From Rhodothermia bacterium (GTDB lineage Bacteria; Bacteroidota; Rhodothermia; Rhodothermales; JAAAOL01): a DNA stretch of 45,592 nucleotides. The notes beneath the pieces were generated by a model that ran no database searches, was not told the origin of the DNA, and saw nothing but the letters and a program-made list of their open reading frames with translations. The position numbers and the translations under genes are program-made. The stretch is from positions 1 to 45,592 of the forward strand of contig JAUIDY010000044.1 in NCBI GenBank assembly GCA_030428385.1. The letters are read 5' to 3'. Positions 1 through 45,592 of this stretch are shown here, piece after piece (the stretch's first letter is position 1; every line of letters starts with the position of its first letter).

Positions 1-1379
1 TGCCCGGCTGCGCGACCGACTCACCCGCCGAGGCGGAGCCTGACCAGAGACGCGCGCCCAACATCTTGCTGGTGGTCGCCGATGACCTCGGCTACGGCGA
101 CCTCGGCTCCTACGGGCAGCAACGCATCCGCACGCCCGAGCTCGACGCCCTCGCAGCCGAAGGCCTGCGCTTCACCGACTTCTACGCCGGCTCCACCGTC
201 TGCGCGCCGTCGCGAGCCGCGCTGATGACGGGCCAGCACACCGGACACACGCCTATTCGCGGCAACGGAGAGGTGAAGCCGATGGGGCAGCGTCCGCTCG
301 AAGACGAAGTCGTGACCGTCGCCGAAGTCCGCAAGGGCCAGGGCTACAACACGGCCCTGATCGGCAAGTGGGGACTCGGCGGTCCCGGTTCGCCGGGCGA
401 GCCCAACCGCCAGGGCTTTGACCACTTCTTCGGCTACCTCTGCCAGCGCCACGCCCACAACTATTACCCCACGTTCCTTTTCCGCGACGAAACGCGCGTG
501 CCGCTCCGCAACCGCCTTCCCGAACCGATGCGCCCCGATGGCGCAGGCCACGCCATCGAAAAACATGAGTACAGCCACGACCTGTTCGCCAACGAAGCCC
601 TCCAGTTCATCGAGCAGCATCAAGAGGGGCCGTTTTTTCTTTTTCTGGCCCTGACCATCCCGCATGCCAACAACGAAGCGGGCGACGAGGGCATGGAAGT
701 GCCCTCGTATGAACCGTATGCCGAAACAGACTGGCCGCTCCCAGTCAAAGGCTCCGCCGCCATGATTACCCGCATGGATCGTGATGTGGGACGCCTGCTG
801 GACCACCTCCACACCCTGGGTCTCGCCAACAACACGCTCGTCCTTTTTACCTCCGACAATGGCCCGCATGCCGAAGGCGGCAACGATCCAGCGTTCTTCG
901 ATGCCAATGGCCCGCTTCGTGGCATCAAGCGCGACCTGTATGAGGGCGGCATCCGCGTGCCGCTTATTGCATGGCAGCCCGGCACCGTGCCCGCCGGAGC
1001 AACTTCGGACCACATCAGCTATGTGGGCGACTTCATGCGAACCTTTTCTGACCTGACCCAAACCGACCTCCCACAGGCCGACGCGCTGGACAGCATCAGC
1101 ATGCTGCCCACCCTACAAGGCCAAGCCACGGCGCAGGAAACCCATGACTACCTCTACTGGGAGTTTTACGAGGGTGGCTCGGCACAGGCCGTGCGCCAAG
1201 GCCCCTGGAAAGCCGTGCGGTCGCCGATGAAAACGGGCGGCATCGAGCTGTTCAACCTGGATGACGACCTCAGCGAAGCCAACAACATAGCCGAACAACA
1301 TCCGGCTGTGAGCGCCCAGATGGCCGCATTGATGGACGCGGCCCACCGTCCGTCGCCGCTTTGGCAAACCAACCCATGA
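1..1379 (+). CDS. Sulfatase (arylsulfatase A-like), lipoprotein, 5' end outside the window
   Basis: Hydrolyses sulfate esters, probably of sulfated polysaccharides, from the cell surface or periplasm. The reading frame is open from base 3 and starts Pro-Gly-Cys, which looks like the end of a lipobox, so the true start lies upstream; the TTG at 66 is inside the sulfatase core and is not a credible start. The metal-binding VVADDLGYGD stretch comes first, then the formylglycine signature C-A-P-S-R (Cys codon 201-203), then GKWGLGG and TSDNGPH. Class I sulfatases need this Cys converted to formylglycine by a maturase; none is seen in the window. The C-terminal subdomain (EFYEGGSAQAVRQGPWK) is intact. 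Its substrate cannot be told from sequence. The next gene is convergent, 24 bp away. Confidence 0.93.
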   Translation, partial: PGCATDSPAEAEPDQRRAPNILLVVADDLGYGDLGSYGQQRIRTPELDALAAEGLRFTDFYAGSTVCAPSRAALMTGQHTGHTPIRGNGEVKPMGQRPLEDEVVTVAEVRKGQGYNTALIGKWGLGGPGSPGEPNRQGFDHFFGYLCQRHAHNYYPTFLFRDETRVPLRNRLPEPMRPDGAGHAIEKHEYSHDLFANEALQFIEQHQEGPFFLFLALTIPHANNEAGDEGMEVPSYEPYAETDWPLPVKGSAAMITRMDRDVGRLLDHLHTLGLANNTLVLFTSDNGPHAEGGNDPAFFDANGPLRGIKRDLYEGGIRVPLIAWQPGTVPAGATSDHISYVGDFMRTFSDLTQTDLPQADALDSISMLPTLQGQATAQETHDYLYWEFYEGGSAQAVRQGPWKAVRSPMKTGGIELFNLDDDLSEANNIAEQHPAVSAQMAALMDAAHRPSPLWQTNP

Positions 1380-1403
1380 GCAAAACGGGGCCATCCGGGC
1401 TTC

Positions 1404-2972
1404 TCATCCTCCCCGTGGTCGCTTGCGCAGGCGCTGTAATCCCCGCAGCGGCAGCCCGAACAGCCGCATCAGCGCAAGGATGCCGATTAAGACGGGCGGG
1501 GTGTAGATCTTTTGTTGCGCTATTGCCGACGCATCGAAGAAAGCGTCTACATAATGGGTGCTGCTGGCCGGGGCCAGCATAATTTTCAGCCACCGCCGCA
1601 GCGAGGAGACCGCGCCCAGCGTAGGCATCATCCCCATCTCGCGGGCCAGCACGTCGCTGTACGGGTATTGCTCCACCGGGTAGACGTTTTCTGTGTCGAG
1701 GGCGGGGTACTCGGCACAATGCGCCTTCCATGCCCTTGCCTGCTCGTCTTTCACATCTGCCGGAAGCGCATATTGCCCCGCGAGTACGCCCACGGCATAC
1801 CGGGCCTGCATCTCACTGATCGACGGGATGTTGCCAATAATGGGCCGCGCAAAGCCGATCAAGAACAGGTTGGGTGCCTCGGTGTGAACGCAGCCGTGGT
1901 AAAAATCCTTCAGGTGCAGGCGCCCCCGCGACATCTCACTCAGGCGAGAATGATAACCCGTCGTTGGCACTAACACATCCGGGGAAAGGGTGAGGGTGGT
2001 CTCCTGATTGAAGTCGTAGTATTCCTTCCATACCTCATCCACCCGCGGCCCGATGATAAACAGGCGCTCTTCCGCAACGGCTTCCAGGAAATCGTCGCTT
2101 TTGTTGTGGAAGACGTTGAACAGCCGCCCCTTGGCCCGCGCCTTGAGTTGGAGGTCCCAATGCCGACGGCGGGCCTGCGCTGCTTTGTCGGGGTCGGACG
2201 GGGTGTGCTGGTGCGGAAACCACCGCGCCAGCCCTTGATCGAAGCGGATGCGAAAGGTCACGAACCGCTCGCCGATCCAGTTGCGCGGGCCTTTGCGAAA
2301 CGACAGCAACAGCCGGTTGCGCAGGAAGTCGGAGGGCACGCCGCGGATGGGATGATAACGCGGGCTGACACGGATGCCCGACCGCAGCGACAGATACACG
2401 GTGTTGCCATGCGCGGGCTTCGCCAGGTGGTTTGCCACGTCCGCCGCCGACTCGCCGCCGCCCACCACCACCACGGTGGCGTTCCGAATTGCCTCGGGGT
2501 CGTCCGCGATGGGCACCGGCGTGGTGCCAAGCGAGGCTGGCTGATTCACCAGTCCCGTGCACAAGAATACGGCGTCGAAGCGTTCGTCTGTGTGCCCCTC
2601 CTCATCAGCAACTCGGAGCGTCCAGCCGTCCTCGCTTTCTTCCACGTGCTGCACTTCCACGCCGAAGCGAATGTGTTTGTAGAGATCGAAGTGCTCGGCA
2701 AATGCCTCCAGGTAATCCCCAAACTCGCCGCCGCGAAAAAACTCGGCGTAGTCGTGAGCAGGCGACACGTCCGGCCCCCACTGGCGGAAACACGAAAACT
2801 GGGTGGTGTATTTGGTGGAGGTGGAAATGAAGTCGGGTCGCTGGTCGCCCCAGCAGCCACGCACGGAGTGGCTTTTCTCAAAGCACACCAGCTCGGCGTC
2901 GGGAAACGTATCCTGCAGGTACTTCAGCGTGATGAGGCCACTGCTCCCCGCGCCGACGACAGCGATTTTCAT
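1404..2972 (-). CDS. Flavin-containing monooxygenase-like NAD(P)/FAD protein
   Basis: 522 residues, cytoplasmic, with two dinucleotide-binding motifs: GAGSSG at residues 7-12 for FAD and GGGESA at 171-176 for NADPH, the arrangement of class B flavoprotein monooxygenases. The C-terminal part (VPTTGYHSRLSEMSRG, then LFLIGFARPIIGNIPSISEMQARY) also matches this group. The classical FxGxxxHxxx(W/Y) fingerprint between the two motifs is not recognisable, so monooxygenase activity and substrate stay open. Start ATG at 2972 directly precedes the FAD motif. A basic, proline-containing tail follows residue 500. The gene stands alone, convergent to the sulfatase; a MITE-like repeat lies just upstream of its start. 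Confidence 0.85.
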   Translation of the reverse strand: MKIAVVGAGSSGLITLKYLQDTFPDAELVCFEKSHSVRGCWGDQRPDFISTSTKYTTQFSCFRQWGPDVSPAHDYAEFFRGGEFGDYLEAFAEHFDLYKHIRFGVEVQHVEESEDGWTLRVADEEGHTDERFDAVFLCTGLVNQPASLGTTPVPIADDPEAIRNATVVVVGGGESAADVANHLAKPAHGNTVYLSLRSGIRVSPRYHPIRGVPSDFLRNRLLLSFRKGPRNWIGERFVTFRIRFDQGLARWFPHQHTPSDPDKAAQARRRHWDLQLKARAKGRLFNVFHNKSDDFLEAVAEERLFIIGPRVDEVWKEYYDFNQETTLTLSPDVLVPTTGYHSRLSEMSRGRLHLKDFYHGCVHTEAPNLFLIGFARPIIGNIPSISEMQARYAVGVLAGQYALPADVKDEQARAWKAHCAEYPALDTENVYPVEQYPYSDVLAREMGMMPTLGAVSSLRRWLKIMLAPASSTHYVDAFFDASAIAQQKIYTPPVLIGILALMRLFGLPLRGLQRLRKRPRGG

Positions 2973-2973
2973 G

Positions 2974-3178
2974 CGTTATACCGATTCTGTTTGTTGATGT
3001 CGGAATAGCGAAGGCACTCCTTTCCACGTTCCCTCTCCCTCGATGGGAGAGGGCCAGGGTGAGGGTGAAACAACGATGCTTGTCTCTACGACTCCCCCTC
3101 ACTCTGTCTCTCTCCCGCCAGGGGAGAGAGAACCTATTTCTAAAGCAAGTAGCCAAACATTAAGGATGGCAAATACGC
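2974..3178. repeat. MITE-like palindromic repeat, copy 1
   Basis: About 200 bp. The outer end (ATACCGATTCTGTTTGTTGA) matches the ends of the other copies, and the core has two hairpin halves, CCCTCTCCCTCGATGGGAGA and CTCTCTCCCGCCAGGGGAGA, joined by GGGTGAGGG and its inverted partner. The core from about 3040 to 3130 is essentially identical to copy 3 at 36.2 kb. It fills most of the 347-bp gap between the monooxygenase and the ketoacyl synthase; nothing else is visible in the rest (3179-3319). Confidence 0.8.
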
Positions 3179-3319
3179 TCCTTCGGTCAAGCCGTAGACA
3201 ACGGGGGCCCGTATTTTTCTGCGTTGGAAATACTCACGAACGTGGGAGATTTACTTACGTCAGTCGGTTTCGCCTCGTGTCTCACTGTGTTCAAGATGAC
3301 ACCAGGATACGCTGTGCGG

Positions 3320-4399
3320 TCACGAAACCACCGTCAGGCTCACGAAGACGTAGTTGAACTGCCCCGACTCCGGCACAAAAAGCAGCAGGCGGTCGCCCAC
3401 GTTTACCGGCTGCGTGCGCAGGTATTCATCGAGCATGATGTAGATGCTGGCCGCGCCGGTGTTGCCCGCCGTGCGCAGGTTGGTCCAGTACGGCACGTCG
3501 CGGTCGGGCGATAGCTTGCCCATCACCTGCTTCACCGTCCGCTCGAAGTAATACGACGACATGTGGGGCAGCACCATCGTGTAGTTGTCCAGCGACTCAT
3601 GGTGCGCAGCCAGCGCCCCGGTGAGCGCCTTCTTCGACAGCGGCCCCATGTATTTGGCGAGGATCGTCACGTCCTGGCTCAGCACCAGCGGGTTGTATTG
3701 CAGCTTCATGCACAGCGGCGCTTCGTGCGCAAACGAACGCGAATACGTCCAGTCTACCCGCAGCGAACGGCCCGCCGCACGTGGCTCCGGTTCGAGCAGA
3801 AACGCCCCGGCCCCATCGGACAGCATAAACCGCAGAAACACCGCCATAAACCACTGCGAACGCTTCACATCCCGAAAGATGGTCGGCAGGTCGTACGCCG
3901 GGCGGAAGGATTTCGATTTGAGCGCCACCGTTGATTGCTCCACACCCACCGCGAGCGCTGCCTGTGCATCGCCTGCTTTGACGGCGCGGGCGGCGTTTAC
4001 AATGGCCTGCGCCCCCGACGAACAGATGCCGGAGTTGGAGTTGATCTCCACGGCCTCGCGTACCAGCTTGGCCTTGCCCAACTGGTCGTGCACCAGCGAC
4101 GCCAACCCCGGAGCCAGCAGCGGCGCATGCGTCGATCCCGCCGACAGATAGTCGATGGTCGGGGCCTCTCCGTTGAGGCAGTCATCGACGGCTTCGGTGG
4201 CGAGTTCGTACACCGAGTGCGTGGCGTTTTGCTTCTTGTCCAGCGCGTAGTGGCGCGTCTCAATCCCGTTGGCTTTCAGGATTTTGCGGCGGACGCCGCC
4301 CTCCCCCAGCACCCGGCCCAGGTAGTCGCCAATGTGCGCGTTGTCCACCGGCTCGCCCGGCAGAAAAGAACCCGTGCGGGTAAGAAAACAATCAGGCAA
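3320..4399 (-). CDS. 3-oxoacyl-ACP synthase III family protein (FabH-like)
   Basis: 359-residue thiolase-fold condensing enzyme. The catalytic triad is visible: Cys126 in SNSGICSSGA, His279 in VLPHMSS and Asn313 in TAGNTGAASIY. Family members condense an acyl-CoA or acyl-ACP with malonyl-ACP; divergent ones such as DarB make dialkylresorcinols or other specialised lipids. This copy differs from housekeeping FabH in its N-terminal part and sits next to a membrane protein instead of fab genes, so a specialised product is more likely than bulk fatty acid initiation (inference). Its ATG at 4399 overlaps the 3' end of the upstream gene by 8 bp, which indicates translational coupling. Confidence 0.85.
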   Translation of the reverse strand: MPDCFLTRTGSFLPGEPVDNAHIGDYLGRVLGEGGVRRKILKANGIETRHYALDKKQNATHSVYELATEAVDDCLNGEAPTIDYLSAGSTHAPLLAPGLASLVHDQLGKAKLVREAVEINSNSGICSSGAQAIVNAARAVKAGDAQAALAVGVEQSTVALKSKSFRPAYDLPTIFRDVKRSQWFMAVFLRFMLSDGAGAFLLEPEPRAAGRSLRVDWTYSRSFAHEAPLCMKLQYNPLVLSQDVTILAKYMGPLSKKALTGALAAHHESLDNYTMVLPHMSSYYFERTVKQVMGKLSPDRDVPYWTNLRTAGNTGAASIYIMLDEYLRTQPVNVGDRLLLFVPESGQFNYVFVSLTVVS

Positions 4400-5132
4400 C
4401 GGTGACCTCGCTTAGTTCCACGGCTTCCGGGTTTTTGCGCAGCAACTCGTAGGCAAACTCATCAAACGCGATGTGGTGGTACAGGTACTGGCTGGGGTCC
4501 GACAGGAACGGGCTGCTGTTGTAGTGGCTGCGGTTGCTGTTCGTTTGCAGGTAGAAGCCGAGGTTGATCAGCGCCTGCGGGTCATCGGCGTAGATGTTTT
4601 GCAGGCACCAGAGCAGCAACGAGTCGGAGTCGAACGAGTTGAGTGCCCGGATGATGGTATGCAGGTCGCCAAAGATGGTGATGGTGAGGACGACAAAAAA
4701 GACCACATTCGTCGCCCCAAAAAGCTGCCACGAGTGCCGGTCGTTCTGATCCAGAATCTTGCGTCCAAACTGCTCGATGTCTTCGGGGCGGCTGTGACGG
4801 TAAAAGTCGAGGTTGGCGAGAAAGGCGTCTTTGTCGAAGCGCTCGAAGACTTCGTACGAGAGGTCGTCGTGGCAGATCGTGAGCCCATGCGCCACCACGT
4901 CCTTGATGGAGTTGACGCTGAAATCGCCGTCGATGCCCTTCAGCATCTCGCCCGACCGCCCGTCCCGCCGCTCCGGCGTCCCCGAGAGCAAATAGCGATA
5001 CAGCACCGGCTCGATCTGCACATGCCTGATGAGCAGCAGCAGCGCATCGTGCGAGGCGAAATATTTGATGCCAAAGGCCAGCACGGCGTCGATGACCTTT
5101 TTCTCGAAGCCCCACGCCCGGCGGTGCAGCAC
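4392..5132 (-). CDS. Uncharacterised membrane-associated protein coupled to the ketoacyl synthase
   Basis: No function recognised. The open frame runs from a GTG at 5132 (246 residues) and has one clear hydrophobic segment (VVFFVVLTITIFGDL, about residues 138-155) and a His-rich, acidic C-terminus (YLYHHIAFDEFAYELL). The same frame continues upstream through a plausible hydrophobic segment (FLRPVLIVWYFFLRALIIPL) as far as a TAG at 5202-5204, beyond which a 23-codon ATG-led stretch is also in frame. The natural gene therefore probably starts at 5273 and is broken by one stop. GTG 5132 has no ribosome-binding site in front and would remove a membrane segment. It overlaps the ketoacyl synthase by 8 bp, suggesting a shared pathway. 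Confidence 0.6.
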   Translation of the reverse strand: MLHRRAWGFEKKVIDAVLAFGIKYFASHDALLLLIRHVQIEPVLYRYLLSGTPERRDGRSGEMLKGIDGDFSVNSIKDVVAHGLTICHDDLSYEVFERFDKDAFLANLDFYRHSRPEDIEQFGRKILDQNDRHSWQLFGATNVVFFVVLTITIFGDLHTIIRALNSFDSDSLLLWCLQNIYADDPQALINLGFYLQTNSNRSHYNSSPFLSDPSQYLYHHIAFDEFAYELLRKNPEAVELSEVTVA

Positions 5133-5201
5133 AAACTTGAGCGGGATGATGAGGGCCCGCAGGAAGAAGTACCAAACGATGAGTACCGGACGCAGAAACC
5201 G

Positions 5202-5273
5202 CTAATCCCACCGCGTCTTCTCGCGGTCGAAGATCTCGTTTACATAGTCAGTGACGTACGGAAAGCGTTGCAT
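5202..5273 (-). pseudogene. Detached N-terminal exon-like piece ending in an in-frame amber codon
   Basis: ATG at 5273-5271 is followed by 22 more sense codons (MQRFPYVTDYVNEIFDREKT, then RWD) and TAG at 5204-5202. Reading through the TAG stays in frame with the downstream protein without any indel: the next codons give RFLRPVLIVWYFFL and join the 246-residue frame. Together they would make a protein of about 293 residues. A point nonsense mutation, an assembly error or amber readthrough all fit. Confidence 0.55.
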
Positions 5274-5456
5274 AGCGAGGGGAGAATCCGCAGCAGGAGG
5301 TGTTTGGGGGCTTTGTGACGTGTCTGCTTCGGGCCAACGTTAAGGTCCGCTACGGGTTTCGAACACGGAGAACGGCCAAGCCCGGTAAGACAACAACAAT
5401 CATCTGATTGACGCCTCAACAAGCGAAAAGGCAACATTCCGAGCAAATATCAGCGC

Positions 5457-5801
5457 TTACTTGCGCCGCCGTTTCTTTTGGGCCGCCTGCTGCGCTACCA
5501 CGATGGCTTTACCCGCCCACACCTGCAAGGCGTCCACATCTTCCAGCACGCTGATGGGTACCTCGTAGTACTTCATGGCGCGGTCATCGCCGTAGGGGCG
5601 AAAAGGCTCCATGCCGGCGGCTTCAAAATCGGGCCGGTTCGAGTCATCCACCTTGAAGTACAAACGATCCTCGGCAATCAAGGCAAAGAAATAGCCGTCG
5701 GCATATAGCCCCACCCCGCCGAACATGCTTTTTGAATCGATGGATGCAACATGCTCCAGTTGCTCGATGACGAAGCTGCGATAACCAGGGGAAACGGGCA
5801 T
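5457..5801 (-). CDS. TfoX N-terminal domain protein
   Basis: 114 residues forming a stand-alone TfoX/Sxy N-terminal domain: SKSMFGGVGLYADGYFFALI at residues 23-42, then RLYFKVDDSNRPDFEAAG and a MKYYEVP strand, all characteristic. In gammaproteobacteria full-length TfoX promotes competence gene expression, but single-domain versions like this are widespread and of unknown role. The C-terminus is a lysine/arginine-rich tail (AAQKKRRRK). Single gene; no partner is evident in the neighbourhood. Confidence 0.85.
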   Translation of the reverse strand: MPVSPGYRSFVIEQLEHVASIDSKSMFGGVGLYADGYFFALIAEDRLYFKVDDSNRPDFEAAGMEPFRPYGDDRAMKYYEVPISVLEDVDALQVWAGKAIVVAQQAAQKKRRRK

Positions 5802-5860
5802 GGATTGTTTATCAGAGGTAGCATTTTAAGAACAAGGCTTACACAAACCTCCCTTTTCAG

Positions 5861-5902
5861 CGTCATCACGAAGCTCCGCAGGAACTGTGGTGATCTCACC
5901 CC
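5861..5902. repeat. Short dispersed GTCAT...GATCTC repeat
   Basis: CGTCATCACGAAGCTCCGCA continues to TGGTGATCTCACCCC. The same words occur in inverted order at 36328-36362 and in related form at 36046-36112 and 40762-40866. It lies between the TfoX-N gene and the haloperoxidase-like gene. Confidence 0.65.
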
Positions 5903-5937
5903 AGACATATGGAAGTCCCGGAAAAATTGAGGAGCGC

Positions 5938-8193
5938 CTAATCCACCACCACCACGGTCTGCACCGACGCATTGTCCTCGCTTACAAGCCGCAGCACATA
6001 CACACCCGCTGCGAGCCGCCCGGTGTCGAGCGTGACGAACTGCCGGTACTGCTGGGTAAAGTCCAGCACACGCCGACCCAGCACATCATACAGTTCGACA
6101 GACACGGTTTCCACGGGCACGTTTAAATCCACGTTGAGCATCGAGCCGCCCCGGACGGGGTTGGGATATACTTCGGCGAAGGCACGGCTGGTTAGCGGGG
6201 CCCCGCTGGGGTCGGGCGGCTTGCCCTCGAAATAGCGCTCCGCCAGCAAAAAGGCGTCGATGCCAATCTCAATCCCGATGTGCCGACCGGGAAGGTCGTC
6301 GGCGGGCGGATGGATGCCGCCCCAGATGCGCGAGAGGCTGGTCTGGTCGGAGGCATCGCGGTAGGTGGCCCATTGCAGCGTCACGTCTACGCTGGGGCCT
6401 TCCTCGAAGACAAGGAATTCGTTTTGGGGTGCGTGAAATTCGCCCATGCCCCCCGGGAAAAACGCATCGCCCGTGAGCAGCGTCATCACCTCGGCGGCAG
6501 CGCGGGAGAACGTGGAGTGCCCGGAGATGTAGCCCGCAAACGGTGGCGTGATAAAACTGGGGCGCTGGTAGGGCCACCAGTTCTCGGCCAGAATCCAGTC
6601 CACGCCTGCAAAGTCGGTGTCAGGGTCTTCGATGTAGCCCGGTCCGCGCCACGTATACAGCTTCACCTTGCCAACATGCTCGCCACCTTCCCCTGCCAGC
6701 GGATCGCCTTCGGCTACCAGTTCGACGCGCCCCTCAATCAGTGGGATGCCGCCGGGATGATAGCGAGGAAGGGACGGATCGGTGCTTTGCCCCCATTCCG
6801 CCATCCCGCGAATCGCCGAGATCGGGCGGATGTAATCGTACCAGCCCTTGATACCCCACGCCGTGACCGCCGCATCGTGAACAGCCCCCGCCAGCGTAAA
6901 ATACGCCTTCACGTCCCATTCCAACTCATCCAGAATCGGCCCTTCGCCCCGGAAGCGTTTCTCAAACTGCGGGTGGTCGCTCACATAGTTGAGAATGGTG
7001 AACCAGTGACCCGGAGGCGTCTCGGAGTCGGGACCGTCGGCCCAGAACTCGGCGAGGACGCGGGCATAGTCGCCACGCGGAACGATCTGCGGCACGTACG
7101 GCTGGCCGGTGTATGGATTCAGCGCATGCCCCAGACTGGGGTCACCGCCCTCCAACAGGTCGTAGAAGCCGCGATAGTCCTCAAAAGCAGCGGGCAGGTC
7201 CGGGATATTGCCAATCGCCCCCGGCGAGATGTCGATCAGAACGCCGTCGTTGGGATCGAGGTGACCGCCCCATGCCGCCACCAGCGCAAAGCCCCATTTG
7301 TATTCCTCCGAAAGCCCGCCCACAGCGGTCGTGTCGAGGTGCGGCGGCTGACCGGGATCATGGTACACCCAGTAGTCGAAATCATCGCGGTGGTAAATCG
7401 TGCGGTCTTCCTCGGTAAGAGCAAACGCCGCCACCTGCCCCCATTCCGGGCTCAGAAACTTGGGCGTGTTAAACGGAATGGGATTGCCTGCCTGATCGAT
7501 GAACACATCAAGCGTGAGGGGCTGCCAGCGGTTGGGGTTCTCCAGATCGGGGTTGCCAGGTAACTCCGGCACCAGCGGTGGGTTGACGGGCTGGTAAAAA
7601 TAGTTGTCGTAGTTATCCTGCTCGTTGGCGTGGTCTTGCCGCCCAAACACGATGAGGCACTGGGCGAGGTAGTTGCCCAGCGCCGCCGCCGAGCCGGTGG
7701 CATAGTCCGTCGAGATAAACGCGGCGTCGTAGCCCAACCCTGCCAGCAGCGAATCAAACCGGGCCAGCGACCCGGTGGAGCCCGGCGAACGCTCGAAGCG
7801 GTGGGTCAGGAGCCGGTACGCGGCATAGCTCATCGTTTCTTCCTGCGCGGCTTGCACGTCGCCGGGAGCAGGAAAGGCCTCCATCGGGCAGGAATAGCCA
7901 TCGCGATGCTGCGCCAATAGGTAAGGCGAGGCTGTGCCTTCATAAATGGCCCAGGCGTCGTAGAGCGCGATGGCCGTATGGAAGAGGTTGCGGCCGTGGA
8001 CGGTGGGACGGGCGAAGTCGTTGCGGATGGCTTCCAGCAGCACCTCGTTCCACTGCCGCGCTACGGAATGCTGCGCCTGCACGGGTGCCCCAAAACCAGC
8101 CATCCCAAGCCACATCGCAGCCAAGGAAACGCCCAACAGAAGAGATCGGAGACGGAAGCGGGGGGGAAACACGGGGTGCGAGGGGACAGCCAT
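5938..8193 (-). CDS. Secreted vanadium-dependent haloperoxidase-like (PAP2) protein with T9SS sorting domain
   Basis: 751 residues. A signal peptide (RSLLLGVSLAAMWLGMAG, cleavage near VQAQ) is followed by a PAP2/vanadium haloperoxidase fold whose phosphate/vanadate-binding residues are visible: K449 and R456 in KGWYDYIRP, S557-G-H559 in YISGHSTFS, and R622/H628 in RIWGGIHPPADD. The last ~80 residues (AEVYPNPVRGG ... LYDVLGRRV ... LAAGVYVLRLV) are a T9SS type A sorting domain, so the enzyme is exported and probably anchored at the surface. Members oxidise halides with H2O2 or act as phosphatases; sequence alone does not decide. ATG at 8193 is preferred over an upstream TTG because it places the signal peptide correctly. 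Confidence 0.9.
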   Translation of the reverse strand: MAVPSHPVFPPRFRLRSLLLGVSLAAMWLGMAGFGAPVQAQHSVARQWNEVLLEAIRNDFARPTVHGRNLFHTAIALYDAWAIYEGTASPYLLAQHRDGYSCPMEAFPAPGDVQAAQEETMSYAAYRLLTHRFERSPGSTGSLARFDSLLAGLGYDAAFISTDYATGSAAALGNYLAQCLIVFGRQDHANEQDNYDNYFYQPVNPPLVPELPGNPDLENPNRWQPLTLDVFIDQAGNPIPFNTPKFLSPEWGQVAAFALTEEDRTIYHRDDFDYWVYHDPGQPPHLDTTAVGGLSEEYKWGFALVAAWGGHLDPNDGVLIDISPGAIGNIPDLPAAFEDYRGFYDLLEGGDPSLGHALNPYTGQPYVPQIVPRGDYARVLAEFWADGPDSETPPGHWFTILNYVSDHPQFEKRFRGEGPILDELEWDVKAYFTLAGAVHDAAVTAWGIKGWYDYIRPISAIRGMAEWGQSTDPSLPRYHPGGIPLIEGRVELVAEGDPLAGEGGEHVGKVKLYTWRGPGYIEDPDTDFAGVDWILAENWWPYQRPSFITPPFAGYISGHSTFSRAAAEVMTLLTGDAFFPGGMGEFHAPQNEFLVFEEGPSVDVTLQWATYRDASDQTSLSRIWGGIHPPADDLPGRHIGIEIGIDAFLLAERYFEGKPPDPSGAPLTSRAFAEVYPNPVRGGSMLNVDLNVPVETVSVELYDVLGRRVLDFTQQYRQFVTLDTGRLAAGVYVLRLVSEDNASVQTVVVVD

Positions 8194-8238
8194 AACATCG
8201 TGAGTAAAAATCAAACGCTCATCCGCCGTTTGGGTTGC

Positions 8239-8871
8239 TCAGCCCGGGCGTCGTTCTTCCGGTGGCTTCACCTTAAACCGGTCGTTCACCTCCTGGATGC
8301 TCCCTTCCCGCACGCCTTGTGTTAGCACCTGCTCGTAGAGTTTCTGCGCCTCCTCCAACGGGTATTCGATGCCTTCGGCCCGGTCCAGCCTGCCATCGGC
8401 GTTTTGGTCGATCAGCTTCACCTCTTTTGCTAACAGCGGGTCGTACAGGATAAAGGCGTTAAACCACGTTGCGTCGTCACGCAGAAAGGTTTGAATGGCA
8501 TAGGTTCGATTAAACTGGGTAATCAGTACCTGCACCGGCGCGCGCCTTTTGTGCATCCCCCGGGCCTTCGCGGCAGCAATACCCATAGCATAGACATCAT
8601 TGGCCTGTGCCAAAGTGAGACCCCCAAACAACAACGTGTCGAGCCTCCCATCCTGGTTCTGATCCACGGCTTGCAACAAAAACCGGCGGTCGTCTCGCAA
8701 AATGAGAAGGTTGGCATCTCCACCCGTCGGCTCGTTCATCCGCACGATTTCATAGATATCTCCCGCGTAGTCGAATGCAAACGACGCCTGGCGAGGCGTT
8801 GGCTGGGACGTGGCACACCCCTGAAGGACCAGAATAACGACCAGGACCAGCGTCCGCATCATGGGTTTCAT
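8239..8871 (-). CDS. EF-hand-containing lipoprotein of unknown function
   Basis: 210 residues. Start ATG at 8871 is preceded by a good Shine-Dalgarno (GGGAGGTTGTT), unusual in this window, and gives a lipoprotein signal MKPMMRTLVLVVILVLQGC with Cys19 as the lipidation site. Two calcium-loop-like motifs, DQNQDGRLDTLL and DQNADGRLDRAE, are spaced about 90 residues apart and match the DxNxDGxxD pattern of EF-hands. It ends 45 bp before the start of the haloperoxidase-like gene, so the two may be cotranscribed with this gene first. No known family recognised; a calcium-binding envelope protein is the inference. Confidence 0.8.
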   Translation of the reverse strand: MKPMMRTLVLVVILVLQGCATSQPTPRQASFAFDYAGDIYEIVRMNEPTGGDANLLILRDDRRFLLQAVDQNQDGRLDTLLFGGLTLAQANDVYAMGIAAAKARGMHKRRAPVQVLITQFNRTYAIQTFLRDDATWFNAFILYDPLLAKEVKLIDQNADGRLDRAEGIEYPLEEAQKLYEQVLTQGVREGSIQEVNDRFKVKPPEERRPG

Positions 8872-9088
8872 AACAACCTCCCTCTTGGAAGCAGCGCATC
8901 CCCGACAAAGCAGGGACAGGGTAACCTTTCTCTTGCAGGATGCCACAAAATGCATTCCGCATGGCGCACACAGCAGGTCACGCCGCCATCCATTCTTCGC
9001 GATGTCCCTATCGCGAGAGACTTGCAAAAGACGCGGTTGTGTCGGTACTTGCCTCCTCGCTGTGCCTTGCCTGCTTGTTGCTCCCCCT

Positions 9089-9655
9089 ATGGCTACCACC
9101 CCCCCTATCACGGAACTGCTTGTCCGCCTGCGCGAGGGCGACCATGCGGTGCTGGACCTGCTTTTTCCGCTCGTCTACCAGGAACTGCACGCCCTGGCAC
9201 ACCGGCAGTTGGGCTACCGACGGCCGGGACACACAATCAACACGACGGCGCTGGTGCACGAAGCCTACCTGAAACTGATCGACCAGCAGCAGGCCGGGTG
9301 GAACGACCGGGCGCATTTCTTCGCCGTCGCGGCCAAGGCCATGCGGCATATCCTGGTGGACTACGCCCGCCACCGCAACGCCCAGAAGCGCGGCGGCGGC
9401 AAGCCGCCCACGATGCTCGACGAGGCTGAAATCCGCATCGATGCGCAGGCGCATGAACTGCTGGCGCTGGATGACGCCCTCACCCGGCTCGCCACCCTGA
9501 ACGAACGCCTCAGTCAGATTGTGGAGCTGCGCTTTTTTGGCGGGATGACGGTGGAAGAAACCGCCGCCGTGCTCGACGTCTCGGACCGCACTGTGAAGCG
9601 CGATTGGCGCAAGGCCCGCGCCTTCCTCTACCAGACCCTCGGCGAGGCCGCCTGA
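9089..9655 (+). CDS. ECF-type RNA polymerase sigma factor (kinase-associated group)
   Basis: 188 residues. Region 2 spans roughly residues 8-95 (LVRLREGDHAVLDLLFPLVY; ALVHEAYLKLID; MRHILVDYARHRNAQKRGGG), and region 4 helix-turn-helix roughly 125-175 (ELRFFGGMTVEETAAVLDVS, DRTVKRDWRKARAFLY). The ARHRNAQKRGGG block is typical of ECF sigma factors linked to Ser/Thr kinases rather than anti-sigma factors. The ATG at 9089 starts at the first helix; the upstream open frame lies in the leader of the divergent lipoprotein gene. The kinase gene begins 30 bp downstream, so the pair is an operon. Family knowledge suggests the sigma factor is activated by phosphorylation. Confidence 0.92.
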   Translation: MATTPPITELLVRLREGDHAVLDLLFPLVYQELHALAHRQLGYRRPGHTINTTALVHEAYLKLIDQQQAGWNDRAHFFAVAAKAMRHILVDYARHRNAQKRGGGKPPTMLDEAEIRIDAQAHELLALDDALTRLATLNERLSQIVELRFFGGMTVEETAAVLDVSDRTVKRDWRKARAFLYQTLGEAA

Positions 9656-9685
9656 CCCGTCGTTTCCAACCTGTGGTGCTGTTCC

Positions 9686-12484
9686 ATGCCCGATTTCTCC
9701 CCCGAACGCTGGCAACAGGTGGAAGCCATCCTCGACGTGGTGTTCGACCTGCCTCCGGACGAGCGCAGTGCTTGGCTCGATGCCCACTGCGCCGACGACC
9801 CGACGCTGCGGGCCGACGTGGAAGCCCTGTTGGCAGCCGACAAGGAAGAAGAAGCGTTCCTCGAAGTGCCAGTTGGTGCATTTGCCCCCGCGCTGGTGCA
9901 GGCCGCCGACGTGACGCAGCAAGACCGCACCGATGCCCTCTTGCAAAACCAGGAAGTAGGCCCCTATCGGCTGGTGCGGGCCCTGGGCGAAGGCGGCATG
10001 GGCACCGTGTACCTCGCCGAGCGTGCCGATGGGCTGTTCGAGCAGCAGGTGGCCGTTAAGCTCATCAAGCGCGGCATGGATTCGGAGGCCGTGCGGCGGC
10101 GGTTTGTGGCCGAGCGGCAGATTCTAGCGCGCCTTCAACATCCTCACATCGCCCGGCTGCTGGATGGCGGCCTCACCGACGACGGGCGGTCCTATTTTGT
10201 GATGGAGTACGTCGATGGCGTGCCCATCACCAAGTTCAGCGCTACCCAGGAACTGGGCCTCTCCGCGCGGCTGCGGCTGTTCGAGAAGGTATGCCGCGCC
10301 GTGGAATATGCCCACCGCAACCTTGTGGTCCATCGCGACCTCAAGCCGTCGAACATCCTTGTTACTGCCGACGGCACCGTAAAGCTGCTCGACTTTGGCA
10401 TCGCCAAGGTGCTGGCCGACGACGAAACCCCGCTATTTACCCAGACCGAGACGGGCCTCATGGCGATGACGCCCGAATACGCCGCGCCGGAGCAAGTCAA
10501 GGGTGAGGCTATCACCACGGCTACAGATGTGTATGCCCTGGGCATTGTGCTCTATGAGTTACTCACCGGCACGCGGCCCTATCAGTTCGACCAACGCTCG
10601 CCGACCGAGATTGAGCGGGTGGTATGTGGCACGGCCCCGCCGCGCCCCAGCACCGCCGTGCAGCGCGGCAGTGACACCCTGCCGCCGTTTGCCGACGACC
10701 TGCACCGGAAGCTACGTGGCGACCTCGACACGCTGGTGCTGAAGGCACTACGCAAAGAGCCGGAACGGCGCTATGCCTCGGCCTTTCATCTGCTGGACGA
10801 CCTGCAGCGCTACCGCGACGGGCTCCCCATCCTCGCCCGCCCCGACACCACCGCCTACCGCCTGCGCAAGTTCGTGGGGCGTCACCGTCTCAGCGTAGTT
10901 ATGACGACCGCGCTGGTCTTGCTCAGCCTGGGATTTGCCATCGTTCACACCCAGCGCATCACCGCCGAGCGCGACCGCGCCCAGTTGGAAGCCCAGAAGG
11001 CCGAGGAGGTCAAAAACTTTGTACTGGGCCTCTTTGAAGTCTCCAATCCCAACGAGGCGCGGGGCGACACCATCACCGCGCGTGCGCTGCTGGAGCGGGG
11101 CAGCCAGCGCCTCGCCACCGAACTGCGCAACCAACCCACTGTGCAGGCCGAGATGATGCAGGTGGTGGGCGAGGTGTACCACAAACTGGGCCTCACCGCC
11201 CGCGCCGACACGATGGTACAGGGCGCATTGGCGGTGCTGCAGGAGCATCACGGCCCGAAGCACCCCGCCCTCGTCCCCGTTTGGGTGGCGCTGGCACAGG
11301 TACAGTATCAGGCAGGAACGTATGATGAGGCAGCCGAGGCGGCTACCACGGCTGTTGAGCTTAGCCAGTCCTTGCACGGGGAAAACGCCCCGGAAACCGC
11401 AGCCGCGCTGCAAACCCTCGCCAACATCGAGCGGGCACGCGGCAACCTGGACGCCGCCGAGGCGCTGGCCCGCCAGACCCTCGCGCTGCATAACCAACAC
11501 GCCCACCTCTCCGAGGCATCGCGCGAAGACGCCCTCGCCAACCTGGGCGCGATCCTTTTTGAGCAAGGCCAATACGACGAAGCCGAGCCGGTCTACCGCG
11601 AACGCCTCGCGCTGGCGCAGTCGCTGTATGAGCCGCCGCACACCATGCTCGCCATTGCCCTGAATGACCTGGGACTGTTGCTCAAAGAGCAGGGCCACCT
11701 CGACGACGCGGAGCCTTATTACCGCGACGCCCTCGTGATGCACACCACGTTATTGGGCGACAACCACCAGGAAGTCGCCATCAGTTCGGGCAACCTCGCG
11801 TCATTGCTCCACACCAAAGGCGACCTGGATGCCGCCGAGCCGCTGTACCAAAAGGCCCTTGCGATTTTCCGCACCCACTATGGCGACGACCACCCGTACG
11901 TGGCCACCAGCATCAGCAACCTCGGCACGCTGTATTTCGACCGCCGCGACTTCGCCGACGCTGAGCGTATGTTTCGCGAAGTGCTGGCGCTGGACCAGCG
12001 GTTCCTGGGCGACGACCACCCGTACATCGCAGGCGACCTGACTAAAATTGCAGCAACCTTACACCAACAAGAAGCCCTGACCGAAGCGGCGGCCATGTAC
12101 ACCGACGCCATCGCCCGGTACCGGGCTACGTTCCCCGACGGACACCCGCGCCTCATCCGTCCGCTGCTGGGCCATGCGGACGTATTGATGGACCAGGGGC
12201 ACCTGTCCGAAGCCGAAACGGCCCTGCGTGACCTACACACCTGGGGGCTGGAAAATCTGGACGCCGGGCACTGGCAACGCGCCACCATCGACGCCGCCCT
12301 GGGGCATTGCCTCTCCCGCCAGACCCGCTATGCCGAGGCCGAGCCGTTGCTTCTACAGGCGCATGAGCACCTCCTCCGTGACCGCGGTCCCAGCACCCCC
12401 GAGACCCAAGATGCGGCCCGTCACCTCCACCAGTTGTATATGGCCTGGGGCAAACCCGCCGAGGCCGCCCGGTTCGCCGAATAA
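9686..12484 (+). CDS. Transmembrane Ser/Thr protein kinase with TPR sensor domain
   Basis: 932 residues. An N-terminal ~70-residue helical region (FSPERWQQVEAI, LPPDERSAWLDAHC) leads into a Hanks-type kinase: GEGGMG at 101-106, Lys125, Glu143, HRDLKPSN at 216-223 (Asp218), DFG at 236-238, APE around 267-269. All catalytic residues are present. One membrane helix lies at about 402-421, then a short coiled coil (ITAERDRAQLEAQKAEEV) and a long array of TPRs of the kinesin-light-chain type (ALAQSLYEPPH, LAISNLGTLY-like units) to the C-terminus. The TPR part is on the far side of the membrane and probably senses protein partners. It follows the ECF gene, and the sigma factor is the likely phosphorylation target. 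Confidence 0.93.
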   Translation: MPDFSPERWQQVEAILDVVFDLPPDERSAWLDAHCADDPTLRADVEALLAADKEEEAFLEVPVGAFAPALVQAADVTQQDRTDALLQNQEVGPYRLVRALGEGGMGTVYLAERADGLFEQQVAVKLIKRGMDSEAVRRRFVAERQILARLQHPHIARLLDGGLTDDGRSYFVMEYVDGVPITKFSATQELGLSARLRLFEKVCRAVEYAHRNLVVHRDLKPSNILVTADGTVKLLDFGIAKVLADDETPLFTQTETGLMAMTPEYAAPEQVKGEAITTATDVYALGIVLYELLTGTRPYQFDQRSPTEIERVVCGTAPPRPSTAVQRGSDTLPPFADDLHRKLRGDLDTLVLKALRKEPERRYASAFHLLDDLQRYRDGLPILARPDTTAYRLRKFVGRHRLSVVMTTALVLLSLGFAIVHTQRITAERDRAQLEAQKAEEVKNFVLGLFEVSNPNEARGDTITARALLERGSQRLATELRNQPTVQAEMMQVVGEVYHKLGLTARADTMVQGALAVLQEHHGPKHPALVPVWVALAQVQYQAGTYDEAAEAATTAVELSQSLHGENAPETAAALQTLANIERARGNLDAAEALARQTLALHNQHAHLSEASREDALANLGAILFEQGQYDEAEPVYRERLALAQSLYEPPHTMLAIALNDLGLLLKEQGHLDDAEPYYRDALVMHTTLLGDNHQEVAISSGNLASLLHTKGDLDAAEPLYQKALAIFRTHYGDDHPYVATSISNLGTLYFDRRDFADAERMFREVLALDQRFLGDDHPYIAGDLTKIAATLHQQEALTEAAAMYTDAIARYRATFPDGHPRLIRPLLGHADVLMDQGHLSEAETALRDLHTWGLENLDAGHWQRATIDAALGHCLSRQTRYAEAEPLLLQAHEHLLRDRGPSTPETQDAARHLHQLYMAWGKPAEAARFAE

Positions 12485-12706
12485 TACCAATTCCGTTTGG
12501 TGAAGCCAGGATAGCACAGCCGCTTCTTTGTGCGTTCCCTCTCCCTCGATGGGAGAGGGCCAGGGTGAGGGTGATTCGTTATACCGAGCCGAGCGCTTGC
12601 GTTGGCGTATTTCCCCCTCACTCTGACTCTCTCCCACCAGGGGAGAGAGAACCCATTCGCGAAGGAAGGTATCCAGACATCAACGATGGCAATCCGTATA
12701 ATACCA
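12484..12706. repeat. MITE-like palindromic repeat, copy 2
   Basis: Begins ATACCAATTCCGTTTGGTGA right at the stop of the kinase gene and ends CAATCCGTATAATACC. The ends are inverted copies of one another (TTCCGTTTG...GGATA against its complement), enclosing CCCTCTCCCTCGATGGGAGA and CTCTCCCACCAGGGGAGAGA hairpin halves. The middle connector differs from copies 1 and 3. It fills the gap between the convergent kinase and ccoG genes. Confidence 0.8.
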
Positions 12707-12714
12707 ACCGCACG

Positions 12715-14163
12715 TCACGGCGAGGGGCCTAGCAGGGGAAACGTCACCCGTTCTTCGTAGCCATCATCAAAACGAAGCACAAACGTCGCCTCGTGCGACT
12801 GCGCCGTGGCAAAGGTAGCCGCCGGCACCACCACCCACACCTCGGTACGCTTCATCTCCTGCGGCTCCAGCGCAATCGGCGAGACGCCCACAATGCGCAG
12901 TTGCGTCCCGGCAGGCTCCTCAGCTTCGATGGTGAACGCAGACGTCTGCGCCGTCTGGTTGCGCACGCGGAAGCGCAAGCGGTTGGCCACCGTGCCATCG
13001 GGCAGTTCGGTGAACGGCTCTCCAACGACGCGGCCCACGTTCACGTCATACGCCTCACGCGTGGTGACGGCGATGGTAAAAGCTGTCGTGAGCAGAATCA
13101 GCAAGACGGAGTAAATGACAGTGCGGGGGCGGAAGCGGCGCGTCTTCAGGTTGTCCAGTTCGTTCTCCGACGTGTAGCGGATCAGCCCACGCGGTTTGCC
13201 GATGTTGTCCATGATCACATCGCACGCGTCGATGCACTGCGTGCAGGCGATACATTCCATCTGCAACCCGTCGCGGATGTCGATGCCGGTGGGACAGGTG
13301 CGCACACACGCGAAGCAGTCGATGCAGTCGCCCTGGGCAGGCAGTAGCCCGGCGGCCTCTTGCTCCATCTTTTTCTTGCTGCGCTTCGCCCGGGGCTCGC
13401 CCCGGTTGGGATCATACGACACGATGAGCGAGTCGGGGTCGAGCAGCACCGACTGGATGCGGGCATAAGGGCAGGTGATGGTGCACATCTGCTCCCGGAA
13501 GTAGCCGAAGTTGAACAGCATCAGCCCCGTGGTGAAGATGGCGGTGATAAAGAAGCCCCAGTGGTCCGTCGGCGAGCCGCGCATCCATTCCATCAATGCA
13601 TCCCAGCCTACGAAATACGCCACAAACGTATGCGCCACAAAAAACGACAGGACGATATAAATGCCCAGCTTGGCTCCTTTCCGCCACACTTTGTCCCAGT
13701 TCCACGGTCCTTCATTCCGACGCTTGCGCTTGTGCTCGGGCCCCTCGATCCACCGCTCAATCGGGCGGTAGACGAACTCCAGGTACACCGTCTGCGGACA
13801 CGCCCAGCCACACCACACGCGCCCCAGCAACGCCGTGAGCAGCAAGATACTCACGCCTACCGCCAGCGCCAGCAGCAACAGCAAAAACGTGTCGGTGGGA
13901 TAAAACGTTGCGCCAAAAAGGGCGAACTCGCGGTGCACAAAGTCGAGCAGCACGGCAGGCTTGCCGCCGATTTTGACCCACGGCAGCCCCACAAAAAACA
14001 CCAGCAATACCCAGGCGACGATCAGGCGGGGCCGGTAGAACCGCCCTTTACTCAGCGTGGGGTACACCCACTTCCGCTTGCCTTCTTTGGTTAGCGTGGT
14101 AAGCACTTCCTCGGGCGACTCAAGAACCCCAACGTCGCCTTCATCGATAAACTGCCGAGCCAT
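12715..14163 (-). CDS. ccoG: Cytochrome c oxidase accessory protein CcoG
   Basis: 482 residues. CcoG (FixG/RdxA) is a membrane ferredoxin-like protein that reduces copper for delivery to the cbb3 oxidase binuclear centre. Membrane helices lie at roughly 50-70, 95-115, 165-185 and 200-215. An NqrB/NapH-like Cys motif (CTITCPYARIQSVLLDPDSL) is followed by two 4Fe-4S motifs, CIDCFACVRTCP and CIACTQCIDACD. The C-terminal Ig-like IG domain (VRNQTAQTSAFTIEAEEPAG) is present. ATG at 14163 is chosen because the preceding sequence is intergenic and the protein then begins MARQFIDEGDVG. It lies downstream of the ccoNOQP terminator in the same direction, so it has its own promoter or depends on readthrough. 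Confidence 0.93.
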   Translation of the reverse strand: MARQFIDEGDVGVLESPEEVLTTLTKEGKRKWVYPTLSKGRFYRPRLIVAWVLLVFFVGLPWVKIGGKPAVLLDFVHREFALFGATFYPTDTFLLLLLALAVGVSILLLTALLGRVWCGWACPQTVYLEFVYRPIERWIEGPEHKRKRRNEGPWNWDKVWRKGAKLGIYIVLSFFVAHTFVAYFVGWDALMEWMRGSPTDHWGFFITAIFTTGLMLFNFGYFREQMCTITCPYARIQSVLLDPDSLIVSYDPNRGEPRAKRSKKKMEQEAAGLLPAQGDCIDCFACVRTCPTGIDIRDGLQMECIACTQCIDACDVIMDNIGKPRGLIRYTSENELDNLKTRRFRPRTVIYSVLLILLTTAFTIAVTTREAYDVNVGRVVGEPFTELPDGTVANRLRFRVRNQTAQTSAFTIEAEEPAGTQLRIVGVSPIALEPQEMKRTEVWVVVPAATFATAQSHEATFVLRFDDGYEERVTFPLLGPSP

Positions 14164-14286
14164 GGGAATGAAACGTGATGTGTGAAACGAACGAAGTGAG
14201 GGACGAAATAAACGTGAACTCGTTTCCAGACCGAGGGGAATTGCACACCGAAGAGGCCGTCTGGCAATACATACGAATATGGCCAT

Positions 14287-14326
14287 AGAAAAGGCGTGTA
14301 CCTGCACGTCGCAGCCTACACGCCTT
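14287..14326 (-). terminator. Rho-independent terminator of the ccoNOQP operon
   Basis: Perfect 10-bp stem AAGGCGTGTA (14291-14300) with TACACGCCTT (14317-14326), 16-base loop, followed on the minus strand by TTTTCT. It sits 52 bp past the ccoP stop and before ccoG, marking the end of the oxidase transcript. The remaining gap to the ccoG start (14164-14286) shows no gene. Confidence 0.75.
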
Positions 14327-14377
14327 ATCAGGGAAAAATACAGCGCTGCGTAGGTTAAAGCCCTACATGCGATGGTA

Positions 14378-14968
14378 TTATTCCACCAACTCGCCTTGTG
14401 GATCTTTCGGATTCGGCGGATTGGTGCCTTCCAGCGAGCGCACGAAGGCAACGAGTTGGCCGCGTTCTTCGGGGGAGAGGATGTCGCCCCACGGCGTCAT
14501 GCCTTTGTCCAGCACCCCGTTGGTGATCACCTCGTAGATGCCCACGTTGCTGGCATCGTGGATCCAATAGTTGTCGGTGAGGTTAGGCCCGATGACGCCT
14601 TCTCCGGCCTGCCCGTGGCACACCGCGCAGTTGGCGGTATAAAGAACGCCTCCGGCCGTCACCTGTGCGGCATCGCCCACATAGGTTTCCAGCGAGGCCT
14701 CATCTACTTGAAAGACCGGATTGGCCGCCGCATAGTTTGCCCGGATGGTTTCGAGTTCTTCCTGGCTGGCGGCAAGGTCGTCTTCGTACGTGTCGACAAA
14801 ACCCATGAAGGTGATGCCCACATAATACACGACGGCAAAAACGACGCTGCCGATGAAGATCCATACCCACCAGCCGGGCATCGGGTTGTCGTACTCTTTG
14901 ATCCCGTCATATTTATGGCCCTTAATGATGCGGCCGTGCGGCGACTCGGGCGTAGCAGGTGTACTCAT
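14378..14968 (-). CDS. ccoP: cbb3-type oxidase subunit III, monoheme CcoP
   Basis: 196 residues. The N-terminal cbb3 domain (GHKYDGIKEYDNPMPGWWVW, then one membrane helix at about 33-55) is that of CcoP. A single cytochrome c domain follows with CAVCH as the heme c site and a Met ligand probably in KGMTPWGDILS. Proteobacterial CcoP carries two hemes in about 300 residues; this shorter one-heme form occurs in Bacteroidota-type cbb3 oxidases. It overlaps ccoQ by 4 bp (ATGA), showing coupled translation. It is the last gene of the oxidase operon. Confidence 0.92.
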   Translation of the reverse strand: MSTPATPESPHGRIIKGHKYDGIKEYDNPMPGWWVWIFIGSVVFAVVYYVGITFMGFVDTYEDDLAASQEELETIRANYAAANPVFQVDEASLETYVGDAAQVTAGGVLYTANCAVCHGQAGEGVIGPNLTDNYWIHDASNVGIYEVITNGVLDKGMTPWGDILSPEERGQLVAFVRSLEGTNPPNPKDPQGELVE

Positions 14969-15150
14969 AGTTCCAGGGGCGAGTGTGGGAGGAGATCATC
15001 GTCCAGCGGCATGTTTTTGGCCCGCTCGCGTTCGCCCTTCGAGAGCGTAAACGCGTAAATGACGATGAGCAAAAAGGCGATGGTAAACGCGATGACGCCG
15101 ACTTCGGCCAGATGGCCGGTTTCCAGCGCTCGCACGGCTTCTTTCATCAT
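14965..15150 (-). CDS. ccoQ: cbb3-type oxidase subunit CcoQ-like
   Basis: 61 residues with one membrane helix (GVIAFTIAFLLIVIYAFTL, about 18-36) followed by a basic/acidic cytoplasmic stretch (SKGERERAKNMPLDDD), the layout of CcoQ/FixQ. Identification rests on size, topology and position between ccoO and ccoP. Overlaps both neighbours by 4 bp. Confidence 0.8.
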   Translation of the reverse strand: MMKEAVRALETGHLAEVGVIAFTIAFLLIVIYAFTLSKGERERAKNMPLDDDLLPHSPLEL

Positions 15151-15899
15151 GGCGTCGTCGGGGTTTCAGCGGATTCGTTCTGTGACAGCGGAGCCGCCGG
15201 GCTCCCCACATCCGCGTTGCTGGTCGTGCGCAGGTCGGTGCCAAGGCGTTGCAGGAACGCCACCAGCGCGGTGATCTCTTTGTCGGCGAGGTGCGCCGGG
15301 CCGCCCTGTGCTTCTACTTCGAGGGCAATAATCGCTGCCTGCTCCCGGGCGAGTTCGACAGCCTGTTCGATCTCAGCGTCGGTGTAGGGTACCCCTACGC
15401 GCCGCAAGGCCCGCAGCCGCGCAGGCAGGTTGTCAATGTCCATCGGACGACGGAGCAGCCAGTCGTACGGCGGCATGATGGAGCGCGGGCTCGTGGAGCG
15501 CGGGTTTTCCATGTGGCGAACGTGCCACAGGTGTGGATATTTACCACCCACACGTTGCAGGTCGGGCCCCGTCCGTTTGGAGCCCCACAAGAACGGATGC
15601 TCATAGGTCGTCTCGCCCGCCTTGGTAAACTCGCCGTAGCGTTCCAGTTCGTGGCGGAACGGGCGCACCATCTGCGAGTGGCAACTCACGCAGCCTTCTT
15701 TGATGTAGATGTCACGCCCCGCCACTTCCAGCGGCGTAAACGGCGTCACCGTCTCAATCGTCTCGATGTTGCCCTGCACCAGGAAGGCAGGAATAAACTC
15801 GACGGCGGTGCCGACCAGGATGGCGGCGACGGTCAGCACCGTAAAAACCAGGGGCCAGCCTTCCAGCCGTCGGTGCATGGTTTCTTGGTGGTCACTCAT
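15147..15899 (-). CDS. ccoO: cbb3-type oxidase monoheme subunit CcoO
   Basis: 250 residues. One N-terminal membrane helix (about 16-38) anchors a periplasmic cytochrome c domain with the heme site CVSCH inside GCVSCHSQMVRPFRHELERY, diagnostic for CcoO/FixO. A Met ligand lies in SIMPPYDWLL. It passes electrons from CcoP to the CcoN binuclear centre. A Ser/Thr/Pro-rich tail after about residue 225 is an extension that the core fold does not need. It starts 48 bp after ccoN and overlaps ccoQ by 4 bp. Confidence 0.95.
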   Translation of the reverse strand: MSDHQETMHRRLEGWPLVFTVLTVAAILVGTAVEFIPAFLVQGNIETIETVTPFTPLEVAGRDIYIKEGCVSCHSQMVRPFRHELERYGEFTKAGETTYEHPFLWGSKRTGPDLQRVGGKYPHLWHVRHMENPRSTSPRSIMPPYDWLLRRPMDIDNLPARLRALRRVGVPYTDAEIEQAVELAREQAAIIALEVEAQGGPAHLADKEITALVAFLQRLGTDLRTTSNADVGSPAAPLSQNESAETPTTP

Positions 15900-15947
15900 G
15901 CGTCTATCTCAGGTTCAATGGGTTTCGGAGTAGGAAAGACGGTCGGC

Positions 15948-17447
15948 TCACGCGGCCAATTCCTTTGCGGGTGTCGCTACGCGGCGCGGCGCGGCAAACG
16001 TCGGGTCGGGCAGGTCTTTGGGAGCGCTGCGGATGGTGTACCACATATTAACCATCAGCATCACCACCCCGGCAAGGTACATCAGCCCGCCGATGAGGCG
16101 CACCCAGTACATCGGAATGATCTGCACCACCGTTTCCATGAAGTCGGGGTAGAGGAGCCGCCCTGCGTCGTCGAATGCCCGCCACATCAGCCCCTGTGTG
16201 ATGCCTGACACGTACATCGAGAGCACGTAGAGCAACATGCCGATGGTGCCGACCCAGAAGTGCGCCGTGGCAAGTTTGGGGCTCCACAGTTCGGTCCGCC
16301 ACAGCTTGGGCAGCAACCAGTAGATCATCCCAAACGTCATGAAGCCGTTCCAGCCCAGCGCCCCGCTGTGCACGTGCGCGATGTTCCAGTCCGTGTAGTG
16401 GCTCAATGCGTTGACGGTCTTAACCGAGAGCATGGGCCCCTCGAAGGTGCTCATCCCGTAGAACGTAATGCCGACGACAAACATCTTGAGCACCACCGAG
16501 TCGCGGAGCTTGTGCCACGCGCCACGCAGCGTAAAGAGCCCGTTGATCATGCCGCCCCACGACGGCATCCACAGCATCACGGAGAAGATCATCCCCAGCG
16601 TGGCAGCCCATTCGGGCACGGCGGTATAGTTCAGGTGGTGTGGTCCCGCCCAGATGTAGATAAAGACAAGGCTCCAGAAGTGGACGATGGACAACCGGTA
16701 TGAGAACACGGGACGTGACGCCGCCTTCGGCAAGAAATAGTACATCAGCCCCAGGAACGGCGTCGTGAGGAAAAAGGCCACGGCGTTATGCCCGTACCAC
16801 CACTGCACCAGCGCGTCCTGCACGCCGCCATAGATGGGGTAGCCGTGCAGCCAGTTGTACGGCACGGCAAGGCTGTTGCCGATGTGCAGCACGGCGACCG
16901 TTACGATGGTGGCGATGTAGAACCAGAGGGCGACATACATATGCCGCTCGCGCCGCTTCCACAGCGTCCCGAAGAAGTTAACCGCAAAAATCACCCAGAT
17001 GACCGCGATCAGGACGTCGATCGGCCATTCGAGTTCGGCGTATTCCTTCGAGGTGGTGATGCCCAGCGGCAGGGTGATTGCGGCGGAGACGATGATGGTT
17101 TGCCAGCCCCAGAAGTGGATGCGGCTCATCACGTCGCTGAACATACGGGCCTTGCACAGGCGCTGCGTGGAGTAGTAGATGGCCGCGAAGATGGCGTTGC
17201 CCGCGAAGGCGAAGATCACCGCGTTGGTGTGCAGCGGGCGCAGCCGCCCGAACGTGAGGTATTCGCCGAGGTTGGCGGGCCAGAACGGAAGCTGAAGCGC
17301 CAAGAGCGCCCCAACGAACATACCGATGAAGCCCCACAGGACCGTCGCCAGCACAAACATGCGAACGATTTGCTCGTCGTAGCTGAACACTTCCAGCGAC
17401 GAGCGCGGGACGGCAGCAGCTTCGGGAGATCGGGATTGCACTTCCAT
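15948..17447 (-). CDS. ccoN: cbb3-type oxidase catalytic subunit CcoN
   Basis: 499 residues, about 12 membrane helices. The heme/copper ligands are visible: RPLHTNAVIFAFAGN (low-spin heme His), WWYGHNAVAFFLTTPFLG (Cu-B His), WAGPHHLNYTAVPEW (paired His) and WNIAHVHSGALGWNG (high- and low-spin heme His). This is the oxygen-reducing, proton-pumping subunit of a high-affinity oxidase used at low oxygen. ATG at 17447 gives MEVQSRSPEAAAVPRSSLEV before the first helix; the further open frame upstream crosses the regulatory palindromes and is not likely translated. CcoN is separate, not fused to CcoO. Its promoter faces that of the oxygen-sensor-like kinase gene. Confidence 0.96.
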   Translation of the reverse strand: MEVQSRSPEAAAVPRSSLEVFSYDEQIVRMFVLATVLWGFIGMFVGALLALQLPFWPANLGEYLTFGRLRPLHTNAVIFAFAGNAIFAAIYYSTQRLCKARMFSDVMSRIHFWGWQTIIVSAAITLPLGITTSKEYAELEWPIDVLIAVIWVIFAVNFFGTLWKRRERHMYVALWFYIATIVTVAVLHIGNSLAVPYNWLHGYPIYGGVQDALVQWWYGHNAVAFFLTTPFLGLMYYFLPKAASRPVFSYRLSIVHFWSLVFIYIWAGPHHLNYTAVPEWAATLGMIFSVMLWMPSWGGMINGLFTLRGAWHKLRDSVVLKMFVVGITFYGMSTFEGPMLSVKTVNALSHYTDWNIAHVHSGALGWNGFMTFGMIYWLLPKLWRTELWSPKLATAHFWVGTIGMLLYVLSMYVSGITQGLMWRAFDDAGRLLYPDFMETVVQIIPMYWVRLIGGLMYLAGVVMLMVNMWYTIRSAPKDLPDPTFAAPRRVATPAKELAA

Positions 17448-17484
17448 AGACAATATGGTGCAGCAGGTGGGAAAGGAAAGGAAA

Positions 17485-17561
17485 CGAAGCGCGGCGCTTC
17501 GCGAACAAGCACCAAGAAACGCGGACGCCTTGCATCTTTTTGCAAGCCAGCCCCTAGGGGC
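17485..17561. promoter_or_regulatory. Palindrome cluster between ccoN and the FixL-like kinase gene
   Basis: Three inverted repeats within 77 bp upstream of ccoN: CGAAGCGC-G-GCGCTTCG at 17485-17501 (8-bp perfect arms), CTTGCA-N6-TGCAAG at 17529-17546, and GCCCCTAGGGGC at 17550-17561 (12-bp perfect palindrome). A fourth, GGGGATTCCCC, is at 17665-17675. No FNR-type TTGAT-N4-ATCAA box was found. The divergent arrangement and the genes on both sides suggest operators for oxygen-dependent control of the oxidase, but which protein binds is unknown. Confidence 0.45.
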
Positions 17562-17756
17562 CAAGTGAGCAAAGGCGCACGACAGGCGTGGGGGATTTCC
17601 TTACATTCGCAAAGAGCGGGCAGGCCGAAACCCACAGAACCTGACTCAGCAACCCATGTATGGCGGGGATTCCCCTACAGCGCTCGTAAGGGATACCTCT
17701 GAATAACGTGCGCCCTCTTTTTTCAAATTGTCACCTGCATCACCTGACGATGGCTT

Positions 17757-19319
17757 ATGCCGAATCCCCACGACACATCGCCCATTTCCGCCCATGCGAC
17801 GGCCCTTCAACGGGTAACCCAGCACGCCTTGGCCCATGTGCCAGTAGCGGCGTTGCACGAGGAAGCCGCTCGCGCCGCCCGGCAGGTGCTTGGGGCCGAT
17901 GGGTGTGGCTGTTTCGAAAGGATGACGGGCGACCAGTTCGTGGTACGGGCGGCCCAAGGCTGGACGCCGCCTGTGGAACCGATGCACATCCCCGAGGCGG
18001 CCTCCTTGCTCGGCACCGTCCTCACGACGCAGCAAGCAATCCGCAGCGATGACCTTACCACCGATCCGCGCTTTTCGGACATCGGATTGCCGGGCTCCCA
18101 TGATGTCCACAGCGTACTCGCCGTTGCCGTACCCGGAAAAAAGACGCCGCGTGGCGCCCTGATTGCTTTCTGCAAACAGACAAAGGCCTTTGACGACGCG
18201 GACCTGCTCTTTTTGCATGCCCTCGCCAGCATCCTTGCCAACGTGATGGAGTGGCGCTCAGCTGAGGCAGCGCGGCAGGTGAGTGAAGCCCAGGTCCATG
18301 CTATTCTCGACACCACCGTCGATGGCATCATTTCCATTGATGCCAAAGGGCTAATCATCGCCTTTAATAAAGCCGCGGAGCGCATCTTTGGCTACGAGGC
18401 CGCCGAGGTCATCGGGCAGAAGATCGACATCCTGATGCCCGATCCGTACCGCAGCGAACACGATGGCTATCTGGAATCGTATCATACCACCGGGCGGCGC
18501 AAAATCATCGGCATCGGGCGCGAGGTAACCGGAAAACGAAAGGACGACTCGACGTTTCCCATGTACCTCGGCGTGAGCGAAGTCAACCTCCCTGACCAGC
18601 TTATTTTCACTGGGCTGGTGCGCGACATCACCGAGCAGCGCCGCCTGGAAAAAGAAGTGCTGCGGGTGACCGAAGAAGAACGCCGCCGCATTGGTCAGGA
18701 TCTGCACGACGGCCTTGGGCAGATGCTCACCGGCACCGGTCTCATCGCCTCCAACGTGGCCCGGCGTCTGAAACGACAGGAGGTTGCCGGGGCCGATGAA
18801 GTGGCGGAAGTTGCTGAGATGGTAAAAGACGCCGATCAGTATGCCCGCAGCCTCGCCCGGGGCCTGGTGCCCGTAGAGGTGGAGCAAGGTGGCCTGGAAG
18901 GCGCACTGGAGCGGCTCGCCCGTAATGCGCAGCGCCTCTTCGGCATTGCCTGCGCGTTTCACTTGCGCGGCACTGATTCGGTGACGGACACCACCATCGC
19001 TATGCACCTGTACCGCATTGCCCAGGAATCGGTATCCAACGCCGTGCGACATGGCAAGGCCTCTGCTGTCACTATTAGTCTGTACCACACCGACACCTAT
19101 ATCCGCCTGCGGGTGGAAGACAACGGCGAAGGCTTCAAGAGCATCTCGCTCGATGGCCCGCCGGAGTCGTACAGCGACCTGCACGGGATGGGCGTGCGCA
19201 TCATGCACTACCGCGCCCGCATCATCGGTGCCACACTCGATATCCAGGGCACGCTGGGCACAGGAACCACCGTCACCTGCACCTTGCGCCGCCAGAATCC
19301 CTCCCCCGAAACCGTTTAA
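17757..19319 (+). CDS. GAF-PAS sensor histidine kinase with a FixL-type heme-PAS domain
   Basis: 520 residues, soluble. GAF domain about 15-165; PAS about 175-295; HisKA_3 dimerisation domain with His317 in RRRIGQDLHDGLGQ; HATPase with N-box QESVSNAVRH, G1 EDNGEGF and G2 LHGMGVRIMHY. The PAS core MPDPYRSEHDGYL ... RKIIGIGREVTGKRKDDSTF aligns residue for residue with FixL: His235 corresponds to the proximal heme ligand His200 of Bradyrhizobium FixL, Arg255 to Arg220 (the oxygen switch), Ile250 to Ile215 and Leu271 to Leu236. Arg206 is replaced by Ser241 and His214 by Lys249. Heme and oxygen sensing are therefore predicted. It is divergent from the cbb3 operon and 21 bp upstream of a response regulator. 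Confidence 0.9.
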   Translation: MPNPHDTSPISAHATALQRVTQHALAHVPVAALHEEAARAARQVLGADGCGCFERMTGDQFVVRAAQGWTPPVEPMHIPEAASLLGTVLTTQQAIRSDDLTTDPRFSDIGLPGSHDVHSVLAVAVPGKKTPRGALIAFCKQTKAFDDADLLFLHALASILANVMEWRSAEAARQVSEAQVHAILDTTVDGIISIDAKGLIIAFNKAAERIFGYEAAEVIGQKIDILMPDPYRSEHDGYLESYHTTGRRKIIGIGREVTGKRKDDSTFPMYLGVSEVNLPDQLIFTGLVRDITEQRRLEKEVLRVTEEERRRIGQDLHDGLGQMLTGTGLIASNVARRLKRQEVAGADEVAEVAEMVKDADQYARSLARGLVPVEVEQGGLEGALERLARNAQRLFGIACAFHLRGTDSVTDTTIAMHLYRIAQESVSNAVRHGKASAVTISLYHTDTYIRLRVEDNGEGFKSISLDGPPESYSDLHGMGVRIMHYRARIIGATLDIQGTLGTGTTVTCTLRRQNPSPETV

Positions 19320-19340
19320 ACGTCATATTCGCGTACTGCC

Positions 19341-19991
19341 ATGACCAACATTCTTCTTGTCGATGACCACCCGCTGATGCGCAAGGGGCTTGCGATGACC
19401 ATCAACGAAGATCCCGACCTCAACGTCACCTGCCAGGCCGACAGCGCCGAGGATGCGCTTGACCTGCTCCATGCCAACGAGCTAGACCTCGTCATCATCG
19501 ACATCTCGCTGCCCGGCATGAGCGGGCTCGAACTTGTGAAGCACCTGCACGCGCTGCATCCCAACCTGCCCACGCTCATTGTCTCGCGGCACGACGAAGC
19601 GCTGTATGCCGAACGGGCGTTGCGCGCAGGTGCGCGCGGCTATGTGATGAAGTTGGAAGCAGGCAACGTGATCGTCGACGCCGTGCGTCGGGTGCTACGT
19701 GGCGGGATCTATGTGAGCGAAGAAATCAACGACCGGCTGCTGATGGGTATGGCCACAGGCCACAGCCCCCTCAACGAGTCGCCGATGGACCTGCTCAGCG
19801 ACCGCGAATTGGAGGTGTTCGAACTCACCGGCAGTGGTCTTTCTACCCGAGAAATTTCGGAGCGGCTGCACCTGTCGGTGAAAACCGTGGAGTCGTACCG
19901 CGCCCGCATCAAGACCAAACTCAACCTGAACACCGCCGCCGAACTGATGCAGCACGCGGTGCAATGGGTAGAAGGGGAAGGACGGGGATAA
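19341..19991 (+). CDS. NarL/FixJ-type response regulator
   Basis: 216 residues. Receiver domain with Asp8/Asp9, phosphorylation site Asp54 (VIIDISLPGMSG) and Lys104; LuxR-type helix-turn-helix at about 150-210 (LSDRELEVFELTGSGLSTRE, then KTVESYRARIKTKL). It begins 21 bp after the kinase and is its obvious partner. Candidate targets are the cbb3 operon across the shared upstream region and the universal stress gene downstream (inference). The 262-bp gap after it (19992-20253) shows no gene. Confidence 0.94.
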   Translation: MTNILLVDDHPLMRKGLAMTINEDPDLNVTCQADSAEDALDLLHANELDLVIIDISLPGMSGLELVKHLHALHPNLPTLIVSRHDEALYAERALRAGARGYVMKLEAGNVIVDAVRRVLRGGIYVSEEINDRLLMGMATGHSPLNESPMDLLSDRELEVFELTGSGLSTREISERLHLSVKTVESYRARIKTKLNLNTAAELMQHAVQWVEGEGRG

Positions 19992-20253
19992 GGAAAGGGT
20001 GTGTGGGAGACCATGAATCAATGACGCCGATGACATGGGCAAAGCCCGTAAATGACGCGAGCAAAGCGTGTTCATAACGCACAGTTCATAGCGTGTCCAT
20101 CGTCCCCCATGGCCTGACGGGAGACTTCCCGCCCCCACACACGCCGTCACTTTTCCCCTACACCCCCTCTACACGCTTCACCGTCACTACACAATCGAGG
20201 CGCTAGCGAAGTTAGCACCGGATGCATCTTCATTCGGGCTGGAAGTTTTTGTC

Positions 20254-21132
20254 ATGGCTATTTCTCCTTCTCTCACCTATCAGCGCATTGTCTTGCCGAC
20301 GGACCTGTCCGCCTGCGCGGAGCGGGCGCTGCCACGTGCGCTGGCGTTGGCTGAGCGAGCAGGTGCCGACGTTCACCTGCTGTATGTGGTCGCGCCACTT
20401 TCCTCTTCGGAGGCGGTGGCCCCCACCCTCAACCCCAAAGAATTTGGACAGTGGCGCAGGGAACGAGCGCGCTCCCGCCTCGAAGGACTGCGGCTGGCTT
20501 ATCGCTACAGCCTCAACAACCGCCATGCCGTGACCATGCACACCAGCATCGTCACCCACGCCGACCCAAGCGCCGGCATCCTGTCGTATGCACGCAAGCA
20601 CAACGCCGACCTGATCGTGATGGGCAGCCACGGCTGGAGCGCCCACTTTGGCCAAGGACTGGGCAGCGTCACCCAGCAGGTCTTGACCAACGCCCCCTGC
20701 CCCGTCATGACGGTTCCCGTCCATCGCACCACGGCGGGGCTTATTCGCCGTGTATTGCTTCCGGTGGACAACCTTTCGAACATGCAAGCCCTGTATGGTG
20801 CGGATTACCTGGCGCATCTGTTCCAAAGCCGCCTCTTGTTGCTCTCCACACCGACTCAGCCCGGCGATGAATCAGCAAGACCAACCCCGGTCCAGCAATG
20901 GATCGCCGCCCAGCCACTGCAAAGTACCAAGGTAGAATACCTAGCGCTTCCGCCACGCACCAAGGCCGACATGCCTCTCCTCAGCGACCTTGAAGATACG
21001 GATGTGGTCGTCGTCCCTGATACACAAGCGGCCCTTCGGCTGGCCCGCACGGGCACCTGCTCCGTCGCCACGCTGGGCCACACCCCGGTTGTCTTGGCAA
21101 AGAAGAACCCCCTCGCCATGAGCGCGGCATAG
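20254..21132 (+). CDS. Tandem universal stress protein (UspA family)
   Basis: 292 residues with two Usp domains. The first (about 1-150) begins YQRIVLPTDLSACAERALPR and has the nucleotide-binding signature GSHGWSAHFGQGLGSVTQQV, so it probably binds ATP. The second (about 158-285, RRVLLPVDNLSNMQALYG ... TPVVLAKKNP) lacks the glycine signature and is degenerate. Such tandem Usp proteins are often induced by low oxygen or energy limitation. It lies 262 bp after the two-component pair on the same strand, and membership of the same regulon is plausible but unproven. Confidence 0.88.
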   Translation: MAISPSLTYQRIVLPTDLSACAERALPRALALAERAGADVHLLYVVAPLSSSEAVAPTLNPKEFGQWRRERARSRLEGLRLAYRYSLNNRHAVTMHTSIVTHADPSAGILSYARKHNADLIVMGSHGWSAHFGQGLGSVTQQVLTNAPCPVMTVPVHRTTAGLIRRVLLPVDNLSNMQALYGADYLAHLFQSRLLLLSTPTQPGDESARPTPVQQWIAAQPLQSTKVEYLALPPRTKADMPLLSDLEDTDVVVVPDTQAALRLARTGTCSVATLGHTPVVLAKKNPLAMSAA

Positions 21133-21137
21133 CGATA

Positions 21138-21638
21138 CTAGGGCGCCGCTTCATACGTCGTTTTCAGACTTACCTGCTGCGTGCCGCCAGGCGGACGAAC
21201 CCAGTTTTCTTGATACACGGTGCCATCGGCTTGCTTCTGGTAGTCGATGCCAATGACACCATTGGGCATGTCTCCTTCAAAGCGCAGCGTCGTCTCATCA
21301 AGCCACTGCCCCTCATATTCCAGCGGCGCATCACCGGGATAAAACAAGTACATTTTGTAGTGCGCGGCCTCGGCCTGGTAACGGAACAGCGCATAGGCTT
21401 CCCACAATCTCCCGTCGGCGCGGTGCCCCACGAAGGTGCATTTGAGCCAATGCCCCTCCATCATCCACTCGAAGGTTAAGTCGCCGGGCGTGGCTACGTC
21501 TTGGGTGTCGGTGCTGACCGTTTTCCACGCGCCCACCAAGAAGTTGAGGGCATCATGCTCAGACGGTGCCTGCGCATGGCTGGAAACAGCGGAGAGGCCC
21601 CACACAAGGGCAACAAGCAGAACGGCGTGTGTTTTCAT
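21138..21638 (-). CDS. Exported DUF1579-like protein
   Basis: 166 residues. Signal peptide MKTHAVLLVALVWGLSAVSS with cleavage near SHAQA, then a lipocalin-like beta protein beginning HDALNFLVGAWKTVSTDTQ and containing FEWMMEGHWLKCTFVG and EGQWLDETTLRFEGDMPNG, which resembles the DUF1579 group. Function unknown. ATG at 21638 is chosen for the signal peptide. It lies 5 bp downstream of the amidohydrolase stop on the same strand, so the two are one operon. Confidence 0.8.
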   Translation of the reverse strand: MKTHAVLLVALVWGLSAVSSHAQAPSEHDALNFLVGAWKTVSTDTQDVATPGDLTFEWMMEGHWLKCTFVGHRADGRLWEAYALFRYQAEAAHYKMYLFYPGDAPLEYEGQWLDETTLRFEGDMPNGVIGIDYQKQADGTVYQENWVRPPGGTQQVSLKTTYEAAP

Positions 21639-21643
21639 GGCAA

Positions 21644-22987
21644 TCAGTCGGCGGTGGCGTAGGTTTGTGCGATGTCGGCGAGGCGGGCGTCGATGTCGGC
21701 CCGGGACCACCAGCGGCCCCGGGCCATCACGCCTGCAATTTGGGTGGTGTTGTTCAGGTTGGTCAACGGGTTGGCGTCCAGCAAGACGAGATCGGCCCTG
21801 TGTCCCTCAGCGACACTGCCAAAGGTGTCTTTGTCAGCGAAATAACGCCCCACGTTGACGGTGCCAGAGTGCAGGATCTCATACGGCGTCATGCCTGCCT
21901 GCTCCATGATTTTGAGTTCACGGTGCAGCGAGAAGCCGGGCACGCTGAATTGCTGTGGAGCATCGGTGCCCATCAGAATCGGCACGCCGCCTTCGTGCAG
22001 CGCTGCCAGGATCACCACGCGGTTGTTGATGGCCCGCTGCGAGGCATCGAGGTTGAAGTTGGGGTTGTTGCGGCGCTGGGTGTCGGCGGCTTTCCACTGC
22101 GCCACAATCTGCGGCGGCATGTATTGCAGTTCCGGATATGCCGACAGCATTTCGATGTCATTCACGCCGTACAGCGTTTCCCACACCGCCATCGTGGGCA
22201 CAATCCACGTTTCGGCTTCGCGGGTCAGCCGCACCACCTCCGCCAGTTGTGCCTCATCAATCGGCCCTTCGAAGCCGTTGAGGTATTCGTTGTAGCCGTC
22301 CACATGGTCGATGGTGAGTTGCTTTTGCTCGAGCGCATGCAGCAGGCCCACTTCCGCAGGCACATGTCCGGCAAACGTGATCCCGACTTCGCGGGCCGTT
22401 TCCGCCATCGCGTTGTATTCAGGCCGCGTCAGGCCGGGGTGAATCTTGAGCAGGTCCCACCCCTCGGCGTGCTGCGCGTGCACCATTTCGGCGGCTTGCT
22501 CGGGCGAAGAAACACTGTTGCCATTAAAGCTTGGCCCAGCGAGGTACAGCGTTGGCGAATCCAGGTCGCCTGATAGGGCCCGTTCGCGCAGGTCCAACTG
22601 CCCCGGCTGCCCCAGCATTCCGCGCACCGTGGTGATGCCCTGCGAGAGGTACAAGAACAGGACATGCTCGATGTAGGCCTGCGGCGCGTTGGGCGGCGGG
22701 ATGTGCCCATGCATCTCGGCGAGACCCGGCATCAGGAATTTGCCGGTTCCATCAACCTGTGTGGCTCCGGCAGGCACCTCCACGTCGGCTCCCACCGCGA
22801 TGATGCGGCCATTTCGGACCACTACGGTTTGCCCTTCCAGCACCGTCTCGCTGGTCATGGGAAGGACGTTGACGTTAACAAACGCCACGGCGTCCTGGGC
22901 GGGCACCTCCGCGGGGGTGCTGCAACCGAGCAACACCACGCAGGCGGTTAGGAAAAGTAGGCGGACGGACAAGGTGAAGCGGTTCAT
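21644..22987 (-). CDS. Lipoprotein amidohydrolase (imidazolonepropionase/prolidase-like)
   Basis: 447 residues. Lipoprotein signal with Cys22 in VVLLGCSTPAE. The metal-dependent amidohydrolase fold shows HGH at 93-95, probable carbamylated Lys181 (DLLKIHPGL), His208 (FAGHVPAE), His228 (TIDHVDG) and Asp in LMGTDAPQQFSVPG, a full binuclear site. Relatives cleave cyclic amides or Xaa-Pro dipeptides; substrate not predictable here. The surface location suggests scavenging. First gene of a two-gene operon with the DUF1579-like protein. Confidence 0.9.
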   Translation of the reverse strand: MNRFTLSVRLLFLTACVVLLGCSTPAEVPAQDAVAFVNVNVLPMTSETVLEGQTVVVRNGRIIAVGADVEVPAGATQVDGTGKFLMPGLAEMHGHIPPPNAPQAYIEHVLFLYLSQGITTVRGMLGQPGQLDLRERALSGDLDSPTLYLAGPSFNGNSVSSPEQAAEMVHAQHAEGWDLLKIHPGLTRPEYNAMAETAREVGITFAGHVPAEVGLLHALEQKQLTIDHVDGYNEYLNGFEGPIDEAQLAEVVRLTREAETWIVPTMAVWETLYGVNDIEMLSAYPELQYMPPQIVAQWKAADTQRRNNPNFNLDASQRAINNRVVILAALHEGGVPILMGTDAPQQFSVPGFSLHRELKIMEQAGMTPYEILHSGTVNVGRYFADKDTFGSVAEGHRADLVLLDANPLTNLNNTTQIAGVMARGRWWSRADIDARLADIAQTYATAD

Positions 22988-23237
22988 GGCGACTAGCGGT
23001 TCGTGATGAGGGAACGTAAAAGCTACGGCGCGGGCGCTTCAACTACTGCGTTACCATCGGGCTTTGGTCTGTTGCAGAAAGGGGGGGCACTGTGATGATT
23101 CTTTCTTGATGGCAACTGAAACCCTATGGTTAAGATCGCGTTGAGCAGCTAGCCTTTGGGCTGTTTTCGCTGCGCCGGGTGCGTAACTGGGCCGTTTCCG
23201 GTGTGTACATGATGCCCTGATCTACGGAGGTGATTCT

Positions 23238-23279
23238 ATGTCTGATATGCAGAAGGGAGCCTCTGGCGACGCCTGCTAG
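23238..23279 (+). CDS. 13-codon leader ORF with near-perfect Shine-Dalgarno
   Basis: ATG at 23238, TAG at 23277-23279, encoding MSDMQKGASGDAC. It is preceded by GGAGGTGAT, a nine-base complement to the end of 16S rRNA, seven bases before being separated by TCT from the ATG. Almost no other gene in the window has such a signal. The stop falls inside the first hairpin of the structured region, so ribosome position could influence folding. No run of a single codon type hints at which signal is read. Confidence 0.35.
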   Translation: MSDMQKGASGDAC

Positions 23280-23350
23280 CGACAGCTTGCCGGGCTCCCG
23301 GACAGCTTACCATCCGATGACCTGAACCTTGGGGTCGCCGGATGTTTCTC

Positions 23351-23386
23351 AAGGCCCTGCTGGTTTTCCGGCAGGGCCTTTGTCTT
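23351..23386 (+). terminator. Rho-independent terminator just upstream of the GNAT gene
   Basis: AAGGCCCTGC (23351-23360) pairs perfectly with GCAGGGCCTT (23371-23380) around a 10-base loop, followed by TGTCTTTTCT. It ends 13 bp before the GNAT start codon, so it either ends the small upstream transcript or conditionally attenuates the GNAT gene. Confidence 0.75.
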
Positions 23387-23398
23387 TTCTATGATTCC

Positions 23399-23917
23399 AT
23401 GCCCTACACCATCCGTCCCGCCCTGCCCAGCGACCTGCCGCTGCTCCCCGCGATTGAGCAAGCCGCAGCCACGTTGTTTCAAGACACCCCCTACGCTTTC
23501 CTGGCAGCAGGCGAAACGGTACCATTCGAAACGCTCGTCGAAAACCAGCACGCCGGGCGGGTGTGGGTCGCCGTTTGGATTGAAACCGATGTGCCTGTTG
23601 GCTTTGCTGTAGCAACGTTGGTGGATGACCACCCCCACCTGCAAGAAATGGATGTGCTGCCCAACCATAGCCGCAACGGTCTTGGCACGCGCCTCGTGGA
23701 CGCCGTCTGCGACTGGGCTATTGCTAACAACTATCCATGGCTTACCCTCACCACCTTCCGTGATATTCCGTGGAACGCACCGTTTTACCAGCGCCTCGGC
23801 TTTCAGGTGGTGCCGCCTACCGACTGGACGCCGGACTTGCACGCGGTGATGCAGGCCGAAGCGGCGGCGGGGTTGCCGGTGGCGGATCGGGTGGTGATGC
23901 GGAAAATGCTGGGCTAA
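23399..23917 (+). CDS. GNAT-family N-acetyltransferase
   Basis: 172 residues, single GNAT domain. N-terminal YTIRPALPSDLPLLPAIEQA is the usual first strand and helix; the acetyl-CoA binding motif A is MDVLPNHSRNGLGTRLVD (R/Q-x-x-G-x-G/A form), and PFYQRLGFQVV is motif B. Acceptor unknown. ATG at 23399 follows the terminator; an alternative ATG at 23342 would run through the terminator hairpin and is rejected. No SD. Possible control by the upstream leader. Confidence 0.9.
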   Translation: MPYTIRPALPSDLPLLPAIEQAAATLFQDTPYAFLAAGETVPFETLVENQHAGRVWVAVWIETDVPVGFAVATLVDDHPHLQEMDVLPNHSRNGLGTRLVDAVCDWAIANNYPWLTLTTFRDIPWNAPFYQRLGFQVVPPTDWTPDLHAVMQAEAAAGLPVADRVVMRKMLG

Positions 23918-24687
23918 CAGCCTGCCGAATGAAGCATTGATGCTTGCATCGAGCTTCTGTGTTGCACGTCCTCAATACCCCGGCACAGCAATTGAGCCAA
24001 AGGAGTTGTTTGTTCTTTCAGGGACGAAAGAACCAAAGTCCTGCCGCCTCCGAAACGCGCGAACCCCGATCCTACCCCACCTAGACCCGTACCCAACGGG
24101 CACCAAACACGGCACAAACCGAAACGCCTCGGTGATGCCCATTGGCTAAACGCACCGGGGTTCCACCCACCGCGCCCTCGCCACGGAGGCGGCATCGGTG
24201 CTCACTTCCATCGCTGCGCCAACTGACAAGCGTTTGAAATAGCACGTTGCCAGAACGGGGCACCAGTGTCCCATCCCCGGCCTGGGCTGCCGGAAGAAGC
24301 CCGTGCGTTTAGCCGGTGGGCGAGCAGCACGGCATTTTTTGGTTAGGGTAGCGTGTGCCGCCCAGCGGGTATGGACTCGTGCGGTGGACGGGCTTCGTGG
24401 GATTGGATGGGACAAGGCGTTTGGTCCTTTCCGCTGTGAAAGGACAGAAAACCAACAAGTATGCAGATTGCTCATACCCTTCTTAACGAGCATCCACTTC
24501 CATCCACTACCCTGCAACGCTCAGATTAACGAGCAAGAACACCGCCCCTTCTCCCAAGCACCGGCACAAACAACCCACCATTCCAAAACTGCTTGAAGGT
24601 TTCCCCTGCGCGTCCGACGCTATTGAATCGCAGATTATATTCCGCTATTCTCTGCCCCACCCGACCACCCAATCTCCACCCCGACCT
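23918..24687. other. 770-bp intergenic region without a recognisable gene
   Basis: No open frame here has a recognisable protein. The stretch GGGACGAAAGAACCAAAGTC followed by CCGCCTCCGAAACGCGCGAA resembles dispersed intergenic repeats common in Bacteroidota (from memory, not checked). At 24424-24445 there is a perfect hairpin GTCCTTTC-CGCTGT-GAAAGGAC, flanked by TTGG and CCAA. The last 100 bp before the xylosidase become AT-richer, as expected for a promoter. Confidence 0.5.
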
Positions 24688-26265
24688 ATGCCCACCGTCC
24701 AGAACCCCGTCCTCACCGGCTTTAACCCCGATCCTTCCATCGTCCGCGTTGGAGACGACTACTACATCGCCACGTCTACCTTTGAGTGGTTTCCGGGCGT
24801 GCAGATTTCGCACTCGAAGGACCTCGTGAACTGGCGCGTCTTGGCGCGTCCGCTCAACCGGTATTCGCAACTCGACATGCGTGGCAACCCGAACTCGGGC
24901 GGCATCTGGGCCCCGTGCCTAACGTACGACGACGGGCTGTTCTACCTCATCTACACCGACGTGCGGCACTGGACGGGCGCGTTTAAAGATGTGCGCAACT
25001 TCCTCGTCACCGCAACCGACATCGAAGGGCCATGGTCGGAGCCGATTTACCTCAACAACTCCGGGTTCGACCCATCGCTGTTCCACGACGACGACGGGCG
25101 CAAGTGGCTCGTGAACATGGTGTGGGACCACCGCGCCGAGAAAAACAGCTTTGGCGGCATCCTGCTGCAAGAATACGATCCCGAACAGAAAAAGCTGGTC
25201 GGCCCCATTGAAAACATTTTCCCCGGCACCAAGCTGGGGCTGGTGGAAGGGCCGCATGTGTACAAGCGCGACGGCTGGTACTACCTGCTGACGGCGGAAG
25301 GCGGCACGTTTGCAACCCACGCCGAGAGCGTCGCCCGCTCGCGCAGCATCCACGGGCCGTACGAGGTGATGCCGGGCAACCCGCTCGCCACCAGCGCACA
25401 CGACCCCACGCTGACGCTGCAATCGGCGGGGCATGGCGACCTGGTGGAAAACGCGGATGGAAGCTGGACCTTTGCCCACCTCTGCCGCCGCCCCCTCTCC
25501 AATGGCCGCTCCATCCTTGGCCGCGAGACGTCGCTGCAAAACGTCGAGTGGGTAGATGGCTGGCCGCGCCTTACCTCCGGTGGCATCGTCCCGCTCGACA
25601 CGTTCGAGGCCCCCGATCTTCCGCCGCATCCATGGCCGGAAACACCCGCCCGCGACGACTTTGACGACGACACGCTTTCCATCGTGTGGCAGGCCCCCCG
25701 CGTGGCGCTGGACGACGAGATGCTGAGCCTGACGGAGCGCCTCGGTCACCTGCGGCTTTTCGGGCGCGAAAGCATGGTCTCGAAGTTCGAGCAGAGCCTC
25801 GTGGCGCGGCGACAGAAAAGCTTCCACATCGAAGCCTCCACGTGCGTGGAGTTTAAGCCGGAGACGTACCAACAGATGGCGGGGCTGGTAGCGTTCTACA
25901 GCACCGACAACTTCTACTACCTCTTCCTCACCCGCGCTGAGCACTCGGACCTCTGCCTCTGCCTCATGCGCTGCGAGCAGGGCAACGTCAGCTTCCCCAT
26001 CGAGAAAGAATACCCGCTCGACGGCTGCGAAAAGGTGTACTTGAAGCTCACCATCCACGATGGGCGCATCAACTTCTTCTACTCCCGCGACGGCGAGACG
26101 TGGGCCGCTGCCGGGTGGGAGCACGACGCCTCCATCCTCTCCGACGAGCACGCCGTGCCCTGCGGCTTCACGGGCAACTTCGTAGGCATGGCCTGCCAGG
26201 ACATCAGCGGCCAGCGTAACCACGCCGACTTCGACTGGTTCGAGTACAAGGAGGTGGAAGGATAG
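24688..26265 (+). CDS. xynB: Glycoside hydrolase family 43 beta-xylosidase
   Basis: 525 residues. N-terminal five-bladed propeller starts NPVLTGFNPDPSIVRVGDDY with the catalytic base Asp15; Asp128 (SGFDPSLFHDDDG) tunes the acid and Glu187 (LGLVEGPHVYKRDG) is the general acid, the same numbers as in characterised Geobacillus GH43 xylosidase. The C-terminal ~200 residues (from about ARDDFDDDTLS) form the beta-sandwich that closes the active site. No signal peptide, so it acts on xylo-oligosaccharides in the cytoplasm. It stands alone without transporters or a regulator nearby. Exact substrate (xylose or arabinose side chains) is not fixed by sequence. Confidence 0.93.
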   Translation: MPTVQNPVLTGFNPDPSIVRVGDDYYIATSTFEWFPGVQISHSKDLVNWRVLARPLNRYSQLDMRGNPNSGGIWAPCLTYDDGLFYLIYTDVRHWTGAFKDVRNFLVTATDIEGPWSEPIYLNNSGFDPSLFHDDDGRKWLVNMVWDHRAEKNSFGGILLQEYDPEQKKLVGPIENIFPGTKLGLVEGPHVYKRDGWYYLLTAEGGTFATHAESVARSRSIHGPYEVMPGNPLATSAHDPTLTLQSAGHGDLVENADGSWTFAHLCRRPLSNGRSILGRETSLQNVEWVDGWPRLTSGGIVPLDTFEAPDLPPHPWPETPARDDFDDDTLSIVWQAPRVALDDEMLSLTERLGHLRLFGRESMVSKFEQSLVARRQKSFHIEASTCVEFKPETYQQMAGLVAFYSTDNFYYLFLTRAEHSDLCLCLMRCEQGNVSFPIEKEYPLDGCEKVYLKLTIHDGRINFFYSRDGETWAAAGWEHDASILSDEHAVPCGFTGNFVGMACQDISGQRNHADFDWFEYKEVEG

Positions 26266-26280
26266 CGCCAACCTGTGTTC

Positions 26281-26365
26281 TTGTCATCCCGGCCCCCGAG
26301 CCGGGATCTCCCCGTTTGGCATTCTTGCTAATCTGTGTCATGCCGGATCAAGTCCGGCATGACAC
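26281..26365. repeat. Two hairpin repeats after the xylosidase gene
   Basis: ATCCCGGC-N6-GCCGGGAT at 26286-26307 within a GTCAT...GATCTCCCC unit, then GTGTCATGCCGGA-N5-TCCGGCATGACAC at 26335-26365 (13-bp perfect arms). Related units recur at 27.7, 37.3 and 40.3 kb. They may serve as a bidirectional terminator between the convergent xylosidase and DinB genes. Confidence 0.7.
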
Positions 26366-26418
26366 CGTGCTGTGCTAGGACTTTTCTGCGTCTAACCGAA
26401 AAGCTCGTTGACTACACC

Positions 26419-26916
26419 TCACCACGTATGACCACCGCCGGGCGGAGGCCATGCGCCTAGCATGCGACGGATCAACACGATCTGCCCAACATGGTAACTC
26501 GTATGCAACGCCAGCGTGGTGAGCACATCGATGCGCTTGGTCTCGGCGCGGGCTGGCACGCGGTGCAAGGGATCGGCGCTTCGGACGGCCTCATGGGCGC
26601 GGGCTAAGCCTGTCTGATAGTGCTCGACGACCTGCTCCCATTCTTGCAGGGTTGCGGGTTGGATGGCTCCCGGCCAGCCGTCTTTTGCGTGTTGGGGTCC
26701 CGCGATGTCCTTGCGTTCCAGCCCCGAAAGAAACAAGTCTTGCCAGTAGATTATATGGTTGACGACTTGAAAAATGGAGTGGGGCATCCCGCGTGGAATC
26801 GTTCCCGTGTCTTGCCAATCGAGCCCATCGAGGACGTTCCGGGGATCAAGGTGAACGCCTGCGGCGGACAACGCATTCGTGAGCAGGTTTTCGGGATTGA
26901 AGGGGTGATTGGACAC
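26419..26916 (-). CDS. DinB-family protein
   Basis: 165-residue four-helix bundle. The three metal-binding histidines expected for DinB/YfiT are present: His54 in VVNHIIYWQ, and His138 and His142 in LALHTSYHVGQIVLIRRMLG. Relatives act as metal-dependent thiol transferases (bacillithiol or other low-molecular-weight thiols) or are of unknown role. Convergent with the xylosidase; no SD. Confidence 0.88.
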   Translation of the reverse strand: MSNHPFNPENLLTNALSAAGVHLDPRNVLDGLDWQDTGTIPRGMPHSIFQVVNHIIYWQDLFLSGLERKDIAGPQHAKDGWPGAIQPATLQEWEQVVEHYQTGLARAHEAVRSADPLHRVPARAETKRIDVLTTLALHTSYHVGQIVLIRRMLGAWPPPGGGHTW

Positions 26917-26996
26917 AAAGGGTGTGGTTTAGAGATGAAATGATGACCTGCGCAGTATCTAATGCGTGCCTGTTCCAGAACAGAGCCGTCCTACCC

Positions 26997-27584
26997 TCAA
27001 TTATATATTATCTTGCTCGAATACACTTCCTCGATATCATCGCGCTCATTAAAGATGAACAGATACTGAAACCCAACGGTACTCGACGAGATGATCTCTC
27101 CGTATGTCTTAACGCCTTCCGCATCCATAATAAGCTCAGCGGCCAAGGTGTTCTCATATGGGCTTGAGAAGAAAATGAAGAAGAGTGCTTTCCTGGAGGT
27201 TCTGGAAATTTCCGAGCGTGATTCCGCCCTCACGTGAGCCAATCTAATGGAATCCACCTCTGCTAATGAGTCCCGCACAATATCGTACCGTGGCAGCCGT
27301 CTTATATCTGAAAAAGAAAGGGGCTGCTCAACTTCGCGTTGTACGATTGCCATACTAAAAGAAGCATAGTCGATAAAGATGGTCTGCTTTGACACCGTAT
27401 AATCCTGCAAATGATGTCGAAAAAACGCAACGGCCGCACTATCTGTTAATATGTAATCATGGGCTTTTTCCTGCCATCCATTTTCAAAAGAGACTTTTGG
27501 GGATTTGCCCGTGGTTGCTAGTGACGCACATCCACACACCAAGGTGCAGGCTAAAACACACAAGTAGACACAAGGTGTTTTCAT
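26997..27584 (-). CDS. Orphan lipoprotein, AT-rich
   Basis: 195 residues, no known family recognised. Start ATG at 27584 gives a lipoprotein signal MKTPCVYLCVLACTLVCGCA with Cys19 in the lipobox-like VCGC. The body is about 175 residues with a hydrophobic stretch (RKALFFIFFSSPYENTLAAE). Its base composition is clearly more AT-rich than all neighbours (for example TTATATATTATCTTGCTCGA at its end), which suggests recent acquisition. Flanked by DinB on one side and dispersed hairpins on the other. Confidence 0.75.
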   Translation of the reverse strand: MKTPCVYLCVLACTLVCGCASLATTGKSPKVSFENGWQEKAHDYILTDSAAVAFFRHHLQDYTVSKQTIFIDYASFSMAIVQREVEQPLSFSDIRRLPRYDIVRDSLAEVDSIRLAHVRAESRSEISRTSRKALFFIFFSSPYENTLAAELIMDAEGVKTYGEIISSSTVGFQYLFIFNERDDIEEVYSSKIIYN

Positions 27585-27679
27585 CACGCTCTAACCAAGT
27601 TAGGGATGTTCTGGAGAAGACCACCTTCGGATATAGCAATGCCTCCTTCGACTTTCAACCCTAAAAACAACCCATTCTT

Positions 27680-27763
27680 TGTCATGCCGGACTCGATCCG
27701 GCATCTCCCAATATGGCGAGGTTGCTTGACAGCGGGATGCCGGATCAGGTCCGGCATGACACC
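27680..27763. repeat. Pair of ATGCCGGA...TCCGGCAT hairpins
   Basis: ATGCCGGA-N5-TCCGGCAT at 27684-27704 and again at 27737-27757, each next to GTCAT or ATGAC. They are the same family as 26335-26365. They lie between the LytTR regulator stop and the AT-rich lipoprotein gene. Confidence 0.7.
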
Positions 27764-27786
27764 TACAACCGCCGGAGTTGAAGCAT

Positions 27787-28590
27787 CTACTCCAAATTCC
27801 CTAGAATCACCTCCAGCTTGTCGCGGTAGCTGCGGCTGAGTTTGAGCTTTTTGCCGTTGTCGAGGACGACGACGTATTCGCCGTGGAGGTGCGGGATGAG
27901 TTCTTTGATGCGGTCCACGTTGACGATGGTGGAGCGGTGGATGCGCACGAACCGTTCCGGGTCGAGGCTTTCTTCGAGCTTGCGCAGCGTCTGGCGCAGC
28001 AGGTGGCGGTGGGTCTGGGTGTAGACCTCCACATACACACCCGCGCCCGCAATCCAATCGATGTCGTGGGTCTTGAGCAGCGTCAGCCGCCCGCTGCTCT
28101 TGATGGCGAGGCGTTCGAGGTAGGGCGTGGTGGTTTCCAGAATCTTCGACGCGCCGTCGGGCGTCACGTTGAGGTACTGGAGCAGGTCCAGTAGCTTCAG
28201 GCCCAGTTGCTCCACCTGCCCCTGGCGGATACGCGTGCTGGCCCGCGTCATCACCTCCTCGAAGCGGTCGTCGTCGAACGGCTTCAGCAGGTAGTCGAGC
28301 GCATGTAATTCAAATGCCCGCAGCGCGTACTGGTCGTACGCCGTCACAAAAATCACCGCCGGGACTTCCTCCGGCTCCAGGGCTTCGATCACTTCGAGGC
28401 CCGTCATCTCCGGCATCTGCACATCCAGCAGCACCAGCGTCGGTTTTAGCTTGCGGATGTCGTCCAGCGCGGCGCGTCCGTTGGCGCTTTCGCCGATGAC
28501 TTCGTAGTCGGATTGGGCCTCCAGGAGCCGCCGCAGCCGTGCCCGCTGGCGGGCTTCGTCTTCTACGACCAGAACGCGGATGGTCTCCAT
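27787..28590 (-). CDS. LytTR-family response regulator
   Basis: 267 residues. Receiver domain with Glu10-Asp11, phosphorylation Asp56 (VLLDVQMPEMTG) and Lys in YLLKPFDDDRF; LytTR DNA-binding domain in the C-terminal 105 residues (RLTLLKTHDIDWIAGAGVYV; FVRIHRSTIVNVDRI). ATG at 28590 is preferred; an in-frame GTG at 28626 would overlap the kinase gene by 8 bp and is also possible. It is the partner of the upstream LytS-type kinase. Target genes unknown. Confidence 0.93.
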   Translation of the reverse strand: METIRVLVVEDEARQRARLRRLLEAQSDYEVIGESANGRAALDDIRKLKPTLVLLDVQMPEMTGLEVIEALEPEEVPAVIFVTAYDQYALRAFELHALDYLLKPFDDDRFEEVMTRASTRIRQGQVEQLGLKLLDLLQYLNVTPDGASKILETTTPYLERLAIKSSGRLTLLKTHDIDWIAGAGVYVEVYTQTHRHLLRQTLRKLEESLDPERFVRIHRSTIVNVDRIKELIPHLHGEYVVVLDNGKKLKLSRSYRDKLEVILGNLE

Positions 28591-28618
28591 GGCTTCGGTT
28601 GTTCGAAAAGAGGTAGAA

Positions 28619-29770
28619 TCAGGCACTTACAGATTCGAATACTTCGGTGTAAAAAGGCAAGGTGAGGCGTACGAGCAGCCCGCTGTCGGACTGGTTGATA
28701 AGTTCAAAGCGGGCCTCATCGCCAAACAGATGCTCCAGCCGCTCCTGCGTGGTGCGCAACCCGATGCCAGTGCGTTCGGCGTGGGGCTCCACATAGGCTG
28801 CCCCATCGCCACTGGGTTCGGACATGCCGGGGCCATCGTCGGCCACCTCCAGCACCAACGCCTCGGCCTCGCAGCGGGCGCGGATGTAGATCTCGCCGCC
28901 ACGGGCGTAGGGAGCGATGCCGTGCTTGATGGCGTTCTCGACGAGGGGCTGTAAGATGAGGTGCGGCACCATCGCTTCATTGCACGCCACCTCTACGTCC
29001 ATGTGCACCCGCAGCCGTTCTTGCAAGCGCTCCTGCTCGATGCCGAGGTAGCGCTGTAAAAACGAAAGCTCCTGCCGCAGCGGTACCAACTGCCCACTGT
29101 GGTCCAGCGAGAGCCGCAAGAGGTCGCTCAAGTCCACCATCAGCCGCCGGGCCGTCTTCACGTTCTCGTCCATGATGGCCGAGATGGTATGCAGCGTGTT
29201 GAACAGAAAATGCGGATTCAGTTGCATCCGCAGCGCCCGCAGTTGTGCTCCCACAAGTTGCGTCTCTACCTGCGCCAGCCGCACTGCCCGCGCCCGGAAC
29301 TTACGCTCGATATCGAGGGCATGCACGACGGCGATGATGCACGAGTAGAACAGGATGTCGAAAAAGATGGTGCTGAGGAACGAGCGGTTGTAGTGCTGAA
29401 TGGGGTCGAAATCAGTGCCCGAAATGCCATAAATCACCATGCGCAGCCCTGTGTACAACGCAATCTCAGCCGCACAGATCAAGATGGCGAACACGAGGTG
29501 CAAGAAGCTGCGGCGCAGCCATCGCTGCTGCTCTACGGGGAAGCGCCGCGCCAGCCACGCGGTAAAGGGCGTCAGCGGGATCCACACGTACCATCCCACC
29601 ACCGTCCACATCGCGATGCGCCACTCAAACTCGATGTCACCATTCAGCGTGACGATGTAGTAGCGGGCCAGAAACGCCAGACCAACGACGTTCCAGAACA
29701 GGATCAGCAACCCCCAGCGCACCGCCGGACGGGTCAGCAGCGAAGGGGCAGGAGAAGAGGTCGTGGGCAC
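28619..29770 (-). CDS. LytS/YehU-type sensor histidine kinase
   Basis: 383 residues from a GTG at 29770; a GTG at 29902 would add 44 residues that look like translated intergenic DNA. Four membrane helices lie in the first ~180 residues (WGLLILFWNVVGLAFLARYY; FLHLVFAILICAAEIALY; FFDILFYSCIIAVVHAL). Then a His_kinase domain with the phospho-His in LNPHFLFNTLHTISAIMDEN and an ATPase domain (LILQPLVENAIKHG, EVADDGPGM, GIGLRTTQERL). No separate sensor domain, so the signal is probably in or near the membrane. Cotranscribed with the LytTR regulator. Confidence 0.92.
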   Translation of the reverse strand: MPTTSSPAPSLLTRPAVRWGLLILFWNVVGLAFLARYYIVTLNGDIEFEWRIAMWTVVGWYVWIPLTPFTAWLARRFPVEQQRWLRRSFLHLVFAILICAAEIALYTGLRMVIYGISGTDFDPIQHYNRSFLSTIFFDILFYSCIIAVVHALDIERKFRARAVRLAQVETQLVGAQLRALRMQLNPHFLFNTLHTISAIMDENVKTARRLMVDLSDLLRLSLDHSGQLVPLRQELSFLQRYLGIEQERLQERLRVHMDVEVACNEAMVPHLILQPLVENAIKHGIAPYARGGEIYIRARCEAEALVLEVADDGPGMSEPSGDGAAYVEPHAERTGIGLRTTQERLEHLFGDEARFELINQSDSGLLVRLTLPFYTEVFESVSA

Positions 29771-29946
29771 GATGTTGAACCGGGGTGAAATGACAGAAAA
29801 AGCGACCACGCGCTGCGGGCAGATAATGTCTACCGTGGCATTGTCGCTTTCGTTTCCAAAATAGGGGGCGGCGAGGCCTTCCCCAAACCCTTTGCGCCAC
29901 ACCCGTCTGCCGATGTTGCAAGGCGGCTTGTGCTGTCATCAGGCGG

Positions 29947-30474
29947 TTAGGCTTCGCCCTCAGCCACCAGCGGCGGTGTTTCTTCCGGGGGTTGGGCGGA
30001 CCGAAACATGCTGTACAGCAGCAACGCCACCCCGGTCAGAATTAATACGTCGGCGACGTTGAAGATGGCGGTGCGAAAGATGCCGAGCCGGATCATCACA
30101 AAGTCGATGACATGCCCGTCGTTAAAGATGCGGTCGAGCAGGTTGCCCAGCCCGCCGCCCACCACCAGCGACGCGCCCAACAGGTACACGGGGGTCACGT
30201 TGCGCTGCCCGAACAGATAGATGCTCATCCCCAGCAGGATGATGCCTACCCCGAAGATGAGCAACACCTCGCGGGCCCGCGCTGGCAAGGTGGCTCCAAT
30301 ACTAAACGCCACGCCGGGATTTTCAGCATACAGGAAAAGCACGCTGTCGTTGAGCAGCAACCGTGGGGCCTCGAACTGCAACGCCTCGCGCGCCACCTCT
30401 TTCGTTACCTGATCACACCCCACCGACGAGCACAGCACAAACCCGATCAACAACACCTTCTTTAGACCACGCAT
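29947..30474 (-). CDS. lspA: Lipoprotein signal peptidase LspA
   Basis: 175 residues, four membrane helices. Conserved boxes are DQVTK (21-25), ENPGVAFS, VVGGGLGNLLDRIFNDGHVIDFV with Asp124, and FNVADVLI with Asp142; the two Asp residues are the catalytic dyad. It cleaves prolipoproteins after lipidation, and several lipoproteins are encoded in this window. The sequence before DQVTK reads SSVGC, which resembles a lipobox by chance. A Pro/Glu-rich cytoplasmic tail follows the last helix. It lies 32 bp after the oxidoreductase gene on the same strand. Confidence 0.95.
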   Translation of the reverse strand: MRGLKKVLLIGFVLCSSVGCDQVTKEVAREALQFEAPRLLLNDSVLFLYAENPGVAFSIGATLPARAREVLLIFGVGIILLGMSIYLFGQRNVTPVYLLGASLVVGGGLGNLLDRIFNDGHVIDFVMIRLGIFRTAIFNVADVLILTGVALLLYSMFRSAQPPEETPPLVAEGEA

Positions 30475-30506
30475 AGGGCGTTCTCCCTGATCTCATGCAA
30501 CGTCAG

Positions 30507-31802
30507 CTAGCTCATCATAAACAGATCGTCGGCAATATCGACGCGGGTATTGTTCAGCGTGGCTTCGTGCGCCTTGATGGCGGCCACGGTGGCGTTGTAA
30601 CCCTCGCGGTAGCCTGCGGCAGCCGGGAAGGGGCCGTAGATATGGTTGTCGGCAAACTCTTTAAACGCATACCACAGCGGCGCTTCGAGGCTGGGGTCGT
30701 CGTCGGTCGGCTTCAATTCCTGCGCGTCCAACTTCGTTGCATTGGCCGCGAGGTTGATGCCTTGCTCCTTGTAGAAGTCATCTTTACGAGCATACACCTC
30801 CCAGCCCAGCAACGGCGCATCTACCTCTTTGAACATCCACGCCTTCACGTCGCGGATCATGATGGTAGAGCTGGCCCCGTGAAACACGTCGTACGCCGCA
30901 TCGAATGAACTCGCTAGCGTGGCGTCGTAGATCATGTGCAGGTTGCTGGGAAAAGCCCAGATGGACTGCACCGTGTCGGGGAGCGTGCGCCCGTCGTTCC
31001 ACTGCATGATCTGCCCGAAGCCCGTCACGGCGGTGGGCAGTTCGTTCAGGAACCAGAAGGCGCTGTCGATCTGGTTGATGCCCAGTTCGCCGATGAGCCC
31101 CGGTGCCAGTGCCGGATCGAGTCGCCAGTTTTGGGCGCGTTGCCGCTCGGGGTTGGGCGAGGCGCGCCGCCAGCTTTCTTTCAGGTGCGTCTGCAACCGC
31201 GCCATCACGGGCGAGCCGGTGGCCCCGCTGCGGATAAACTGGAAAATGGAGCGGTACTGTGGGTTCGAGCGGAAGAGCAGTCCACACTGGAAGATCTGGG
31301 TGTCGGCCACCTTGGCGGCAGCCTCGGCGATGGCCTGGGCGTCCTCCACGGTGGGGGCCAAGGGGACTTCGCAGAACACATGTTTGCCCGCTTCTAGCGC
31401 CGCAATCGCAATCTCGCGATGGGTATGCGTGGGTGTGGCGATGATGACGGATTGGATGTCGGGATCGTCGAGCACCGCCTGATAATCGAGGTGCGTCGCC
31501 ACCTCATCGCCGAAGGTGCGGCGGACGCGGGTCAGCATTACCTCATATGTATCCACGATGGCCACCAGGTCAATCTCTGGCATCTCGGCCAGCGTCGCGG
31601 CAATCTCCCGGCCCCACGTCCCGAACCCGATCAAGGCACAGGCGATGGCTCCCTCCTGCCGCCGCTGACCTTGTCGTCGGGCAGCGGTTTCGGCCTCATC
31701 GGAAGTAATCAGCCCCGTCAGCGTGGCAAACGAACTCCGTTTCAGAAAAGCGCGGCGGCTAAGTCGGCCCCCGGTGGGTTGGATCAGGATTTCTTTTTTC
31801 AT
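30507..31802 (-). CDS. Tat-exported Gfo/Idh/MocA oxidoreductase
   Basis: 431 residues. Twin-arginine signal LSRRAFLKRSSFATLTGL at about 14-31, then a Rossmann domain (ALIGFGTWGREIAATLAEMP), the substrate-domain marker GKHVFCEVPLAPTVEDA (Lys in the usual EKP position replaced: C-E-V-P) and a C-terminal alpha/beta domain. Acts on sugars or cyclitols with tightly bound NAD(P) after export in the folded state. The EVP in place of EKP departs from the family and may affect catalysis. It starts 46 bp after the ApbE-like gene. Confidence 0.88.
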   Translation of the reverse strand: MKKEILIQPTGGRLSRRAFLKRSSFATLTGLITSDEAETAARRQGQRRQEGAIACALIGFGTWGREIAATLAEMPEIDLVAIVDTYEVMLTRVRRTFGDEVATHLDYQAVLDDPDIQSVIIATPTHTHREIAIAALEAGKHVFCEVPLAPTVEDAQAIAEAAAKVADTQIFQCGLLFRSNPQYRSIFQFIRSGATGSPVMARLQTHLKESWRRASPNPERQRAQNWRLDPALAPGLIGELGINQIDSAFWFLNELPTAVTGFGQIMQWNDGRTLPDTVQSIWAFPSNLHMIYDATLASSFDAAYDVFHGASSTIMIRDVKAWMFKEVDAPLLGWEVYARKDDFYKEQGINLAANATKLDAQELKPTDDDPSLEAPLWYAFKEFADNHIYGPFPAAAGYREGYNATVAAIKAHEATLNNTRVDIADDLFMMS

Positions 31803-31848
31803 GAAGCGTGGGGTATCGGTAAGCGTTCCATGGATAGGAATGATGGGG

Positions 31849-32790
31849 CTACACGAGGGGCATGTCCCATTCCATAATGTCATAACCGGCATCGGTTCCG
31901 GCGGGAAGCAAAAGCAGGCTGCGCAGCGGTGGTTTTTTTACCATGTTCATCGCGTCTCGGCCCCGCACCAGCATGGCCGTAGACAACACGTCGGCTTCGG
32001 TGGCCGAAGGCCCCGCCACAGCAGCCAGCAACGCGCCTTCGACGGGCTCGCCTTTGCGCGGGTCGAGCACATGCCCGAAGATACGCCCGTCGGCCTCAAA
32101 CGCCTTGCCCCACACCGCCGACACCGACAGCGCCTCATCGCAGAGCGTCACCACCGCAACCATATCGTCGGCGGCGGGATCGTCGCCGGCCCCCGGGCGC
32201 TCGATGGCAACTTTCCACACCTCGGCGTCATGGGGGCAACCGAGGCCGTAGATGGCGCTGGTGCCGCCGTGCAAAAACGCAGTTTCTACTTCTTTCTCGC
32301 GGAGGATAGCAACGGCTTCGTCTACCGCATAACCCTTGCCAATGCCGCCGAGGTCGATCTGTACGCCGGGGCGCTCGAACTGTACGGTGCGGCGGGCTTC
32401 ATCCAGGTGCACCCGGTGCATCCCGGTTCGGGCACGGGCCTCACGAAGCACGCCGGGCTTGGGCAACTGGCCCTGGTGGTGGACAAAGTCCCAGGCTTCC
32501 ATCAGCGGCCCCACCGTGATATCGAATGCGCCGTCGGTGGCGGCATGCAGGCGCTGTGCGGTTTGTAGCAAGCGAAACAGCCGGGGCTCGACCTGCACGG
32601 GCCCGCTTGCCGCCCGCGCATTAAGGCGGCTGACTGCGCTGCGCGGGTTGTAGATGCTCAGGTGACTGTCGAGGTACGCGATCTCGTTTAGCACCTCCTC
32701 ACCCACCGCCCGCAGCCAGGTTTCATCGCTGCCCTCAAGCACCAACTCCCACCGCGAACCCATCGCCATGCGTGCCAGACGAACGGTCAT
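31849..32790 (-). CDS. ApbE-like FAD:protein FMN transferase
   Basis: 313 residues. ApbE signatures are present: DGAFDITVGPLMEAWDF, QIDLGGIGKGYAVDEAV, FLHGGTSAIYG, GHVLDPRKGEPV and ATEADVLSTAML. ApbE attaches FMN covalently to Thr/Ser of target flavoproteins. Most are exported lipoproteins; this one starts MTVRLARMAMGSRWELVLEG without a signal, so a cytoplasmic role is suggested. ATG at 32790 is chosen because the region before it is a G- and C-rich non-coding stretch. No obvious ApbE target motif protein is in the window. Confidence 0.88.
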   Translation of the reverse strand: MTVRLARMAMGSRWELVLEGSDETWLRAVGEEVLNEIAYLDSHLSIYNPRSAVSRLNARAASGPVQVEPRLFRLLQTAQRLHAATDGAFDITVGPLMEAWDFVHHQGQLPKPGVLREARARTGMHRVHLDEARRTVQFERPGVQIDLGGIGKGYAVDEAVAILREKEVETAFLHGGTSAIYGLGCPHDAEVWKVAIERPGAGDDPAADDMVAVVTLCDEALSVSAVWGKAFEADGRIFGHVLDPRKGEPVEGALLAAVAGPSATEADVLSTAMLVRGRDAMNMVKKPPLRSLLLLPAGTDAGYDIMEWDMPLV

Positions 32791-32952
32791 GATGGGTATG
32801 GGAGGGGGTGGGTTTGGGTGTGTGGGAGGGGTGAGGGTTGGAGGTATCAGAATACAAGACCCCGATACCCCCACACCCAAACTCTCATACAAAACCAGTA
32901 GAGAAAAAGAAGGCGAAGCGGCAGGAAAAAACCTACGCGCTCCAACCTGCGG

Positions 32953-34329
32953 CTACGACAGTTCCAGCGTGCCGTATGTGATCGGCTCAACTTCCTGCCC
33001 GGCGCCGTTGGTGATTTTGCGCGTTTCGGCGTCGTAGTGCAGCATCATGCCGAGGCGTTCCGACATTTCCGCCATCGAGATGATGACCTGCGTGCGGATC
33101 GCCACGTCGATGTTGCCGTTCGGTGCGGTGTTATCACGGATCGAATCGAAAAAGTCGCCGATGTGATGAGGAATGCTCGGCCGGGGCTCGATGTTTTCGT
33201 GGGTCTCGGTGTCCACGAGGTCGGCGAAGGGCCGCTCGGGGCGCAGTTCCAGCGTGTTGCCGGAGAAGTAGAGTGTGGCTTCGTGGCCGCGGATCACCTG
33301 CCCGAGGCCCTGCTCGTTCACCGTCGCACCGGTCACCATCATGACGAGGCCGTTGGCGAATTCCGCCATCACCTGGGTGTTGTCCGGCACATCACGGTCT
33401 GGCGTGATCTGGCGGGTGCCGAGGCATGCCACACGGGTCGGGAAGTCAGAGCCTGTTGCAATCATCAGCGGGTGGATGCGGTGCGCCAGCAGGTCGCCGA
33501 GGATGCCTGCGCAGTACGGGTAATACTTGCGCCAGCGGTGGTAGCCATCGAGGTCAAACGGGCGCTCCGACACCGGGCCGAGCCACATCTTCCAATCGAG
33601 CGTTTCGGGCGTGATTTCGGGCTCCAGTTCGTAGTTCCATTCGCCATCGGGGTTGTTGCGCATGTACGAGTCCTGCGCCAGCACCAGCGGCCCGATTTTG
33701 CCGGTCTTGATCATGTCGGCAGCGACATGCCACTTGCCTTCGGTGCAGTACTGCGAGCCGATCTGGAAAATTTTGCCGGTCTCTTTCACCTTGTCATGCA
33801 CGGCAAAGGCTTCGCCGAGGTAGCGCGTCATCGGCTTTTCACAGTAGACGTGCTTGCCCGCGTCCATCGCATCGATGGCGATCTGTGCGTGCCAGTGGTC
33901 AACGGTGCCGATGAAGACGGCGTCGATGTCGTCCCGGTCGAGCACCTCCCGGTAGTCTTTGTAGGTGTTGACCTCATTCGATGTGATCGACGCCAGCGCT
34001 TCCTTGGCGCGGTCACGGCGGCCGGAGTAGACGTCGCACGCAGCAGCGCCTTCTACGTTGTAGTTGATTTCGTGGCGGGGGCTGCCATCGCGGCGCTTGT
34101 TGACCACGTTCATGACGTGGGAGTTAAAGCCTTGCCCCCCCACCCCGATGAACCCAACGGTGAGGCGATCGTTGGCGCCCAGCACCGAACCGAGCGCGGG
34201 TGCGGAGCGCGGCGTGGCCGCTTGGGCCCCCGTGGCCCCGTATCCCGCCAAGACAGCGGTGGCCCCTAAGGCGCTTTGTTTGAGGAAATCGCGGCGCGAC
34301 GCGTTGGATGCTTGGTTACGCTTTTTCAT
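32953..34329 (-). CDS. Tat-exported Gfo/Idh/MocA oxidoreductase
   Basis: 458 residues. Tat signal NASRRDFLKQSALGATAVLA, then Rossmann motif VGFIGVGGQGFNSHV and the conserved AGKHVYCEKPMTRYLGEAF with EKP intact. The middle part (YHRWRKYYPYCAGILGDLLA) and C-terminal domain fit the Bacteroidota/planctomycete subfamily of secreted dehydrogenases. Exported in folded form with NAD(P); substrate probably a sugar derivative. ATG at 34329 is chosen over upstream in-frame ATG because it places the Tat motif at residues 11-17. Only distantly related to the other Gfo/Idh protein in this run. Confidence 0.9.
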   Translation of the reverse strand: MKKRNQASNASRRDFLKQSALGATAVLAGYGATGAQAATPRSAPALGSVLGANDRLTVGFIGVGGQGFNSHVMNVVNKRRDGSPRHEINYNVEGAAACDVYSGRRDRAKEALASITSNEVNTYKDYREVLDRDDIDAVFIGTVDHWHAQIAIDAMDAGKHVYCEKPMTRYLGEAFAVHDKVKETGKIFQIGSQYCTEGKWHVAADMIKTGKIGPLVLAQDSYMRNNPDGEWNYELEPEITPETLDWKMWLGPVSERPFDLDGYHRWRKYYPYCAGILGDLLAHRIHPLMIATGSDFPTRVACLGTRQITPDRDVPDNTQVMAEFANGLVMMVTGATVNEQGLGQVIRGHEATLYFSGNTLELRPERPFADLVDTETHENIEPRPSIPHHIGDFFDSIRDNTAPNGNIDVAIRTQVIISMAEMSERLGMMLHYDAETRKITNGAGQEVEPITYGTLELS

Positions 34330-34594
34330 GGTTCCCTGGAGGCTGTTTAAGCAGAAAGTGGGCAGAGTTATGGTTTGGGGAGCACTGTGGCGGAAGCATC
34401 CCAACCGGAAGGGGAATTTCAATCAACGGGCCGCACCCGGTACGGCGTGCTGGGAGGCGCTACGGCTGGTTGCAAGCGGTTCCAGAATAGGTGGTGGTGG
34501 AAGCGCTCACAGCCGAGACGCAGCAACGGGCTCTCCGGCCTTTTAACCTATGAAGTTATAACCACTTTGTCTAGTCCATCAGACATTTGCCCCA

Positions 34595-34633
34595 ACGAAT
34601 TGCACACCAAAAGGACGAATTGCACATCCTTTT
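34595..34633. promoter_or_regulatory. Direct and inverted repeat upstream of the YceI gene
   Basis: ACGAATTGCACA occurs at 34595-34606 and again at 34615-34626, spaced 20 bp (two helical turns). Overlapping this is an inverted repeat AAAAGGA (34609-34615) / TCCTTTT (34627-34633). The stretch lies in an AT-richer part of the 434-bp gap between the divergent oxidoreductase and YceI genes, so an operator is plausible. The rest of the gap shows no gene. Confidence 0.4.
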
Positions 34634-34763
34634 CGATGAACCACCTTTCTCTCCTGCTGAATGACGCCTATTTTTGAGTACCGTGGGCACCCCGATCCCT
34701 TCGGCACGTTCTTCGTGTATGCATCCTTCGACCGTGTTCTTGCAAAACCTGATCTACCCCACT

Positions 34764-35339
34764 ATGCGTAGCTCTTTCCGCCCTTTCGCCTTTTTTGTCC
34801 TCGGCGTACTGATGGTGCTGCCGACCCAGGCACAAACCACCTACACCTTCCTTCCCGACAGCGAACTCTGGATCGAGGGCACCTCTAACAAAAGCGACTG
34901 GACCGTCCATGCCACGGAAATGGAAGGCGCTGTGCAAATGAGCGGGGCCGACGCCATCGAAAGCGCCACTCTGACGGTGCCCAGTCAGCAGATCGTGAGC
35001 AATAAAAGCACCATCATGGACCGGCTGATGCACAAGACACTGATGGTGGACCAGCACGCCAACATTACCTACGAACTAACCCACGCCAACGTGGAGCCCG
35101 GCGACGGTGGCACCTTCCAGGCGTTCACCCGAGGCAACCTCACCATCGCCGAGACGACCAACGAGATTGAAGTGGTGGTCACCGGCGAGGCCATGGACGA
35201 CGGGCGCTACCGCTTCACGGGCAGCCACCCGCTCAAGATGACCGACTACGGCCTCACCACCCCCGTGGCTATGTTCGGCGCGCTCCGCACCGCCGACGAC
35301 ACCGTGGTGCACTTCAACTTCGTAGTGGCGAGTGAATAA
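34764..35339 (+). CDS. YceI-family exported protein
   Basis: 191 residues. Signal peptide RSSFRPFAFFVLGVLMVLPT with cleavage after AQA, then a YceI lipocalin-like barrel: YTFLPDSELWIEGTSNKSDW, a middle VDQHANITYELTH strand, and FTGSHPLKMTDYGLTTPVAM, the conserved YceI end. YceI proteins bind isoprenoid or amphiphilic lipids in the periplasm. ATG at 34764 is chosen for the signal peptide; upstream in-frame ATG and GTG codons would only add a non-signal extension. Confidence 0.9.
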   Translation: MRSSFRPFAFFVLGVLMVLPTQAQTTYTFLPDSELWIEGTSNKSDWTVHATEMEGAVQMSGADAIESATLTVPSQQIVSNKSTIMDRLMHKTLMVDQHANITYELTHANVEPGDGGTFQAFTRGNLTIAETTNEIEVVVTGEAMDDGRYRFTGSHPLKMTDYGLTTPVAMFGALRTADDTVVHFNFVVASE

Positions 35340-35415
35340 CGGCGCTGGCCCCTGGCACGGAGGCTTTACGTTTCTCTGATTGAAGCCAGCCACGCCATAC
35401 CAGCCTTTGCTCTAA

Positions 35416-36027
35416 ATGAAACGCCCCCGTTTTCAGGTCGGCGACCGCGTACGCGCCACCAAAACCCTTTCGCTGCATGTACAGCCCGACCCCGGCGAAA
35501 AAACCGTCGCCTCACTGGCCCGTGGACAGGAAGCCACCATCGCCTTCCGCGAGCCGGTGATGGGCAAATGGATGCTGCGGCTGGACAACGGCACCGAAGG
35601 CTGGGCGTTTGCGTCCTTCAAACCCGCCGACGAACCCGAACCGCCCCCCATTACCAACTGGCAGGATGCCTGGGAGTGGCACGCCAAACAAACCGCTGAG
35701 GCGTTCGACGACCTGTCGGAAGAAGCCTTGCTGCACCGCATTCAGGCGCGGCGGTATGACGGCTATTACCAGATCTGGTACGTCCTCGCTGAAAAAGGCA
35801 CCCTGAAGACATCGGGGCCGGTGCTGCTGGCCGTGTTGCGGCACGAAGCGGGCGAGGCACACGACCTGCTGCGGTATCACTGCGCGGCGGCGCTGTTTCA
35901 CCTCCTCGGCTACCCCCGCGAGCCGATGCCCGACCTCCGCAAGCGCGTGCAATGGGCGCACCACGGCGAAGACGCCCGTCAGCAGGCGCTTGATGAGTTG
36001 GAAGCCCTAATACATGAACACCTGTAA
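35416..36027 (+). CDS. SH3-like domain protein of unknown function
   Basis: 203 residues. Residues 5-72 form a bacterial SH3-like barrel (FQVGDRVRATKTLSLHVQPD; GKWMLRLDNGTEGWAFASFK). After a Pro/Glu linker (DEPEPPPITN) there is an all-helical C-terminal part (DAWEWHAKQTAEAFDDLSEE; HDLLRYHCAAALFHLLGYPR) that resembles HEAT-like repeats but cannot be assigned. No signal peptide, so cytoplasmic. It starts 76 bp after the YceI gene; a functional link is not evident. Confidence 0.8.
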   Translation: MKRPRFQVGDRVRATKTLSLHVQPDPGEKTVASLARGQEATIAFREPVMGKWMLRLDNGTEGWAFASFKPADEPEPPPITNWQDAWEWHAKQTAEAFDDLSEEALLHRIQARRYDGYYQIWYVLAEKGTLKTSGPVLLAVLRHEAGEAHDLLRYHCAAALFHLLGYPREPMPDLRKRVQWAHHGEDARQQALDELEALIHEHL

Positions 36028-36045
36028 AAAACGCCGGACGCCCCC

Positions 36046-36112
36046 TCTCGTCATCGCGAGGAGCACAGAATCACGTTCCGTACAGGCTTCGCGACGTGGC
36101 GATCTCACCCCG
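36046..36112. repeat. GTCAT...GCGAGG...GATCTC dispersed repeat
   Basis: CGTCATCGCGAGGAGCACAG leads to GCGACGTGGCGATCTCACCC. Related to 40762-40866. Part of the 368-bp gap (36028-36395) that is otherwise filled by MITE-like copy 3 and a further hairpin unit. Confidence 0.65.
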
Positions 36113-36129
36113 TTTCTGATGCTATTTTC

Positions 36130-36331
36130 TGGATTCCGATTGTACATGTCGTGATAGCGCAGGTGCTTCTTCCCGCGTTCCCTCTCCCTTGATGGGAGAG
36201 GGCCAGGGTGAGGGTGAAACAACGATGCTTGTCTCTACGACTCCCCCTCACTCTGTCTCTCTCCCGCCAGGGGAGAGAGAACCCTTTCTCAAAGGAAGGT
36301 ATCCAGGTATCAACGATAACAATCCGAGATC
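36130..36331. repeat. MITE-like palindromic repeat, copy 3
   Basis: Ends TGGATTCCGATTGTACATGT and CAACGATAACAATCC; core is essentially identical to copy 1, including GGGAGAGGGCCAGGGTGAGG and the AACAACGATGCTTGTCTCTA connector. High identity between two copies 33 kb apart suggests recent spread or gene conversion. Confidence 0.8.
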
Positions 36332-36362
36332 ACCACAGCTCCTGCGGAGCTTCATGATGACC
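36328..36362. repeat. Inverted copy of the short GTCAT repeat
   Basis: GAGATCACCACAGCTCCTGC then GGAGCTTCATGATGA, the reverse complement of the unit at 5861-5902 with a few changes. Confidence 0.6.
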
Positions 36363-36395
36363 AAAAAAAGACCCGATGCCAACGTCCTACAACGG

Positions 36396-37160
36396 CTACA
36401 GCGTCACGTCCCACGCCGTCATTAGTTCGTTGATCAGGTCCTCTTCGCTGTCCAGAAACACCCCATCGGCGTTGGCGATTTGAACGAGGTCGTCGAGCGC
36501 GACACGGCGCTGATCAACCGGAAAGGCTTGCTTGACCGACGCCGTGGCAGCGCGAAACTGCTCGGTGTTGGCACCTTGTGCGTAACGGTCCAATACCTGT
36601 CCCAGCACGTCGTTGATGTCGCAGTCGGAGGAGTCTGGCTTCCACGCGTGCAGCTTGCGCAAGAGCACCTGCCGCTCGTCGTCGCTGAACTCGCTGTCGG
36701 TGCTATGCGCCAGGACGAGGTAGATGTACCCCAGGTCGTGAAGGGCCGTCCACGGTGCATCTTTGGGCGACTTGTTCGTGCGCGGCACCGCCACATTCCA
36801 CACCGAGGCCAGCGTCGTAAACAACCCCCGCTCGCCATCCAGCACCACACCGTCGGACTGGGCGATCTGGACGAGGTCGTCTACCACCGCCGCCTTCTGG
36901 CGCGCCGAAAGCTGATCGCTCAGCAGGCTGACGGCCCGCAGCGCCGCCGCATCCAGCGCCGTTGGTTCCAGGTAGGTGTTCAGCGTCTCCAGGATCGCCG
37001 TCTGCACCTGCGTCCGGTCCAGGTTAAAATGGCGGCTGTGCAACGTATCGATGACGGCATCCAGTTCGGCTGAGCTGAGTTCAGCATCGTCACTTTGCGC
37101 CATGGCAATATAAAGCACCGCAAGCGGAGCCAGCAGGGGGTTTTTTGAAGCGTCGGGCAT
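36396..37160 (-). CDS. Tandem TerB-like domain protein
   Basis: 254 residues, cytoplasmic, no signal. Two repeats of about 110 residues each have the TerB helical pattern with matching words: LYIAMAQSDDAELSSAELDA ... ALDDLVQIA-type end; and YLVLAHSTDSEFSDDERQVL ... VALDDLVQIANADGVFLDSE. Acidic Asp/Glu clusters (QSDGVVLDGE, NADGVFLDSE) are where TerB binds metal. In other bacteria TerB-like domains work in stress or tellurite-response complexes. ATG at 37160 is used because the large upstream open frame is antisense to the kinase gene and has no homology. Divergent from that kinase gene, 307 bp apart. Confidence 0.8.
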   Translation of the reverse strand: MPDASKNPLLAPLAVLYIAMAQSDDAELSSAELDAVIDTLHSRHFNLDRTQVQTAILETLNTYLEPTALDAAALRAVSLLSDQLSARQKAAVVDDLVQIAQSDGVVLDGERGLFTTLASVWNVAVPRTNKSPKDAPWTALHDLGYIYLVLAHSTDSEFSDDERQVLLRKLHAWKPDSSDCDINDVLGQVLDRYAQGANTEQFRAATASVKQAFPVDQRRVALDDLVQIANADGVFLDSEEDLINELMTAWDVTL

Positions 37161-37264
37161 ATCCAGAAGCGTTAACGAGCGGGCTGCGTCAATATAGACA
37201 CCGCACGCGTAGACGGCACCCCCATGCCTTTTGTTTTTGGGCGCTGTACCCGACAAAACATTTT

Positions 37265-37363
37265 TCTTGTCATCTCGACGACCTGCGGGCGGAGAGATCT
37301 CCCCCGTTTGCGCTATTTCCAGCGTGGGAGAGCTCTCACATCCGTTCGAGATGACAGGGTTAT
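37265..37363. repeat. Paired GTCAT...GAGATC hairpin in the TerB/kinase gap
   Basis: TTGTCATCTCGACGACCTGC with GGAGAGATCTCCCC on one side and GAGAGCTCTCACATCCGTTC followed by GAGATGACA on the other: two inverted units forming a large cruciform. It fills the centre of the 307-bp divergent gap; the sequence next to each start codon is left free for promoters. Confidence 0.65.
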
Positions 37364-37467
37364 GGGTTTTGTCGGGTACAAAGGTTTTTGGGTAATTTGT
37401 AGCGACCTGCCGCCGAGGCTTCTCCTTCCGTATCTTGAGCCTGACTCCCACCCGCCTACGCTCCTTC

Positions 37468-40269
37468 ATGCCCCACTTCTCACCCGAACGCTGGCAGCGC
37501 GTAGAGGCCTTGCTCGACGAAGTCCTCGACCTCCCGCCCGACGAGCGGCGGGCGTGGCTCGATGTACACTGTGGCGACGACGAGGCCTTGCGGGCCGATG
37601 TGGAAGCCCTGCTGGAGGCCGATGAAGCCGAGGGCGACTTTCTCAGCGCCTCGGCCACCACCTACGCCGATGCCCTCATCAGCGCATCGGGCAACGCGCC
37701 CCTGAAACCAGAAGAGATGGCGCTGGACACCCGCGTCGGGCCATACCGGCTGGTGGCATTGCTGGGGCATGGCGGCATGGCCGCGGTCTACCTCGCCGAG
37801 CGCGATGATGGGCTCTTCGAGCAGCAGGTGGCCGTTAAGCTGATCAAGCGGGGCATGGACTCCGAAGCGGTACGCCGCCGCTTCCTCGCCGAGCGGCAGA
37901 TCCTGGCACGGCTGCAACACCCGCACATCGCCCGCCTCCTCGATGGCGGCCTTGCCGACGATGGGCAATCTTACTTCGTGATGGACTATGTGCCCGGCAC
38001 ACCCATCACCGATTACAGCACCGAGCACGCCCTCGACCTCACCGCCCGGCTGCACCTGTTCGAGGATGTTTGCCGCGCCGTCGAATACGCCCACCGCAAC
38101 CTCGTCGTCCACCGCGACCTGAAGCCGAGCAATATCCTGGTGACGGACGACGGGCGGGTTAAGCTGCTCGACTTTGGCATTGCGAAGATGCTGGCCGAAG
38201 ACGAAGCGCCGATCCCCGCCCAAACCGTGACGGGCATCGTAGCGATGACGCCTGAATATGCCTCCCCCGAACAAGTGCGCGGCGAGGCCATCACCACCGC
38301 CACCGACGTGTATGCCCTCGGCGTGGTGCTCTACGAGTTAATGACCAACGAGCGGCCCTACTACTTCGAGTCACGGTCGCCCACGGAGATCGAGCGGGTG
38401 ATCTGTGACACCGAGCCGCGCCGTCCCAGCACTGCCGTCTTGCAACGCACCGAGGCCGCCACCGAAAACGCCGCCGTGCTGCACCGCAAGCTGCGCGGCG
38501 ACCTCGACAACATTGTGTTAAAAGCATTGCGCAAGGAGCCAGAGCGGCGCTATGCCTCGGCGGCGCACCTGCTGGATGACCTCCAGCGTTACCGCGACGG
38601 CCTGCCTGTGCTGGCCCGCCCCGACACCGTGGGCTATCGGCTGCGCAAGTTCGTGCAGCGCCACCGGATGGGCGTAGCGATGGCCGCCGCGTTTTTGATG
38701 CTGAGTTTCGGCTTTGCCCTGTTCTACACCCTGCGCGTCACCGCCGAGCGCGACCGGGCGCAGGCCGAGGCCGAACGCGCCCGCGAAACCCGCGACCTGC
38801 TCATCAGCATGTTTGGCGCGGCCGACCCCGACGCCGGGCGCGGTGACACCCTCACCGCCCGCGAACTGCTGGCGCTCGGCACGACGCAGATCGAAGCCGA
38901 ACTCGCCAACCAGCCTGACCTCCAGGCCGAGATGCTGGCTGCCATCGGCGAGGTATACCGTAAGCTGGGCACCTATGATGATGCCCTCCCGCTGCTGGAA
39001 CGCGCCCTTGCACAAGCACGCGAGTTGCATGGCCCGGTGCATGCGGATGTCGCGACTGCCCACAGCCGCCTCGGCGAAGTGCTCTACGACATGGGCGACT
39101 ACGAACGCGCCGAGACCCACCTGCGCGATGCCCTGCGCCTGCGCCGCCAGCTTTTCGGCGAGAGGCATGCGGCGGTCGCCCAGAGCCTCGACCAAGTGGC
39201 GGCGCTGGTGTATGAACAAGGTAGCTTTGACGAAGCCGAACGCTTGTACCGGGAGGCGCTGACGCGGCGGCACACGTTGTTTGGTCCCAATCACCTCGAC
39301 GTCGCCGAAACACAGAACAACCTCGGCATCCTGCTTACCGAACTCGCCAAGTACGACGAGGCCGAGACCGTGCTGCGCGAGGCGCTCGCGGTGCGCGAAG
39401 CGCAACTCGGCACCACCCACAGCGCCGTTGCCGAAACCATCCACAATCTGGGGTTTCTCTACTGGGACCGCGGGCTCTATGAAGAAGCCGAACCTTTTTT
39501 CCGACGTTCGTTGGACATTGCGCACACGTTGTATGGCGACGAGCACCCCAGCCTCGCCATCGATTTGAACAACCTGTCGCTGCTGCTGCGCGACATGGGC
39601 GATTATGACGAGGCCGAGTCCGTCGGGCGGCAGGCGCTGGCGATGCAGCAAAAATTCCTCGGCCCCACCCACCGCGATGTCTCGACGAGCCTCTATAACC
39701 TCGCGGACCTGCTGATGCTAAAAGGAGCGTATACCGACGCCGAGCCGCTGCTGCTCGAATCGCTTCAAATCGACCTGGAACGCTACGGCGACGCGCATCC
39801 CTACATCGGCATGGCACGCACGATGTACACCAATCTGCTGCTCGAACGCGGCGCACTGGACGAAGCATCGACGGAAATTCAGCAAGCCCTCGCCATTTTT
39901 GAGGCCGCCTACCCCGACGGGCACTACCGCATCGCTGACGCCCGATTGGCGAGGGGACGTATTGTCTTGCAACGCGGGCAGCCCAATGCGGCAGAGCCGG
40001 ACCTGCGGGAAGCCCTCGCCCTGCTGGCTACTTTTTCGCCCGACGACGACATCCGCACGCTCAACGCGCAACACGCCCTGGGGCAATGCCTGACGGCCCA
40101 GCAACGCTTCGACGAAGCAGAGACGTTGTTGCGGGAAAGCCATGCCACCGCTGAAACCAACCTCGGCCCCACGCACCCTGTCACCCAGCAACTCCGCGCA
40201 GCGCTGGCCGAACTCTATCAAGCCTGGAGCCGCCCGGATGAGGCGGCACGGTATACGCCTTCCATTTAG
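37468..40269 (+). CDS. Transmembrane Ser/Thr protein kinase with TPR domain (second paralogue)
   Basis: 933 residues, collinear with the first kinase. Begins MPHFSPERWQRVEALLDEVL. Kinase residues: G100-H-G102-G-M-A105 (third loop Gly is Ala), Lys124, HRDLKPSN with Asp217, DFG with Asp235, and TPEYASPEQ. One membrane helix (VAMAAAFLMLSFGFALFY, about 400), then a coiled coil (RVTAERDRAQAEAERARETR) and many TPRs ending LAELYQAWSRPDEAARYTPS. The kinase half is much more similar to the first copy than the TPR half. ATG at 37468 is chosen by alignment with that copy. No ECF sigma gene is adjacent; its partner is unknown. It is divergent from the TerB-like gene. Confidence 0.93.
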   Translation: MPHFSPERWQRVEALLDEVLDLPPDERRAWLDVHCGDDEALRADVEALLEADEAEGDFLSASATTYADALISASGNAPLKPEEMALDTRVGPYRLVALLGHGGMAAVYLAERDDGLFEQQVAVKLIKRGMDSEAVRRRFLAERQILARLQHPHIARLLDGGLADDGQSYFVMDYVPGTPITDYSTEHALDLTARLHLFEDVCRAVEYAHRNLVVHRDLKPSNILVTDDGRVKLLDFGIAKMLAEDEAPIPAQTVTGIVAMTPEYASPEQVRGEAITTATDVYALGVVLYELMTNERPYYFESRSPTEIERVICDTEPRRPSTAVLQRTEAATENAAVLHRKLRGDLDNIVLKALRKEPERRYASAAHLLDDLQRYRDGLPVLARPDTVGYRLRKFVQRHRMGVAMAAAFLMLSFGFALFYTLRVTAERDRAQAEAERARETRDLLISMFGAADPDAGRGDTLTARELLALGTTQIEAELANQPDLQAEMLAAIGEVYRKLGTYDDALPLLERALAQARELHGPVHADVATAHSRLGEVLYDMGDYERAETHLRDALRLRRQLFGERHAAVAQSLDQVAALVYEQGSFDEAERLYREALTRRHTLFGPNHLDVAETQNNLGILLTELAKYDEAETVLREALAVREAQLGTTHSAVAETIHNLGFLYWDRGLYEEAEPFFRRSLDIAHTLYGDEHPSLAIDLNNLSLLLRDMGDYDEAESVGRQALAMQQKFLGPTHRDVSTSLYNLADLLMLKGAYTDAEPLLLESLQIDLERYGDAHPYIGMARTMYTNLLLERGALDEASTEIQQALAIFEAAYPDGHYRIADARLARGRIVLQRGQPNAAEPDLREALALLATFSPDDDIRTLNAQHALGQCLTAQQRFDEAETLLRESHATAETNLGPTHPVTQQLRAALAELYQAWSRPDEAARYTPSI

Positions 40270-40289
40270 TTCCTATCCTAAAAATTCAA

Positions 40290-40378
40290 GACGAGTTGTC
40301 ATCCTGAACTTGTTTCAAGATCTCAATCGGTTTTCCTTCCTCCTGAGATTCCGAAACAAGTTCGGAATGACAAGAGAG
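40290..40378. repeat. Paired GTCATCCTGAAC hairpin repeat
   Basis: GTTGTCATCCTGAACTTGTT up to CAAGATCTCAATCGG, then the inverted partner CCTGAGATTCCGAAACAAGT and CGGAATGACAAGA. Same organisation as 37265-37363. Just past the kinase stop, so it may double as a terminator. Confidence 0.6.
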
Positions 40379-40419
40379 TAGGTATTCGGTTTGATTCTTT
40401 GAGCACTTTTTGCGTGTGA

Positions 40420-40745
40420 CGCTTCTTTCCGTTTGTGGATGTCGGGATAGCGCAGGTGCCTCTTCTCGCGTTCTCTCTCCCTTGATGGGCAGTGCTGTTA
40501 AGTGCTACATAAAACCCCTCCCTTGAGGGAGGTGGACCCGGCCCGAGCCGGGGACGGAGGGTGTCTGCTTGCCATCCAGGCCGATGAACACCCCCAGCCC
40601 CGGAGCCTGCCCCGGACTTGATCCGGGGTGACAGCCCCTTCAAGGGGGCGATTTCTAAAGCGATCACGAAGAACGAGCCCTTCGGGCCACGGGAGAGGAC
40701 GCGTTCTCGCAGGAATGTATCCCGATATACAAACGGAATCGGCTT
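40420..40745. repeat. MITE-like repeat, copy 4, interrupted
   Basis: Left end TTTCCGTTTGTGGATGTCGG and GATAGCGCAGG match copy 3; right end ATCCCGATATACAAACGGAA is its inverse. About 150 bp between 40496 and about 40650 is foreign to the family and contains its own hairpins (CCTCCCTTGAGGGAGG; GACTTGATCCGGGGTGACAG), suggesting a nested insertion of another small repeat. Confidence 0.65.
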
Positions 40746-40761
40746 TACACACCCCCTCCAT

Positions 40762-40866
40762 TGTTATCGCGAGGAGCATGTGCGACGTGGCGATCTCATC
40801 CCGATGGGAAACGGCACGTCGGACGGGGTGAGATCACCACAGGATCTACGATCCTTCGTGATGACA
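40762..40866. repeat. Inverted pair of short GCGAGG...GATCTC repeats
   Basis: TTATCGCGAGGAGCATGTGC to GGCGATCTCATCCCG, followed by GGGGTGAGATCACCACAGGA to TTCGTGATGACA in inverse orientation. Together with the two preceding elements it fills the 700-bp gap between the kinase and the beta-helix gene; no coding region is visible there. Confidence 0.65.
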
Positions 40867-40894
40867 TGAAAAAGAGCAGGGTGGTTCTTGTATC

Positions 40895-40936
40895 GAAAAA
40901 GGCCCCGCGCTGGGTGTACAACCAACGCGGGGCCTA
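40895..40936 (-). terminator. Rho-independent terminator after the beta-helix gene
   Basis: Perfect 10-bp stem AGGCCCCGCG (40900-40909) / CGCGGGGCCT (40926-40935), with a loop that is itself nearly palindromic (TGGGTGTACAACCA). On the minus strand it is followed by TTTTT. It lies 34 bp beyond the stop of the beta-helix gene. Confidence 0.8.
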
Positions 40937-40969
40937 TGGGGAGCCGCTAGGAGAACGTGAGCCTTGGTA

Positions 40970-42469
40970 TTACCACGTCCCCATGGCCGGACGCTGTGCC
41001 CCTTTGCCCGGTGCTGCCCCAAAGAGGGTGAGCGCGGCCTCCATCGGATACAGGTTACCGTACATCGTCACCTGGCTCTGGATGGTGCCTTGTTTGTTCA
41101 GGCCGAACAACTCGCGCAACTGGTTCGCCGACGAATTCGGATCGTAGTCCACCTGCTCGCTGTACCGTGCCGCGATGAAGCCTTCCACATACGCCCGTTC
41201 GAGCGGCAGGGCAATCTGCTCATGCACATTGCCCTGGGCACTGGCAAGTTCCACATCGGCAATCTCGGCGGCACCGAGATGGAAGTCGGTGTTCGAATCC
41301 GGGCTGTAGCGCAAATCGCCGGTTTTGTTGCCGAAGAACACGTTGCGGTCAATCGAGATGTTGTTGTCGTTGAAGCGGTAGTGCGTGATACCCGCGCCGA
41401 TGCTGAAGGCGATGATGTTGTCGTGGATGCTGTAGTCGCTCTTCGTGTTGATCTGCACCGCGTTGCCCATGTCGCCGAAGTCTTTGAGGCGGCTCCATGT
41501 GAAGGCAAACGTGTTGTTGGCAATTTCGATGAGGCCGCAGTTGGCCACGATGCGGTTGCCGCGGTTGTCCATGCCCCCGGCGCACTTGCCCGCCACGTCC
41601 ACCGCCGCCATGCGCGTACCGATGAAGACGTTGTTCTCGATGAGGAACGTGCCCTCGTCCTTCACGCCGCCCTGGATGGCAAAGTTGGAGCAATTGACAA
41701 ACGCGTTGTTGCGGATCGTCACGTCGCCGCCGCCCCGGTTCGACGGAATAAACAGGCAGGGCTGCTCAATGGTGGGCGGTGCGCCTTCGGGAAAGGTAGA
41801 CGGCGGCAGCGTCAGCATCCCGGACGCCACGCCTTCGGGCTTGCCTTCGACGCCGTGGTAGGTGTTGCGCAGCGTTCCGTCAAATACAAAGCCGTCGACC
41901 ACCACGCCGCCTGCGGGGCCTTCAAACACCAGCAGCGCCTTCCGCGAGGTTTCTTTGCTTTTGGCGGGCGGCTGCAACACGGTGCGGTGTGCCAGCGGGT
42001 CGCGCTGGCTGAAGTCGGCGGCAAAGCCCCCCATCAGTTCGAGGGGCTTGTCGGTGTGCCAGTAACCCTTGCCAAAAGTGCCACCATACACGCCTTCGGC
42101 CACATAAATCCGGTCGCCTGCCGCCGCCTTGTCGATGGCTTTGTCGAGGTTCTTGAGCGGTGCCCCCTTCGTGCCGTCGTTGCCGTTGGCTCCCGCCGGA
42201 GACACATACCAGATGCGCCCGGACGCCGGGGCTTCCTCCGCGGCTGGCGCGGGTGCCGGTTCCGAGGGGGTTTGCGATGCCGTAGAAGTTGAGTTCGAGG
42301 AGGAAGGCGTGGACGCAGAAGACGACCCGCTATCGGTTTGCGACGTGCGGCTGCGAACGTCCTGGGCTTTCTTCTTCAAGCGGCCCAGTTGGGCCTGTGC
42401 CGGTGCCGCAAGCGCAAACGTGAGCACAGCGATGAAGGTGTAGCGGAAAAGCGATGCAAGGATAGGCAT
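40970..42469 (-). CDS. Exported right-handed beta-helix (DUF1565-like) protein
   Basis: 499 residues. Signal peptide (FRYTFIAVLTFALAAPAQAQ), a low-complexity Ser/Thr/Pro linker at about 35-85, then a DUF1565-type start (RIWYVSPAGANGNDGTKGAP, KAIDKAAAGDRIYVAEGVYG) and a parallel beta-helix with Asn ladders (VTIRNNAFVNCSNFAIQGGV; NDNNISIDRNVFFGNKTGD). Such proteins bind or cleave polysaccharides; no catalytic residues can be assigned. A C-terminal helical region (QLRELFGLNKQGTIQSQVTM) is not explained by the helix. ATG at 42469 is chosen for the signal peptide. Monocistronic with its own terminator. Confidence 0.85.
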   Translation of the reverse strand: MPILASLFRYTFIAVLTFALAAPAQAQLGRLKKKAQDVRSRTSQTDSGSSSASTPSSSNSTSTASQTPSEPAPAPAAEEAPASGRIWYVSPAGANGNDGTKGAPLKNLDKAIDKAAAGDRIYVAEGVYGGTFGKGYWHTDKPLELMGGFAADFSQRDPLAHRTVLQPPAKSKETSRKALLVFEGPAGGVVVDGFVFDGTLRNTYHGVEGKPEGVASGMLTLPPSTFPEGAPPTIEQPCLFIPSNRGGGDVTIRNNAFVNCSNFAIQGGVKDEGTFLIENNVFIGTRMAAVDVAGKCAGGMDNRGNRIVANCGLIEIANNTFAFTWSRLKDFGDMGNAVQINTKSDYSIHDNIIAFSIGAGITHYRFNDNNISIDRNVFFGNKTGDLRYSPDSNTDFHLGAAEIADVELASAQGNVHEQIALPLERAYVEGFIAARYSEQVDYDPNSSANQLRELFGLNKQGTIQSQVTMYGNLYPMEAALTLFGAAPGKGAQRPAMGTW

Positions 42470-42634
42470 GGTTTGGAAAGGTTGGGTCGAGAAAAAGGAG
42501 GAAGTCACTTGTTTAGAGAAACGCAAAGGGCGTAATGGAGGGGACATGGAGGGGGAAGAGGGAAGCGGTTTGGGGGAAGAGGGCGATTGTTGAACAACCG
42601 ATGTTCGCTTCCCCCTTCCCTCATCCCCCTTCCC

Positions 42635-44014
42635 TCACTTGACCAGCATGGCCTGCCGGGTGGTGGTGAAGGTTTCGCCGGTGGCGCGGAGGAAGTAGAT
42701 GCCCGTAGGAAGGTCGCTGGCTTCGAAAACCAAGGCTTGCGCATGACCGGCTTCCATGCGGCCCGCGTACAGCGTTCGCACGGCGCGGCCCAGTGCATCA
42801 AAAGCGACGACCTCGACGTGTTGCGCCCGCTGCACCATCAGGCTCAGGTGTGCCTCGGGGTTGAACGGGTTGGGGTAGGGGGCGGTCAGCAGATACGCCT
42901 CCGGCAATTCCACCGCCACTTCCACCTCCGGGCTGTAGGCAAACGTGCCGTCGAAGTCGACCTGCTTCAGCCGGAAGCGGTGCGGCCCCGGCGCGAGGTC
43001 GTGGACCTCAAAACCATAGGATTGCGGCGTGACCGTCGTCCCGACGCCGTCGATCCAACCGAGGGTCTCCCACGCCCCCACGGCTTCGATCTCGTCGGCT
43101 CCGTCTCGTCGCTGGATTTCAAACCCGGCGTTGTTAGACTCGCTGGCGGTTTTCCAGCGCATCGCTACGGTAGCACCATCTACCAGCGCCTCGAACGCCA
43201 CCAGTTCGACGGGCAAAAGCCCCGCCCCCGCCAGCGTCCAGCGTGAAAAGGCATTGATGCTGCGCAGGCTCACTGTGTTGTCCGCCACGTTGGGCGTGCC
43301 GCCTTCTTCGGTGAAGGAAGCACCGCCGTTGGTGGAGCGGAACAGCCGGAGGTCTAGTTCCGCTGTGCCGTTGAGTTCCGATTCGTCGTAGTGAAAAATC
43401 AGGTCAGCGTTGAGGCCGCTGTTGTTGGTCGGTGTGATGTCGAAGTAGCGAGCGATGCCTTCGCTGCCTTCGCTGCGCTGAATGGTGTGGCCCCGGCTGA
43501 TCTGGGTAACGCCCAGGTTAGCCCTTGTTGAAATCTCGGCCCCCAGCCCGGCGACATTTTCACTCGTCGGCGCGTTCAGCACGCGGCGGGCAGAGATGAC
43601 GCCGCTGGTGCCCTTGACGGTGTTGCCCGGGGTTTCGCGGAGCAAACCGCTCCCGCCAAGATCAATGTTGAAGCCGTTGAGGTCCACGTCGCCGCCCAGC
43701 ACCGAGAGTTGGGTGCTCACGAGCAGGTTGCCGCGCAGCACCACATCGCCGCCCGCCTTGTCCACCACAATGCGGGGAATACTTTCGGGCGGAGCCGGTG
43801 GCGTAAACTGCTGGTCGCCGGTGCCATTAAAGGCCAACGTGCCATTGCTACCGAGGAAGTTGCCGCCTGTCATCACCAGGTCGTGCCCTACATTAAAGGT
43901 GCTGTTGCTTTGCAAGCGGATGGTGGCCCCGTTGCTCACCCGGATGGTCTGGGCATAAAGCGGCGGGGCAACGCCCACCAGCAACACAAGAAGAAGGAGT
44001 AACAAGCGGTTCAT
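42635..44014 (-). CDS. T9SS type A sorting domain-containing surface protein
   Basis: 459 residues. Signal peptide MNRLLLLLLVLLVGVAPPLY, then a beta-rich region with repeated GG/N-containing strands (VVLRGNLLVSTQLSVLGGDV), a fibronectin-like domain (ELVAFEALVDGATVAMRWKT; FRLKQVDFDGTFAYSPEVEV) and a typical sorting domain (YPNPFNPEAHLSL ... VVAFDALGRAVRTLYAGRME ... LPTGIYFLRATG). The sorting domain directs it through the type IX system to the surface. Function beyond adhesion or matrix is not visible. 50 bp downstream of the next gene, same strand. Confidence 0.88.
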   Translation of the reverse strand: MNRLLLLLLVLLVGVAPPLYAQTIRVSNGATIRLQSNSTFNVGHDLVMTGGNFLGSNGTLAFNGTGDQQFTPPAPPESIPRIVVDKAGGDVVLRGNLLVSTQLSVLGGDVDLNGFNIDLGGSGLLRETPGNTVKGTSGVISARRVLNAPTSENVAGLGAEISTRANLGVTQISRGHTIQRSEGSEGIARYFDITPTNNSGLNADLIFHYDESELNGTAELDLRLFRSTNGGASFTEEGGTPNVADNTVSLRSINAFSRWTLAGAGLLPVELVAFEALVDGATVAMRWKTASESNNAGFEIQRRDGADEIEAVGAWETLGWIDGVGTTVTPQSYGFEVHDLAPGPHRFRLKQVDFDGTFAYSPEVEVAVELPEAYLLTAPYPNPFNPEAHLSLMVQRAQHVEVVAFDALGRAVRTLYAGRMEAGHAQALVFEASDLPTGIYFLRATGETFTTTRQAMLVK

Positions 44015-44064
44015 GACAATACCTCAAGCGGGGTTTCAGTTCAAAGGCAGAGGGGCGCTCCGGA

Positions 44065-45117
44065 TCAGTTGGACACACACAACATGCTCACCTGCGCGGT
44101 GACGGTGCTGCTCGTGCTGTTGAAATAGGTACATTCGTAGGTGGCTGGCACATCGGTCTGGCCCCACCCAAATGCCTGTCCGCTCATCAGAAATGCCGCC
44201 TCGCCGCCCGGAATGGAGCACGTCCCTTGCAGCGGCAGGTAGTTGTTGTCGCCGCAGGTGGCCTGCCCCGAGGCCGTTCCGCCTGCTGGCACGTTGAAGG
44301 TGGCCGACATGCCGGTGACCTGTTCTTTCGAGACAAAAATTCCGCTGGTCGAAGCATCGCTCACATCGGTGGCCGTAAGGGTGCCATTCTGAATGTCGAT
44401 GCTGCGGATGGTGCCATTGGCAATGTCTTCGCTGACCAGCGTGCCGTCCTCAATGTCGTCGGTGGTGAGCGTGCCATCGTCGATGTGGTCGCCGGTAAGC
44501 GTCTCGGTGCCCACGTCACTCCCGCGCACACAGGCGGTACAATCGAGGTCGCCGGTCAGGGTAAGGTCACCGCCCACCTCCAGGTCGCTGGTAACTTCCA
44601 TGCCGCCCAGAAACTCACCCGCCAACCCCGCCCCGTTGTTTACGGCCCGGATGGTGGGACTCGCGCTGTTGTTGAGCCCAGAGAACGACGCCCCGTTGCC
44701 TGCATTAACCAGAATGCCATTGTGGGTACTGTTGAACTGAACCGCCACGCTTCCGGGCACGCCATTGGACAGCACGCCATAGATCAGCCGCGACCCGGCC
44801 GTGTTGCGCAGATCCACCGTTTCGCCAGCCGCTGTCTTGGTGATTTTAAAGGCGGGCGAGATCTGATCCCACGTCCCATCGAACGGAAGCCCAAGTCCAC
44901 CCCCGCCGGATGGCGCTTGCCAGGTGGCGTTGCCTGCTCCATTGGTGGTGAGCACGTGGCCGTTGGTGGCCCCGGTGGGCAGTTGCAGCGAGCCATCGGC
45001 ATTGACCTGAAACAGGACGGTACCGCCGCTGTCTTCGACTTCAAAGAGGGGCGTCTGGGCATGGGCAGAATAGGCACTGATACCCAGCGTAAGGCATAGC
45101 AAGAGGAGCGTTTTCAT
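44065..45117 (-). CDS. Exported protein with 10-residue repeats and four-Cys C-terminal module
   Basis: 350 residues, no family recognised. Signal peptide MKTLLLLCLTLGISAYSAHA. The N-terminal part (FEVEDSGGTVLFQVNADGSL, GATNGHVLTTNGAGNATWQA) is like the neck regions of phage-tail or fimbrial fibre proteins of Bacteroidota. Around residues 208-255 there are five 10-residue units of form xDHIDDGTLT/xDDIEDGTLV/xEDIANGTIR/xIDIQNGTLT. The final ~65 residues contain four Cys (ATCGDN, GTCSIPGG, YECTYFN, SMLCVSN) shared with the neighbouring paralogue. Likely a trimeric fibre-like surface protein (inference). Confidence 0.75.
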   Translation of the reverse strand: MKTLLLLCLTLGISAYSAHAQTPLFEVEDSGGTVLFQVNADGSLQLPTGATNGHVLTTNGAGNATWQAPSGGGGLGLPFDGTWDQISPAFKITKTAAGETVDLRNTAGSRLIYGVLSNGVPGSVAVQFNSTHNGILVNAGNGASFSGLNNSASPTIRAVNNGAGLAGEFLGGMEVTSDLEVGGDLTLTGDLDCTACVRGSDVGTETLTGDHIDDGTLTTDDIEDGTLVSEDIANGTIRSIDIQNGTLTATDVSDASTSGIFVSKEQVTGMSATFNVPAGGTASGQATCGDNNYLPLQGTCSIPGGEAAFLMSGQAFGWGQTDVPATYECTYFNSTSSTVTAQVSMLCVSN

Positions 45118-45215
45118 GACGGAGATCTCCGAACGAGGAACAGGGGGGTTTCTTCAGGAGACGCAGTCTGGGTGGGACAGGGGCCACCGGAAAATGAAAA
45201 AAGATCTCAGCGGCC

Positions 45216-45592
45216 TTAATCGACGCTCAGACAGGTAATGCTGGCCTGAAAATCTTCGGTTTCCCCACTTTGATTGGTGTAGGTGCATTCGTACCCAGCC
45301 GGATCGGTCAGGCTGTCCCAGTCAAAAGGGCGAGTGCTCCGTAGCGAATAAGAGCCGCTTGACGGAGCCCAGCATCCACCTGTGAGGGGCAAATCGTTCG
45401 TGTCTTGGCAAAAGGCGTCTCCATTTCCCGAAGTACCATTGAGCACAGAAAAAGTGATGGTTTCGGTGTAGACGTTGCCTTTAGAGACGTAGAACCCACT
45501 CGTGGCGTCCACATCCGCTGGCGTCAGCGAACCGTTGTCGATGTCACTGCCCGTCAGCGACTCATCCAACACATCAACCCCCGACAACGCCC
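45216..45592 (-). CDS. Paralogous repeat/four-Cys protein, 5' end outside the window
   Basis: C-terminal ~125 residues of a second protein of the same family; the frame stays open to the window edge (the TTG at 45587 lies inside a repeat). It shows two to three repeat units (LDESLTGSDIDNGSLTPADV), the ATSGFYVSKGNV junction equivalent to STSGIFVSKEQV in the neighbour, and the four-Cys module (AFCQDTNDLPLTGGCW; YECTYTNQSG; ITCLSVD). It lies 98 bp upstream of the complete copy, same strand, so a tandem gene family probably continues beyond the window. Confidence 0.75.
   Translation of the reverse strand, partial: ALSGVDVLDESLTGSDIDNGSLTPADVDATSGFYVSKGNVYTETITFSVLNGTSGNGDAFCQDTNDLPLTGGCWAPSSGSYSLRSTRPFDWDSLTDPAGYECTYTNQSGETEDFQASITCLSVD

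Follow-up and report, generated by a model that had tools for sequence, protein, structure and literature searches.

A FixL-type sensor kinase predicted to turn on a cbb3 oxidase and dormancy-type stress genes at low oxygen in Rhodothermales

The genes and promoters around a sensor histidine kinase of a Rhodothermia bacterium from the Salinibacter/Rhodothermus group point to a two-component oxygen switch that would drive a DosR-like low-oxygen survival regulon together with a cbb3 oxidase; we give this reading a probability of about 0.7. The window, the whole stretch of DNA that was analysed, is 45,592 nucleotides long (contig JAUIDY010000044.1). In the proposed circuit haem would be held by the FixL-type PAS domain of the kinase (residues 179-292) via His235, and bound O2 would act through Arg255 to keep the HisKA_3 kinase off, as in FixL. 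When O2 falls, the kinase would phosphorylate a NarL/DosR-type regulator on Asp54, and the regulator dimer is predicted from comparative genomics to bind the palindrome GTAGGGG-N3-CCCCTAC. Since the palindrome of the window lies in the divergent promoter region, the regulator would switch on both ccoNOQP and the kinase-regulator operon itself. In Rhodothermales and Balneolales the same palindrome appears to mark genes for universal stress proteins (Usp), Acg-type nitroreductase, HSP20, ccoG and ccoHI, so that the output would be a survival regulon for low oxygen, DosR-like in content, to which a high-affinity oxidase has been added. The genes of the locus are as follows.

12715..14163, minus strand: ccoG, with Fer4_18 and FixG_C domains (the open frame extends to 14451)
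14378..14968, minus strand: ccoP-like gene, with FixP_N and Cytochrome_CBB3 domains
14965..15150, minus strand: ccoQ-like reading frame of 61 amino acids, between ccoO and ccoP
15147..15899, minus strand: ccoO (PF02433 FixO, E 1.2e-88)
15948..17447, minus strand: ccoN, cbb3 oxidase subunit I (COX1, E 2.7e-121; TIGR00780 above cut-off)
17757..19319, plus strand: sensor histidine kinase of 520 amino acids, GAF-PAS-HisKA_3-HATPase_c (Pfam; orthologues elsewhere)
19341..19991, plus strand: NarL/DosR-type response regulator, Response_reg and GerE helix-turn-helix (Pfam)
20254..21132, plus strand: universal stress protein of 292 amino acids (PF00582, E 1.8e-33)

The first-pass annotation had placed the kinase back to back with ccoNOQP and had it followed by its regulator. 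Both points are borne out: ccoNOQP all lie on the minus strand with CcoG next, and the NarL-type regulator is found directly downstream of the kinase. CcoN, CcoO and CcoP, the subunits by which a cbb3 oxidase is recognised, are all present at the window locus; CcoP has a single CxxCH (CAVCH) in its translation, that is one haem motif and not two. The Usp gene described as tandem is also there, but its second domain is unrecognised by Pfam and the tandem arrangement is read from its length.

The best PDB match of the regulator is mycobacterial DevR/DosR (3c3w, E 7.7e-25), with DevR and NarL outranking FixJ, and the regulator scores 86 bits against the FixJ model NF006900, for which the cut-off is 255. 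Its Asp54 is conserved, and the combination of a HisKA_3 kinase with a NarL-family regulator nearest DosR is that of a DosR-type system. The recognition helix, SVKTVESYRARIK, is nearly invariant in Rhodothermales regulators; it differs in Verrucomicrobia, Planctomycetes and Gammaproteobacteria, where the palindrome is not enriched and where none was found near the kinase. Three copies of the palindrome were located in the window, none assigned to a strand as a feature.

17662..17678: palindrome GTAGGGGAATCCCCGCC (minus strand), 12/14 to GTAGGGG-N3-CCCCTAC, between the kinase and ccoN
17588..17604: weaker second copy, 11/14, in the same kinase/ccoN divergent region
14350..14366: weak copy, 11/14, around 187 bp before ccoG

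The first of these lies around 79 bp before the kinase start and 215 bp before ccoN. The whole genome, 6.19 Mb, has only 10 sites of this kind, and the nine others, with two mismatches, show no obvious common theme. Stronger palindromes than the 14350..14366 copy stand upstream of ccoG in two other genomes (G337 and G309). No full palindrome was found upstream of the window's Usp, although a half site, CCCCTAC, lies near 20160, and no Acg gene is present in the genome that the window comes from.

Across genomes, 22 of 27 Rhodothermales have the palindrome (at least 11/14 matches) upstream of ccoN as against 0.7 expected from shuffles, with enrichment only at a spacer of 3; the consensus was itself derived from these very promoters, whereas the tests on Acg genes and on Balneolales are independent of it. 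Acg-family reductases, assigned above the curated cut-off and picked irrespective of any site, are preceded by it in 12/20 cases (0.28 expected), and it occurs around the kinase-regulator genes of Balneolales in 7/28 (0.2 expected). Palindromes are also seen near kinase, ccoG, Usp and HSP20 genes, and in G050 (family f2) a perfect copy is flanked by a Usp cluster and Acg, at a distance of 624 kb from the kinase of that genome. The palindrome was absent upstream of ccoN in 22 Balneolales/Bacteroidetes loci, a weak control as their ccoN belongs to a different lineage.

It could be that the palindrome is the site of another regulator, either an orphan DosR-type paralogue or an unrelated factor, and that the haem kinase is a mere neighbour. 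Five further genomes (G135, G235, G085, G239 and G304) do carry a paralogous regulator divergent from ccoN with the kinase elsewhere, and the kinase-free family f8 holds 5 one-mismatch sites in 16 genomes, so that the groups are not told apart by the raw number of sites; an effect of GC content is visible in the control pattern. However, several genomes have sites immediately before the kinase operon, sites also occur around the Balneolales kinase-regulator loci, and the recognition helix of the orphan regulators is nearly identical. They would therefore read the same site, and the same kinase may feed them. We consider this explanation unlikely. The domains of the kinase lie as follows.

17850..18251, plus strand: GAF domain, residues 32-165 (Pfam; weak conservation, invariant His absent)
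18291..18632, plus strand: FixL-type PAS domain, residues 179-292 (phmmer to FixL chains; AF2 model)
18459..18461, plus strand: codon of His235, predicted proximal haem ligand, aligned to BjFixL His200
18519..18521, plus strand: codon of Arg255, predicted switch residue, aligned to BjFixL Arg220
18678..18875, plus strand: HisKA_3 dimerisation/phosphoacceptor domain, residues 308-373 (Pfam PF07730)

Pfam places HATPase_c at residues 416-513 and finds no membrane domain in the kinase. The HisKA_3 type and its pairing with a NarL-type regulator agree with what had been claimed, and the invariant His317 (codon 18705-18707) is likely to be the phosphorylated residue. The GAF domain had been said to replace membrane helices of FixL. 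It is indeed N-terminal, but the contrast fits the FixL of S. meliloti and not FixL generally; BjFixL is a soluble protein, and the membrane helices are those of S. meliloti FixL. Haem binding in the GAF domain, in the style of DosS, was considered and rejected, the orthologue GAFs lacking an invariant His.

The PAS domain and that of FixL are homologous. The PAS matches FixL chains by phmmer at E 1.8e-35 (8js5), 6.8e-34 (1d06) and 1.4e-33 (1dp6), with 47-53% identity to BjFixL over the aligned PAS, and the alignments confirm the gapless fit to the FixL pocket seen at first pass. The pocket residues are also as first assigned: His235 corresponds to BjFixL His200, Arg255 to Arg220, Ile250 to Ile215 and Leu271 to Leu236, while two propionate contacts are altered, with Ser241 and Lys249 in place of Arg206 and His214. 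The change to Lys249 is mild, since SmFixL has Arg there. When the PAS of an AF2 model was superposed on BjFixL haem domains the fit was 0.9-1.2 Å, with TM values of 0.93-0.95 normalised by the target. Both the haem-domain fold and a His on the Fα helix at the position of FixL His200 are present. The failure of His235 to be conserved in orthologues, which might have counted against a haem pocket, was not seen: His235 and Arg255 are invariant in the 43 aligned relatives, from several phyla, and are retained in nearly all members of a larger relative set.

Alternatively, the PAS domain may keep the FixL fold without haem, or may sense NO, CO or redox state, in which case the signal of the circuit would not be O2. 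Around 40% of the FixL/DosP PAS cluster no longer has the His (PMC10468136); furthermore, the Rhodothermia family mostly has Ser or Asn, not Arg, at position 241. The invariance of His235 and Arg255, the low-oxygen type of the targets and a model within about 1 Å of BjFixL all speak against it, and we regard it as distinctly unlikely. With the ligands kept, the fold matched, the gene order held in seven families and the palindrome shared, a FixL-type PAS domain, putatively haem-binding, on a HisKA_3/NarL chassis that would control cco is well supported by sequence and model.

Orthologues of the kinase were found in 72 of 114 Rhodothermales genomes. In 15 of the 37 that have both kinase and ccoN, belonging to seven families, no more than about 12 kb separates the kinase-regulator pair from cco/ccoN; the gene order is accordingly not unique to this genome. 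Random placement would give around 0.2 linked genomes in 37, an estimate based on 24 kb of a genome of about 4 Mb and not yet corrected for shared ancestry. Kinase and ccoN also co-occur (Fisher p 5e-6, phylogeny not corrected), and of the Rhodothermia loci examined nearly all have a regulator next to the kinase. That the gene order is accidental and the kinase runs stress genes only, with the oxidase excluded, would accommodate the 35 genomes with a kinase and no detected ccoN and the 22/37 without a close kinase-cco link, but is very improbable given the excess of linked genomes over chance and the palindrome in ccoN promoters with or without an adjacent kinase.

The first-pass annotation had noted the position of this system outside the Proteobacteria. 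This is not what sets it apart, as an equivalent PAS-HisKA_3/NarL pair, with His and Arg retained, stands downstream of cco in seven Gammaproteobacteria (a cousin clade), and FixL-type haem PAS domains have been catalogued in more than 9700 sequences (PMC10468136). The gene cluster there runs cco-kinase-regulator-HSP20-Usp. The two cco-linked kinase clades are apart in the tree, so a separate origin of the cco linkage is probable. Of the proposal that the circuit was independently assembled, the kinase chassis stands and the cco linkage probably does, but not the PAS domain.

Among known systems, FixL/FixJ shares the haem-PAS with the same His, Arg and fold, and the tie to control of a cbb3 oxidase. 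It differs in that here HisKA_3 replaces HisKA, a GAF domain is N-terminal, the regulator is nearer DosR/NarL than FixJ, and a common site would serve the target genes without a FixK relay; the kinase scores 154 bits against the FixL equivalog model NF041777 (cut-off 850). NreB/NreC of staphylococci similarly joins a cytoplasmic PAS-HisKA_3 kinase to a NarL-type regulator, and its palindrome, TAGGGN4CCCTA, resembles GTAGGGG-N3-CCCCTAC. The NreB PAS has a Cys-ligated 4Fe-4S cluster, whereas the window kinase keeps the haem His. DosS/DosT-DosR (DevRS) is alike in its HisKA_3 kinase with GAF, its NarL-type regulator and, going by the sites predicted in relatives, its Usp and Acg-family targets, but there haem sits in the GAF domain and here it would sit in a FixL-type PAS; the mycobacterial DosR box is unlike the palindrome described here, and the cbb3 oxidase would be in the regulon only here. 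Acg and two Usps form the core common to three mycobacterial DosR regulons (PMC11876180). In Myxococcus xanthus, NmpRSTU is a haem sensor kinase pathway for cbb3 oxidase and oxygen-use genes at low O2 (PMC11841059), but with a globin-coupled sensor, an NtrC-type regulator and a phosphorelay.

This analysis adds two things to the first-pass annotation, the palindrome and the DosR-like make-up of the predicted regulon, and a literature search found no description of such a circuit in Rhodothermota or Balneolota. The comparisons suggest that in the Rhodothermales group the sensor turns on a high-affinity oxidase and dormancy-type stress genes at low oxygen. The balance leans towards a low-oxygen regulon that is class-wide in Rhodothermia, with FixL-type sensor, DosR-like regulator, cbb3 oxidase and the Usp/Acg/HSP20 dormancy genes familiar from mycobacteria, paralleled by a separate cluster in Gammaproteobacteria. 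For Rhodothermota and Balneolota this yields a predicted circuit of oxygen control, with its DNA site defined and its targets listed. More generally, the findings suggest that the Usp/Acg/HSP20 survival set can run under different haem sensors, a GAF domain in mycobacteria and a FixL-type PAS here, so that sensor modules and output modules seem freely exchangeable, with an output that can still be recognised.

The kinase of the window shares its strand with a NarL/DosR-type regulator gene and a universal stress protein (Usp) gene, and the minus strand carries ccoN, ccoO, ccoQ, ccoP and ccoG of the cbb3 oxidase (cco). The features concerned, with scores for the palindrome GTAGGGG-N3-CCCCTAC as matching positions out of 14, are:

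14350-14366: further copy of the palindrome, before ccoG
17588-17604: weaker copy of the palindrome
17662-17678: palindrome, 12/14, a level that only ten sites in the 6.19-Mb genome reach
17757-19319, plus strand: kinase, 520 aa, GAF-PAS-HisKA_3-HATPase_c
19341-19991, plus strand: regulator, 216 aa
20254-21132, plus strand: Usp, 292 aa

CcoP (14378-14968, minus strand) has one CxxCH haem motif, the usual number being two. Two serine/threonine kinases that resemble each other and carry long TPR arrays also lie in the window (9686-12484 and 37435-40269, both plus strand), about 25 kb apart.

When the kinase PAS domain was compared with the PDB by sequence, FixL was nearest (E 1.8e-35 to 3e-31) and DosP far behind (E ~1e-13). 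Alignment on BjFixL places His235 on His200 and Arg255 on Arg220, with Arg206 replaced by Ser241 and His214 by Lys249, confirming the match to the FixL haem pocket and both substitutions claimed in the first-pass annotation. The superposition on Bradyrhizobium FixL that it had proposed agrees; in an AlphaFold model of the kinase, built from 43 sequences (mean pLDDT 86.7), the PAS domain lies within 0.9-1.2 Å of many BjFixL haem-domain structures (TM 0.93-0.95 by target). Furthermore, His235 and Arg255 are invariant across a 43-sequence alignment spanning several phyla, and a larger set of relatives contains a few outliers without one of them. One such outlier is a Balneolales kinase (L083, genome G081) in which an insertion takes the place of the haem histidine, a possible loss of haem sensing. 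FixL-type PAS domains outside the Proteobacteria are not new per se, since a published survey across bacteria lists over 9700 PAS domains of the FixL/DosP cluster that carry the His (PMC10468136).

Named relatives (Roseithermus, Salinibacter, Salinivenus) assign the window to Rhodothermales. Of the 114 genomes of that order, 72 encode a kinase orthologue; Balneolales have orthologues as well, and more distant ones are found in Verrucomicrobiota, Planctomycetota, Kiritimatiellota and Gammaproteobacteria. The gene order, which might have been unique to this genome, is shared: kinase and ccoN lie within about 12 kb in 15 of the 37 Rhodothermales genomes having both, from seven families, and eight of the 15 share the window's back-to-back arrangement. 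Another five genomes keep the kinase elsewhere and have a paralogous regulator divergent from ccoN; at L067, L068, L069, L070 and L223 an orphan DosR-type regulator paralogue is divergent from ccoN, with no related kinase nearby. Kinase and cco co-occur above expectation (Fisher p 5e-6, uncorrected for phylogeny). The kinase is also present in 35 genomes where ccoN was undetected, and must therefore have other targets. In many genomes the kinase-regulator pair has Usp genes at its flanks, and in one family they fill the space between kinase and ccoN. Other genomes encode, close to the kinase, an Acg-family oxidoreductase that scores above the cut-off of NF047509; none was found in the window's own genome at the threshold used. 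Six genomes have, close to the kinase, a conserved protein of about 425 aa that matches no Pfam family (loci include L088, L094, L210, L220 and L098, 10832-12103); in L098 a perfect palindrome stands 179 bp upstream of its gene.

The palindrome was recognised as a recurrent element when the 300-bp regions before ccoN were read in 27 Rhodothermales genomes. The best match reached at least 11/14 in 22 of the 27 regions (0.7 in dinucleotide shuffles) and at least 12/14 in 17 (0.075); other spacers or inverted orientation gave at most 9. As these same promoters had supplied the consensus, the site was next sought in independent sets. When Acg genes were picked by protein family alone, 12 of 20 had a site within 300 bp upstream (0.28 expected); there is overlap with cco/kinase loci in two of these, and the Acg promoter itself played no part in the derivation. 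In Balneolales, 7 of 28 regions upstream of the kinase or downstream of the regulator had a site (0.2 expected), two of the seven preceding HSP20 genes; none was found at the kinase loci of Verrucomicrobia, Planctomycetes or Gammaproteobacteria. Where the site is present the regulator has a nearly invariant recognition helix, and where it is absent the helix differs. A count over 36 kinase loci and 12 cco loci gave 41 sites at 12/14 or better; the majority immediately precede kinase, ccoN, ccoG, ccoH/I, Usp, Acg or YceI-type genes. In the f2 family, perfect sites found genome-wide mark a Usp-Acg cluster distant from the kinase. Three-mismatch palindromes number 4 in the window against 1.63 expected, which alone is not significant; the case for the window's palindrome rests on its position and on the relatives. 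In the window's own genome the best palindrome (13/14; L225, C78:15822-15838) lies away from cco; its neighbours are a 467-aa open frame and a different NarL-type regulator gene. The window encodes a YceI-like protein (34674-35339, plus strand); those of relatives lie near the kinase or just downstream of a palindrome (L089, L210, L292; the palindrome in L089 and L292).

At seven Gammaproteobacterial loci (L183, L185, L188, L189, L190, L198, L201) a like pair, PAS-HisKA_3 kinase and NarL-type regulator, lies downstream of cco genes in the order (ccoNOP-)ccoG, DsbD_2 gene, kinase, regulator (ccoH was checked in one locus); all seven continue with Usp, and five have HSP20. This is apparently a parallel low-oxygen cluster. 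The tree unites the kinases of these loci with Planctomycete sequences, apart from a Rhodothermia clade (96% SH-aLRT), and the linkage to cco therefore probably arose twice.

Domain order, ligand residues, kinase-regulator pairing, linkage and site distribution are read from sequence. By analogy with FixL, the PAS domain would bind haem and O2 would inhibit the kinase; phosphate would be transferred to Asp54 of the regulator, which is predicted to bind the palindrome and, given that cbb3 oxidases serve at low oxygen, may activate rather than repress. The system resembles FixL at its input end and DosR at its output end. The nearest solved relative of the regulator is mycobacterial DosR, and the predicted targets in the window's relatives agree with the core that three mycobacteria share in their DosR regulons, Acg and two Usps (PMC11876180). 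It is not a FixL/FixJ pair, because the types of kinase and regulator differ and the scores fall below the curated cut-offs, nor DosS-type, because the haem-GAF feature fails; by sequence it falls in neither the FixL nor the DosR equivalog family. The kinase and regulator are a new variant among haem-based oxygen-sensing two-component systems, in which haem binding and the response to O2 would follow those of FixL.
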